Of a stretch of 64,000 nt of DNA, positions 1 through 64,000 are shown in pieces. This DNA is from Sipunculus nudus (taxonomy: Eukaryota > Annelida > Sipuncula > Golfingiida > Sipunculidae). The number at the start of each line of letters is the position of its first letter. Position 1 is the first letter of the stretch. The DNA lies in the NCBI GenBank assembly GCA_026874595.1, contig CM049310.1:30195558-30259557 (forward strand). The letters are read 5' to 3'. Under the pieces are notes generated by a model that saw only the letters and a list, made by a program, of their open reading frames with translations, was not told the origin of the DNA and searched no databases. A program made the translations under genes and the position numbers.

Positions 1-180
1 GCGAATGACCTGAACCGAATCTTGCATACTTCCTTTGTAGGTAAATGACCAGAAAAAAATTAAACTGACTTAGTGTTTATAAAAATAATCCTGAAAATAT
101 TAAACTGAATTATTATATAGGTAAATGACCTGAAAAATATCAAACTGACTTTGTGTATAGGCAAATCACCTGACACATAA
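1..180. repeat. AT-rich minisatellite, left fragment of a ~600-bp higher-order unit
   Basis: Short subunits follow the pattern 'GGTAAATGACCTGAAAAATA' plus 'CAAACTGACTTAGTGTATA', about 45-55 bp each. The block opens with a variant ending 'TCTTGCATACTTCC', which recurs near 7890, 8490 and 9110 and so marks the start of a higher-order unit. It stops abruptly at the poly-C end of the DIRS element. Confidence 0.85.
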
Positions 181-239
181 ACCCCCCCCCCCCCCCCCCA
201 TTCTCTCCCTGTGAATGGTGGTTTTGTTAGTAAACTGAT

Positions 240-390
240 GTGAGCTTTTCTGTATTAATGAGAATTTTCTCTGTTAAAGTTTATACGCCAGAGTAAGCCA
301 ACCGAAAATTTTCCCTTATTGGGCTTATTATCGCCCATCCCGCCTCGTTCCCGTGTATCTAGTTCACACTTCCGCTTCCTGTAATCACAT
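240..390. repeat. DIRS left inverted terminal repeat
   Basis: This is the reverse complement of 5643-5793 with only scattered mismatches over about 150 bp; both contain the stretch encoding GKFSVGLLWRINFNRENSH in opposite orientations. Outside it lies an 18-base C tract (182-199) and a short extension that is copied in the internal complementary region. Confidence 0.93.
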
Positions 391-433
391 TTTTCGAAGG
401 CGGAAGGAAGTGGACTGGGAGGGAGCGATGTTT

Positions 434-548
434 GTAATACAGAAAAGTTCACAACAGTTTACTAACAAAACCACCATTCACAGGGAGGGAATGGGGGGGG
501 GGGTTTATTACGTAAACATAATTGTGAGCTGTTTCTGTATTAATGAGA
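434..548. repeat. DIRS internal complementary region
   Basis: The first part (434-503) is complementary to the left outer end (about 182-246), including the C tract seen here as a G tract. The second part (503-548) is complementary to the right outer end (about 5766-5811). The two ends therefore appear joined, as they would be in a circular intermediate. In DIRS elements this segment is thought to template completion of the termini during replication. Confidence 0.9.
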
Positions 549-608
549 ATAGAACAGATAGACCTTGGGGAGGGGATACCTACCTGTAAGGATGGAACGA
601 GGAGAACC

Positions 609-1850
609 TCAGTGCTGGGATGGCGCAGAAGACGACGTCGTCGGGGGAACAGACGGAGAGGACGATGATGGCCTGGAAAACTGGAGGACTTCACCCGCTG
701 CGATTACAGGGCCCAGGGAGTAAAGGCCCGAAGCCTGGAGCTGAACATCTTTGAGATAAAAGCGGGTGAATGTAGACGGGGACTTCCAGTAGCCCTTCTT
801 GACCAGTTGATTCGGTGAGATCCCTGAGAAATGGCCCAATGATGTAGAAAGAGCTCGAATGTCATGAGCCTTGATGTGAAGGTGCTCTAAGGTTGATGGA
901 GAAGCTGATTCATAGGCGGCGACAATAGTAGCTTTGGGCCACGCACTAATGGTGATAGGGTTAATCTCCTTATTGGAAGTGGTGACTTTTGTTGAAATAA
1001 ACAACTTCTTGCGCCCCCCCCCCCTTAAAAAATGAGTAGCTTTAAGATAATAACGTAACACACGAACCGGGCAATTGGTAGCCCCATAACGGTACTGACC
1101 GTTAGGGAGGGCCGGAACGTGCCAAGCTGACGGAGGATCATGGAAATTTTGGTTCTTTCTATAAAAGTCTGGAGGAAAATGGAGGATGGCAGACGAACCG
1201 TCGGCCGCAATTTGTGTGAATTTCGAATCAGCCACGAGGGCATGAAGCTCAGAGCGGCGCCCAGCAGAGGCAAGAGCGAGGAGGAAAACTGTTTTCCGAG
1301 ACAAATGGAGAAGATGGGCTGAAAGCAGTGGCTCATAAGGGGGTTCCCATAGGTGACGTAAGACGATGTCCAGGCGCCAGGAAGGCGCAACATACCGAGG
1401 ACGAGACGCGCGGGCATGAACCCCCTGGAGAAAATCCAACACCAACGGATGATGAAGGACATGATCATGACCCAGCGGACGGAGCACGGACAGCAGGGCG
1501 GCACAATAGCCACGCAGAGACGGATAGGATAAATTTTTATCCTGCAGTAAGAACACGAAAAAGTCCAAAACCGCCGCAAGCGACGGAGCTAAGGGGGAGA
1601 TTCCACAGGAAGACGCCCACTCGGTGAAGAGACGCCACCGGGAGTCATAGATGCGGTCCGAAGAACGGCGACGGGGAGCCGAGGCAAGGAGAGCAGCCGG
1701 ACTTGAAATGCCCTGATCCTTGAGGTGTCCGATGAGAGCACGCATGCGCATAGAGGGCACGACCGAAATGGGCGACGCGCTCGTGGGAACGACGGGAGAG
1801 CGATCTGGAGCGGTAGAAGAAGCGGTGGCCGAGAGAGATGGGAGCGCCAC
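609..1850 (-). CDS. DIRS tyrosine recombinase (YR)
   Basis: This 413-codon open frame has a tyrosine-recombinase catalytic layout. The first Arg lies in 'SAGRRSELHAL' (residues 195-205, R198/R199), followed by the H-x-x-R box 'KAHDIRAL' (H329, R332), Trp355 in 'GYWKSPST' and the nucleophile Tyr365 in 'FTRFYLKDV'. The N-terminal half carries the helical core-binding region (about 35-160). In DIRS elements this enzyme integrates a circular cDNA without target duplication, which matches the clean insertion site seen here. The start is uncertain because the frame overlaps the end of the RT-RNase H frame. No catalytic residue is missing, in contrast to the broken upstream frames. The tail is Ser/Pro rich. 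Confidence 0.9.
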   Translation of the reverse strand: MALPSLSATASSTAPDRSPVVPTSASPISVVPSMRMRALIGHLKDQGISSPAALLASAPRRRSSDRIYDSRWRLFTEWASSCGISPLAPSLAAVLDFFVFLLQDKNLSYPSLRGYCAALLSVLRPLGHDHVLHHPLVLDFLQGVHARASRPRYVAPSWRLDIVLRHLWEPPYEPLLSAHLLHLSRKTVFLLALASAGRRSELHALVADSKFTQIAADGSSAILHFPPDFYRKNQNFHDPPSAWHVPALPNGQYRYGATNCPVRVLRYYLKATHFLRGGGRKKLFISTKVTTSNKEINPITISAWPKATIVAAYESASPSTLEHLHIKAHDIRALSTSLGHFSGISPNQLVKKGYWKSPSTFTRFYLKDVQLQASGLYSLGPVIAAGEVLQFSRPSSSSPSVPPTTSSSAPSQH

Positions 1851-3752
1851 AGAGGAAACCAGGGAGCCACAGGATGAAACGGTAGGATGAGAAGGAGAGC
1901 CGTCTGGTCCACGCGGGACAAGCAGAGAAGGACACGGCGGATGAGATGAGGCGCCGGAAACGCAAAGAGAAACCCGTTAGACCACATGGACGGCGGGATG
2001 TTGGGGAGACGGTCGCGAGGGTGATGTAGACACGTCGCAGTAGATTCGAGAACGGGGGGGGGGACAGAAAATCGAACAGATCGGAATCCGGCCGCCCCAG
2101 GCGAGCGAAAACACTCCGAACAACCGGGAGCTGAAGGAGCACCGGTGAAGGAGGAGACACATGGCGACAGGAAAGGGCGTCGGCAAGGATGTTCCACATG
2201 CCCGGAAGATGTGACGCACGAACCGAGGCCCGGAGAGAGATGCATAGATCGAACAAAAGGTAGGTCTCCTGCATCAGAGAGGGAGACCGAGTACCGCCCT
2301 GCCTGTTGATATATGCCACAACCGTGGTGTTGTTGGTCTGGACGAGAATGTGACGGCCGATCAAGCGGGGGGACCAGCGGGAGATCACGCTACGGACGGC
2401 ATGCAGTTCCAGGATATTGATATGAAGCAGAAGTTCCGAGGGGGACCATATCCCCGAGGCGCGAAGATCGGCCAGATGGGCCCCCCAACGGAGGAGAGAC
2501 GCTTCGGTATAAATTGTGCAATCGACATCCTGAGAAAAGGGAACGCCCCGCAGGAGAAAGGAAAGGTCCAGCCAGGGACGAAGGGACCTCCACGTGAGCC
2601 GAAACGGGAGGACCGTAGGACAAACCGATGTTAAACGGAGAAGGCCGTGATGGCGCAGGAGATACTGAATCGGACGTAGGAACAGTCAGCCGAATGGGAT
2701 AAAAGACGCGGCCCAGTTGAGAGTGCCGTGCAGAGAAGCCGCTGTCCAAGAGTCGACACGGCGCAGCGCGAGAAAGGAACGAAGCTGCTGGCGGAGTTTG
2801 AGAGCAAAATCACGCGGGAGAGACGCTGTGCCGGACGCAAAATTGAGCGTGACACCCAGAAATTGCAGCGACTGGGTGGGAGTGAGAAGGGATTTCTCCG
2901 CATTGACGAAAAAGCCAAGGTTCTGAAGTAAGGCGAGAACCCTGGAGCGATGAGACAGTAATAGGGAGCGATCGGCTGCATGGACAAGCCAATCGTCCAG
3001 ATAAGGGAGCACAGAAATGCCCTGTGATCGGAGATAACCCGTGACCGTGTGAACAAGAATGGTAAAAATCCAGGGGGCCACATTGATCCCGAACGGGAGG
3101 GCCCGGAATTGAAAAACGCGGTTCTGATATGTGAAGCGAAGAAACGGTTGAGAAGAGGGATGGATTGGAACGTGAAAATAGGCATCTGTAAGGTCTATTT
3201 TGAACGCCCAATCCATCCGACGAACAATGGGAGAACAGCATGGATATTGAACATTCGAAACGGGGGCGGTCGGATGAACAAATTTAGGCGCTTTAGGTCT
3301 ATGATGGGGCGCCACCGCCCGTGCGGCTTGGGAACAAGAAAAAGGCGGGAGTAAAACCCCATGGTGGACGGGGAAACCTCGATCATAGATTGAATCGCCT
3401 CTTCCAAAGCAAGGCGCTTGACGGGATCAGACGGAGGCGGAGTGTAGAACGGGTGCAGGGTGACGGGAGGTGCGTGCAAAAACGTAAGACGGAACCCGAA
3501 CTTTATGGTGCTGAGAACTAACCGATGTGAGGTGATGCCCGCCCAAGCGGGAAAATGGGCGCTGAGACGAGCACCGACCGGAACGAATGAGTCATTTCTT
3601 GGTCGAACCTCACTTAGAGGAACGACCACGAAAAGGCTGGGAACGGCTGTTATGGCAGGAAGGAGGTCGCGGGACGCGGTAGGATGGCCGAGGCACAAGA
3701 GAGGCAGAGTGGAGGCGGGCCTGATGATCCGAGCGCTCCAAGGCGCGGTCAA
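1645..3752 (-). pseudogene. DIRS reverse transcriptase-RNase H, broken
   Basis: The RT N-terminal part (about 3225-3752) has 'GFYSRLFLVPKPHGRWRP' and 'IIDLKRLNLFI'. The RT core continues in another frame with 'MDWAFKIDLTDAYFHVPIHP', 'ALPFGINVAPW' and the catalytic 'VLPYLDDWLVHA', the YxDD box with the Trp typical of DIRS. RNase H follows with 'TIYTEASLLRWGAHL', 'ILELHAV', 'VQTNNTTVVAYINRQGG' and 'LADALS'. Lesions seen are a one-base frameshift near 3230, an in-frame TGA at 2686-2688, and a frame change at the G/C run near 2054-2063. Two RNase H acidic positions also differ from the family (Asp to Glu in YTEAS, Asp to Asn in TNN). No methyltransferase domain was recognised. The protein is most likely inactive. 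Confidence 0.88.
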
Positions 3753-5517
3753 AAAGAGGCCTTAAGTGGCCACCAAACAGAAGGGAGCCGGTGAAAGGTT
3801 GAGAATAAAGCTCAGTCAACTCCACTTGGGTAAGTTCCGGCTTCAAGTGCTTTAAGGACTGAAGGCAAGCCATGCAGCGTAACAAGATACAATTTTCAAC
3901 AAGTCGCCAGACAACCTGTTGCAACTCAGCACAGGTATGGGCAGAAGCCTGCCAGATGTCATTAAGCTGCGCGAGTCAGGAGAGACGGCGAGCAGGCTAG
4001 TAACGGCCTGCAAGTCGTTGACCATACCGGCTGCCTGCCGGCCGAGCCCCTCCAGATCCGACAGATGACGATCGGAAAACTGGACAGACGAAGGAAACAA
4101 GGATTTATCGTCCACGAACGGCTGTTCAAGGCCGGACTCAAGACGCATCGGAGCAGACAGAATATCCGGATGATCAGGAAAGGGCATCAGTCGATCAAAG
4201 CAGGTACCGCAGTACCCACGGGAATTCCATTGGGTACTGGGGGACCAGGGTTTAACAGAACCCGGCGAAAGCGGGGCCCCAGTATTAGTAGATCGAGACC
4301 CCGAGACCACAGCGTGGTGCTCACGTAAGAGATCCACCGTGTGATCGGTAAACTCCATACACACGGCGGGCGCAGAGGAACGCGATTGAAGGGCGGCAGG
4401 ATTCAAATAAGAACCAGCCACCGACGCCGTGGAAGACCGAGGCTGTAACCTACGGAACTTGGACCACTAGGGTGGGCCTCCTGCGTGGAGGTAGCCACTA
4501 GGTCCAGAAGCTCAGATTTGCGTGTACGCCAAGCCTGGCGTTGCAGCGTGATCTCCGACCACTGATCTTGCGCCAGGGCGGGATCGGCAGGATTAGAAGA
4601 CGGGGACGCTGGAGAACCCCGGGAAGGGGGATCCAGAGAGACCCACGGAGCCAGAACGACCTGAGGCTGAAAAAAGGAAGCCGAGGACCGGTCAGCATAG
4701 ACCACCCGGGAAGACACAGGAACCGGAGCCGCAGGCAGCACAGCAGACGGGAACTGAAAGAAAGAGCTGGCCGGCCGGTCAGGAAAGGCCGAACGGACCA
4801 CCGGAGCAGTGGGAGTAACCGGAGGCGAGGCCTGCCGCAAGGAAATGGAGGCAGGAGAGACAGACGCACTTACCTGCACACCAGGAAGGCCAGAGCGAAC
4901 CAGCGGGATGGCCCCGGCCGGCCCAGGGGATAAGGAAGGAAGCCGGCGAGGAGCCGGGGGCAAAGACAACGGCCGGGGAGAAAGCACCAGGGGAACAGGT
5001 GAGGTCGCCGGGCGGACTGACTCGGGTCTAGATGGATCGTCTAGATCCGACATAAGTGACGAGCAAAACAGAGATAATTTATGTAAGATGGAATAAGCTG
5101 ACGGGCCGTCGGCACGGGAAGCCCTGGGAACCGGGGAAGACTTCCGTTTACGGGTATGGGAAAGTAAGGACTTGCCCGTCGAAACTTCAGGGGAGGAAAC
5201 AGTACCGGTGGTAACGGACGGGGAACTCAACACAGCCGTGTTGCGGTCACCCAGGGTAAGCTCCCCCCCCCCTCCCCCCCGGAGGCAACCACGGGACCAG
5301 ACAAAGGAATCGTGGAAGGGGAACCCCCAACTACTGGGGAATGTGACCAATCGTGAAACAATGCCCACTTGTCTGAAGACCATGTTTCACAGTGGAAACA
5401 GGGATCCGCCGGACCCCGGCAGGAGTCATTGTTCGAACGGCAATGGAAACAAATGGGGTGGGAATCCCAAACCGGGATTAAAGAACCACAAGAAACACAA
5501 TAAGTGGGGTTCTCCAT
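3610..5517 (-). pseudogene. DIRS ORF1 (gag-like), broken
   Basis: The likely start is the ATG at 5517. The N-terminus 'MENPTYCVSCGSLIPV' and following 'CFHCR' and 'CFHC' pairs look like a zinc-binding knuckle. The middle (4403-5383 frame) is Pro/Ser rich and low complexity. The C-terminal part contains 'HLSDLEGLGRQAAGMVNDLQ' and ends near 'FTGSLLFGGHLRPLFDRA' and 'SQPFRGRSSK'. These pieces lie in different frames. One switch falls in the homopolymer at about 5262-5280, and others near 4400-4420 and 3850-3920. DIRS ORF1 is presumed to be a nucleic-acid-binding structural protein. Confidence 0.75.
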
Positions 5518-5642
5518 GGCGGAAAGGGAAAAGAAACACAACGTACAGTTCAGTTGGCAAACTCTACTGTACAAACCCAACAGTGGACGAATCGCGCAGA
5601 GCGAGATCACACGTCCATCATGGCTGACGCCAGAAGAGGAAT

Positions 5643-5793
5643 ATGTGATTACAGGAAGCGGAAGTATGACCTAGATACACGGAAACGAGGCGGGATGGGC
5701 GATAATAGGCCCAATAAGGGAAAATTTTCGGTTGGCTTACTCTGGCGTATAAACTTTAACAGAGAAAATTCTCATTAATACAGAAACAGCTCA
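5643..5793. repeat. DIRS right inverted terminal repeat
   Basis: Partner of 240-390. It is followed by a short right extension ending GTTTACGTAAT before the host repeat resumes with AAAACTTACC. Confidence 0.93.
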
Positions 5794-5811
5794 CAATTAT
5801 GTTTACGTAAT

Positions 5812-6190
5812 AAAACTTACCTTATAGGTAAGTGTCCTGAACAATATCAAACGTACTTATCTAATAAATGACCTTGGAAATATTCGACTGACAGTGTACA
5901 GGTAAATGACCTGAAAAATATTGACTTATTGTAAAAGCAAATGACCTGAAAATATCATACGTACTTACCTTTTAGGCAAATGACCTGAAAATATCAAACT
6001 GACAGTGTATGGATAAAGGACTTGAAAAATATCTAACTTAATTAGTGTACAGGTAAATAATAAGAAAAATATAACAGACTTATTGTATAAGGAAATGACT
6101 TGAAAATATCAAACTGACTTAGCTTATGGGTTAATGACCTGAACAATATCAAACGTACTTACCTTATGGGTAAATGACCAGAAAAATATC
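5812..6190. repeat. Minisatellite, middle fragment of the interrupted higher-order unit
   Basis: The same ~50-bp subunits resume directly after the DIRS element and continue to the TA at 6191. Adding 1-180 and this block gives about 560 bp, close to one intact higher-order unit (595 and 626 bp between unit starts downstream). Confidence 0.85.
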
Positions 6191-6192
6191 TA

Positions 6193-7853
6193 CCGTAAAA
6201 AACTCGCATATAAGTCGAGTATGAATTTTCAGGGTAAATATCAGGTAAAATTTTTCAAGCCATTCTGGAGGTCAGAACAGGTCTGAAGCAGCATACATGA
6301 CCATCGAGAGTAGTGTCACAGGCCACTGGGGAAAGGTGAATTGTATGACCGGCCACTTGTTTTTGACATTCATACCACTCCAATTTTTTTTAACTGTAAA
6401 AATGTCATTTGTTTTGTTGTGCAATCTATTTAAAAGTGATTGGGCATCATAAAGACTCTTAGATTAATAAATATAACAGGTCGATACTTAAAGTATTTTG
6501 CAGAAATGAAGATCGTCCGACACCCAGAATCGGCAGGTGCGCGATAATAGAACAGCCAAAGATTTCTCACACTTTCCGTCATTGCTCATTTATTTTAAAC
6601 TTCTAATAATTGTTTGTGTCAGATATCAATAAAAACATGACTATTTAAGCGTGTTACTAAATCAGGATTGTCGCGGACTTCTCTACATTTATATAATCTA
6701 AATTGAAAAGAACGCGCGACCAAGCGAGTCGCCTGAAAAGGCCACGTGACAGTGTAAGCTGTCCTCAGCTTAGTCATATCCGTGGATCTAGGGCAGGAAT
6801 TTTATTATCAGAGATTTTTATTATACATACTGAGAAAACACAAGGCCGTAAACGACAGTTTTATTCAAGTTTAATTAACTCCGGTCTTCCTTGCCTCCAC
6901 AGACGGACGCACTAATGAACAATTACATGCGATATAACTGCATATATGCAGCGTAGGTATCCAGCATAGCGAACCGCAGAGTGAGCACGGAAGCCAGGGC
7001 AACTCGTGGACAACGAGTCAGCCGTTCTTTGATCGAACTCCGTTTTCCTATCTTTTTGATGAAAGTTTTCGTGAATGAATCATATATTTCTGTGGAGTAC
7101 TAATTTTGACCAAGTCTTGCAGGTTTTGTGTTCGTTTGTTCATAGCGATATCGATGTCAGGTTAAACTTCGGTCCATTTTTTACCCGAGCTTTGCTCAGG
7201 GCCGCAGTCATTCACTACGATTTGGGGTGATTTTTTAGTAGGAACTTCCGAACGGGGTGATAATTCCCCCCCCCCCCCCCCCCCCGTGCAAGTACACAGG
7301 TGAACAGCGTGACTTAGTTTTGGGCTTTTACCGTTTACATGTTTGCAAACTGACGCAAGCACCAAATATTGTTGTGAGGAAATACTGTAACATAATTTGA
7401 TGTCAAATACACAGGGGCCGATGCCCTGGATAAAATCCCAACTTACGCAATACCCGTGCCTCTTGCACTCGTACTTAATCGCCCGTGAATGAAGCTCATT
7501 GTAGCTAGACGCGGGTCATTTCCTGGTTGTCATCAACCATGTAAATTGCAAACATTTTGTAATACTGCATTATTCAAATGAAAGAACAGCGTAAATGGTC
7601 AAAATTTGAAAAAAAAAATATTCGGAAACCTTATTAGACTGCATTTTTGGACCGAAAGGGGGACTTGTGTACCTGACTTCACCGGAAACGGATATCTAGT
7701 TGTCGATCAGTTAAGACATTCAGGCCGGCAGTTTGACTAAGTTCGTGCAAAATTTTGCCTCTCAGGCTTAGACCCGCACATAAGTCGACTCCCCTTTCTT
7801 GGATTAATTTTTTGGGAACAAATTTATCGACGTATATGCGGTTTTTTTTACGG
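6193..7853. mobile_element. Non-autonomous TA-flanked DNA transposon
   Basis: The left end starts CCGTAAAAAACTCGCATATA. The right end, read on the minus strand, starts CCGTAAAAAAAACCGCATAT, giving imperfect terminal inverted repeats of about 25 bp. TA dinucleotides flank both ends (6191-6192 and 7854-7855). Removing the element restores 'GAAAAATATCTAAATGACTT', which agrees with the host repeat at about 8443. A TA target suggests the Tc1/mariner/pogo superfamily, but no transposase was found in about 1.66 kb. The inside carries only short ORFs and a C tract at about 7267-7285. Confidence 0.8.
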
Positions 7854-7855
7854 TA

Positions 7856-9570
7856 AATGACTTCTTGTAAAGGCAAATGACCTGAAAAATATCTTGCATA
7901 CTTCCCTTGTAGGTAAATGACAAGACAAAAATCAAACTGACTCAGTGTATAAGAAAATAATCCGGAAAATTTTAAACTGAATTATTGTAAAGGTAAAAAA
8001 CCTGAAAAATATCAAACTTAGTGTATAGGCAAATCACCTGAAACATAAAACTTACCTTATAGGTTAATGACTTGGACAATATCAAATTTAGTTACCTTAT
8101 AAATGACCTGAGGAAAATATTCGACTGACAGTGTACAGGTAAATGACCTGAAATAGATTGATTATTGTATTGATAAATGAGCAGAAAAATATTTTACAAT
8201 AACCTGAAAAGTATCAAACTGACTTACTGTATAGATAAATAACCAGAAATATGTCAAACTATCATAGTGTAAGAGTAAATTATTTGAAAAATATCAAACA
8301 TATCAAAATATCAAATGACCTTATAAATATCACACAGACTTATTGTGTAAGCAAATGACATGAAATATATCACAGTGAAATTGGAAAGGTGACTGAACTG
8401 AAAAATCTCATACGTACTTACCTTATAGGTAATTGACCAGAAAAATATCAAAATGACTTCGTGTTAAGGCAAATGACCTGAAAAATATCTTGCATACTTC
8501 CATTATAGGTAAATGACCAGAAAAAAAAAACTGATTTAGTGTATAAGAAAATAATCCGGAAAATATTAAACTGAATTATTTTATAGGTTAATGACCTGAA
8601 AAATATTAAACTGACTTAGTGTATAGGCAAATCACCTGAAACATAAAACTTACCTTATAGGTAAATGACCTGAACAATATCTAATGTACTGATCTCATAA
8701 ATGACCTTGGAAATATTCGACTGACAGTGTACAGGTAAATGACCTGAAAAATATTAATTTATTGTAAAAGTAAATAACCTGAAAATATCATACGTACTTA
8801 CCTTATAGATAATTGATCTGCACAATATCAAACGTACTTTTCTTATATATGACCTGAGAAATATTAGACTGACAGTATAAATGACCTGAAATATATTGAC
8901 TTATTGTATAGATAAATGAGCAGAAAAATATTATACAACGACCTGAAAAGTATCAAACTGACTTATTGTATAGATAAATGACCAGAAAAATGTCAAACTG
9001 ACTTAACTTATGGGTTAATGACCTGAAAAATTTCCAACGTACTTACATTATAGGTAAATGACCAATAAAATATCAAAATAAGCCATTGTAAAGGCAAATG
9101 ACCTGAAAAATATCTTGCATACCCTTATAGGTAAATGACCAGAAAAATATCAAACTGACTTAGTGTATGAGAAAATAATCCTGAAAATATTAAACTGAAT
9201 TATTGTAAAGGTAAATGACCTGAAAACTATCAAACTGACTTAGTGTATAGGCAAATGACCTGACATAAAATTTAACCTTAAAGGTAAATGACTTGAAAAA
9301 TATCAAACTGACTTATGGTGTTGATAAATGATCTGAAAAATATCAAACTGACTTACCTGGTGGGTAAATGACCTGAAAAATATCAACGTGTTTACCTTAA
9401 AGGCAAATGACCTGAAATATATCAAATTGACTTACCTTATTGGTAAATGACCAGAAAGATGTCAATCTGACTTAGTGTATAGGTGTGCGACCTGAAAAAT
9501 ATCGAACAGACTTATTGTACAAGTAAATGACCTGAAAAATATCAAACAAACTTATCATGTGGTGAATGAC
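7856..9570. repeat. Minisatellite array with ~600-bp higher-order units
   Basis: Higher-order units start near 7873, 8468 and 9094, each with the 'AATATCTTGCATAC' variant. Within each unit the ordered series of subunit variants is repeated (the GAAACATAAAACTTACC variant, then the ATTCGACTGACAGTGTACAG variant, and so on). This shows amplification of multi-subunit blocks, not single subunits. The last part (9290-9560) is a more regular run of simple subunits before the array fades out. Confidence 0.85.
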
Positions 9571-12500
9571 TTGTGAAATTAGAAAAAAACACTACCTCAC
9601 TATATTGTTGAATTTCTTTGAAATCTGAAAATGAAGTTACCGAATAGTAAATTCCCTGGGAAAGCAAACGTACTGGCCATATTATTGGATCTGAAAAAAT
9701 AGAATCTTGCAGTCTTTTTGAAAATGCGTAATGAATGTGAAATATACGATATGAAATGTTTTCCCCCGTCGCTCATTACCAGTGTATAGGATAAGAAAGT
9801 ATATAAAAGATATAGGAATATGTTTTATTTCTGTATTCCAGGAAGCCTGGATATAACATCTCATATTAAAACAGGTGGAGATAGAATTATAAGTGTGTAA
9901 TATTTGGTACAAATGTTGTTATATATAATTTACCAGGACAAGGGGAATGTTTAGCTTACCCAGTCAGATTGCAGAATGGACGACCGGTTCCAATTTCCTG
10001 GAAATAAACCCTGTTTAGAAGAACGAAGAAAGAGTTACAAAAACAAAAAACATTACAAGAAAAAATGAAGTTCTGAATTACCATTTAGCACTGGTTCTCT
10101 TCCTCCGCCAACTTGGATAAAATAATAAGAATCCTCAATGACTTGTAAATCTGAAATTATACCATGATGTTTTTGAAACAGAATTAGAGAAGCATTTGTT
10201 GAAGCAACATGATACGTATTTTGTAATATGTTCATGTGGACTGGTTTATTTGTAAACCTTAGCAAGGATCTCTGAGAATATTGACTATGAACCCCACAAG
10301 TTTTCGAAGGCCTGAGCAAGAAAAACATACCTTAAAGCATAATAGATATTTAACAGAAGGTATCATAGGATCAGACATTACAGCTGTAAGGAATCGAGTG
10401 AGCAATTAAAACAACTTAACATAAGGCAAATGGTTAATATGTATTCCTTGTGTGTCTGGTCGGTTGGCCAACCAAGTTCGTCAGGACAAAGTCGCAGATA
10501 GCTGGTGAACCTGAAATTATACAATTTTTAAACATGTAAGCTACAATAAAATATACCTTATAATTACATGATGAATTAATATAAAGAAGTTCGATATACA
10601 TGAATTCTAAAGATTATAAATGGTTTCGAATATAACAACAGAATATAGAGCATTTCTAAAACACCTGAGCCAAGTTAATTAAGCGTTTATAAAGTACGCA
10701 TCTTTTAATGGTGATGAACCTGTTATATAGAATATTATCGCAGTTGTCGAATACGTAAATTAAAGAAACTAAGTTTACCTTGTATTACTGACATACCAGT
10801 AGTTATTTCACATGCAATACCCCAGGAACAAATCGCTGATCTCCAACAGCTATACTACGTTTCGGAATGCCTTCTTGTAAGACAGCCATTAAGGTAACAG
10901 GTAATTGCATTGCCGGTACAGGTATATTGGTTGGCTTTCCCAATTAACGTTACAATTACCGATCACATTCTTTAGGGTCCTAAAACGTCCAGTGCCCTGG
11001 AATGCACAGAAAATATAAAAGCAAATGGTTATCAAGAAATTTTAACTTACCTCAAGTAAACTTGACATTATGAATGTCTAGCCACTAATAGGTGGAGAAC
11101 CTGAAATATACGAGCTGTTTTTCTAACATGCGTTTTTCATATCCTCAAATTCTATGCTCTATAAGCTGGTGTACCGGAATAAGTATTTAATGTACGATGG
11201 TATTAAACTTTATAGCAACAGGTTAGTTATTGCTAATACAACTGGACTGGTTGGGACTGCCAATTAACTCGGACAGTTATAAACCTAGACAGTTAACCAA
11301 CATGTTGCAAAGTTAACCCCATATAGCGTACGATTATGATACCATACTTTGATATAAAGTTGCAGAAACAATTAATGAAGAAACAGATTCATTGGCACTT
11401 TTATTAATCATGCGCCAGTGGATAGATTGGAACTTAAAATAGTTTACCTATGAATCATTTCCCCACAGAATTTGTTTAACTAAGTCATGGAAAGAAAGAA
11501 ACAATTCTTTGATCTTGAAAATGTCTGGACAACTTAGCTCGCCCGGTATTTATAAGGAGTAGATTAATCACCTAGAAAATGTACCTTGATTTCAAAGGCC
11601 TCGAATAAGCGAAGCAAGACACTGCAGTGTTAACTAATGGTACATGTATATAATAATCCCTTGAATGGTCAGTCACATACGTCTTTCATATCCTCAAAAC
11701 CTTTGTAATGATTCATAGCTGCACGCATGTGAATCTGTATATTTTTTAATGAATTTTAACTTTTTACCTCTACCAGTTTCCTTATTTCTTACTTGTATTA
11801 TTTACCTTTGTCTGAAGTTTTTTAAAGTACTTTTAATGTTTAATTAGTTTATACTGCATAAGATTGAGATTGGTTTTCTCACAAAGATAACCTGAAATTT
11901 ATATTTGCTAAATTTAAGTTGCATGTGAACATGAAAATAAACAAAAAAGGGAAAACAAAAAGTAACAGGTTAATATCTGCTCCTACTGCAAACCTAATGT
12001 TTATCTGATAACTAGTGATTATGAAAACTGGCTGATATCTGGCAGCTGTTGAGCTAATATATAGAATTTAAAGATTAACATATACTAGACACTATACCAC
12101 GTAATTGTAAGGTGTCAAGGAAAAAATCCAGAATATGACGTAAGAATGACTTTTTTGTTCACCATACCTCCACAAGTGGATTGGTGTGGGTGCCAATGTC
12201 TGGTTGATCCCTTCTAAAGTTTCCCTAGTCTGGGCAACATGGCAGACCTCTGATACCTGCATGGTTAACCTGAAATATACCATCGGTAGTATCTATTTGT
12301 ATTATACCTGTAAAAATCGACCGAGAGATTGAGCTGGTAAACCCAAGCCTAACAATTACAACAACGTTAAAATATCGTGAATCTTGAAATAAACTACCAT
12401 GTTTTGTATGAGCTAAATTAGGGGATACAAAACAAATGCAACCGTTTGAACCCAAGTAAGACGGACAGCAGCTCACTCCATTTACATGTTATTAAAAATT

Positions 12501-13310
12501 AGATTTGTTTTTACAGCGTGAAAAAAAGAGAAACAGAAAACAAACTTCTTAACAAGTTTCCCGAACTATACCTGGAAGAAAAACTTATCCAGTATGAATG
12601 TAGTTGCAGAATATGACTGAGCCAGTTAACCTTGCCATTATGTAAATGATGATCACTTATGGTCTGTGGCCTGAGTTTATATTATAAATACGACGGCGCA
12701 AAGTATTCACACTAGCTTAATCAAAGAGTAAACTGTCTGCTTACTTGGTTACTGCTTATATACACATTAGTGCAACTTGTTCATATTTAAAAACACGTAA
12801 GAGAGAATGTCTAACATACCTGAACAAGAATACTGGTTGATTACCAAGTCCAACTTGCCACGATGATTGGCCAACTCCCCAATATACCATAGAAACGGAG
12901 TCTTCGCAGATGTTTGCAATTGATATTTCAAGCCAAGCGCACAGATATCTAAGACGTCTTTTAGGTTAGCTCCAGAACAACCAACACCGAGGTCAAGTTG
13001 TGAAGTCTAACGAGTCATCGGGGCAATAGGAATCACGTACGATCCGTGATGAGTGGTCACGACTTTAACAAGACAAGACCAACGAATCTTTTCTCAGACT
13101 GTGTGTACACAGGAAGGAAAGAGAAGAGGTCTCAAATTTTGTTCATCCAGTTGTTTTTTCTTTAAATTTTTTCATTTAATTTTGTACACGTGTCTTCATT
13201 TCATGGTAAAATGGTAAAGTAGCTTACATTGTAATTTCAGTGCTCGCACTGCATTACACAAGGAGACATTTTAAGGGATTTTCTTTATTGTAATCGTAGC
13301 AGTAATTAAA
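9571..13310. other. AT-rich sequence without recognisable gene
   Basis: Only short ORFs with no recognisable domain on either strand. Sparse motifs like 'GAACCTGAAATTATAC' (about 10506, 11095, 12264) and 'TGGTTGGCTTTCCCAATTAA'-type segments (about 10930, 11250) may be very decayed repeats related to the neighbouring array. I see no convincing exon. Confidence 0.5.
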
Positions 13311-13339
13311 GCGTGTTAAGGATATATGCACGCACTGTG

Positions 13340-13620
13340 TATACCATTAGAGGTATAACAATGTGTTCATCATGTATATCGACTGTCTCTGTGATCATGC
13401 GATGTTGTGATGCGAGTCAAACCAGCAATTTCTTCAAAACTGGCATGGGCATGTTCGTGAAATCTCACTTAAGCTTTAAGTGGAAAGCTCTATAATTGCT
13501 AACGGGTTCATTATTATAATACGAAATCAATGCCTGAAGTCGACAGGTTCTATAACAATTTCAAGTTTTGCAGTTGAAAAAAAAATTCCTATTTATAATA
13601 GAATTTTATAATTAATATAA
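13340..13620. repeat. Dispersed repeat, copy 1 (second copy at 31912-32160)
   Basis: Shares long stretches with 31912-32160, including 'GTGTTCATCATGTATATCGA', 'AATTTCTTCAAAACTGGC' and 'AAGTTTTGCAGTTGAAA'. It lies directly before the 262-bp array. The second copy also lies upstream of a single 262-bp-type unit (33425-33545), so both parts probably belong to one element. Confidence 0.7.
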
Positions 13621-13627
13621 TGAATAT

Positions 13628-15090
13628 AACGTAAACAGGATATAAAATCATTTCGTAACCTTTTTGCGCTATTTCCGCTCTGCTACATTTGTTTTTCTGT
13701 TGTGCTTACAGCCTTTCAAATGGTGAATCACGACCATTGGCGGGACCAACTTAACAATAAGCCCAACGTCCACTCTCTAAGAACTTATGTGCACGAGTCT
13801 GGCCTCATTTACTGTATGGGCCAGAAGAGACTACAGGAATCTGCTTAGGAAATGTAGAAGGGAAACTACTTGAAAGGAAGGGAAAGAGATTAATTTAACG
13901 TAAACAGGACACAAAAACATATCGTAAACTGTGTGCGCTATTTCCGCTCTGCTGTATTTGTTTTCTGTTGAGCATACAGCCCTTCGAATGATCAATCACG
14001 ACCACTGGCGAGGCCAATTTAACAATAAGCCCAACGTCCGCTCTCTTAGGACCTGTGTGCACGAGTCTTGCCTCATTTACTGCATAGACCAGGAGAGACT
14101 ACAGGAATCTGCTGAGGAAATGTAGATGGAGACTTAATCAAGAGGAAGGAGTTAGTTTAACGTAAACTAGATATAAAATCATATCGTAAACTGTGTGCGC
14201 AATTTCCGCTCTATTGTATTCGGTTTCTGTTTTGCATACAACCTTTCAAATGGTCAATCACGACCATTGCGTGGCCAAGTTAACAATTAGCCCAACGTCC
14301 GCTCTCTTAGAACGTGTGCATGAGTCTGGCCTCATTTACTGCATAGGCTAGGAGAGACTACAGGTACCTGCTGAGGAAATGTAGAAGGTAACATACTCGA
14401 GGGGAAAGAAAAGAGGTGAATTTAACGTAAATGGGATATAAAATCTTATCGTAAAATTTTGCTCTCTTTCCGCTCCCCTGTATTTGTTACTTGTTGTGCC
14501 TTTCAAATGGTCAATCACGACCACTGGCGAGGCCAATTTAACAATAAGCCCAACGTCCGCTCTCTTAGAACGTGTGCATGAGTCTGGCCTCATTTACTGC
14601 ATAGGCCAGGAGAGACTACAAGAACCTGCTGAGGAAATGTTGAAGGGGACTTACTCGAGAGGAAGGGGAAGAGATGAATTTAACGTAAATAAGATATAAA
14701 ATCATAGCGTAAACTTTTTGCGCTATTTCCGCTCTGCTGCATTTGTTTTTCTGCTGTGTATACAGCCTTTTAAATGGCCAATCACGACCATTGGCGGGGC
14801 CAAGGGAACAATCATCCCAACGTTCGCTCTCCCAGAACATGTGTGCAGGAGTTAGGCATCATTTACCGAAAAACAAGGAGAGACTACAGGAATCTGAGGA
14901 AATTTAAAAGGGAACATACTCGAGAGGAAGGAAAAAATTTAAACCGTATTCAAACATGATATTTTCATTATATAGTCAATGTTTTTGCCATTTCGGCGGC
15001 GCTGAATTTCTTTCAAGGCTTTAAATAGAGCCACTCTTGTGTCCAATGGCGACAGTTAAAATGGCCAAGAAAGACTTCGGGAATATATTA
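13628..15090. repeat. 262-bp tandem array, five units plus a decayed sixth
   Basis: Units start at the motif AACGTAAA near 13628, 13897, 14159, 14424 and 14682, with a degenerate unit from about 14943 (spacings 258-269 bp). Each contains a block encoding 'NHDHWRGQFNNKPNVRSLRT' followed by 'CVHESGLIYC' and 'RLQE.AEEM', sometimes with stops. On the minus strand the same block has a segment 'GCCAGACTCATGCACACG' that faintly resembles a tRNA-Leu anticodon arm. Probably a repeat, not a gene. Confidence 0.8.
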
Positions 15091-16950
15091 TGGAAAAAAG
15101 TAGCTATATGCTCTAGGACATTAAGGGAGCCAGAAGATATAACCCCTGGTTCAGAAATCAAAGCTAATATTAAATATTTTGCCTTATAGGTCGAGGTTAC
15201 TGGTCGGGACTGGGATCTTCAGCTCCAAAGAGAACGCCTGGTCTATTCCTTAATACACGTCATACTTTACAGCTGTAACCCTTGTCATCTGTAACAAGAA
15301 GGAAATGACATCACATAACAACAAATCTAAAGATTCAATCCAGGCAAAGATTGTGAAAGATTGTGAAACACAAAAAAAAATGACTGGTTCAATGAACATT
15401 AAAGTCATATTAAACAAAATGGATATAAGCGCAGTAACCTTGTCAGTGTTTAACAATAATTATAAATATACTCATTAGATGCGTGACTGACTGTAGATAC
15501 TGCATAAGATTGCCAATATTTAAGACAAAATTTGATACAATTAACATACCTGTCAGGCGTCATTAGTGTTTATCATAATCCACAATGTTGTGTTGGTGAA
15601 GGGGAGAGGTTAAGCCTTAGCTTTTTCATCATTCTTTATCTGTAAACGACGAAAATAACATCACTACGATAACATTTTATTATTCCACTGTTCAAACCAG
15701 TATTCAATGATGAAAACACATTACCTAATAAATGTACCATGCTTCGGTGATGTGTTCATTTTACAGATGCAGTATATAATACAACCTGGAATGATACAAA
15801 TTTTAGGGAACTGTTTCAGATATAAAGTAAGGTACACTTAGGTCTCAATTATCAAGCACCGAATAGATAATACATTGCCATAGTTTCCATGATCATTTCC
15901 ATCATAAATGATACAGGGAATAGTTGTTTTTATAAAGACAATATCCTAGAACTGAATATGTAATATTTGTGCTGTAAATTACACTTTAAAAATTTTCCCT
16001 AACATATATAAAGAACATGACCATAAGGGCATGATAAAGTTGCAACCATTGTAACAGGCTACCTTTCCCTCCATCGTTTAATTTGGCAACCACACGTACG
16101 TTACAAATCGAAACGATTAACATACCCAAGGTTGAGCCAGGTGTGAATGACTTGATTCACCATTCGCGGTAAAAGTGCAGAAAGAGGGCAGACCTTGGGC
16201 CTTCAGCTCTCACAACCAACGTTCATGGCTCAATCCTTGGTCGACGGAGTTTGATCCAGTACCTCATCAGTGATGTGCGATGTTCAGTAATCAATTGCGG
16301 GTTATTGACAGTAGTTGATACCGTCAACCCTGTGGTTTTGTTTCAATTAATATAGAAAGCTGGCGCAGTTTTATTCCTGATAATATTTTGTGGTCTTTAC
16401 AAAATCTGATAAGAAGATAAACCTTCAGCTTGCCACTGTATTATAAAGTTACTATATTGCCCTTGTATTTTCTGTCGAACTTTACAGTTATCCAAAGAAC
16501 AAAGTCTGCCCAAATTTGTTTAGACTGATACTATTTCTTATTTTTCCTTAATAATCTAGTTTGCTTTGGGCACAATGTTGATCCTATCACTGCCAATCAA
16601 TTATGTATCAAAGAGCAATACCTCGGCGATGGCTTTGAAACACATCCATGCGAAATTGTTTGAGATATGACAAGAGTGTTTAAATTATATATGGGAAGGA
16701 CGACCAGTCAATACCCACGAGGCAATACCTAAGAAAGACGACATGACTATGAAACGTTTTACTTCAGCAAACAAGATCGTACAAAAGAAAAAGCACGATC
16801 CGAAAATATTCTTATCTAAAACATGTAGTGGAATAAGATACTTAAATATAAAGATATCCGAGAATATATACTGTATTCACAAAGAAAAAAAAAACGAGAC
16901 AATAGCACAAATATCGTCTTGGTCATGTTACTGTTTGGAGAACGGCAAAT
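15091..16950. other. No gene recognised
   Basis: AT-rich sequence with short ORFs only. No domain, RNA gene or clear repeat boundary was seen. Confidence 0.5.
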
Positions 16951-16954
16951 AAAA

Positions 16955-17395
16955 TACTGAGAACAAGCAAATTCGTGAAATTTATGTCCTCCACTTCCGC
17001 CTCTTGTTGTCCTTCATGCTAGCCTTCTCAATGATTTAGTTTTATTTTTGCCTAAAGATGTCTCCACGTCATAGTGGCCGAGTTTACGTTTTCATTGTCT
17101 CCTGAAGACATCTCCACATGTCATAACTTTTTTGAGAATTAGTAACAAAATATTTATTTTTTGTTTTGGAACTAGTGAAAAGATATTTTCAGACAAACAC
17201 TTCTTAACCAATCCCAACCAAGGTATGCATAAGAGCAATCAGTGACCCAAATTTGAATCAAATCGGATAATATTTAGGAAAGTTATCGCACGGAAACGAA
17301 AACGTGACGGACGGACAGATAGATAGGGGGCAGAGAGACGGAAGACAAAAATCAATGTCCACCGTTCCGAGGAAGTGGGGAAAAAATACACAAGA
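16955..17395. repeat. Dispersed repeat family with GGAC tract, copy 1
   Basis: 'GAGCAATCAGTGACCCAAAT', 'GGATAATATTTAGGAAAGTT' and 'ATCGCACGGAAACG' are followed by GACGGACGGACAGATAG and 'TCAATGTCCACCGTTCCGAG'. The same order recurs at 23100-23285. The first part ('AACAAGCAAATTCGTGAA', 'ATGTCCTCC') recurs at about 19543 and 30364. Confidence 0.75.
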
Positions 17396-18580
17396 CCAAG
17401 CAATACTGTTGGTAAGTAAAGGAAAAGGCTAGTTATACCTAAGAATGGTAACGGCAGGGTAGACTAGGCGATTTAGTTGATTAGAAATAACAAAGAAAAC
17501 AATGTTGGAATTATCTACTGCTTATTTTACCAAAAAAAATCCAGTTCCATTTATAGTTTTTAACAATTCATGGCTATTCATTTATCTAACAGTTTCTAAA
17601 CAGTGATCGTTTTGTAACAAATATCAATATTATCGAATGTTTCAATGACGGTTCGACTGGGGTATTGTGATTGATGCAGATTGTGCATTAAAAGATTTTT
17701 AAAATATGGTATGAAATAATTAAATACAGTTTTAGACACCAGAACATAAAACATACAAACATGCCCAGAGCACGAAAGTAATGACCAGCTACAATGATAG
17801 GATGTATTGTTCCTGACAGCAATGCATAAAAGACAGCAACTACAGGCAATAAACGCTGTGCTTGTCGGAGTTTTGTATCATCAAAAGACTTTGAAAAAGA
17901 AACAAGAACGTGAAAGATGACTAGCAAGAGACTCTTGAAATGTTGTTTGGTAACTACAGGCAATCTAGATGGACAGGCAATTTCTAGGCAACATTTTTTT
18001 CCAGGCAATATCGTTTTGTTTTACCAAACTGCGAGTGACTGAGACATGATAAAAGCAAGAACCTTGGCAGGATGATTGTTTTGTGACTTGTGAGGCACTG
18101 GGGATTGAAAAAGCAATACCTTTTAGGCGGATAGTGTTTGGTCAACAAAATGACTGACATATTAAAAGATATACCATATATTTAAAAGAATCTCTTCTCG
18201 ATGGAGTTGCTACATAAAACCTGCATCTGATAGGTTTGTAAAAGGAATGGCAGGCTGTATATGCCTCCTGCAGAGCACCTTATGTCGCAGACAACAGTGA
18301 CCATTTCAAAGGATACTGAAAGGGCAACAATTTTTGTTTAAATCCGTTTGTCGTTGGAATGTATTAACCACCTTCCCTCTGTATTTTGTATATGTATAAA
18401 ATGCTAGGTCTGCTTTTCAGCTGCTTGAAACTAGAATATCAGCAGAAGCTGACAAAAGCCCTCAGCCAAAAGAACAGTGTTTAGAGGTGGTAACAGTAAC
18501 AAGTACTAAATATCTGTTCTCACATGGATGTATATCTGTACATGTCTCAGTTATAAATTTAAAATTGTTTTACCATGATT
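17396..18580. other. No gene recognised
   Basis: A 106-codon minus-strand frame at 17688-18008 has no recognisable domain and no splice context. Otherwise nothing supportable. Confidence 0.45.
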
Positions 18581-18581
18581 A

Positions 18582-19145
18582 ATAACAATCCACCAAATGC
18601 TTCCTGAAAAATAAGCTTCGAAGTTTTATTCTATTATAAGCTTTGTGACCTTGAAAGGTAAGTCAAGGTCACCCATCTTCGAACTTGATCGAGATTTTGT
18701 CGATATACATCTTCACCAAAGAAATAAAATTCCTATTGTGAATCCTTTTAGAGATATCCTGCTCACAAGGCCAAAGTTGAAAAATCCGATAAAAATTCAT
18801 TAAAAATAAGAAATTGTAGGTGGCGCCACCAAACTTGTGTAGCAGGTACAGACAATCAGTCCCAATAATCATAGTTAGTTTTGTGAAAATCCACCAAATG
18901 GTTCCTGAGTAATAATCATCAAAGTGTTTTTCTATAATCAGCTCAAAAATGTAGAAAAATAGGTCAAGGTCACCCATCTTCGAACTTGACCGAGATTTTG
19001 TCGATATACATCTTTACCGAGGAAATAAAATTCTGACGGTGAATCCTTTTTAAGATATCCCGCTCACAAGGTAAAAGTTAACGGACGCCGGACGGACAGC
19101 TTGGGTGACGACAATAGCCCATCAGCCTAAGGGCTGAGGGCTAAC
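18582..19145. repeat. ~300-bp tandem repeat (two copies) with 3' hairpin
   Basis: 'CCACCAAATG.TTCCTGA' at about 18590 and 18890 opens two copies sharing 'TCAAGGTCACCCATCTTCGA' and 'GAGATTTTGTCGATATACAT'. A perfect GGTGGCGCCACC palindrome sits at 18819-18830. The second copy ends in 'GACGCCGGACGGACAG' followed by an imperfect hairpin at 19115-19143 (TAGCCC ... CAGCC / GGCTG ... GGGCTA). Confidence 0.8.
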
Positions 19146-19925
19146 AAATCTGGATTTTTTTTATAAGTGCATGATTGTGCATCTTTTGTTTTTGCATCTT
19201 GATTTTCTAATCTCCCAGCATCTCAGCATATCATGTAGACACTTTTTGCAACATGAAATACTTTATTTACTGTCCTAAGGCAGATGCGTTTTTGTTTTGC
19301 TGGAGATTTGTGTAGTGCATGCACACTGTTCATGCCCGAGATGGTTCACTCTTGCCTCTGATAGTGAAGATACTAGTATCTTCAGGTTGTCAGTATTTTA
19401 CATAGCAGACAAAAAAGCAGGTGGTGGAATTGGCAAAGTTAATATCAATGCAGTTTACCAATGTCAAACATCCTTCACTTGGGAACAAATAAAAACAATT
19501 CATACCTCAGAATAGTTTCTGGACTACCCTGAGGTAATTAGAAACAAGCAAATTCAATGAATTTAAATCCTCCGCTAGCGACACCTGTCGGTGATTTGTG
19601 AAACTTTATGTGCTGATTCATAAAATGAACAAGTGACCCATGGGTCATGACGCTCAGCTGACTGGGAAGAGATTCGCAAAAGGAAATTTTATCACCAGAA
19701 TGGTAGTATATACCCATTCAACTGAAGCATCAAACAGATTAACCAACAGGCCAAGATTTAGTCTGTATTTATATATCTCAAAAATAGAGAAAAATGTGTA
19801 AACTTTTAAAACTAGAATACGGGTAACCGACAAGTGACTACATGTATCTGCCAAAATCGGATAGTGAGGCATGGATTGAGTGGCAAGGGGAAATAGAGTG
19901 AGGTATGTTGCATATTAGCATGGAT
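19146..19925. other. No gene recognised; short dispersed motifs
   Basis: Includes 'GGGTCATGACGCTCAGCTGA' at about 19636, a motif that recurs at about 25446 and 44353 and may open another dispersed family. Small ORFs show no domain. Confidence 0.45.
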
Positions 19926-19929
19926 GTCT

Positions 19930-20960
19930 GCAGCCTAAATGTGTATGTAGGTTGTGCCACCTACCACAAATCCAGAAAGCTGTCCAAGTTGTATACACCT
20001 GCAAAATTTTAGGCAGAAAAGTCAAACCACTACATGTATATGAGCGATTTTTGCCCATGGCAGACAAACACTGTGCAAAAATCTTTGCAGGTAACACCTC
20101 CAGTTTTGTGTATGATAAAGACCTATGTGAGATCTAAACACATGCACAATTTTGGCCCAATCGGTCAAATGGTTCCTGAGATATGAGCTTGGATGTGTCC
20201 AGCGTTAACTAGAATGTAGGTGGCGCCACCTGTCATAAAATCAAGAAAGCTGTCCACGGTGTATAAACCTGCAAAATTTTAGGCAGTTATGTCGAACCAC
20301 TACAGAGAAATGAGTAATTTTAGGCCACGGCAGACTTACAGACAGACGCTGTGCAAACATTGTTACAGGTGGCGCCACCATTTTTTGTGAATGTTACAGA
20401 GCTATCAAAGGGCTACATTTGTATAAATTTTATTTCCTGATCGGTCAAACGGTTCCCGAGATATAAGCTTGGATGTCATCAGCGTGAACATGAACGTAGG
20501 TGGCGCCACCTGTCATAAAATCAAGAAAGCTATCCTGGATGTATACACATGACGAATTTCAGGTGAATTAGTCAATTCACTGCAGAGATATGAGTGATTT
20601 TAACCCAAGGCAGATGAACAGATGGACACTGTGCAAACATGGTTACAGGTGGCGCCACCATTTTTTGTGTATGTTATAAAGCAATCCAAGGGCTACATTT
20701 GTATCAATTTTATTTCCTGATCGGTCAAACGGTTCCCGAGATATGAGGGTTTATGAGTGGAAACAGACCCACAAATGGACACTGGATAGAGAGGAAAGGT
20801 CAGAGGTCAATGCAAATTGGTTAGTCACCAGTTCACATGTGACCCGATAATAGGTGTAAGTTTGGGAAAAATCGGTCCATTAGTCTCCGAGGAGCTCTCT
20901 GGAAACGAACGCCGCGGCTGCGGAGGAACTCGGTCAAAAACATAGTATCCGCAAAACTTC
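19930..20960. repeat. ~278-bp tandem repeat array carrying GGTGGCGCCACC
   Basis: Units start near 19944, 20217 and 20497. Each full unit is two half-units of 131-149 bp, each opening with the palindrome: perfect copies at 20219-20230, 20368-20379, 20499-20510 and 20648-20659. Shared text includes 'AATCAAGAAAGCTGTCC', 'GGGCTACATTTGTATAAATT' and 'GATCGGTCAAACGGTTCC'. The array decays after about 20770. Confidence 0.85.
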
Positions 20961-20979
20961 GTTTTGGCGGATCCAAAAA

Positions 20980-23075
20980 TAAAGGTGGCTCCACCAGTCT
21001 GCAGAAACTAATAAAAACACTTAATGGTCAATATCCATGCAAAAAATCATGGTGATCTCTGCATTTGTTGTTCAGATACTTCAGTTTTTGTATCAAATTG
21101 TCCATTATTCTGAGGGATACTTCGGAGTCCTATAGCTTGAAGGATATGGGTAACAGAGACCTAATTTCAAGTTTCCACAGGCACCTTTCATGGGCCTCCT
21201 TGCATGACAAGAATGAAGATTCTAGGTCCAGTTGTTGCGATTTGTACCCTGTTGACAGATAACCACATCTTTAAAGGTCTCAAAAAAAAGAAAAAAATTC
21301 GTAAAAATTTGAAAAAAAAATAGAGGTGGCACACCCAGTCTGCAGAAACTGATGGAACAGCTCATGATCAATATGTATGCCAAAAATCATGACCATCAGT
21401 GTTGTAGTTATTGAAATACTGCAGTTTTTGTATCAAATTTTCCATTATTCTGGGGGGGGGGGGTATTTTGGACCCATACAGCTTAAAGAATATGGGTAAC
21501 AGAGACCTAATTTCAAGTTTCCATGGAGACTTTTCATGGGTCTCCCTGTGTGTCAAGAATAAAGATTCTTGGTCCAGTTTTTATGATTTGTGCCCTGTTA
21601 ACAGATGTTCATATCTTTAAAGGTCTCAAAAATTCAGAAAAATTTCGTAAAAAAAAAAACGAACAAATACAGGTGGTGCCACCAGTCTGCAGAAACTTAT
21701 GAAACACTCCATGATCAATATCCATGCAAACAATTATGGTTATCTCTGCATTAGTTGTTCAGATACTTTAGCTTTTGTATCAAATTTTCCATTATTCTGA
21801 TCTGTACTTTGGAGTGCCATAGCTCAAAGGATATGGGTAACAGAGACCAAATTTCAGGTTCCCATGGAGACTTATCATGGGTCTCCCTGTGTGTCAAGAA
21901 CGAAGATTCTAGGTCCAGTCGTTACGATTTGTACCCTGTTGACAGATAACTACATCCTTAAAGGTCTCAAAAATGGAGAAAACAATTCGTGAACATTGAA
22001 AAATACAGGTGGCGCCACCAGTCTGCACAAACTGATGAAACATCTCATGATCAATATGTATGTCGAAAATCATGACCATCAGTGATGTAGTTAATGAGAT
22101 ATTGAAGTTTTTGTATGAAATTTTTGACTGTTCTGGGGGGTAATTTTGGGCCCCATAGCTCGAAGGATATGGGTAACAGAGACCTAATTTCTGGTTTCCA
22201 TGGAGACTTTTCATAGGTCTCTCAGTGTGTCGAAAATGAAGTTTCTAGGTCCAGTCGTTACGATTTGTGCCACGCTAACAGATGACAGCATCCTCAAAGG
22301 TCTCAAAAATAGAGGAAAAAATCGTAAAAAATCAAACAGTACAGGTGGTGCCACCAGTCTGCAGGAACTGATCGAACATCTCATGATCAATATATATGCC
22401 AAAAATGAAGACCATCAGTGATGTAGTTATTGAGATATTGAAGTTTTTGTATGAAATTTTTTTACTATTCTGGGGGGTACTTTGGGGCCCCATAGCTCAA
22501 AGGATATGGGTAACAGAGACCTAATTTCTGGTTTCCAAGGAGATTTTTCATGGACCTCTCAGTGTGTCAAGAATTAAGATTCTAAGTCCAGTCTTTATGA
22601 TTTGTGCCTTGTTAACAGATGTTCACATTTTTAAAGGTCTCAAAAATAGAGAAAAAAATTCGTAAAAAATCGAAAAATACAGGTGGCGCCACCAGTCTGC
22701 AGGAAGTGATGTAACATCTCATGATCAATATGTATGCCAAAAATCATGACCATCAGTCAAGTAGGTAATGAGATATTGAAGTTTTTGTATGAAATTTTTG
22801 ACTTTTCTGGGGGGTACTTTGGGGCCACATAGCTCGAAGGATATGGGTAACAGAGACCTAATTTCTGGTTTCCAAGGAGATTTTTTATGGACCTCTCAGA
22901 ATCCCAAGTTACAAGGTTCTAGGTCCAGCGGTTACGATTTGTGCCTGGTTAACAGACGGACAGACGGACAGACGGACAGACAGACAGACGGACAGACGGA
23001 CAGACGGACAGACGGACGACGGACAAAGAGTGATCGCTATAGCTCAGATGACTTTCAGTCAGCTGAGCTAAAAAT
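20980..23075. repeat. ~340-bp tandem repeat array, six units, with GGAC tract and 3' hairpin
   Basis: Units start at the (near-)palindrome near 20983, 21324, 21672, 22008, 22343 and 22682. Each has 'AGTCTGCAGAAACTGATG', 'CATGATCAATATGTATGCC', 'GGATATGGGTAACAGAGACC' and 'TCTAGGTCCAGTCGTTACGA'. The last unit runs into 'GTTAACAGACGGACAGACGG' (tract 22948-23025). It ends in a strong hairpin: 23040-23053 pairs with 23057-23070 (TAGCTCAG.TGACT / AGTCA.CTGAGCTA), followed by AAAAA. Short frames of about 65 codons in several units reflect unit similarity, not genes. Confidence 0.88.
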
Positions 23076-23084
23076 GAAATATTA

Positions 23085-23285
23085 TACTGTATTATTATCT
23101 TGTGAGACGGACTCTCCAAAACAAATCCCAACCATAGGTAAGCATGAGAGCAATCACCGACTCAAATTTGAATGAAATCGAATAATATTTAGGATGTTAT
23201 CGCATGGAAACGTAAACCTGACGGACAAAGGGACAGACAGACAAAAACAAATCAATGTCCCCTGTTCCGAGGAAGCGGGGACGAT
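23085..23285. repeat. Dispersed repeat with GGAC tract and hairpin, copy 2
   Basis: Matches 17200-17385. It ends in 'GACAGACAGACAAAAAC' then the hairpin GTCCCC (23257-23262) with GGGGAC (23277-23282), with inner TTCC/GGAA pairing. Confidence 0.78.
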
Positions 23286-24595
23286 AAGGCACATTTAACA
23301 ACGATAGACACAGCTAAGCAAATTTTTACTCGGGAAATTCCGGAGTAAATGTTATAACTGTTACAGATAAAATAATATATTAAAGAATGGTTTTGCATAA
23401 AGGTGAAAATGGATAACTAAATGATAAATAATAACTTGAAAATGTGAATGTTGGACAACTGACGAAACAAATGAAACACAGAGGTTATTTTCAGAAAGAT
23501 GGCACACTGGAATTACTGCAATATCTTAAATCCATGCACAGCTTTATCAGCAGTCGAATAAACCAGTGGGGATATGCTATGTCACATATGAGGCGATTAT
23601 TTGACAATTGAAGAAGACAGAGACCGTATGCGTCATACTTGATGAATTAAAGGATTAATCGTAAACTGGAGAATGATCATGTAAAAACCTAGGCAACATG
23701 ACTCAGGTGAATGAGTTGAGCAAATGTTACCCTAAAGTTTGCCCCAGATTTTAGGCAATATTACGGATTTGCAAAATGCAGATGTAACCGAAAAATGTAA
23801 TTATATTCATCGAGGCATGATCTTTCCTGTGGTACATATTCAAATAAAAAGGAGAGGAATATTGGAAACTCCATAATGGAAAAGCGGGAACTGTTGGAGC
23901 AGCATGATAATTATCCATCCCACCCAAGGACCACACCTAAAATGAAAATGAATCCATCAGGCCAACATGGATAATGACAGAAAAAAGGCTTTAACGTTAC
24001 AGCGCGGGGTTGCAAACAAACAAGACAGGTAACACGCCGGATATAATCAGAATATCTCAGGTGAATGAGACTTCTTAGTATGACGTGCCAACGTTTATTG
24101 GCTATATTATTACTGGCCAAAAAAGAACCAAGAAAGGGAATACGCACAATATGTTGGCAAGTAAGTATACTCAAAGATCCTGGAAAATATTTTGCTGCAA
24201 CAGAACTGTAGATTACATAAAAGGTAACCCTGTTGATCCTCGCAGGAGTACAGCAAATTTAGGTTTTCTTCAGTCATTTTCTATAGGTGTATGTTTCTCA
24301 AGGTATACACATTTTTTTAACACCTAGCTTGTCAGATACAGTGTGTCCATGATCGGACGCAGGAGTATATCATTTCCGGCCTTATTTTATGACGGTCAAC
24401 ACAAGTTACTCGTGATACAGACGTTCATGAAATACCTAGCCTGTGGTATTCAACTTCATTGACAAAACATTTAAATTCTGAGTTGGAAAACAAAGTCTTT
24501 GTATGATAACGCAATATAGGAATAGAAAGAATACAGGCCCATGTCTTTTCAAATGCTGATAGTTTTGACAAATGTAAGGTATGTATTTATTTCCA
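23286..24595. other. No gene recognised
   Basis: Short ORFs only, with no domain, RNA gene or clear repeat seen on either strand. Confidence 0.45.
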
Positions 24596-24599
24596 TTTA

Positions 24600-25425
24600 A
24601 CGGGACTCCTAAAAGAGTGAGTTAAGAGGTCTCGATAAAGGGTTTCGCCACACTGTCTCAAGAATTTAGGTCACCGCGGCCTAATATAGGGTTTCAAAAG
24701 TAATTATCCAAGGAACTTCCTGGGCGAAGTTTGAACATTCTAGGTTCAATAATTACTTGTCACTAGACGGGTGCCTGGCAACCGGACAGACGACAGACAT
24801 CTTACAAAATGGCGACCACTACAGATCAGATGACTTTCCGTCACCAAAGCTAAAAAGAGTGTAGGTGATGGAAATAATAGTTTTAATTTTTGCACTTAAT
24901 AACCTCGGGATTTCAGGCAGATTCCAACGGAAAGTTAAGTTACAATGATTATGATTGTGCCCCGCCTGATTTTCAGGGTACTCTTGATCATGATTTTCTA
25001 TAGCTCGCATACAGTCACAACCACCTAAAGTTCAGAGAAAGATTTTACTGAGGCCTCCTCGGATATTGCGTTAGAAGTTCCTAGGCCAACAGTTGTAAGT
25101 GTCCCGCCGGACTTTTCGGGTTCTCACAATACTGTTTTCCCCCTAAAAAGCACAGTATACCTGTCACCATGACCAAATATTTTATTGCCGGGGAGAAATT
25201 ATGAGTCTGAAGTTTTTGGGCTAAGAGTTATAATTTGTGTCCTGACTTTCCATGTTGTTTAACACATTTGTATGCCAAGGACTTCATTTGACGTTACCAT
25301 TTTCGGATTAAGTATTTCTATTTCTGACGGTTATGATTTGTGCTCTGTTAACTGATAGATTGTCATCGAACAACGGACAAAGGGTGCTTGTTATAGCTCA
25401 GTTGATTGGTCAGCTGAGCTAAAAA
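24600..25425. repeat. Decayed copies of the 340-bp family with conserved 3' hairpin
   Basis: 24600-24856 and 25020-25425 follow the same motif order as the 340-bp array ('TTCTAGGTTCAATAATTAC', 'GGTTATGATTTGTGCTCTGT', 'ACGGACAAAGGGTG') but are strongly diverged. The second ends in a hairpin with 25394-25405 pairing to 25410-25421 (one G-T pair) followed by AAAAA. The terminal hairpin is better preserved than the body. Confidence 0.65.
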
Positions 25426-25429
25426 TAAA

Positions 25430-25795
25430 AATAAATGATTCAAAGGTCATGACGCTCAGCTGACAGGCATGACTTTCAATATTATTGAACACAAGTGATC
25501 TTTGGTCACATTTATATGGTAATGTTTATGTTTGCTTTATAAAGTCCTTGATCCTAAATTACTCGATAAGGACAATACAGCACTGCAATTATAGCTTTGT
25601 CTATGACACATTTTAAACTGCACCGGAAGAGGATACATTGCTATATTTGGACTAATACACGGTCTAAACATCAGAGACTGGGTATCATCTGTAATTAGTA
25701 CTCTTTCTGAGTTACGTCTGTACTAAGACCCCAGACAAGACTAGATGTGTCGGAACTCCCCGCCTGGAGCAAATTAGAAATACTTGTTAAAAGTT
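25430..25795. other. No gene recognised
   Basis: Contains the dispersed motif 'GGTCATGACGCTCAGCTGAC' near 25446. Nothing else supportable. Confidence 0.4.
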
Positions 25796-25799
25796 TGTA

Positions 25800-26420
25800 A
25801 AATGTTCTATGTTAAGGAGCTGTCATACGGTCCAAAGTAGGTGAACCAGGACAAAATGCGACTCATCAGTAAGTTGTCATTATGCACCAACACACCAAAA
25901 ATCAGGCTGATATTCAAAGGCATTGCGAAAAAAGTCCGTACATGTGCATTTATCATGAAAATTTCAATTTTTATGAAATTTTATGTTCAGGAGCTGTCAC
26001 ACGGTCAAAAATAAGTGAACCGCGACGAAACGCAAACTTGATCAGCAACTGGTCATGATCTGGCGAGTTACAATAAATCAGGTCAATATCTGCAAGCACT
26101 GCTAAAAGAAGTCCGTACATATTAATTTATCATAAAAATTTCTATTTGCATGAAATTTACTGTTCTTTGGGCGTCATACGGGACAAAACGCAAACTCGAT
26201 CTGTAACTAGTCATTAAGCCACACACCGAAAATAGGCATATATCTGCAGGTATTGCAAAAAAAAGTCTGTACATGTGCATTTATCATGAAAATTTCTATG
26301 TGCAGGAACCGTCATACGGTCAAAAGTAGGTCAATCGGGACAAAACGCGAAATCGATCTGTAAGTGGTCATTATGCGCCCACACACCAAAAATAAGGCCA
26401 ATATCGGGCAAGCATTCCGA
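25800..26420. repeat. ~175-bp tandem repeat, about 3.5 copies
   Basis: 'GTCATACGGTC'-type starts at about 25822, 25996, 26173 and 26311 are each followed by 'GGGACAAAACGCAAACTCGA'-like sequence, 'CACCAAAAAT' and 'GTCCGTACATGTGCATTTAT'. The last copy is shorter. No protein-coding frame is conserved. Confidence 0.75.
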
Positions 26421-26506
26421 AAAAAAGCATGGCAAGGCCTCAACCAGAAGCTGAGATGATAAGAGCTGCATCCAGTCACTCACAAGTGGCAAAACTCCTA
26501 AAAAAA

Positions 26507-26547
26507 TTGGCCTGACATGTCGTCTACCAACAGACATGTCAGGCCAA
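26507..26547. repeat. Perfect 15-bp-stem hairpin
   Basis: TTGGCCTGACATGTC (26507-26521) is the exact reverse complement of 26533-26547, with an 11-base loop. It sits between the 175-bp repeat and the LINE remnant. Confidence 0.85.
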
Positions 26548-26624
26548 CCTGGTTTGTTAAGGGCTGCCTCCTTGGGTTTGTGCTCTTATATCAACCATCA
26601 TCAATACCAGTGAGGAATAGCCAC

Positions 26625-29330
26625 ATAGCGTGTTCAACTGATGAAAGCCCTGGTTAAACCTCCGCTTAAAAACTTGGGATCGGGAACCTGAAGAACCTTT
26701 GGCTGGTCTCCAATTTGGAATTCCTCTCGAAAATCATCGAGAAGTATGTTAATGATCAGATTAGGGATCACCTTAAGAGAAATGACATGAATACCACGAT
26801 CAGGGCATCGGAAAGACATTAAACCGAAACATCGTTCATCAGATGTTCACAATGACATCCAGCTGGTTCTTGACAGTGACCTATTCATAGCGCTGATAAT
26901 ATTAAATCTGTCAGCGGCTTTTGATAGAACAATATTCCTCTGGTAACACACGAAAGGAGAGTTAGTATCAAAAGCAACTCACTGAACTTGATCAGGTACG
27001 TACCTATCATGCCGACAGGATCTGTTCTGCCACACTTTACATAGTATTCGTACATATGAGAACTTTTTCCGAGTACTCTGTACTCGTACTTGAGTACTTT
27101 TTAAAAATCACAAAAGTACTCGTACATGTAATAGAGTACTTTGAAAGTATCCGGTACTCATATGAGTAATTTACGAGTACTGTTGGGTATATCATATTTC
27201 AGTATTATTTCTAAATAAACTTTAATCTCAATTTATAATATTAGTAATAGTTTATCATAGTATATAATAGTAAGCTATTATATATAATTCATAATATATA
27301 CAATATCATATTTAATAGTACTTATAGTAGTATGTTTTGTATAAGGATTAGCTGCATTAATCAATTGATTTTAGTCTGCAGACAATCGGGCAATAATTGA
27401 TCCATTAGTGAAAGATGCTGTTGGCAGCCACATATTGGACTATTTTAGTTTAGCCAAATTCAAGGGGTGCTTACTCTGAAACCCTTGTCAAACAAAGGAA
27501 CAACTATTAACTTCTCTAATTAGGTGACAGTTTGCATTCAAAAAGCAAAACCCCCAGAAGATCTCGCCGGTGTCTGCAGACATTCTGCCTACTTCACGGA
27601 GCCGATACTGGAAGAATCGTGAAACCCACTTGAATGTTGAAGGATGGCTGAGGGTCGTTTTCCATTCCTAAGAAATCTTGCTAAGAAATACCTAGCGCTG
27701 ACGGCCTCATCTGCCCAAGTGGAGAGTTTGTTTAGGTCTCTCCGGGAAGATTCTCAGACCTGACAGGGCAAACATGAGCGACCGAACATTTCCACCAGTA
27801 TTTTGAATTTGCATAATAAATCATTATGTAAATTGTATATCTTGTCTTGGAAATAGAAAATATATTTTTATGAACCTACGAGACCAGATGTTTCTTCAAT
27901 GCAACCGTCTACTATAACAAGTTCCTTTGATACATTCTCAAGTGTATATGGCCTGTTTATAAGCCCTAGAGTTTGCACTTCGCTTCAGTATTTGGTTAAG
28001 AATAACATAACATTGCATATATTTTATATTTTGATCTCGATTTTCATTAATAAAAAATTGTAACTTCGTGAGTCTTTATTAACTTAATAACATCATCAGT
28101 AAGTTTGGTTACAAAAAGTACTCATTAAAGTACTCATGAGTACATTTTGAGTACTTGTATTCAAGTACTTTTGAAAGAGTGCAAAAGTACTCATACTTGT
28201 ACTCGAGTAGTTTTAAAGTACTCAGTAGTACTCCCACGGATCAATCCTATGGCACTTAATATTCATCTTGCACTCGGCGCCTCTGAGCGATATTGTCGAT
28301 CCTCACGCACTTAAGAACCACCACAGATGGTCTGTTTTGACTTCAAACCACCATCACGAGATCAGACCAACACAGGATTAGGAGCCTATGTATATGACAT
28401 AAGAGTTTGGATTAAGGCCATCTACTCAAGCTCAATCATGATAAGACTGAAGTGATGTTATTTGCAACAAAATCGGAATGGTGATGCCGAGGAAAATCCA
28501 ACCAGCTTGTAAGATGTGATGCATGATTCAACTCTGCCTATGGCAAAACAGGTTGTCATCACATGCCGCGCCGCAATTTACCATTTGCGCAATATCGGCA
28601 ACATCATGTGCCACCTTGGGGTTCATGCTACCGAATCATTTGGACATACATTAATTACCTCAAGATTTCATTATGGTAACTCCCTATATCTTGGCATTAC
28701 AAAACAGAAAAGAACCTCAAAAGAACCCGGAAGCCAGCGACCACACTTGTTACTAGCAGCATGAGCCACATATTATACCTATATATTCATTGAATTTTAT
28801 TAGCTACATTTTGTGCACGGAGTGGACTTCAAGATCGTTGTTCTAGCTACAAGCTGTTTGTGTGACATGCTGTAGAAATATAAACCATCCGGATCCCACA
28901 GATCGTCCGATCAGGGCTTGCTCTGCCTTCCCAAGAACTCAAGAAAGCTTGGGTGATAGATCTTTTAGCCATATGGCACCAACTTGGTGGAATTAACTCC
29001 CTTCCTACAAGACGCACAACAAAACAATTAAGACACTCTTTCAGGTTGAAATACAGTTTATCCCTTGTTTAAAGTGTACTGTATCCTATTTACATCAAAT
29101 GTGCCATAATCCGCTGGTAAACTCTCCAGACTCATCAATTAGTGATTTTTTAACGTCAAAGTCAGGTCTGTTTTATCATTTTAGTTTTTTTATCATATTC
29201 TGTTTAGTTAATGTCTAATTTTTCTAATTGTTTTAATCAGATCTTTTCAAGTCTCTGTCTCAGCGCGTTAAGAATACCATTATGTATTTAGCGCTATACA
29301 AATATATGTATGAATGTTTAAAATGTATGT
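26625..29330 (+). mobile_element. CR1/L2-like non-LTR retrotransposon, broken and split by a hAT element
   Basis: Recognisable RT pieces on the plus strand, with stops and frameshifts, are 'KNLWLVSNLEFLSKIIEKYV' (about 26692-26751), 'ALIILNLSAAFD' (about 26891-26926), 'GSILWHLIFILHSAPLSDIV' (about 28238-28297) and 'LRNIGNIMCHLGV' with 'LITSRFHYGNSLYLGI' (28516-28764 frame). The 3' tail has 'TAGCGCTATACAAATATATG' near 29288-29307, like the tail of the LINE at 49130. The stretch between about 27065 and 28235 is foreign (hAT). No 5' end was found. Confidence 0.8.
27065..28235 (+). mobile_element. hAT DNA transposon remnant nested in the LINE
   Basis: Both ends carry clusters of GAGTACT/AGTACTC motifs in opposite orientation (about 27070-27180 and 28115-28233), acting as terminal and subterminal repeats. 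Inside, 27655-27760 encodes 'FPFLRNLAKKYLALTASSAQ' and 'VESLFRSLRED', the C-terminal dimerisation region of hAT transposases. The rest of the transposase is missing or decayed. An 8-bp target duplication was not found. Confidence 0.7.
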
Positions 29331-29334
29331 ATAT

Positions 29335-29890
29335 TCCCAAGGGCCCTCCCTTGATATGTAGTAAAATGGTATTCTCATTTTCAGTGAATAGATCTGTTTG
29401 CGCATGAGTGCGTCAAAAGTGGTAATGTTACGACTTGTAAATTCTTTGCTGATGCTGCAATGTTTTGGAAAGCCAAGAAATATCCTAAAGGCATTATTGT
29501 ACGCCACTTTCCCCTTATCTATGCTTGACTTTCTATATTTACTCCAGAGACTGGCACAATATAAAGGTTAGCAAAACATTTTAAATAGTAATATCTTAAC
29601 TGTTTCCGAGCAAAGATTGAATTTTTGTTTTAACATATTAGCCCGAACGTACAGTACACACATTTGCCGCAATATGTAATAGTCATCTTGCAGTTTGCTG
29701 TTGATAATGCAACCTAAATATTTGTACTGCTTGACAGGGGGTAAAAGCATTTGTCCCATTTTGAGACATGGGTCAGATGATGCCCAAGTTTTATCTTTTC
29801 CCATTATGTGCATATACACAGATTTTGTCATATTAAATTTGACATTATGTGAAATGCCATAGTCACGTTTATTTATAATTTTTTTGCAGC
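29335..29890 (-). pseudogene. LINE reverse-transcriptase C-terminal fragment
   Basis: Minus-strand frames read 'PPVKQYKYLGCIINSKLQDD' and 'ANMLKQKFNLCSETVKILLF' (29568-29831), then after a stop 'VAYNNAFRIFLGFPKHCSIS' (29280-29507 frame). This is the post-catalytic region of a LINE RT of a different lineage from the neighbouring CR1/L2-like copy. It is truncated by the 3' tail of that plus-strand LINE at about 29330. Confidence 0.75.
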
Positions 29891-29931
29891 ACGATGACGA
29901 ACAACAACCAAGTGCAGGAGTTTATGCGAAG
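29890..29931 (+). other. Possible orphan exon
   Basis: A polypyrimidine run ending TTTTTTGCAG and a GTAAGT donor flank about 42 bases with an open frame reading 'HDDEQQPSAGVYA'. No matching neighbouring exon was found, so it may be chance or a fragment of a lost gene. Confidence 0.25.
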
Positions 29932-29939
29932 TAAGTAGA

Positions 29940-31900
29940 GCTATTACCTTTTAAAATGTTTTAAGATAAAACATCAGTTTTAGAGCAAGATCTTATACTG
30001 TAGGAACAGTTTTCAAATTAATGTTTTTGGCAATTTCTGAATACATCTGAATTGTAAGCTCTTGAAGTGTTCTTAAGGGATATGCACCTAATGGCCTTCA
30101 CAAAAAGGTCAAAATAAATGTACGAAGGATTCTTTCACCTCTCATTAATGCAAGGCCCGAAGTTCAGTTTGGGAAAGTCAGTCGTAAACGCTTACAGGAC
30201 ATAATACTCCCGATGATTTGGCAATCGGGGAGAGCTCATCTGCAAAAGCCGGCCTAAAATCTGGAAACAAATAGCAATATCAAATACCTATCCATCCCTA
30301 TAAGCTGGTGGATGGGGCATAAGGGGATTAAGGACTAAAAATCAAATACAACACGTAACTTAAAAACAAGCAAATTCTTGGAATTAATGTCCTCCGCTTT
30401 GGTTTCTTTGTTGTCTTTCATGCTTGATAAGCATAAAAAATTATGACATGTGGGGACATCTGCAGGCGACATAAGGTCACTCTGACCTATATGTTCTGCA
30501 AAATGTGTGTGAAAGAACAGGCTTTTATCGACCAAGAAGTCATTTGGACAATCTAATACAGTTTGACTTTGGAACTTCTAATTTGATTTAGATCCAGTAA
30601 GTTCCTGTAAAATTTTTGAACCTGTAATAAGGTCTCTTTTACTTAATTTCTCTTAAATATTTGAAAGAACATGATTTGGAAACCCTATAAGTCAGATGGA
30701 GATAAATGGAACAGTTGGACGTAGGAATGTCTTAACTTGGCATCTTGGTTCTTGTGAAGATCTTCTTAATGGAAACCCTAAATTCGGTCTTTGTAACCTA
30801 TTTTCTAAAGAATATGGACCAAAAGCACGATTTTAACACACGAAGTCATTCCACCCATTGTTTAAAGTACCTAGGATTTTTTTCATAACATTAATTGATA
30901 GGTAAAACATTGAATTTACGTCAAACAACCGGGCCTCGATAAACTGGACGCATTTTCAAGGTGGTCGTCTAAGCGAGGTCTAATATAAAGGGGACCCAAA
31001 TCTGGACGGTGAAGAAGTAGTAATTTTGAGGTGCGGTTTTAATGTTCATGTATAACATGCATATATATCAAATTCAGCTGCGCGTTACGTCCCATGATTC
31101 ACTTGTCACTTTTACCTTTACCTTAAAACTGGAACTTAGATTTGACTCGATAAAAGAATAAAACATAGCATTTTTCAACAGAAAAGACGTTCAGGAGAGG
31201 AAAACACAAAAGGGTTTCAAGATATTGTCATGTTGTTTAATATTAGAACACCAAAAAATTGCTTGCCATAAGATATTTAAAATAGCATAGCTTAAAAATA
31301 AAAATAAAAACGTTAATATATGCCTAAAAAGGTAAAATTGTGTTATTACAATGAAAATTGTTCAAGAAGGGGTTTATTATGAATGATAAAATAAATTGGG
31401 ATTAATTTTTTATAAAGAGGTCTTTGCCAATTGTGCTATCTATAGCGAGAAGTCTGTCACAAGTGTTCCTATCGGTTGAGTCGAAGAGGAATCAAAAACA
31501 GGTGGTGCTTCAGGATTGTAATGATGACTTCGCTTCGATATAAGATATGTTTTAAACACAAGATATAATATTCACGATATAATATAAACATAAGATGTGA
31601 AAGATATAATATACGCAAGATACAATGTAAACACAAAAATATTATATACACAAGATACAAAATAGACACAGCCGGAACGTCACACTTGGAAGAAACCTTG
31701 TGTTTGGCAAGAAACAATTTACTTAATTTAAAGGGCGCCAATGTAGATCTGAAATATCACTGACCTATATTCTGCAGGATATGTGAATGAATATAATTTG
31801 AACACCTCATTAATAAGTAACGGGAGACGTTATTATTGTGAAGTTTCGAAAATCTCCTTGGACATCTGAAATTTAGCCCAGCATCCTATAGATTGTCCAA
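29940..31900. other. Intergenic with decayed repeats
   Basis: 30364-30480 resembles the family at 16960-17110. About 30770-30830, read on the minus strand, resembles the 'GGTAACAGAGACC' part of the 340-bp family. No gene was recognised. Confidence 0.5.
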
Positions 31901-31911
31901 ATGAAACATTC

Positions 31912-32165
31912 CATGAGTGTTCATCATGTATATCGACTTCTTTGTGATCATGCGCACCACCAATTTCTTCAAAACTGGCTTGGGCATGTTTGTGAAATCT
32001 CACTTAAGCATTAAGTGCAAGCTCTATATTTGCATACGGTTCATTATAATAAGAAATCAGTGCCTGAGGTCGATAGGTTCTATAATAATGCTCTGGAAGT
32101 TTTGCAGTTGAAATTAATTTTAAAAAAGATTCCTGTTTGAAATAGAATTTTATAATTCTAGCTTT
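31912..32165. repeat. Dispersed repeat, copy 2 of 13340-13620
   Basis: Clear similarity over about 240 bp with small indels, in the same orientation as copy 1. Confidence 0.75.
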
Positions 32166-32406
32166 TCCAGTTTTAACATATGGGGAAAAATTCACCAATC
32201 AGCTTCGGATCGTTAAGCCTTTGTTCTTGAAATCATACAGTTCTGGAAAACAAAACAAAAAAAAACTGAGTTGGTATAACAGGTGCCTAAAATTGATTTA
32301 CTTTTTTGCATACCGGTGGCTTTTCAAATGACTGACATAGTATTTCCTTATTTATTAATTGACAGATAAAGAGCAGAGGCAGGTTTCTCTAAAATAATAT
32401 CCAATA

Positions 32407-32651
32407 TGACAGTTGCCGATTCCACCCCTGGAATGCCTGCGTTATCTCGTCAGGGAAGGAAGAGGCCTCGCGACAACAGTGACGATGACAGCAACGACGA
32501 ACACATCGGTGATGACGACGTATTTTACGACTCTGACGCGACTTCACCCCCAGCGAAGCGCAGGAAGACGGACAGCTCCGCCACCGAAGCAGAGAGACGA
32601 TCGGTACAGTCACATTCTTCTGATACATCGACTTTTCTTTTCTTGTGCTAG
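32407..32651 (+). CDS. Uncharacterised small acidic/basic ORF
   Basis: This 81-codon frame with an ATG encodes a low-complexity protein: a basic 'RQGRKRPRDN', an acidic Asp/Ser stretch, then 'PPAKRRKTDSSAT', which would be a good nuclear localisation signal. Its composition looks more coding-like than its surroundings. A possible acceptor (TTATTAATTGACAG) lies upstream near 32365. It sits inside an insertion between two parts of a dispersed repeat, so it may be a transposon fragment. I do not recognise a family. Confidence 0.3.
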
Positions 32652-32899
32652 TGCTGGTACACAAACACCACACTCGCACTCATTCTAATCACCGAGTCTC
32701 ACCTGCATCACTTCACAGCACAACATCACAACACTCCACATCGTCACACACATCGCACTCCTCACAAACACAACAAGGGCACCGAAAAGCGGAGCATCCC
32801 TTCGCGTGGGAGTATAATGATATTGGGTGTATTACGCAAGTGTTGAAAGGAGGTGGGGAGATGTGTGAGCTTGAGCTTTGATGTCAAACTCAAAGTTGT

Positions 32900-33360
32900 A
32901 CGTGTATGGGTGTGTGAGGCATATGTGCGAGATGAAAGGTTTAGGTCAAACGGTTTGGCTTGAAATCGATCTACAAGCTTTTCCTAGAAGTGGGTGCTGT
33001 GGCTGTGACCTTTGACCTCAAAATCAATAGGTTTCTTCATGAATGGGTGGGTAAGCCATATGTGCGAGATGAAAGGTTTAGGTCAAACGGTTTGGCTTGA
33101 AATCTATCCACAAGCATTTTCAAGAAGTGGGTGCTGTGGCCGTGACCTTTGACCCCGTGACCTCAAAATCGACAGGTTACTTCATCAATGGGTGGGTAAG
33201 CCATATGTGCGAGATGAAAGGTTTTGGGCAAACGGTTTGGCTTAAAATTGATCCACAAAGCAATTTCGGAAGGACAGACGAGAGGACGGACAGACGGACG
33301 CACGCACGAACGGAGGTGTTACTATATCCCTTTCGCAATTTCGTTGCGAGGGGATTACAA
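32900..33360. repeat. ~140-bp tandem repeat (three units) with GGAC tract and 3' hairpin
   Basis: 'CATATGTGCGAGATGAAAGG' occurs at 32920, 33057 and 33202, each followed by 'GTCAAACGGTTTGGCTT' and 'AAGTGGGTGCTGTGGC'. The last unit runs into 'GGACGGACAGACGGACGC' and ends in a hairpin: ATCCC (33326-33330) with GGGAT (33351-33355), and TCGCAA (33333-33338) with TTGCGA (33344-33349). Confidence 0.85.
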
Positions 33361-33424
33361 GCAGACAACACAACATCACAGCAGACACCCGCCCCTGATG
33401 CTCCTCCGGTTATCCCGTCACGAC

Positions 33425-33545
33425 CAGTCACCAGGTCACAGATTCGAACCCCCAACGCCCGCTCTCTTAGAATGTGTGTGCACTAGTCTGGCCTTATTTA
33501 CCGGAGAGGCTACAGGAATTGACTGAGAAATTGTAGAAGGAAACA
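33425..33545. repeat. Single copy of the 262-bp array unit
   Basis: Shares 'CCGCTCTCTTAGAA' and 'GTCTGGCCT.ATTTAC' with the units at 13.7-14.9 kb. Next to it, on the minus strand, is GGGTTCGAATCTG, which fits a tRNA B-box. Confidence 0.7.
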
Positions 33546-33549
33546 CCCG

Positions 33550-34180
33550 CGATAAGCATATAAATATTATATATACGACTATATTATTAATATTATAAAT
33601 AATTCAAAATATATTAAAATGTTATCATAACTCGTGCTAAAAATATTAACTCCGCTGACTGAAAGTTGATCCTTTGTCAGACGTGCGACCGATTTGCGTC
33701 AATATTGGCCATCGGACAGTTAACAAATAGAATACTATACCCGTTTTAAATATACGATCCTTTATACCTTTAATATTATGTAGGTTCGGTGACATTAGAC
33801 CACAGTGATAATTAATTTGATTTTGAAAAGTGTCTTTAAGGCCTTTATAATTTTTTTAATCAACATGTTTGTAAACACAGCAATGTTGACAAACGGGGAA
33901 AAACCTCAGGTCGTAGGTTGCATATATGCGGAGGTAGAAAGGTCACTTGCTGCTAAACGCCATTTGCAAAGCTCTGGTTTATTTGACTTACCCCCAGATG
34001 CTCTTGTTGAATTTGTTTCGATTATTTTGGCGGCCCCACATATTATAAACACGATGATAGAAACAAAACAAGCAGACAGACATATCCAAATAAATGTCCC
34101 CCAAGGAAGCGGGGGACAAAAAAATAAATATTTTTTCTCTCATTTATTTCTTGTACACTTCACCTGATTTCTTTACTCTC
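33550..34180. other. AT-rich sequence; ends in a GGAC-family hairpin
   Basis: No gene recognised. A 120-codon frame at 33805-34167 runs through repeat sequence. 34070-34117 has 'AAGCAGACAGACATATCC' and a perfect 7-bp hairpin (GTCCCCC 34096-34102 with GGGGGAC 34111-34117), the 3' module also seen at 23257. Confidence 0.55.
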
Positions 34181-34184
34181 CTAG

Positions 34185-34262
34185 TTTGTCTGGAATCGAA
34201 CTCACTTCTCATAATGAGGAATCCTACACGCTATTAACGGAGCCGTGGATTAGGAGGTAAGG
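34185..34262 (-). repeat. tRNA-like sequence, possible SINE head
   Basis: On the minus strand 'GAGTTCGATTCCAG' fits a pol III B-box. About 25-40 bases upstream, 'TAATAGCGTGTAGG' resembles a D-arm/A-box. There is no complete cloverleaf, so it is not a functional tRNA gene. Confidence 0.35.
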
Positions 34263-34264
34263 AA

Positions 34265-35380
34265 TGGTGATTATGTCTCGTGTCTGGTTGCTAAACGCAA
34301 TTTACACGGTAAAATGAAATCCACTTTGGTTATTTGACATTAAAAAATAATGTGAGGTGGGGCGGCAACCCCCTCAGTCCCGCTCAGGCGAGAACCCAGA
34401 TTCCTCCTCCTGCGCTAATATATTATCTCCATGAGTGGGTACTTTCTGTATGGGGATTTAATAACATTTCGCTGATTGTAAGGAAGCTACAGTTCTTGCG
34501 GCACCGTAGTTTTGAGAAATGAGGGTTTCGGATAAAACTGGTGAACTTAATTTGCGGAATATATATTGTTAGACAAAACTGGCCAAATCCATTAAAATGA
34601 GTATAGACTTTATTCCCACAGCCAACGGAAGTGGAGATTTTACCTTCATAGACAACTTTCCTGGTCAATGTAAAAATTGACAGTGTCTAGAAAAACCGTG
34701 CATTTGATATTACACAAAGAGGGGGGGGGGGGGGTGATTTTTGTGAATATTATGATTTTGATATAACAGACATTACACATATTCAACTTGAATAAAATTA
34801 TAGCCTCGTAAAATTACATACCTGTCTCTTCGAAAGACTATCGGGCAATGACCTTGTAGGTTGGTTTCTGGTATCATGGCGGTCAAGGGGTGACAGGCAC
34901 CATGACTGACCAAACATTTTTTTTTTTAATATGCACAATTGCAAGTGACTGATTATTTTGATGATTGCTTTCAGAAGGCAACTCGTAGTATTTTAATCAT
35001 TCAGCGAAATTATTGTGGAAAATACTGTAAAGCTCAGCATTGAGTTTTCCGAAAAATTTACACCTCCCCCTAAATTAGACCTGACCAAAATTTTCCACGG
35101 CCAGCATAGCTTACACCTCATGACCTCGGGCAGCCCCGGGACCTTAAAAAAGATTTGAAATGCTGTTGGGCTTACAGTTGAAGCTTTTGTGGTTCCTCTT
35201 TTCAAAGCGGTAAAATAAGTGGCTATGAAGTGAGAGGGGACGCAGCGCAGCCAAAGTCGGGGTCCTCGGGGAGGCCGGTGGGAACAAGAAGGGGGGGGGA
35301 GGGGAAAAAAGGGGCGGCAGGGGGATTCCTAACCTTATTGAAACTTTCCTCTAAATAATATAGTGAGGAAATGTATATAA

Positions 35381-35418
<38 letters not shown>

Positions 35419-36008
35419 TGTTATTTTATATTGGACAGTCACATATTGGTGATATTACTAGCTTTATTTGGTGTGAGAGGGTGGGGTGCACATCCTAGGC
35501 CTTTTAAACTGGAATGAGAGGAGTCTCCAGATTTTTTTCTCATGTATGCCGACTGAATGGGGTGCCCTGTCCTTTTTTTAATGTAGAAGGTAGGATAAAT
35601 AATTTTCAGGCTTCTTTCATTCAAACTAAAACTCTTTAAGTGGTGCTGACTTTGTAGTGAATATACATTAAAAAAAACTTTTTTAAATATTTGGAAGCCT
35701 CTTTCAATACAGGATTTAAATGAAGGAATTGATTGTTCAAGTTAAATAAGTGATTTTTACCTCAATATCTCAATCACAGTACAAAATATATCTCGTTTGC
35801 GATTTATGTCAAGTGTCCACCCAATAATATAAATGGCATGTTAAAAAACACTAACCTTGAATTCCAATTTAAACCAAAAAAAAAACTCAATAGCTTGGAT
35901 ATTTCAAGAAAATTATTCTATTGGTGTGAAAATATACATATTCAGTGTATGCATCGATTAAATAAATTATGCTGGACTAGTAGAGGGTTGGTAAGCATAT
36001 ATATATCC

Positions 36009-36010
<2 letters not shown>
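34265..36010. other. No gene recognised; homopolymer and ATT microsatellite
   Basis: Contains a G run at about 34722-34734, a G-rich patch at about 35285-35330 and an (ATT)n tract at about 35383-35414. Small ORFs show no domain. Confidence 0.5.

Positions 36011-36067
<57 letters not shown>
36011..36067. repeat. (TA)n microsatellite
   Basis: Near-pure TA dinucleotide run. Confidence 0.95.
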
Positions 36068-36071
<4 letters not shown>

Positions 36072-36840
36072 ACGGAACCTAATATCAACAGATCACGTGT
36101 TCGTGACGAGCATAAATTTTGTTATGGCGATAAAATAAAACAGATTTTGTTACACTAGGCAGCGTGAAATGTCTAGGGGAATGAATAAAGAAGTCTATGG
36201 TTTCTTGTTAACAAATAATTATAATTTATTCTTAAAACAACTCTAACATTATTATACAATAAATCAATACAATTACACAGTATAACAAAAGTACAACAGC
36301 AAATCAATACAATTACACACTTTAATGAATAAAATGTACAATACCTGGGTACCACCGCTGTCACAGCGACAACAAGTCCTTTAAAACCAATAAACCACAT
36401 AAACAGTTCAAATATCCATACTAAAGCTCTTGTTATAGTCCCGAAAGCAAACTAGAAAAGGGCGCAAAAAACCTACATAGAGTTTGTAGAATCTCGGAAA
36501 CTACTGCAATTCTCGGATAGGCCCAAAACTCACTCACACTCTTCCGTGTCCGCTGGAATATTTCTCTCTCCTCCCTCTCGGTTCTAAACACAGCCCCTTA
36601 TTTATAAATTTTTTACCTCAAGCCGAGAATATTCCATTCACGGACAATCCAAAAGAACCCAACAATACATAATACACACGCCCAAAGAACATTACTTGAA
36701 CAAAGAACACTGTGTTTCTACACGTCAGACCCCTCACGTGAGCCGGGCCAGCTCGCGCGTCTCCCATGGCAACGGACAATGCCAGCACTACACAGACACA
36801 TGTACGATTGCTGCATACAATAAAAGGGACACCAGTTATA
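36068..36840 (-). mobile_element. Candidate solo LTR inserted in a TA microsatellite
   Basis: On the minus strand the segment ends ...GGTTCCGTAACA, the usual CA end of an LTR, and has a TATA-like 'TTTATAAATAAGGGG' (about 36595-36609) and downstream AATAAA-type signals (about 36225-36240). It lies between two TA microsatellites (36011-36067 and 36844-36906), as if inserted in one. The 5' end of the LTR and a target duplication were not identified. Confidence 0.4.
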
Positions 36841-36843
<3 letters not shown>

Positions 36844-36891
<48 letters not shown>

Positions 36892-36906
36892 AATATATAT
36901 ATATAT
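36844..36906. repeat. (TA)n microsatellite
   Basis: TA run with a few interruptions, directly downstream (minus strand) of the hammerhead motif. Confidence 0.93.
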
Positions 36907-36923
36907 AAATAACTCTGAAGAAA

Positions 36924-36990
36924 AACAACACTGTTAATTCACAACAGACTGTTTCACGGGATGCGACCCGATCATCAGGTGAATGTGGTT
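36924..36990 (-). ncRNA. Type I hammerhead self-cleaving ribozyme
   Basis: All catalytic boxes are present on the minus strand: CUGAUGA (36978-36972), then stem II CGGG/CCCG (36970-36967 with 36960-36957, loop UCGCAU), then GAAAC (36955-36951). Stem III is minimal: the final A and the C of GAAAC plus the next A pair with UGU (36946-36944) around a GUC loop. The cleavage triplet GUU (36945-36943) predicts cutting between 36943 and 36942. Stem I pairs AUUCAC (36984-36979) with GUGAAU (36942-36937), and an outer helix AACCAC with GUGUU is possible. A very short stem III is known from hammerheads in Penelope-like retroelements and retrozymes, so this is probably the relic of such an element. The U-U at the base of stem II is unusual. 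Confidence 0.82.
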
Positions 36991-38010
36991 AGAATGAAGC
37001 TAACGTCGTGGTTTGAAAAGCCGAGACTTTACGAGATTACGAGATTATGCTTTGTGCGATTCGGGTCGGGAGGGGGGGGGGGGGCATATGAAAGACTGAC
37101 ACTGATCCTATTGTTCTCGGGTGCACAATAAGATTGGTCGGGGTACACGTGCGATACTGGAACATAACAGGGCAGGGCAAAGAGGTTAAATAATGTAGTA
37201 AATAGTAAATATAATACAAAGATATAACCAGGATGCTCAATCAGCATATTGAAATGATTTCTAATAGGGCCTTCGAAGCAGTGAACATATCAGTAGTATA
37301 CATATGATATGATAAAAATACACATATACTGTGAAAATACACAATATACAAGGCAAATATACAATATAAAAGGCAAATATACTATACCCATACCAAGTGG
37401 TGCAAGTCTCCTAGCTGAAGGTCGTAAAGCCCATTAGACCAGGATAAAGTAGAACTTTCCTGTCATCCAATGGACTCCACGAGCCAGCAGTGAGAGAACA
37501 ACTACCTGAATAAATGAGTCTGCCCAGCGGATCCTCGTTGGGGGGGGGGGGTTAAGGGGGCACGCTGAATATTAGTACGAATGCTAGGTTTTAAAATATA
37601 CTTTATATATATACTTTGAGGAAAAAATAGCACCAAATATAATTAAACAATTTTCATTGATTTCATGTTGCATGAAACAATATCTATTAAGGATAAAATG
37701 CATAGTTTTTTTTATATTTTTCCCCAAGGTTCTCCTGCTCTCTGTGCGGCTTTCTAGAATCCAGAGAATCACAGCATGGCTAATTTATATTCATTCATAT
37801 CATAGCCCCTATTATCGACCAATGACCACACGGGTCCGGAACAGTTCCATACGTCTAAGTGTTCGGAATAATCACGTACTGAAAGTGACGGAACGATAGC
37901 TTGTATAATTAAACAATGTCCAGGTCCTGTCTTTCAGCAATAGCTTTATTGTATTTGTATAGAATGTCAAGTGTGTGTGTGTGGGAGGGGGGATGGAATC
38001 TTATTCAAAT
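36991..38010. other. No gene recognised
   Basis: G runs at about 37070-37082 and 37541-37550. Small ORFs show no domain. The part up to about 37260 may belong to the same retroelement as the hammerhead. Confidence 0.45.
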
Positions 38011-38011
38011 T

Positions 38012-38028
38012 ATATGATATATATATAT

Positions 38029-38074
<46 letters not shown>
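38012..38074. repeat. (TA)n microsatellite
   Basis: TA dinucleotide run with one interruption. Confidence 0.93.
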
Positions 38075-38077
<3 letters not shown>

Positions 38078-38429
38078 ATATATCGCTTCATCATGTTAAG
38101 ATGGCATTTAATGAGGAGCTACTTAACGTTGGTATATGAACCTTAGACATGCTGACATACAGATTCAACGTTTTATACTGGAATTTCGGAATTTCACTGT
38201 AGTTTTTCTCGGCCATACTAGACGCCGTGAACAGCTGGACTGGTTCCCGCGCCCATTAAATAATATGTATTCGAGGGACAGGTGAGCAGGGAACCAGCCT
38301 AGTCAAGATTTTCATGCGCCACAAGTGGTCCCGGTTGGAGCCTCAGGCTTTGATAGTGAAACTGGCCGCCTTTTGTATTCGGTTTAGAGTCTAAGTCGTC
38401 GTTAGGTGTGAACAACTGGGCCATCGTGT

Positions 38430-38990
38430 AGTGTTCAAACATCTTCCAGTAGGCAGCATCACGCTGGCTGTATTTTTCTCCTTTTGTTTCTACAGTATTT
38501 TGTATATTATTTTGTAAAGGGCGATTTCAAACAGTTTTAAAATTTCAAAATTGAAGATGTGACAGTGGAAGGATTGCACTGGCTTCTGTATTTATGTTTG
38601 ACAATTCTACTTATTTATTATCAAATTATTTTTTATATTATTTATTTAACCATTATACGTATTTATTTTATTACTTATTATCTTCAATTCGTTGACATTT
38701 GATCATAAATAATTTGAACATTTACATTACAATATTGAACTTAACCCTGGTACGCGCTCCGTTTATGCTTGACTGTCCCGGTTGTCGAAGTATCCTATAA
38801 TAATGTCAGATGATCAAACAATCAACTTTCGGATGTGTCAGAATATACACATGATATGCTTATCCACTGATCTGATCGATCAACAAGAAAGAGCAATCGG
38901 CGTCATTAGCCCCACCTACCTTTGACGACTTACACTGACAGTTCGGGCAGGTTACTAGTATATGTACATGAGAAAGATCATATTTTAAAC
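38430..38990. repeat. ~560-bp direct repeat, copy 1 (other copy at 50022-50685)
   Basis: Shared text includes 'GGCAGCATCACGCTGGCTGT', 'TTATGTTTGACAATTCTACT', 'CACATGATATGCTTATCCAC' and 'GGCGTCATTAGCCCCACCTA'. The orientation is the same in both copies. The second copy has an extra ~100 bp near 50178-50290. The copies lie on either side of the TLR gene. Confidence 0.88.
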
Positions 38991-40508
38991 ATTAGAGGTA
39001 ATTTGTGTAATAAACATACTTCTTACAGTACAACATGTTGACTCTATTTACAAAATAATTTTTGTAAAGCACAGCCCGTGAGATTCATTGTGCCTCCCCT
39101 GGAATTATATACCCTATATACCCTATATATAGAATTTTTAAAAAATTGAATGATTCATTATGAGAGAAGATTATTTCTATCATGTTTTATTATCTCTTAT
39201 CTGGTACATTTTATACACCTTACCCCCCCCACACACACACACAGGAATGACTTTATGTATGTTCTACTACAACTGTGTCAGACATTTTAGAGACAAATAC
39301 TATAAAAATTTTATCAGATTTAAATTTGTGTTTTACAAAACTGGCCGGGTGATAACTCATCTAATATTTATCATGAGTGGTAAATCAGAAGGCAAAAAAG
39401 AAGACATTAGGGGTGACTGCATCAATTCAGAAAGTATTATTTTAATTGATTTAGTTTATGAAAAATATTAATGATTTAATATTAATATGTTAATATGGTT
39501 ATGAGATACATAAATGTCCTCCCTTGGATGGATATTCTGAAATATTTGTCACAAAAAAAAACACAAAACCTAATTGCATTTTTCATTTTTTTATTAACAG
39601 ATGAAAGACAGTTCTATGTATGCGGACACTACAGTTTTATTTCTTTGCACTCTTTTGAAATGTTATTTCTTAACAGGAGGGATGTTATATTAGGTCTTAA
39701 GCCAGCGTTACGGCATTTAATGGGTTTTTAAAGGTACCGCAACATCCGGGCACTTTTTTTGAGTTAACACTACCGCCATGTGCTTTAAAGTTGTATCAAG
39801 TCAGCAAAACATGACAGTCTTCAAGACAGACTTGTTTTCTTCCCCTGCTAAACACGACAGGTGGGAATGTTGGGAGACAAAGGCTCCCCTCTGTCATCAC
39901 CACCCTCTGCCTAGCCTGCGCTCCTGAACAGCTTGAACCAGTACACTAGAATTATTGTTAGCCAAACGTCTAACATGACGAGAATATAACCGGTGCCAAG
40001 GAAAATGAATCTGACAACGATTAATGTGACGACGACATGGAGCGGAGTGGCCTCTGGTGGAGACTGGCAGAAATACGTTCCAATAGGCACCTTTACACTT
40101 TACGAGCACTACTTGGAAATAAGGACCTTACATCTTGTTCTTTGTATGATGTACATGATAAAGCTAACTGTTTATAATCCTTTGGTGCGCTGGCTTAAAT
40201 GCCTTACTTTGAACAATATAACGGATTGTCTTTTCTTTTGAAAATGAGAACCCATACGAAAGCACAGATGATTATTGAAACCACCTTAAATGAAGGCACT
40301 GCTGTTTGTGTTGCGGGAGGATTGAGCTCCGGACCGACGGTCAAGTCATCATGTGAAGTAAGCCGGAATGCGCTATTAGCTTGTTTACTAAATTTTTCAC
40401 AACCGGACCCCCCTCAAAAACAACACATGCTGTTTGAATCGTGTGATGACCATCCTTCAGCTGACGACTGTTTTATGTACATGATGATTCACCATAGACT
40501 CACCGTTA
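38991..40508. other. Downstream flank of the TLR gene
   Basis: AT-rich, with a short CA run near 39229-39242. It presumably contains the 3' UTR of the minus-strand TLR just below 40509, but I could not place a polyadenylation signal. Plus-strand frames at 39160-39471 and 40199-40558 have no domains. Confidence 0.5.
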
Positions 40509-42836
40509 TTAGATTTGTTCACTCCTTAGAGCAGCCCGCAAACGGGGCCAGAATGTAGTCACGTGATCAACGCCATCCACTCCTGGCCATTCCAAGTATG
40601 TTTGTTGTCTTAGAATTGTAACCAAAGCTCGTGGCATGTCAGTCACAGGTACCTCCTCAAGCATAACAACGACGATTTTATACACGCCACGCTCTATATG
40701 ATGATGACGCGCCATGTACATTTCAAATTTACACCAACCACTCCTAACGAAATTGTTGGAAAGTATCAGCAGCGCTCGACGACTGTTGGAGATACTTTTT
40801 AAAATGTTTTCCTCGATTGACTGGCCCAAAATAAAATCTCTCTGATGCAAACAGAAACGTACAGGGTTGTCGGTCTCTTCGAGATTCGGTATGAGATAAT
40901 CTCGAACCCACCAAAAGTCTCTCTCACTGTGGGCCACAAATGCGTCATACTCGTATTCTCGCTTATCTTCCTGTAGTTCCTCATAAAGCGTTCGTCTGAC
41001 CTTGAACTGTAAGATACAGTACTTGATGTCCCAACGATGTCTGTACAGAAAAACTGAGACTGTCACCAGAAATGCCAAGGCACATAGGAGCCCGATCGTG
41101 GCGTCCAACCACTGACCACTTGTGCATCGTTTTTCTAATATTGTTAAAATGAGGCGCAAGTCCGACAAGCGATATGTTTTCCCCTTGAGCATACAGTATG
41201 ATTTTTCCAGACCTCTGAATTGGTTTCGTTTATTGTAGCACCATCCCAGGAATCCTAGAGAATTACAGGAACATTCCAAAGGGTTCCCGTCGAGACGCAA
41301 AATGAACGGTTTTCCGTACAGTTCTATAGCGTTTTGGAATTCTGCTTCAAGAGATTTCATTGCTTTCGGTGATAGGTATCTTATATTATTACCTCTTAGG
41401 TCCAATATTTTTAGATGTTTTAATCCACTCATGTCGATGTTCAGATCCATGATTTCATTATCCGCTAAGGTTAAATTTGCAAGTCTGTAGCTGTTACTGA
41501 AAAGCTTCGACGTAAGACGTGAAATATGGTTTCTTGAAAGATCTAGGTATACTAGATTCGTCAAGTTGCTGAAAAGCCCCGGAGTAAGACGTGTAATCGG
41601 GTTTCTCGACAGATCTAGGTAAACTAGGTTCGTCAAGTTGCTGAAAAGCCCTGGTGTAAGACGTGAAATCTGGTTTCTTGACAGATCTAGGTAAAGTAGA
41701 TTCGCCAAGTTCCTAAAGGGACCTGAAAATCGAGAAAGCATTTTTCCCAACCTGTTATTCGAAAGGAGGAGCTTCCTAATGGCCACTGAATAATGCTTGC
41801 CGAAAGAGTGACTTGATAAAAACTGCATATTGTTGTTTGACAAGTCTAAAGTGAACCCCGTTGAGGCTTTCTCAAATTCTATAGAACCATACAAATTTTG
41901 AAAGTTGTTTCGTGAAGAGTCAATAAACTTTACTTGCATTCGCTTTGAACACGTGATGTTTAGCGTCATACCCGTGGGGATACTCCCAATATCAAAGGCT
42001 TCCTGTGCATAAAGTTCCCGTAGGGTTGTTGGCCAGGGTATGATTATCTGCATGTTTGATGGAAGGGCTACCATTTCGGTCCCCGGAAGTAGTGGCGCTT
42101 GTTTACTGATATCCAGGACACGGATGTGCTGCAGTTGTCCAAACACTGTCTGTGAGAGAATGTCAAGTTTGTTCGTGCTCACATTCATTACCGTAAGGCT
42201 AGGAATAAATTTGTAGATTTCAGAACTAAGGCTACGTATCATGTTGTTACTTAGGTCCAACTTCCGTAACGTGGTAGTTGCACAGGCAGACAGAAATTCA
42301 CTTGTTATTTTATTCGTATGAAACGGAGTATAACTCGTAATATTGACCAACAAAAGACTAGTTAAATATGTTTTATTTAGTCCGGTCATTACCGCAATAA
42401 ATTCACTAAAGTTTCTTTTCCCAAGCATCGCATTGTACGATAGATCCAGTGATTCAAGTCTGAGGAACGGGCGGAACAAGTGCTTTGGAATCAGACCACC
42501 GGAACCGATGTCGTTCCTTCTCAAACTGAGCTCACGCAAATTATCAAGTCCGAAGAAAGCGTCCTGTTCCAGAGCGTTGATGCTGCAGTTGTCCAACAGC
42601 AGTGTCCTTAGATTTGTACAGTACATGAACGTTCGGTCCGGCATTTTCTTCAGGATATTATCAGTTAAGATGAATTTGACAACACTTCCGGTACAGAGAT
42701 CTGGTACCACAGTGAGGTGTTTTGATTGACAGTTAACAGTGTCATCTGTACAGGTACATGGCCAACACCTGTCCAACTCCGAGGTCGCAACTGCTGACAT
42801 ATATCCGGCGATTATCAACAAAGCCGGCAGTTCCAT
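40509..42836 (-). CDS. TLR: Toll-like receptor, single exon, 775 aa
   Basis: A type I membrane receptor of innate immunity. A hydrophobic signal peptide (residues 1-19) is followed by an LRR N-terminal cap with Cys24, 27, 29 and 36. Leucine-rich repeats run from about 50 to 510, then a single C-terminal cap (NPLECSCNSLGFLGWC, 518-533, with Cys548 and Cys571), a membrane segment (about 577-597) and a cytoplasmic TIR domain (about 628-770). TIR box 1 is YDAFVAHS (630-637), box 2 is RFCLHQRDFILG (660-671) and box 3 is FW (762-763). Box 2 has Ile-Leu where many TLRs have a Pro before Gly, so adaptor binding could differ. One capping module places it in the single-cysteine-cluster (vertebrate-like) type. 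Three LRRs (about 375-447) are nearly identical 24-residue copies. The frame is intact and intronless. Ligand unknown. Confidence 0.96.
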   Translation of the reverse strand: MELPALLIIAGYMSAVATSELDRCWPCTCTDDTVNCQSKHLTVVPDLCTGSVVKFILTDNILKKMPDRTFMYCTNLRTLLLDNCSINALEQDAFFGLDNLRELSLRRNDIGSGGLIPKHLFRPFLRLESLDLSYNAMLGKRNFSEFIAVMTGLNKTYLTSLLLVNITSYTPFHTNKITSEFLSACATTTLRKLDLSNNMIRSLSSEIYKFIPSLTVMNVSTNKLDILSQTVFGQLQHIRVLDISKQAPLLPGTEMVALPSNMQIIIPWPTTLRELYAQEAFDIGSIPTGMTLNITCSKRMQVKFIDSSRNNFQNLYGSIEFEKASTGFTLDLSNNNMQFLSSHSFGKHYSVAIRKLLLSNNRLGKMLSRFSGPFRNLANLLYLDLSRNQISRLTPGLFSNLTNLVYLDLSRNPITRLTPGLFSNLTNLVYLDLSRNHISRLTSKLFSNSYRLANLTLADNEIMDLNIDMSGLKHLKILDLRGNNIRYLSPKAMKSLEAEFQNAIELYGKPFILRLDGNPLECSCNSLGFLGWCYNKRNQFRGLEKSYCMLKGKTYRLSDLRLILTILEKRCTSGQWLDATIGLLCALAFLVTVSVFLYRHRWDIKYCILQFKVRRTLYEELQEDKREYEYDAFVAHSERDFWWVRDYLIPNLEETDNPVRFCLHQRDFILGQSIEENILKSISNSRRALLILSNNFVRSGWCKFEMYMARHHHIERGVYKIVVVMLEEVPVTDMPRALVTILRQQTYLEWPGVDGVDHVTTFWPRLRAALRSEQI

Positions 42837-43154
42837 AGTGTTTGTATGTCCTTCTAAAATGATCAGTTACCTTTACTAACCCCTCCTTCGCGGTCAAAAT
42901 TCCTTAACTAGAATTCGCATGACTGTACTCTCACAAGTCCATAGATTCAGAGTTGTATGGTAGAACTGTTGGTTGTATAAATGTAAATCTTGCAATAAAC
43001 GCCTGTCTTGCACCTTGCGCCACGGATTTACATTAAAGAACAGGAGATATGAATCAAGGACGGATAGTGGATTATAGAAAAGGGATGTGTCTGTCCGAGG
43101 AGGGAGTTTCAACACCTTCGCCGAGCGAAACAAGCGTCAAGGAAACTAGTAGGG

Positions 43155-43162
43155 TTTATATA
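43155..43162 (-). promoter_or_regulatory. Candidate TATA box of the TLR gene
   Basis: TATATAAA on the minus strand, 319 bp upstream of the ATG. It would place transcription start near 43125-43130 and give a 5' UTR of about 290 bases. Inferred from sequence only. Confidence 0.5.
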
Positions 43163-43221
43163 ACTTTCGTAATCAGTATACCGAAGAAAACGGTGCTGTG
43201 AGCGCATGTATTCTTCTTTCC

Positions 43222-43231
43222 GGGATTTCTA
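43222..43231 (+). promoter_or_regulatory. KappaB-like site upstream of the TLR gene
   Basis: GGGATTTCTA departs from the GGGRNNYYCC consensus only at its last two bases and lies about 60 bp upstream of the candidate TATA box. Single-site matches are common by chance, so this is only suggestive. Confidence 0.3.
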
Positions 43232-43242
43232 GGCCAAGAGGT

Positions 43243-43293
43243 CACTCCACCCCCACCCCCACCCCCACCCCCCCCCCCCACCCCCATCCCCCA
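43243..43293 (-). repeat. CCCCCA-type tract; G-quadruplex-capable on the minus strand
   Basis: A run of C5A-like units with a long C tract, reading as many G5 blocks on the coding strand of the TLR, about 85 bp upstream of the TATA box. It meets the simple rule of four or more G-runs with short loops. Confidence 0.85.
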
Positions 43294-43731
43294 CCACCTC
43301 TTCATACGCCCCTGTAAAGAACAGTGCTTCCCTTTGACGTTTATCTATGAATAACAGGAATTACTAACATAAAAAGTGATGACCGCGTGACTGTTAGATA
43401 ATAATCAGTCTGTGTCATTCTTTGGCAAACCTATATGTGGGCTGATACCGGATATAATGAAAGTCTGACTGATCGTATTTGTGCGTGTGTGTGTGTATTT
43501 GTGCCATGTCTCTGAATGGGTCAAACGCCCTAAATGCCCTTTCTTCTGAAGGCCTGCATGTATTTCTAATAGATATAAATACAAATACAAAAATATCCAG
43601 CACTAAAACTTACAGTATAAGAATTTTTACTCCTGTTTATTGGTATGGAAAATTTACTGTTCTTATATTATACATAAAAAAAATTTCTCTGCATTACAGC
43701 AAATAATTAACATTTATTTTGTCCAAATAAA

Positions 43732-43884
43732 TACGACACAGAAAACAGTGACGTGACGTTGGTTAGGTACAGGTACATACGACACAGAAATCAGTGACGT
43801 GACTTTGGCTAGATTCAGGTAAGTACGACGCAGAAAACAGTGATGTGACGTTGGCTAGGAACATGTACATTTACATACGACATA
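43732..43884. repeat. 46-bp tandem repeat, three units
   Basis: 'TACGACACAGAAAACAGTGA' starts at 43732, 43778 and 43824 with a partial unit at 43874. Two of the three full units contain TGACGTGAC and the third TGATGTGACG. TGACGT is the CRE/ATF core. It lies about 600 bp upstream of the inferred TLR promoter. Confidence 0.85.
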
Positions 43885-44710
43885 GGTTGTAGTCGACCGG
43901 CCAACCCTTGAATTTGGTTTATTTAAGACTTAAGATGACATTTTTGTCCAATGCTGGCAACCGCGCTAGAAAGTATGATCATGATCCAAGGTTTCGGAAT
44001 CACCCGATTGCAAAGAGCCATTTGACCTTCATTCTCACAGTTCAAGGTCAAGGTCAAATATGGTAAAATTTTATTTTTAACATATAAATACAAATAACCT
44101 GCAAGTTAAATAATAAAAATGAGGTTGTACTGAGGTATGCTGATTTTTACTCATAACAAACTTACTTGGAAATATTGAACTAATATATTATATACCTATT
44201 CCTTAAGGGTAACCTTTGAATCCCAAGGTCACATTGCAAGGTCAAAAGATGGATTAGCCGTTACTTAAATATGATCAGCCTTAATTTGCATTTTCTCCCT
44301 TTTTTAACTTTTCTTAACGCATTAAAGTGTATCTATAGTGTATATATAGCGTATGGGTCATGCTGCTCAGCTGACCAGTAAGCCATTTTAGCCTAATATT
44401 CACAACAGGAATATCATCAGAAAGCAATAATGGGTTTAACTTTAGATATGATATTGACCTTTGACCTTCTGACACCTTCCATATAAATGATTGGTCACAC
44501 AAGTGCAAACTGAATCCCATCATGACTGGTCTATACAGGTTGTACAAGAGAAGAGGTTAAAGGTCACCAATCGTCAAATCCCTCTGAGAACTTGGTTGAA
44601 ACATGTCTATCAAATTTTGGGATAAATAATTAAATATCACATGTACAAGAAATCCTAAAAATGATGAAGAATAATTTGGCTGATTTGCTTAGATCACCAG
44701 TTTTTTAACT
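43885..44710. other. Intergenic with nuclear-receptor-like half sites
   Basis: AAGGTCAAGGTCAAA at about 44044-44058 and further AGGTCA copies near 44226-44243 occur in repeat-like sequence. 'GGGTCATGCTGCTCAGCTGA' at 44347-44366 matches the dispersed motif at 19636 and 25446. No gene. Confidence 0.5.
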
Positions 44711-44715
44711 CTTAT

Positions 44716-44910
44716 GTGAACATGGCAGAAACAACAAAGACTGTGACAACGACAGATAATGTGACTGAAAACAATGTGTCTCTTCCGGGGAAAGCGGCAC
44801 GGGTACAAAAACCGTCAGGTTTAAGGAGACAAAATGAAACGACAGCTGAGATGCTGACACATTTGCTGCAATACGGCAATCTTAAAAATATATATCGGGA
44901 AAATGCATGA
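44716..44910 (+). CDS. Uncharacterised 64-codon ORF
   Basis: Encodes a Thr-rich N-terminus ('MAETTKTVTTTDNVTENN') followed by a basic stretch ('KAARVQKPSGLRRQNE'). It abuts a decayed 340-bp-family copy, and its end lies in repeat sequence. It could be a gene fragment or chance. I recognise no family. Confidence 0.2.
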   Translation: MNMAETTKTVTTTDNVTENNVSLPGKAARVQKPSGLRRQNETTAEMLTHLLQYGNLKNIYRENA

Positions 44911-44914
44911 AAAC

Positions 44915-45535
44915 AGAAAAACTACAGATGGCACACCACACTTCGGGAACTGATTAAACTATAGTCATGATCAATTAACATATGAGGTTTCAGAACACTA
45001 GATGAAACTACAGCTGAGAAACTGACAACTTCCTGCAATTTGACAGTCTAAAAGTACAGGTGAAAATGCGTGCAAATATTAAACAGCGACATTATATAAG
45101 TTTTCCAAGAGAATTTTACAATAGGAACTCACTAGATGTAAAGTTATAAGTTTCTACATCAAACTGCTACGACTTCTGTCCATCTGACTCATGTTCTTTC
45201 ACACAGCTCACAGAATATAGGTCACATTGACCTTATTTTGGAAGACCAAGGAGACATTGCAATGACCTCTCTTTACATTCAGAAAGACATTTCTAGATTG
45301 AACATTTAAGATTTGTATCCTCTGTGACTTTTTGGCTGCTCAAAATCATGTTTTCTGTTCATAACTCACAGAATATAGTCTAGGTGACCTACGCTCAAGG
45401 GTCCAGGGAGATTCTTTGGTCTCTTTGAGTATAAGTTAAGAAGATTCCAGGTGCGGCGGTTACGATTTGTGCTCTGTTAAGGAACGGACAGACAGTGGAC
45501 AAAGAGTCATTAGCTGAATTTCACTAAATTAAACT
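44915..45535. repeat. Decayed copy of the 340-bp family
   Basis: 'GGCACACCACACTTCGGGAA', 'CATGATCAATTAACATATG' and later 'GGCGGTTACGATTTGTGCTC' then 'GGAACGGACAGACAGTGGAC' follow the motif order of the array at 20980-23075. The terminal hairpin is eroded. Confidence 0.6.
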
Positions 45536-46080
45536 AAACCCAATCAACACATCTGAAACATATTTAAAATGAAAGTATATTTGGATTAATATTGGAACAT
45601 ATTGCAATTTGGCAGGTCTAGAGTGGGCTAAAACAAAATTTGGAACTGTTGCCAAATCTTCCAAATTAACATAAAATGAAAAAAATCACAATTTTGCAAA
45701 AGGATTGTGTGGGCCGTATTATCAGTTCAATACTTTTCAGCCAATTTTCTAAAGCTGAACAAGAAGGTACGGTCCAGCAAATAATTTCTTAGTTACATAG
45801 AAATTTACTCTTTTAAATGGCCACAGATAAAACCATAATTGGGTAATAAATATTAAACTTTAAATTGCCTTTATATTTTACAGCTATTCCTTATTTTATA
45901 TCTTTTAGAATACCCTATTAAAAATCAACCAACTCATTTAATGCATGCTTAAAATAAAAATACATTATTTTTTTTAAATAATACAATTTCCTCCATTTGA
46001 ACTTTTGACCTTGACATTTGACCTTTAAGTTGAAAATATTGAAATTCAGCAGTTATCTAAGTTATACCTTAAAATAGAGC
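45536..46080. other. No gene recognised
   Basis: AT-rich sequence upstream of the LINE; may contain its 5' UTR. Confidence 0.4.
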
Positions 46081-46087
46081 ACCAAGT

Positions 46088-49000
46088 GTGGTTAACGTAT
46101 CCAGTTTGTGTAAGCTTCCTAAACAACAGCAACAACAACAAACTCTTGATAAATCCGGACTGAAAGTCTCATTGGTAAATATTAGATCAATATGCTCTAA
46201 AAGAAATGACGTTCAGTGGTATATATGTGAGGGAAACCTTGATCTGCTATTCATTGCTGAAACTTGGATTAAAGATATTGAAGAAGAAAATGTTATAACA
46301 ACAAGGAGTATACCACCAACTGGTTATACCATTTATCTGTTCCGAGGGTAGGACACAGAAAGCAAATTGGGGGAGGTATTGCTTTGATACATAATAATAA
46401 TATCAAAGTTGAAATGAGTAAAATATACAACTTTAAATCATGTGAGTGTGCAGTTTTTATTATTCAAAAAAAAGAAGGACACTTCCAGGTTCAAACTGAT
46501 CTATAGATCACCAGATTTGAGCACTGTGGATTTCATTGAAGATTTAACTACACATATGGAAGAAAATATTGGAACCAAGACTACAAACATCTATCTTGGG
46601 GACATGAATATTCACTTAGATAACATTCTGTCGAATGATGCTAGAAATTTTAAAGATTTCTTGGAGAGTTTCAACCTAAATTATTTAGTTTACTTTTCAA
46701 CTCATCGTCTTGGTCACTGGTTAGATCAAATTATTACACCCAGCAACTACGATGGTCTGTCTAATATATATGTTGGGACCAATGATATCAGACCACAGTG
46801 CAGTTGAATTTAATATGCTTTTGGAAGTGAAACTTTCTTCTCCAGTTAAAATTTCTGCTAAAAATTATAAGAAGATGGATGATGAGACTTTTAGATCTGA
46901 TTTGACTGAAATACAGACAGAATACTTCACATGTTATAGACCATTAAATGAATCTGTCAAGTTTTACAACTCAGAAGTTAGGAACTTGTGTGATGTAAAT
47001 GCACCTCTCAAACAGAAAATTGTAAAATTAAAGAAGAATCAGCCATGGTTTGACGAAGAACTTCAAGCAGAAAGAAGAACCAGACGAGCTAAGGAACAAG
47101 TGTGGAAAACAAATTCAAATGACAGTGAATCATACATCAAGTTCTATAACCAGCGAAGGAAAGAAGCACTCCTAGCCAAACAAAAGGAGAAACTCTATTA
47201 TGAACAACCATTTGAGAAATGTGGAACTGATTATAAGAATTTTTTCTTTAGCTAATACCTTACTTTTCAGGTATGAACCTGTACCTCTTCCTCCATATGA
47301 GGAGCCTTCTGTGTTAGCTAATGATTTCAACAACTTTTTTGTTGATAAAATAGATAGGATCATGTGTAAGTTAATTACACAGTGCATCAGATGTTAGCAT
47401 AAATTCTGATTATTTAGAAACAGACATCTTATTGAAGAAAGATTTCAGTCCTTTTCTGAATTGACTAAAGAACAAGGAAATAAATTAATATGTAAATCAT
47501 CTACAAAATCTTGTGAATCTGATCCAATCAGCACTAGAACCTTGAAAGAGCACCTAGATCTATTTTTGCCCATGATGACAGATATAGTGAATAAGTCGCT
47601 GTAAGAAGGGCTTTTTTTCCAGAGAATTCTAAAAATGCTTTAGTTAGACCACTGTTGAAGAAGGTGAATTTAGAACTGATCAGTAAAAATTATAGTCCAG
47701 TATCAAATTTGGAATATTTATCCAAAATTATTGAACGTGCAGCATGTGAACAAATTATTCAGTATACTTAGACAACGTCAACAATGGAACCACTTCAGTC
47801 AGCTTATCGACGAGCACATAGTACAAAGACTGCTTTATTAAAGATAAAGTCTGATATAATAAACATGACTGATCACAAGAAAGTGGTATGCATGGCTTTA
47901 TTAGATCTCAGTGCCGCCTTTGACACTGTGTGTCATAACTTTCTGATAAACAGACCTAAATTCCGGTTTGGTTTTGGTGGGCGTGTTTTGACATGGCTGC
48001 AGGGTTATTTAACAAACAGGACTCAGCAAGTGGTTATTGATGATATATTTGGTAGTGGAGCAATCTCTAATAAAATTTGTTTGAACCAAGGGGTCCCTCA
48101 AGGGTCTATCTTAGGACCGATACTGTACAATCTATATACTTCCCCTATTGGTAATCTGTGTAGATCACATGGAGTTCACTTCCACTCATTTGCAGATGAT
48201 CAACAAGATTATATTGCATTTAATCCGAAACTTTCCGATGTCTTTTGATTTTGGAAAAGTGTATACATGATATAAGGGCTTGGATGAAAACAATTTACTA
48301 AAATTAAATGATGAAAAAACTGAATTTATCGTGTTCGGTTCATGAGCAAACATTATTAAATTTGAAAATGAAATTAGTTTGAGAGTTGGAAAAGACACGA
48401 TATCAAATGTGAAAAACTTTAGATTTCATATGGACTCCTTGCGTAAAAACACCAGTCATGTAAATAAACTTTGTTCTAGTTTATATGTGACCATCAGGAA
48501 AATTAGTCAAATACGCAGGAAAATAAACAGTTCAACAGCTAAAACTTTGATGCAAGCACTTGTACTTTCTCGTCTTGACTATTGTAACTCTTTATTAGTA
48601 GGGACTGCAGAGTGTCATCTGAATAGACTCCAAAGAATTATGAATATGGGTGCTAGAGTAATTTATAATCTTTCTAAATTTGATCATGTTTCTTCTGCTC
48701 TGGTTAGTCTGTACTGGCTCAAAGTAAAGTACCGTTTAATTTTTAAGACTGATTTATTAATGTTTAAATGTAAAAAGGTTATTGCTCCCAAGTACCTTTT
48801 AGATCTGTTGCCTGTGCGAGCTAGTGACAGAATACGAAGGACAGTTCAATTACATCCTATCCAATTGCTTATTGTGAAACCAGTCTAGCCAAGGAAGCAT
48901 CTTTTGGTTATTTTGGACCTAGCATATGGAACGTTCTACCTTATCATTTGAAGTCAGAGAACAGCTTAGCTTGTTTTAAATCCAGTCTAAAGACTATCTT

Positions 49001-49170
49001 TTTACTAAGTGTAGCTATTCTTAGTTTATACACTATACTATTTTTTAATGGATGATATGTATTTTACATAACTTTATTGTATCATTTTATGTGAAGCGCA
49101 TATGATAAAGCTGTGCTTGTTTTTATGTGTTGCGCTATATAAGAAACAAATGTATGTCAATGTAATGTAT
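46088..49170 (+). mobile_element. CR1/L2-like non-LTR retrotransposon, near full length but broken
   Basis: The endonuclease region (46088-46810) has 'SLVNIRSICSKRNDV', 'LLFIAETWIKD', 'TNIYLGDMNIHLDN' and 'LGHWLDQIITP', continued in another frame by 'ISDHSAVEF'. A linker (46800-47255) precedes the RT (47784-48248), which has 'MALLDLSAAFDTVCH', 'LNQGVPQGSILGPILYNLYT' and a catalytic 'FADD' at about 48189-48200. The post-RT part (48379-48888) has 'LVLSRLDYCNSLLVG'. The 3' end has 'TGCGCTATATAAGAAACAAA' (49131-49150) and a short ATGT-like tail. At least six frameshifts or stops separate these pieces, so it cannot move on its own. FADD replaces the usual YADD. Confidence 0.9.
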
Positions 49171-50021
49171 ATTCAAGTTTTATTGGTAAAACCAATAATG
49201 ATGCATATGTTCTCGTCATATGTCTGTCGAATTTTGCGAACTTATTACATATAAAACAGTAATCGCGGTTGGATAAGGATACTGACAGCAGTTATATTTC
49301 CTCTATGATTGTTTTACCCTTTGCCTGTTGACCTTGTATGTAACCATAAAATGGAAAAACAGGTTATCATGTCAAAATCAAACCATTTGTGCCATCTTAC
49401 ATATGACTGGAACCTCAAACTGGAAACTGAAATGCGTCCTTGTCTTTCACATAAACCCAATATTAAAACATTTATTTGCATTTTTTTCACAGATTTCTTC
49501 TTATTTTACATATATTCCATGAATAAGAATCAACATATCTCAGTACAACCTTCTTTTTATGATTACAGTTTTTTTTTGTAAATAGAATTTGACCACATCT
49601 GACCTTTTGACCTTGAACTGTGACCTTGAAGGTCAAATGCCTCTTTGGCAACTCGGTGATTCTGAGACCTTGGGCCCTGGTCTTACTTTTTAGCGCGAGC
49701 CAGCCTGGGACAAAAAATGGCATCGAAAGTTTTATTAGTTTTATATTTGGATTAGAACTTTTTTTCATAATCAAAATCCGTTAAATGATGGAGTTATAAA
49801 CAAAATCAATTGAACAGAAGATTTTTTTAAACAAAAGAATTGAACGCCAGTCATGTTCACCTGATTTGAGATTCGGAGGTTCAGAAGGGTGACAAAATGG
49901 TTACATGAGGCTTGGCAAAACGGATAAGGATGTATTCAAGAAAATGAGAAAATACGTCTGATCAAGAGAGGGTTGTTAAGACAACGTGTGAAAAACTGAC
50001 TGGACCATCATGCAGTATTCA
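49171..50021. other. Intergenic; TGACCTT motifs
   Basis: 49588-49638 contains several TGACCTT/AAGGTCA motifs, including the inverted pair TGACCTTGAAGGTCA. No gene. Confidence 0.5.
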
Positions 50022-50685
50022 AATGCCTGCCAGCAGGCAGCATCACGCTGGCTGTATTTTTCTCCTTTTATTTTTACAGTTTTTATCTATATCATTTTGT
50101 AAAGGGCGTAATATTGATTTCAAACAGTTCTTTAAAATATTTAAGATGTGACAGTGGTAGGATTTTCATTTTTATCCAAGTAACATATTTAAAACACTTG
50201 TTTTCTGATGAAAATAAAATTGAACACCTTTATTCTGAAAACCAGCGTCCTCTTTAAACATTTATATGACATTTATTTTGTTAATGCACTCGCTTATGGA
50301 TTTATGTTTGACAATTCTACTTATTCATTATTAAGTTGTTTATTATATAATTTATATGACCATGATACTTATTTATTTTAATACTTATTTTCTTCAATTC
50401 ATTCGCATTTGAACTTGAATAATTTGTACATTTGCATTTGTATATTGAACTCAATCCTGGAACGCTCTCCGTATATGCTTGACTGTAGAAGTATCCTATA
50501 ATAATGTCAGATGGTCAAATAATCGACTTTCGGATGTGTCAGGATATACACATGATATGCTTATCCACTGATCTGATCGATCCACAAGAAAGAGCAATCG
50601 GCGTCATTAGCCCCACCTACCTTTGACGACTAACACTAACAGTTCGGGTAGGTTACTAGTGTGTAGACGAGAAAGATCATATTTT
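50022..50685. repeat. ~660-bp direct repeat, copy 2 (other copy at 38430-38990)
   Basis: Same motif order and orientation as copy 1, with an additional ~100-bp segment at about 50178-50290. Similarity stops sharply after 'GAAAGATCATATTTT' in both copies. Confidence 0.88.
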
Positions 50686-50689
50686 GTTT

Positions 50690-52385
50690 CTGTCGGAGCT
50701 ACTGGGCTGTTTATTTGACTCGACGAAACCCGAACACATACCATGACGCGCATTGCGATTCTAAATCCAAAACAGGATTAAAAGCTTTTTAAGTGATCAA
50801 TTCAATTTTTATTGAACAGTTTCTTATCAATGAGCCTACTGGTGGTATTTTGGGGAACATATTTCCTAGTTATAAACTAAGGATCCCCGATATTTCGGAG
50901 ATATAAATCATTGATCCCTGGGTTACTAATATAGACTAGGAATACCTGTGAAGGCCACAGGCACCCACAAAAAAATAATAACAGGATTTTAAATTCTCCT
51001 GTAACATATGTTAATCATTTATAAAACAATAAGTGGCTCGTATTAAAACTTGTGGCTGTAGGACATGTAAAAAAGGTAATTTGTTGATTCATTCACAAGT
51101 CTGCGCGAGTCCTGTGCTGTGATGAAGATCACGCCGGTACAGTGCGACACCTAGCGGGGCACTTCCTGACTAATTGACTTAAGTAGGATATCTTGGCCAC
51201 AAATTCTCCAAAAGAACTGGGAGAATCATGTTAGAATAGGTAAAATGAATATTTCATTTACATATACATGTAATTGTTATTTACATAATAGTAAAATACC
51301 AGATATCTCGAGGTTTTGAAGTTACAAATTGATTTTATTAGGCATGCAGGATGAACATTTTACATGTTGCTCGTTACATTTATTACATAGAAAATATTGT
51401 AATTGTACACTCTAATATAATTGTGTACTTTATTATAACAGTGAACTTAGATTTTTAGTGTGCCGACAAATGGCAAGTGTGTGTTGAGCAGTACAAGGGT
51501 GACAAGTTGTGCTATCTAAGAACAAACAATTAAAGTACAAGATTTAAAAAAAATACTAGATCAGGGTTTTAATTTTTTATGAAATATTAAAATTAAACCT
51601 TTCTTCTTTTAGAAAGAAAAAACATTCAGTCTGAAGTTTAAAGAAGAATGTGTCCATAATAAATTTTAAAAAAGTCCCATTTATTATAAACATATTTATT
51701 TTTTAAGCATATTTTTCTGTTTAAGATCAGACCCCCCATGATTAGAAAGATGTCCCCATATTACTCAACCTTCTAATGTTCAGGTTGGTAATGGTAAAAG
51801 CATTACGTCTTACAGTCATGATAAGGGGTTCTCGGCACTGCAGCAAGTTGTTTGTCAGCCTGGAATTTACTAGTCTGTGACCACCTGTTGGGTGACCACA
51901 TGTGGCCCTGTATGGTATAGACCATCATTTCCTACTGAGAGGTTTCCAAGGAGATTTGAGCAGGACCTGTCTGGATTTTAAGCAAGGACTTACTCGGTCC
52001 AACATTCAGTCTACTCCATGCCACGCCTGGGAAAGATGACAGACAACGCCCTGTTACATACATGCAGCGTGACTCCCCAGGAACTGTTAACCAAAATCCT
52101 AATCTCAGCGATAATACTCCACTGATTAGCAAGTCAATTTAAGGTGTCAACCAGGTGATACATACTTCATTAAATTCATATTTTTCTCATTTAAATCTTT
52201 AATTTTTTAACAAGTCAAACGAAAATACATAAATTTAAATGTGTTAAAGTGAACACTTAGCAGGCTGAGACTTTAATATCCTAATACATGTATACTTTTG
52301 GACATCAGCCCAAGTGGTCTCTCTCTCACACACACACACAAGCACACATATACATGATTATTAATTCATAAGAAAACAATAGTTT
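50690..52385. other. No gene recognised
   Basis: AT-rich, with a short CA run near 52326-52341. Specifically, no RGS-domain exon of the minus-strand gene was found here. Confidence 0.5.
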
Positions 52386-52403
52386 GAACAACATATTACT
52401 ACA

Positions 52404-52409
52404 TTTATT
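52404..52409 (-). terminator. Candidate polyadenylation signal of the RGS3-like gene
   Basis: AATAAA on the minus strand about 1.07 kb after the stop codon, giving a 3' UTR of roughly 1.1 kb. Other A-rich signals exist, so the choice is tentative. Confidence 0.4.
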
Positions 52410-53476
52410 TCATTTGGTACACAAAACTTTTTACAATATGTACAAATCACAAGGTATTTACATGATGACTAGAATTCATAACAAATTTACATATAATATC
52501 ATTCAAATGTACATCATATGTACATCATAATCTCAATCCATGGCTCACATATTGCCATGGCAACAACCATCTTGGGTATAATAAATACTGGTGCCATTAT
52601 CTCTGTCATTATTCATGTCTGCTATTAATGTGTTTTTGATTCATTGTTTTGAATGCACAAACAGTGGTAATATTAGAAATGCATAAACAATCAGTAACAT
52701 GTTAATGACTGTCTTCAATTGCATACTGTAATTGTATAAGGAAATGTTTGCTTATGTATGCCATATCATAAATCCATTTTGTAAGTGTACATTAATAATT
52801 ACACTGCATCCTGTTTAGTGAAGTACAGTCACTTTGTATGGTAAGTGTTATTGTATATTGTTCTGATACATTTACTCTGTAGGTGTGTGTGTGTGTGTGT
52901 GTGTGTTGTGGTCTAATGCTTGTGTCGTACAGTGTCAATCTGTAATTAACATTTATGATTCCAAGTTATGTATGTATGTAGGTTATTGATACATCTGACC
53001 TTTGTAAATACATGAGGACGCAATTTTATATACTATGAATCTGTGACAGTCACAAAACAAAGTACCTCAGGCGGTTCAAAATGTTCACAGTAGATGATAT
53101 GTGTTATCAATGTAAGGGAGTCCAACAGTCAGTATAAAATATTGTCTTCCTGACTTTCAGCCCTATGATTTAATGATCAGTTCATCTGGTTATATCATGC
53201 ATTCACAACAAAATCTTTCACATCAAATAAATTATTGCCACACGTATGAACTTATCAGTTCATGTAACAAACAAAGCGTACATAAACTACAAATGTTGCA
53301 CATTTACATATAAAAAACAGTTTTGATATACAGGAGCACTAGAACAGATGCAACGAAATGGGCCACTGGCTTGAATGTAATGGGATGTGTTGTATAACGG
53401 TGAGTGATTGTGAGTGAATGTCCCATCTTGTGATCTTGTATCCATTTGGATGTCTAGCTTCAACCTTCCCGTCTCA
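52410..53476 (-). other. Probable 3' UTR of the RGS3-like gene
   Basis: Follows the stop at 53477-53479 without interruption. It contains a (TG/CA)n microsatellite at about 52881-52906. The 65-codon frame 'MFDETGRLKLDIQ' (53287-53484) starts one base into the last exon but is out of frame with the upstream exon. Confidence 0.5.
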
Positions 53477-53485
53477 TCAAACATT
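53477..53485 (-). CDS. RGS3-like exon 11, last two codons and stop
   Basis: A strong acceptor (TTTGTTTCTTACAG) precedes AATGTTTGA: Asn, Val, stop in the phase of exon 10. The exon continues as 3' UTR. Confidence 0.65.
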   Translation of the reverse strand, partial: NV

Positions 53486-56400
53486 CTGTAAGAAACAAAA
53501 GCAGAACATTGAACAACAGATGTAAAAATGTACTTTTGCTATTATATTAGAAAAACACTATTTTATTTAAGAAAAAAGAACCACTTAAAGTCAAACATAA
53601 CATATGTGTAACATTTAACAAAAATATATTTAATTGATAATAAAATTTATTAATAAGGTTAATTTTGTAAAATTGGAATATGAAACCAACACAAAAAATT
53701 TTAAAGTCAATGAAACCAAATTTTTTTTTAGAATATATGAATTTTTTTACTGATATAACATATAAATGTTAATTATATACAAACCAGTTTTATATTAAAG
53801 ATACAAAAAAAAACAATGAAATACATTTTTAAATATTGTTTTCATTTAATAAAAAATTGTTAAATTTATAAAACAATCAACTATTTTTAATGGGTAACTT
53901 TTTTAACTCTAAAATAACTTTTTAACAAGAATTACACATCACAGATGTAAAAAGTAACCAACACTTACCTCGAACGTGACTTTTTTATGCTTGCCAGCAC
54001 TGAGGCCAGGGATTCTCCAGCAGCTTTTGAGGGCTGCACTGTTCTCTTTACAACTGCTGGCACATTCTGACGGAGCTGCTGATGCCTGCTGCAGGACAAG
54101 CTCATGTGGCGGCACCTGGTGGGGGCGAGTTACTTCAAGAACAAGTCTGGTATCTGCATGCCTGCAATAAACATTTCAAGATATACAATAATGTGCAAAT
54201 TACAATGAACAACTGTCACTAAAAGAGACTTACTTGAAGCCATTTAGTAATTAATACTTAATATATGGATTTAATGCCTTATTAAAGGTGTCAGAAACAA
54301 CATTTTTAATATTTCTCAATTTACTACAATTTCTAAAGGTGATATTAATTTTTTCTCATAATTTAGTGACTCCATCTTATTCAAATGATGACAGCAAAAT
54401 CATACCATAAACACATCAAAGCTCATCACCTAAAATCATACTGCCGAGCAACTTGCATTATTAATCAATTTTTTTTTAGAAAACTAATAACTAATTGAAA
54501 AGATGGTTAAAATGTTTTGCTCAGGTTATCCGTGTTCTAATTCTACAGCCAGTAAAAACAATCTTTAACTCTGACATCTCATATACAGTTTTAAATAAGC
54601 TCATATGTTTCAATACTTACTTGACAATTTTTGCGACACTGTCAGCAGCAGACCTGACTACATTTAACCTGTTGACACTGATGACGTAGTCACCTTTACG
54701 AAGTCCTGCTGCCTCTGCTGGAGAATCTGTAAAAAATAAATGTTTAATGTTAACATAGTTATACCATTTGTACAAGTTAACCTAACTACTTATGGAAGAG
54801 GAGCCTCAAATTAGTTTAATTTCTTGCCACCAGGTGGCATCAACTAAAGCTCACTTATTTTTTACCTATTTGTCCTCCATATTCCAGTTGTCACTTTCAT
54901 TTGCAACAAAAATTATATGTGTATCAGGTCTAACATTTCTAATATTTCTGTTACCCTTTGCCATTAATTGAAACTTGGTAGTTTGGTAATTTTATTAATA
55001 AGTGCATTACGATCCTTGGAAGATTCACTTATTAATAACCAGGAATGCATTAAATGGTGAATATGACCTTTTGTTCATAATTATTAAAGTTAATTTTATA
55101 TGCAGACCCATGAATATGCAAATATGCTTACCTGGATGAACTCTGCCAATGGTGACGGGGTTGTAACCTGTGACAGTAAAGCCAAACCCTCCATTTACCC
55201 CTCGTCTTTCTATTACAATCTGCAATAAATAATATAAATTACATTAGATGAAAAATGTCTAATAAATAAAGATAATATTTTCAAAGATTTTTAAAATATA
55301 ATAAGACAATTTACTCTGCTTATGCTGCAAAGTTAAAATCTTAATGTTTATGTTTACACACATATCTTCCCCGCACACACAATGTGGAACTCAATCCCAG
55401 ACACCAGTGAGACCTGAGTTATTTTCCAAAACAGAGAGCTGCCTGAATTAGAGATTCAAGATTTCAAGATCTAAGTTCATCAAACCACATCAAATATCAA
55501 TGTAGTGGGATGGTTTTTATAGAAGGGTGCATGAAGAAAGAGATTTATTTTTCTGTTCCTTGCCTTTTTATCTCAAAATGGCATCTGTGTGGAAATCCTT
55601 CATAATATCATGAAACAACATTTAAAACACAAACATGTGAAAAATATATTTTAATTATTATATTTGTATGTATTTTGTTAAAAAAAATTGTATACTTTAT
55701 GAATATTTGCATATCTGACATGTGAATATAACTTACTGTGTGGTGGGATTCCATCCAAGTATTGCCAACCAGCTCTGAGGTCTCAATGTTTTCTCTCCTC
55801 TCCACCAGGGGGCCCTGCTGTGCTGTGGCCTGCAAGTGCTTGCCTTTACCCAGGTCCTCCGTAAGCAAATAATACCATCCTTCCACCTGCTGTTAAAGAT
55901 AAAACAATTTATAAAAATAAATATTATCTATTTGAATAAAACTTTTTTATCTTAAATTCTTTAGAAGTCAGAGGAACTTTTCAATTTTAGTTTCACAAAA
56001 TTATATATTCATAAACAGTATATTTAAAAGCCTGCATAAAATACACAAAAAATGTTTAACATATATTTTTGTTCATGTTCATCTGACAGTGTCAAAGATA
56101 TTTGATTATAAAAGATTAGTGTAAATTATAATATGCAATATGACAATTTATCATGCAGTAGAAGTCCTGTTATGATAATGATAAGTAGGAGGAAAATAAA
56201 GTTAATAAATGATCCCTTACCTTTCTCTGGAGAAGAATGTGCAGAATTCCAAATGACATACAACCCAGGAGCTCATTCTGCCTGCAAGCACAATGATCAG
56301 CGTCATTAACATTAATCATATTAATTAATCATTACGAATTAAATAATAACAAGACCATTAAAAACATGCATTTAAGTGATCTAAATCAAGCAATATATAC

Positions 56401-59400
56401 TGTTTATATTATCCATGTAAGTTTTATAAACAAATCATGATTTAATTTCCAAGACAATTGATTTCATATTTTGTGTGATGAAAACAGCACTTTAAACAGG
56501 TATTTTAAAATTTTGTCAAGAATTCATTCCTTCAGGGAAAAGTACAAATATTTATCTGATTCCATGCCTAGGAATAGTATGAGTACAGCTGCCATTTTTG
56601 AACTTGTCATAGACTGTATTATCTTGATACTTGGTATGGTACTTACTTTTTGTTAGGGTCTGAGTGCCACACAGAGATCAGGAGCCTCTTTTGATAATCC
56701 TCCTCTGTTAACTCACTGAAGAGAAGAAAATATGCATTTTATAATATATAATGTATCACAAGTTTTATTTCTGAATTTCATAATGACTACTAAATATATG
56801 AATTTACTAGATGATTTTCTGATATATTTCATGAGAATTCATATTTAACATAATTTATACTGAATACAAAATTAAAGATTCATTTTACTCAATATTATTC
56901 TTGAAGAAATGAGGAGGGACAAAACTTTATATTCATACACTATACCTTGCTGACCCCTAGTGTCAAATCTGAACATTATTATTACCTATCTTATATGCCA
57001 CCTATATAAAGTTTTTACATAATTTTTCTCTGGATTTGAAGTGATATACTTGAACTCACAAGGAAAATTTCTCGTCATAGTTTGGAGTGTTTGTGGCCTC
57101 TATCAGCTCTGTCTTGCATTTTGTCCTGGACTTGTGGTCTGGAACTAGTGACACCTGAAAAACATGACAAGGGTTAATTATACATATTTAAACTTAAAAT
57201 ATAAATGAAATGAAAATCAATGAGCTCATTACTGATAATCACTCGATTTTTGGAATAACACTAGTACAATTCTAAAGAATGTATTTTGATTTTGAGTTTA
57301 CTTTGAGATGAATAGTATTTATACAATTGTATTAACAATTTTCTTGATTTACTACATTATACATATCTCTAATATTAAGACATGATTCTGAAAGTAAATT
57401 TATGATGAATTATCCTAGTATCATTCATTCTTACCTTTACATATGATGAGCATGTGGACTTGTATTTGGAGCTCAGATGTCTCGCTTGGATAACTGAAAC
57501 AGAAGATTTAATGCATGAGGAAACTTCCAAGTCAGCGTTAATTCCAGTTCACAGAGCATCATAACAAACTCAGTTAGTCCTGCCCCCTAACACCAGAGTA
57601 AACTTCATTAAACTCTTTAGTAAATAATGTAAAAAATTCTACAATAAATAATGTAAAAAATACACAGAGTAAACAATGTAAAAAAATCTGAGTAAACATT
57701 GTTAAACATGTTCTTCTGTAACTATCCAGGTGGAACATCTGTTATACAGCTAATGGCAAAGGGGAAACTAATCTTGAAACTGGAGACCAGCTTTGTTTGG
57801 ATCATTAGGGCCTAATGATATTTTTTCTGGTGGAGATCTGGTTACAAAACCAAGCAGCTTACACAATACTGACAAAGTACATGGACTCCTTGACCCTGTC
57901 AGACATAAATATTTTCCTTTTTTTAATTTATTTTTTTTTAATCTCACTTTGATTTCATAAAACTTAGAGTAGATAAACTTTTCCTACATGATATTATGTT
58001 CTATCACATTTATCATAAAATAAAGATATACACTGAATACTGAGTATGTATGTATATATATATATATCTGGCTTTATCAAATCCAATTATTCAGGGACAC
58101 TCCAGGTAGGCTGAATACACCATGTGTTCCTGAACACTTTCCAAATGTAAAAATACCTTGTACCTGCAGGTCAAGTAATCCCTAGAATGAGTCTAATCAC
58201 CGTGACAACCAGAGTCAGGTAAACAGGATAGTACTGAGGTACATCCCATCTGGTTCATGAGACGATCCAAATGTAATAACACACCTGGAGCAGACCACGT
58301 GCAGCGCTTAGAATGTAGAGAGCTATGAAGTCAAATTACACTTCATACATTGGTCAAATTAGTGTTACAAGCGGGATAGGGAGAGGCCAAAACTGAGTAC
58401 ATGTGGTGTGGATGGAATCAGATTTGCCACCAGCACATGTGCTGGAAATTTAACAGCAACAGCTACCTGCTGTGCAACAAACAGCACTGAATTGTAGCAT
58501 ATGTCTCATTGATTATCACATGGCAGTATTCACCATTAATCGCAGACCTACAACCCCTGCCCTATGAATGTACTCGCAAAAAACAATTATTTGTTTATAC
58601 GTTCAGACCTCAACCAGTGAATAATTAATACAATCTAAGTCGGGGTGTTTGATCATGTGTCATGAATGCGCATGAAAATGCTTTATGTTAATAACTGTAC
58701 TGTTTCAAGGTTAATTTATAGTCTATGATACAGGAAACCTATTACCTTTACTTCCTCTGCACTTACAGGTATGCTATGCTATATGATATATATACCACCC
58801 TATTAGTATGCTTAACAGATATTTCAATGTTTCAATTATATCTATTATTGAAGGTGACATTATATACAAACGTGATTACTTACTGTGCACTGTTAGCAGA
58901 CCATGGTTTACATATATATCTATCTTCAACTGTCCTGTAAACAAAAAAATATACATATGAGTAAAACATATATTCTGAACATAATCCAGGAAACAAAGAA
59001 TTTATATGATATGTTACTATCTGCATTTACAGAATATAAAAAATTTACCATAAATCTGAAATCTGAAATTAAGTACATGTAATATTTTTCATAAAACTGA
59101 CATATATACAAACAATTATTGGTACATGTTTTGATTGACATCAATTATAATACATTTTATGTTATTTAGCAAAAAAATAATAAAATATCACATATATTAG
59201 ATTTTACATAATAAAGGTGAAAATCTCCAGGTTAATACTAGTTGTTGCTATGGTGACAATGCACTAACAAATTAGGCACAAGCTGCAAATTATGTCAGTG
59301 TTTTCATTAAGTTGAATAAATCTTAAGGTATAATCAATATATATCTAACAACTATTCACAAAAAAAGATAATTTATATTGAGTGTAAACTGGCCATGCAT

Positions 59401-62400
59401 ATTTTTTTGTAGGTTTTAGATAATTTTTTCATAAATGTTTCAGCCAGATATTTGGAAACTTTAATCAACAAACACCAAATATCATTAACCAGGAGACCAG
59501 CCCTGTGCATGGTTACACTGTATAATCAAGCAAAAAACAAACTTTCCTATTGACAGACCTGCTAATATAAAAAAAAAAACTGATCCCTATAGCCAATCTA
59601 GCGCCTCTGAGACGACAAATTTTGCTGTCACAGAAAAAATCTCTATGGCAGATCCATACTCATAACAACAGATGGGTGTATGTAAGATATTCAAGTACCT
59701 GGGATTTTAATGTTGGATCAGTTGCTAGAATCTGAACTAGGTGTTGTCACTATAGAATTATCCCTAAACAAACACACTCAGATATACCAGCTCCCCCACC
59801 AGGGTTTTACTGGTAGTTATCTGATAAAGTCATTCAGGAAATCTTTGTTGTCACAATATGATAAGACATAAACCCAAAATCTGGTGTGACTAGAATCAGA
59901 CCATAATAACTAGAATCCTCAGTGATAACACAGGTAACAGTGGATGACCTGGGACAAGTCTCAGCACATCAAAAATACTTTCTCACAAGAGCACCTGTTG
60001 AAGTGAAATTTACAGCTGAGATTAACCATTACAAGCTGACAAAATAATTTTAGGAATGTGAGTCAAATTCTGAATGATTTTTCAACATTACAGAAATTAT
60101 TTATTTTAATTATTATTATTATTATTAATTATTGTTATTATTATTATACATTATCATATCATACTATATCTCAAATACTCAGAAGAATCGATATGATGAT
60201 ATATCATGAGTAACATTTATAAAATTTAAATCCATTTAATTTAATTTTAATATATTTTATTTTATTCATATATATTATCAGTATTTTACTTCGTACAGTA
60301 TGTGATGAATGCCCTATTATTACATCTGCCACATAATTCTTCAGCTGGAAATAATTTTTGTTCATGAGTATTAGGGACAAAAATGTAACCTATTAAGTAT
60401 TTTTATTGCACATTGAGGAACCATCAGCAAATACTTTTCTTGTTATAATGATACATGATGTAAATAAAACCAACTAAATATATATTCATTAGTGACTTGC
60501 TCAAACACAACAAGCTCATTTAATAAAATCCATCTAATACTTAGTGCTGGATTAAAATTACAAAATGATCCCTAATCAGATAATCTTCTGCCAAGGGGTT
60601 TCAGAAATACTACTCCATATAATTTATACTTCCCTGTTCATGGTGGAGGGCTAATTACATGCACTTTGTATTGCCTGATAAAGCTAATGTTATTTGTTCC
60701 CTTTACCAAATATGTATTTTTTAATAAATGAGAAAACTTTTTTTAATATTAAAATTAATACTATACAAAATTCAGGCAAAATGGAAATTAAAACAAGAAA
60801 AACTAAGATGCAAAATACTGCTAGGAATCTGACATTTCCCCCTAAGATATTAAATAATTTATATTATTACTGAATTAACTTTTTTAACCTCTACAGGGTA
60901 AGCAAGTTCTATAAAGAGAAGAGTTTAGGGGCACAGAGTGATTCCAAGGCGAGAACTCTCAGGTAATTATATATATGGTCAGCTGAACTTTCAGCTGTAC
61001 TGTGCTAATTCACCGCTGGCGTGTGTAAAAATACTAACATGACAAGCCTGCAGGATATATGCCACATACACATGGAACCAGACATGTGCTCATTACTATG
61101 ACTGCCCGGCACACACCTGGACGCAACATCACAGGCGATACAACCAACAGACATTTTACCTTTGTAAGGCTGATACAGAGGCTTGGGCCGCCTGCCGCCC
61201 CAAGGTCGACCTCTCTCCATGATCTGTACAACCAGAGGGTGCTTTCTCTTCAGAATCCCCTCACACACGTCCACATCCATTCTGTGGTAGTGTCAAGATC
61301 AGGCGAAACAACAGCTGATTCAGAGCTGACTTAACTGCTCTAGCCTATAGCTCAACAAATTAGATTTCCTACCAACCAAAATACTGGGCCTGTTGCTGTA
61401 AAAGCCACCCAGCATAAGTTTCTATAGACACAGCTAGAACAGGAGAAATGTGTTCCTACAACACACTGTCTAAAGACTCAATATTATGACTTTACAGCTA
61501 GCACATATGGTGAAACTATAACTGTTTGTGAGAACACAGGCCAGACCTGCATTATATATACACACCTAGCCCTAAACAAAAACCCCTCACTGTTAATTAA
61601 CCTTTGATCCTTTGAGCTAATCATGCGATAATTAAGACACAAAGAATCCCCTGAGGCCAGGTGTGACAAACCCACACCTTGACCAGACCCCCTGCCAGGT
61701 GTTTACTTTGATGTTCTCATAAACTAATTAAACATCTAGGTGAGTCTGAGGTACTTGAAATCACCTACAGGTAGGGTACAGTTACCTGATGAGTATGAGT
61801 GTACAATGGTAACCAAGACAACCAGAGGTGAGTAAGATGGAGACCCCTTTGATCCTCAGTTTGTGATGTAACTGAGGAAGTGTTGTAGCATATGGACACA
61901 GTGGATCTGGTCGGCAGCTGACAATCACTGACCATTAACCACATGGCCATCCTGCATTCCTTCAAATTAGTGAACTAGAAGTATTTGTCTATGTGGAACA
62001 ATGGTCAGTTTTTAGTATATCATCAGCCAGCTGTGGGCGCTATTATTCCTTCATTTCCTCTTGTGTTCTTTGATCTCTCTATGTAACTGATTAATACCTG
62101 TCTCTGTGTGATGTAGCTCTCAGTACCCCAGGGAAACCTGACACCGGCCGTGTTAATACCACACCTGACCAAGTTGACTTTTTACTTAAGCTATAAAACC
62201 CTGTGATTTCCATCTGCTTCCTACTAAAATCCTGATGAGCAAAGTGCTGAAAGTTAATAAAAGTCTGTTTGATTTTCTGCTCTCTCCTTGAAATATACAA
62301 AATCCTTTTATAATTGGCATTTGTGACTTCAAACTGACTTGACTGAATCCGCAAAAAGCACCTTGATAACTATACATCTGATGTGTGTTCTTGCTTAGAT

Positions 62401-63899
62401 GATGCATATCTGTATTTCTAGACTTTTGCCTTATTTCTCTTTATCAACAAATGTTTTAAAGCATCTACTGATCTCAAGATTCTATTGTAAATCTATTTTT
62501 GATACCTTTTCAACCATTTTTGATTACATTTATGGATTTGCATGATATTTATAGTGATATTCACTACTCCAATTTATATTTTGATTATTTTATATTGGCA
62601 TTCATAATTTATTTTACTGCATAAATAAAACCATCAATAAAATAATAAATTTGTTTTGCTTTAATTAGAGTTTTACATATAAATATTCAGTTTTTATATT
62701 GTGATATTAGATCTGTTTAATATTAAATGATTTGATGAATTTCAAGTACCACCATAGCAACCCATTAAGTAAAAACTTTATTTCAGGTTGGTTAAGACAC
62801 CAACAGATGGTGCCACTGTGCAGTTATAAATCACTCATACCATCAATATATAATACCTGTAATATTGGTGATAAAACTGAATGATAATTACATATTTCAT
62901 TTTATGGGAAACTAATATCTGAATTACACATTAAAGTATAATACTGCTTGATTCCATACCTTTTGTCCAGATGGCTCTTCGTCCGGCCAGAGCCTCAGGC
63001 AAGTTAGAGATATCCGGATGTTCTCCACTGCTGTCTTGATACAAATGCCATGCCATGCCAGCGTCAATCACACAGTAGTCTTCACTCTCCAGATCCTCAC
63101 CCTCCAGACCTGTGCTGTTCTCGCTCCGACACGCGAGATCTCCGCATGTGCATCCAGACTCCTGATTCGCACTATATCCCGGTGCTGTTTCTGGACCGAA
63201 AAAATATTCTTTAGTTTCTTCCCAGTCTGATTCTGAGTCACAATCACATTCACAATGCTGGTAACATTCAAGATCCCGGATCAATCCGGCTAAAATAGCA
63301 TCCGGATCATCCGTGTTGCTGTAAGTGTTACTGACTCCAGACACCACACTAGGTGGTCCAGAAACGTCACTCTGGTGTCCCGATTTTACACTCTCTGTTC
63401 CTGCATTACTGCGAGAACATTCTAACCTCCTCTGGTATTCCTTTAATTGTTCTTTCACATGTTTCATAATATTCTTATGATTTGAGACTGAAGATGAATT
63501 GTCACTGAATGATCCAGAATTGTTGCTGAAAATACCTGAAGTGTCAGTATGTGATCCGGGGCTGTGTTGTTCTGGACATGTTTCTCCTGGAACCTGATGC
63601 GGATAATGCATCATGGGCCCATCTGGATTATATCCAGCTGGATGGTGTAAGCTATGTTGATCCAGTTTGATCATGAGGGGCCCTGAAACAGCGTCACTTT
63701 CACAATCAGAGAAGTCACTGAACATACCAGAATAGTCACTGTGAGGGTGGGAGCAGTCACTCTGTTCCTCTAACAGCATGTCCATTCTGTTGGAAAAATC
63801 ACGAGCCATTCCGTAACTAGAAGCCTCTGAACTCGATATACTTATTGTGTCGAGGGACAGATGATGCCTTTTTCTGCTCCGTCTTGCACCACAAAACAT
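53477..63899 (-). CDS. RGS3-like: C2- and PDZ-domain protein, RGS3-like (spliced gene, 607 codons)
   Basis: Eleven coding exons, read from 63899 down to the TGA at 53477-53479, join with consistent phases (1824 bases including stop). Residues 1-313 are acidic and Ser rich with a short helical stretch. Residues about 314-430 form a C2 domain ('GLLTVHIIQARHLSSKYK', 'YQKRLLISVWHSD', 'ELLGCMSFG', 'GWYYLL.EDLG'). Residues about 477-555 form a PDZ domain with carboxylate loop 'GGFGFTVTG' and 'AAGLRKGDYVISVN'. The tail ends 'KKVTFENV'. The C2-'GWYYLL'-PDZ order and wording match vertebrate RGS3, a GTPase-activating regulator of Galpha subunits, but no RGS domain follows. The product may act as a membrane/PDZ adaptor, or the RGS exons may be alternative or outside the window. 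In the first C2 loop, Ser-Ser precedes YVK where many C2 domains have Asp-Pro, so calcium binding is doubtful. Confidence 0.85.
53969..54161 (-). CDS. RGS3-like exon 10 (PDZ end and tail)
   Basis: 193 bases, acceptor ATTGCAG and donor GTAAGT. Encodes 'HADTRLVLEVTRPHQVPPHE', then a Ser/Cys-rich stretch ending 'AGKHKKVTFE'. KVTF fits the RVxF docking motif for protein phosphatase 1. Confidence 0.88.
54621..54726 (-). CDS. RGS3-like exon 9 (PDZ)
   Basis: 106 bases, acceptor TTTTTTACAG and donor GTAAGT; encodes 'SPAEAAGLRKGDYVISVNRL'. Confidence 0.9.
55132..55219 (-). CDS. RGS3-like exon 8 (PDZ)
   Basis: 88 bases, acceptor TATTGCAG and donor GTAAGC; encodes 'IVIERRGVNGGFGFTVTGYN' with the PDZ ligand-binding loop. 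Confidence 0.9.
55737..55889 (-). CDS. RGS3-like exon 7 (C2 end and linker)
   Basis: 153 bases; encodes 'QVEGWYYLLTEDLGKGKHLQ' and the linker to the PDZ domain. The acceptor is a tandem CAGCAG, so a form lacking one Gln is possible. The donor is GTAAGT. Confidence 0.88.
56221..56281 (-). CDS. RGS3-like exon 6 (C2)
   Basis: 61 bases, acceptor CTTGCAG and donor GTAAGG; encodes 'QNELLGCMSFGILHILLQRK'. Confidence 0.88.
56647..56715 (-). CDS. RGS3-like exon 5 (C2)
   Basis: 69 bases, acceptor TCTTCAG and donor GTAAGT; encodes 'ELTEEDYQKRLLISVWHSDP'. Confidence 0.88.
57060..57154 (-). CDS. RGS3-like exon 4 (C2)
   Basis: 95 bases, acceptor TTTTTCAG and donor GTGAGT; encodes 'VSLVPDHKSRTKCKTELIEA' and 'TNTPNYDEKFS'. 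Confidence 0.88.
57435..57493 (-). CDS. RGS3-like exon 3 (C2)
   Basis: 59 bases, acceptor GTTTCAG and donor GTAAGA; encodes 'IQARHLSSKYKSTCSSYVK'. Confidence 0.88.
58884..58934 (-). CDS. RGS3-like exon 2 (C2 domain start)
   Basis: 51 bases between TTTACAG and GTAAGT; encodes 'GQLKIDIYVNHGLLTVH' once joined to a phase-1 donor. Too short to appear as an open frame on its own. It supplies the first beta strands of the C2 domain. Confidence 0.85.
58935..61159 (-). other. Intron of the RGS3-like gene (between alternative exon 1 and exon 2)
   Basis: AT-rich, with an (ATT)n patch near 60107-60145. No other exon with good splice sites was recognised. Confidence 0.55.
61160..61281 (-). CDS. Alternative first coding exon of the RGS3-like gene
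   Basis: The ATG at 61280 opens a 40-codon frame ('MDVDVCEGILKRKHPLVVQI', then 'RPWGGRRPKPLYQPYK') ending AAAG before GTAAAA, phase 1, the same phase as exon 1. It cannot be joined to exon 1 in frame but joins the C2 exon at 58934, giving a 334-residue form with C2 and PDZ and no acidic N-terminus. CACAG lies just before it but with a weak pyrimidine tract, so it may be a true first exon with its own promoter. Confidence 0.6.
61282..62959 (-). other. Intron of the RGS3-like gene, possible second promoter region
   Basis: No coding exon recognised. It lies just upstream of the alternative first exon, so a promoter for the short form would be here, but I see no clear TATA box. Confidence 0.45.
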
Positions 63900-63904
63900 G
63901 ATAT
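62960..63904 (-). CDS. RGS3-like coding exon 1 (first coding exon)
   Basis: An acceptor TTTTCGTCAG ends at 63905, so an upstream non-coding exon beyond the window is likely. The ATG at 63899 starts 'MFCGARRSRKRHHLSLD'. The exon ends AAAAG before GTATGG, phase 1. The longer open frame from 63923 would begin with TTG inside the intron and was not used. It is rich in Ser/Asp/Glu and Cys near the end ('CECDCDSESDWEE'). Confidence 0.85.
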
Positions 63905-64000
63905 CTGACGAAAACAAAAACAAAAATAGCTGATAACAATCTCCACCTTCAGTGAATCATCAACTAATTTGCATAATATGGGAGGACACTGTAAACTCGC

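What the first reader, a model, noticed from the sequence alone, without database searches (positions are those of the whole stretch)
36924..36990. Hammerhead ribozyme with minimal stem III, probably from a Penelope-like element or retrozyme
All catalytic boxes occur on the minus strand in the right order and spacing: CUGAUGA, stem II CGGG/CCCG, GAAAC and a GUU cleavage triplet. Stem I is perfect over six pairs (AUUCAC/GUGAAU), with an outer helix possible. The predicted cut falls between 36943 and 36942. No retroelement protein is recognisable next to it, so this may be a ribozyme-only non-autonomous element. A TA microsatellite lies directly downstream.
Basis: partly seen in the sequence, partly recalled or inferred. 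Interest (0 to 1): 0.75.

Follow-up and report, generated by a model that had tools for sequence, protein, structure and literature searches.

The report
Truncated Penelope-like retroelement carrying hammerhead motif
The ribozyme-like motif sits near the end of a shortened copy of a mobile element that occurs hundreds of times in this genome, and the ends of those copies hint at how the element's RNA is copied into DNA.

Summary
The motif is real. All hammerhead boxes lie at 36984-36937 (minus), cut 36943|36942, and the 36-nt core occurs exactly 586 times in the genome (reversed control 0). It lies near the 3' end of a 691-bp 5'-truncated copy (36909-37599) of a Penelope-like element (PLE). 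Longer copies form tandem units of about 2,924 bp with a 713-aa ORF (RT- and GIY-YIG-like by eye; no profile match). So it is not a ribozyme-only element; the TA microsatellite is the likely target. Catalysis is unproven: position 10.1/11.1 is U.U in 88-89 of 89 copies, no Rfam hammerhead model matches, and the fold is not the minimum-energy one. In 100 sampled copies, 62 pass from a 34-nt tail into TA repeats; with the window copy, 35 of 101 start 46-57 nt before the cut, 17 exactly at ATTCTAACC, an initiator-like site. The hammerhead thus probably opens the transcript. 90 of 100 retain the core upstream of the cut, so most templates were uncleaved. Thirteen verified ends (plus L017) start at the cut, but ends 3-5 nt inside are as common: cleavage in vivo is suggested, not shown. 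Hammerheads in PLEs are known; this is a new family.

The parts
36909..37599 (-). 5'-truncated copy of a Penelope-like element: last codons of the ORF, 3' UTR/pLTR, hammerhead and tail
   Evidence: blastn to a real unit of L009: 98.6% over 661 (37599-36943) and 100% over 34 (36942-36909); no tblastn match to the ORF in the window
36937..36984 (-). hammerhead motif from stem I 5' strand to stem I 3' strand; predicted cut 36943|36942
   Evidence: sequence; exact 36-mer 586 times in the genome
36956..36971 (-). stem II CGGG/CCCG with 6-nt loop, flanked by U36971 and U36956 (U.U at 10.1/11.1)
36943..36955 (-). GAAAC, 3-bp palindromic stem III (ACAGUCUGU) and GUU
36909..36942 (-). 34-nt tail from the cut to the end of the element
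36992..36998 (-). TTCATTC, initiator-like; inferred transcription start at A36995, 53 nt before the cut
   Evidence: 17 of 101 copies start exactly here; initiator consensus recalled
36837..36911 (.). TA microsatellite at the 3' junction, likely integration target
   Evidence: 62 of 100 sampled copies run into TA repeats

Best explanation
The window holds a 5'-truncated copy of a young, abundant Penelope-like retroelement. SHOWN: longer copies form tandem units of about 2,924 bp with a 713-aa ORF; sampled copies usually end 34 nt after the predicted cut, mostly in TA repeats; many begin about 53 nt before the cut; 13 of 14 sampled head-to-head pairs join a short hammerhead+tail arm to a copy that continues towards the ORF. 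INFERRED: transcription starts at ATTCTAACC in the pLTR, so the hammerhead lies within about the first 60 nt of the RNA and recurs near its 3' end. The element protein cuts TA repeats; the TA end pairs with UUAUA at the end of the tail and primes reverse transcription there, inside the RNA. A start at the 3' tail gives long copies, often 5'-truncated like the window's; a start at the 5' tail gives 87-nt mini-insertions or the inverted arm. Most templates are not cleaved, because the copies run through the cut. Cleavage, if it happens, would remove the capped 5' leader or split the 3' tail from the body and leave tail-only or cut-site-starting copies, of which a few are seen.
For: Tandem units and ORF. 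Exact motif count 586, tail 28-mer 1185. 3' ends: 62 of 100 TA, 36 continue into the next unit, 2 other. 5' ends: 17 of 101 at 53 nt, 35 of 101 at 46-57 nt. 113 genome matches to a filter for 5' ends at ATTCTAACC; G at -1 in 63 of the 77 listed ones left after setting aside 23 TAGA palindromes. Head-to-head pairs: 59 places with a gap up to 30 nt; 13 of 14 sampled pairs asymmetric. Internal initiation, tail, use of both DNA strands and AT-rich cutting are reported in vitro for PAc (PMC11167929 parts 1-2).
Against: No Pfam, NCBIfam or PDB match names the ORF. The 5' cluster could be a reverse-transcriptase stop rather than a transcription start; no RNA data. The extra G is confounded by head-to-head partners: among single copies 4 of 8 at the start site have G against 4 of 25 elsewhere, Fisher p 0.07. 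The sample is contig-ordered (C1 and the start of C2), requires an intact 28-nt tail, counts both arms of pairs, and holds likely duplicates (L066 and L071).
Confidence: 0.85

Rival explanations
1. The hammerhead is active in vivo and cleaved RNA (5'-OH at GUGAAUUAACAG) is template for part of the insertions, or is circularised and copied by rolling to give tandem units.
For: 13 of 21 filtered rows are real ends at the cut or within 2 nt, including three pairs with both arms there (L102, L112, L115), plus L017; at most 3 of 6 rows at -5 could be real. The palindromic stem III suits pairing between two motifs; PLE hammerheads are reported to cleave as dimers (Lunse 2017, title seen in PMC7761336) and, for PAc, only with protein.
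Against: Ends at +3 to +5 are as frequent (13 real of 17 rows), so there is no sharp peak; microhomology may explain some joins (L100, L106, L107 share one junction). U.U at 10.1/11.1. Block duplication in the C17 array points to DNA-level expansion. 38 of 43 exact hammerheads keep the exact tail.
Confidence: 0.45
2. The motif is a relic without catalytic role; it persists by hitch-hiking or as a structural or protein-binding element of the PLE RNA.
For: U.U at 10.1/11.1; no Rfam match; hammerhead pairs at -7.5 kcal/mol against -19.0 for the best fold; most copies read through the cut. In PAc, catalytic mutants did not change insertion in vitro.
Against: All catalytic boxes are kept in both subfamilies, though the family is young, so conservation says little. 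Ends at the cut exist.
Confidence: 0.4
3. A ribozyme-only, non-autonomous element or retrozyme.
For: The window copy has no ORF. 87-nt hammerhead+tail mini-insertions exist elsewhere (L016, L022, L040 and others).
Against: The window copy matches the ORF-bearing unit up to its truncation. Mini-insertions have varied 5' ends and are explained by internal initiation. Animal retrozymes are described as about 170-400 nt non-coding repeats (PMC7229834, passages).
Confidence: 0.04
4. The cluster of 5' ends reflects reverse transcriptase stopping at the edge of the folded hammerhead, not a transcription start.
For: The cluster lies just outside stem I; no RNA data.
Against: 17 of 101 ends fall on one base at an initiator-like site, with some excess of a G not present in the element.
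Confidence: 0.25

Closest known systems
Poseidon of Anolis carolinensis, PAc (PMC11167929, parts 1-2 read)
   Same: Tandem pLTR organisation, hammerhead in the pLTR, 30-40 nt tail, AT-rich target, internal initiation of reverse transcription.
   Different: In PAc the cut lies 26 bp after the start codon and initiation is at a site not homologous to the target; here the cut lies well upstream of the first ATG of the ORF (L009: cut after 3170, ATG at 3350) and the initiation site UUAUA matches the TA target. The ORF here is 713 aa stop to stop.
PLEs with minimal type I hammerheads (Cervera and de la Pena 2014, not held; described in passages of PMC7229834, PMC7761336 and PMC6155905)
   Same: Minimal type I hammerhead with hardly any stem III, in pseudo-LTRs of a tandem retroelement.
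   Different: U.U at 10.1/11.1; whether published PLE hammerheads share it could not be checked.
Penelope families of Adineta vaga (PMC3846280, passages)
   Same: pLTRs, 31-bp tail, inverted 5' pLTR.
   Different: Here very many short inverted arms whose ends cluster near the hammerhead, and a TA-repeat target.
Non-LTR retrozymes (PMC7229834, passages)
   Same: Type I hammerhead in tandem repeats of animal genomes.
   Different: Retrozymes are about 170-400 nt and non-coding; this unit is about 2.9 kb with an ORF.

Membership tests
Penelope-like element | single ORF with RT and GIY-YIG domains | tested here: inconclusive
   713-aa ORF with RT-like (FDIVDFYPSI, YRDD) and GIY-YIG-like (IVY-x12-YIG-x8-R-x3-H) motifs by eye, motifs recalled; no Pfam, NCBIfam or PDB match; structure prediction not run
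Penelope-like element | tandem or partial tandem units with pseudo-LTRs | tested here: met
   tandem units, spacing 2,920 and 2,924 bp in L009
Penelope-like element | 30-40 nt tail at the 3' end | tested here: met
   34-nt tail in the window copy and the sampled copies
Penelope-like element | inverted pLTR arm at the 5' side of some copies | tested here: met
   59 head-to-head places; 13 of 14 sampled pairs asymmetric
Penelope-like element | hammerhead motif in the pLTR | tested here: met
   sequence motif in each tandem unit of L009; activity not tested
Hammerhead ribozyme, type I | conserved core CUGAUGA ... GAAA with NUH cleavage triplet | tested here: met
Hammerhead ribozyme, type I | stem II closing on the core with a standard pair at 10.1/11.1 | tested here: not met
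   U.U; U in 88 of 89 and 89 of 89 copies
Hammerhead ribozyme, type I | match to an Rfam hammerhead covariance model | tested here: not met
   for the window; none for this motif in five further loci
Hammerhead ribozyme, type I | self-cleavage at the predicted site | not testable with these tools
   genomic ends at the cut are suggestive only
Non-LTR retrozyme | small non-coding tandem repeat of about 170-400 nt | tested here: not met
   unit about 2,924 bp with a 713-aa ORF

The most novel reading that the evidence does not exclude
The hammerhead occupies the capped 5' end of the PLE mRNA and acts as a cap-removal switch. Capped RNA is the template of ordinary insertions (5' ends at the start site, often with an extra G), while protein-assisted cleavage makes a second, uncapped template class whose insertions start exactly at the cut (tail-only inserts and cut-to-cut head-to-head pairs). 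The ends of genomic copies would then be an in vivo record of PLE ribozyme activity.
Probability: 0.28. Interest if true: 0.72.

Novelty: new member of a known kind. Interest (0 to 1): 0.45.

Why it matters
[quoted passage not shown] This family is young and has hundreds of exact copies, so the ends of its insertions can be read as a record of which RNA ends the reverse transcriptase met. Here they indicate that most templates were uncleaved and that the hammerhead probably lies at the extreme 5' end of the transcript, which makes 5' RACE and simple cleavage assays decisive. The match between the TA target and the RNA initiation site also differs from the one PLE studied in vitro.

Tried and rejected
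Rfam: no hammerhead match for this motif; the miRNA names with low E-values are below their gathering scores and fall on the inverted repeats. Covariation: a degenerate search for hammerheads with a different stem II base gave 102 places; the 100 listed look to me like mutated copies of the same family, so covariation could not be tested. Relatives in viral contigs: none confirmed. Retrozyme and ribozyme-only readings rejected as told above. In one search, stops at 139 and 441-442 nt are alignment stops (poly-C tract; second subfamily), not true ends, and were not used as ends. A sharp peak of 5' ends at the cut was expected if cleavage were frequent; the controls did not show one. No other animal genome could be searched.

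Full report
OBSERVATION. The core pattern is found once in the window; 7 of 100 shuffles also have one, so the window alone is weak evidence. The exact 36-mer is present 586 times in the genome (317 forward, 269 reverse), its reversed control 0 times. Corrections: stem II is separated from the core by U.U at 10.1/11.1 (U in 88 and 89 of 89 aligned copies), and stem III is 3 bp at most. Rfam gives no hammerhead match in the window. The strand folds no better than shuffles. In the 87-nt leader the hammerhead pairs give -7.5 kcal/mol (-11.9 when used as constraint) against -19.0 for the best fold.

WHAT IT IS. A 386-bp query gives 40 scored matches of 2016 first-look candidates, all at 98-100% identity, several about 2,925 bp apart. 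In L009 and L010 the copies are tandem units with a 713-aa ORF; in L010 the third ORF is shorter (668 aa). A search with the ORF gives 63 scored matches of 4240 candidates, none with an internal stop (only the best are scored). The ORF has RT-like and GIY-YIG-like motifs by eye (recalled motifs) but no Pfam, NCBIfam or PDB match, so the name Penelope-like rests mainly on architecture: pseudo-LTR tandems, a 34-nt tail, inverted 5' arms, a hammerhead in the pLTR and an AT-rich target, as described for PLEs (PMC11167929 parts 1-2; PMC3846280 passages; PMC6155905 passages). The window copy spans 36909-37599, begins at the last codons of the ORF, and the window holds no tblastn match to the ORF.

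ENDS OF COPIES. All 100 places listed (of 1185 genome-wide; the listing is in contig order, so C1 and the start of C2) were fetched in 86 regions. 3' side: 62 of 100 pass from the tail into TA repeats, 36 continue into the next unit, 2 other. 5' side, with the window copy added (101): 17 start exactly 53 nt before the cut at ATTCTAACC, 35 at 46-57 nt (these 17 included), 12 nearer, 54 further. Both arms of pairs are counted, and L066 and L071 look like copies of one locus. The element's own sequence there, TTCATTC, fits the initiator consensus (recalled). Genome-wide, 113 copies pass a filter for a 5' end at this point. Of the 100 listed, 23 are TAGA palindromes; of the other 77, 63 have G at -1, where the element has C. 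Untemplated G is taken as a trace of the cap in LINE-1 and SVA insertions (PMC4859970 passages). Against this: the filter itself bars C at -1, and many junctions are head-to-head, so the partner may supply the G; among single copies 4 of 8 at this position have G against 4 of 25 at other positions up to 113 nt, p 0.07.

HEAD-TO-HEAD PAIRS. 59 places have two hammerheads head to head with a gap of 0-30 nt (50 of the 59 listed, each on both strands). In the sample, 13 of 14 pairs are asymmetric: one arm stops after the tail (12 in TA repeats, L061 in other DNA) and the other continues into the unit; L053 continues on both sides. I read this as a long copy joined to a short hammerhead+tail arm, made by starts at the 3' and the 5' tail; whether the long arm reaches a full ORF was not checked for each. 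It fits the internal initiation and use of both strands reported in vitro for PAc.

WAS THE RNA CLEAVED? If templates were usually cleaved, insertions would be tail-only and start at the cut, or end at it. Mostly they do not: 90 of 100 sampled copies have CTGATGA within 40 nt upstream of the tail, and 38 of 43 exact hammerheads in the range shared keep the exact tail (the other 5 were not examined). A filter for 5' ends at the cut gives 21 rows. With flanks fetched for all 21, I judge 5 as deletions or indels inside longer copies (L097, L098, L104, L110, L111), 3 as complex (L103, L105, L109) and 13 as real ends at the cut or within 2 nt of it (L099, L100, L101, L102 twice, L106, L107, L108, L112 twice, L113, L114, L115). 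In L102, L112 and L115 both arms start there. L017, which the filter misses, is one more. Controls: 17 rows at +5 (13 real ends at +3 to +5, 4 indels; 16 fetched, the 17th is the partner arm in L101), 6 rows at -5 (5 inspected, at most 3 of 6 real), 9 rows at -25 (not fetched); flanks. Head-to-head pairs near the cut: 17, about 10 with at least one arm at the cut by my reading of the letters. So there is a step at or just inside the cut but no sharp peak. Cleavage in vivo is suggested, not shown.

ARRAYS. On C17, unit sequence runs from 42718236 (L116) and is still found at 42870000-42870299 but not at 42873000, about 152-155 kb or some 52 units if unbroken; it was sampled, not read through. 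Among the 25 ORF places listed there, 11 pairs lie 38,022-38,031 bp apart (about 13 units), 8 of the 11 with equal scores, which points to duplication of a block at the DNA level. On C12, unit sequence is found at 49440000 and 49511000 but not at 49436000 or 49515000, and orientation switches near 49469640.

JUDGEMENT. Hammerheads in PLEs are known, so this is a new member of a known kind; whether this family is already catalogued could not be checked. The useful part is the record of ends, which speaks to a question the literature calls open (PMC7761336 passage). Cervera 2014, Lunse 2017 and Schostak 2008 are not held, so I cannot say that the start-site cluster or the TA target is unreported; the listings of searches showed no title that I recognised as reporting them, and apart from the papers cited with passages I saw only those listings. 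Probabilities are judgements, not computed.

Noticed in passing
G000:C17:42718236-42870299 (L116, L117, L139, L140): Very long tandem array of PLE units, many with intact ORFs, with a repeat of about 38,029 bp (13 units), like a higher-order repeat of a satellite.
   Followed up: partly
G000:C12:49440000-49511299 (L118, L154, L156): Array of PLE units that switches orientation head to head near 49469640.
   Followed up: partly
window 40509-42866 (-): 785-aa ORF that looks like an LRR-TIR (Toll-like) receptor by eye; not searched in a family library.
   Followed up: no
L026, L046, L047, L073 (hammerhead position 24): The most variable core base is G12: 6 of 89 aligned copies lack G, 4 of them with T. 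It may mark an uncleavable sublineage or chance.
   Followed up: no
L131:4-49 (+), G000:C16:25264135-25264317: Weak Hammerhead_3 match (17.8 bits, gathering 48.5, E 2.3) beside a tail-only insertion; perhaps an unrelated retrozyme-like hammerhead, perhaps chance.
   Followed up: no
window 13620-14935, 20975-22956, 8940-9570: Tandem arrays with units of 258, 336 and about 40 bp.
   Followed up: no
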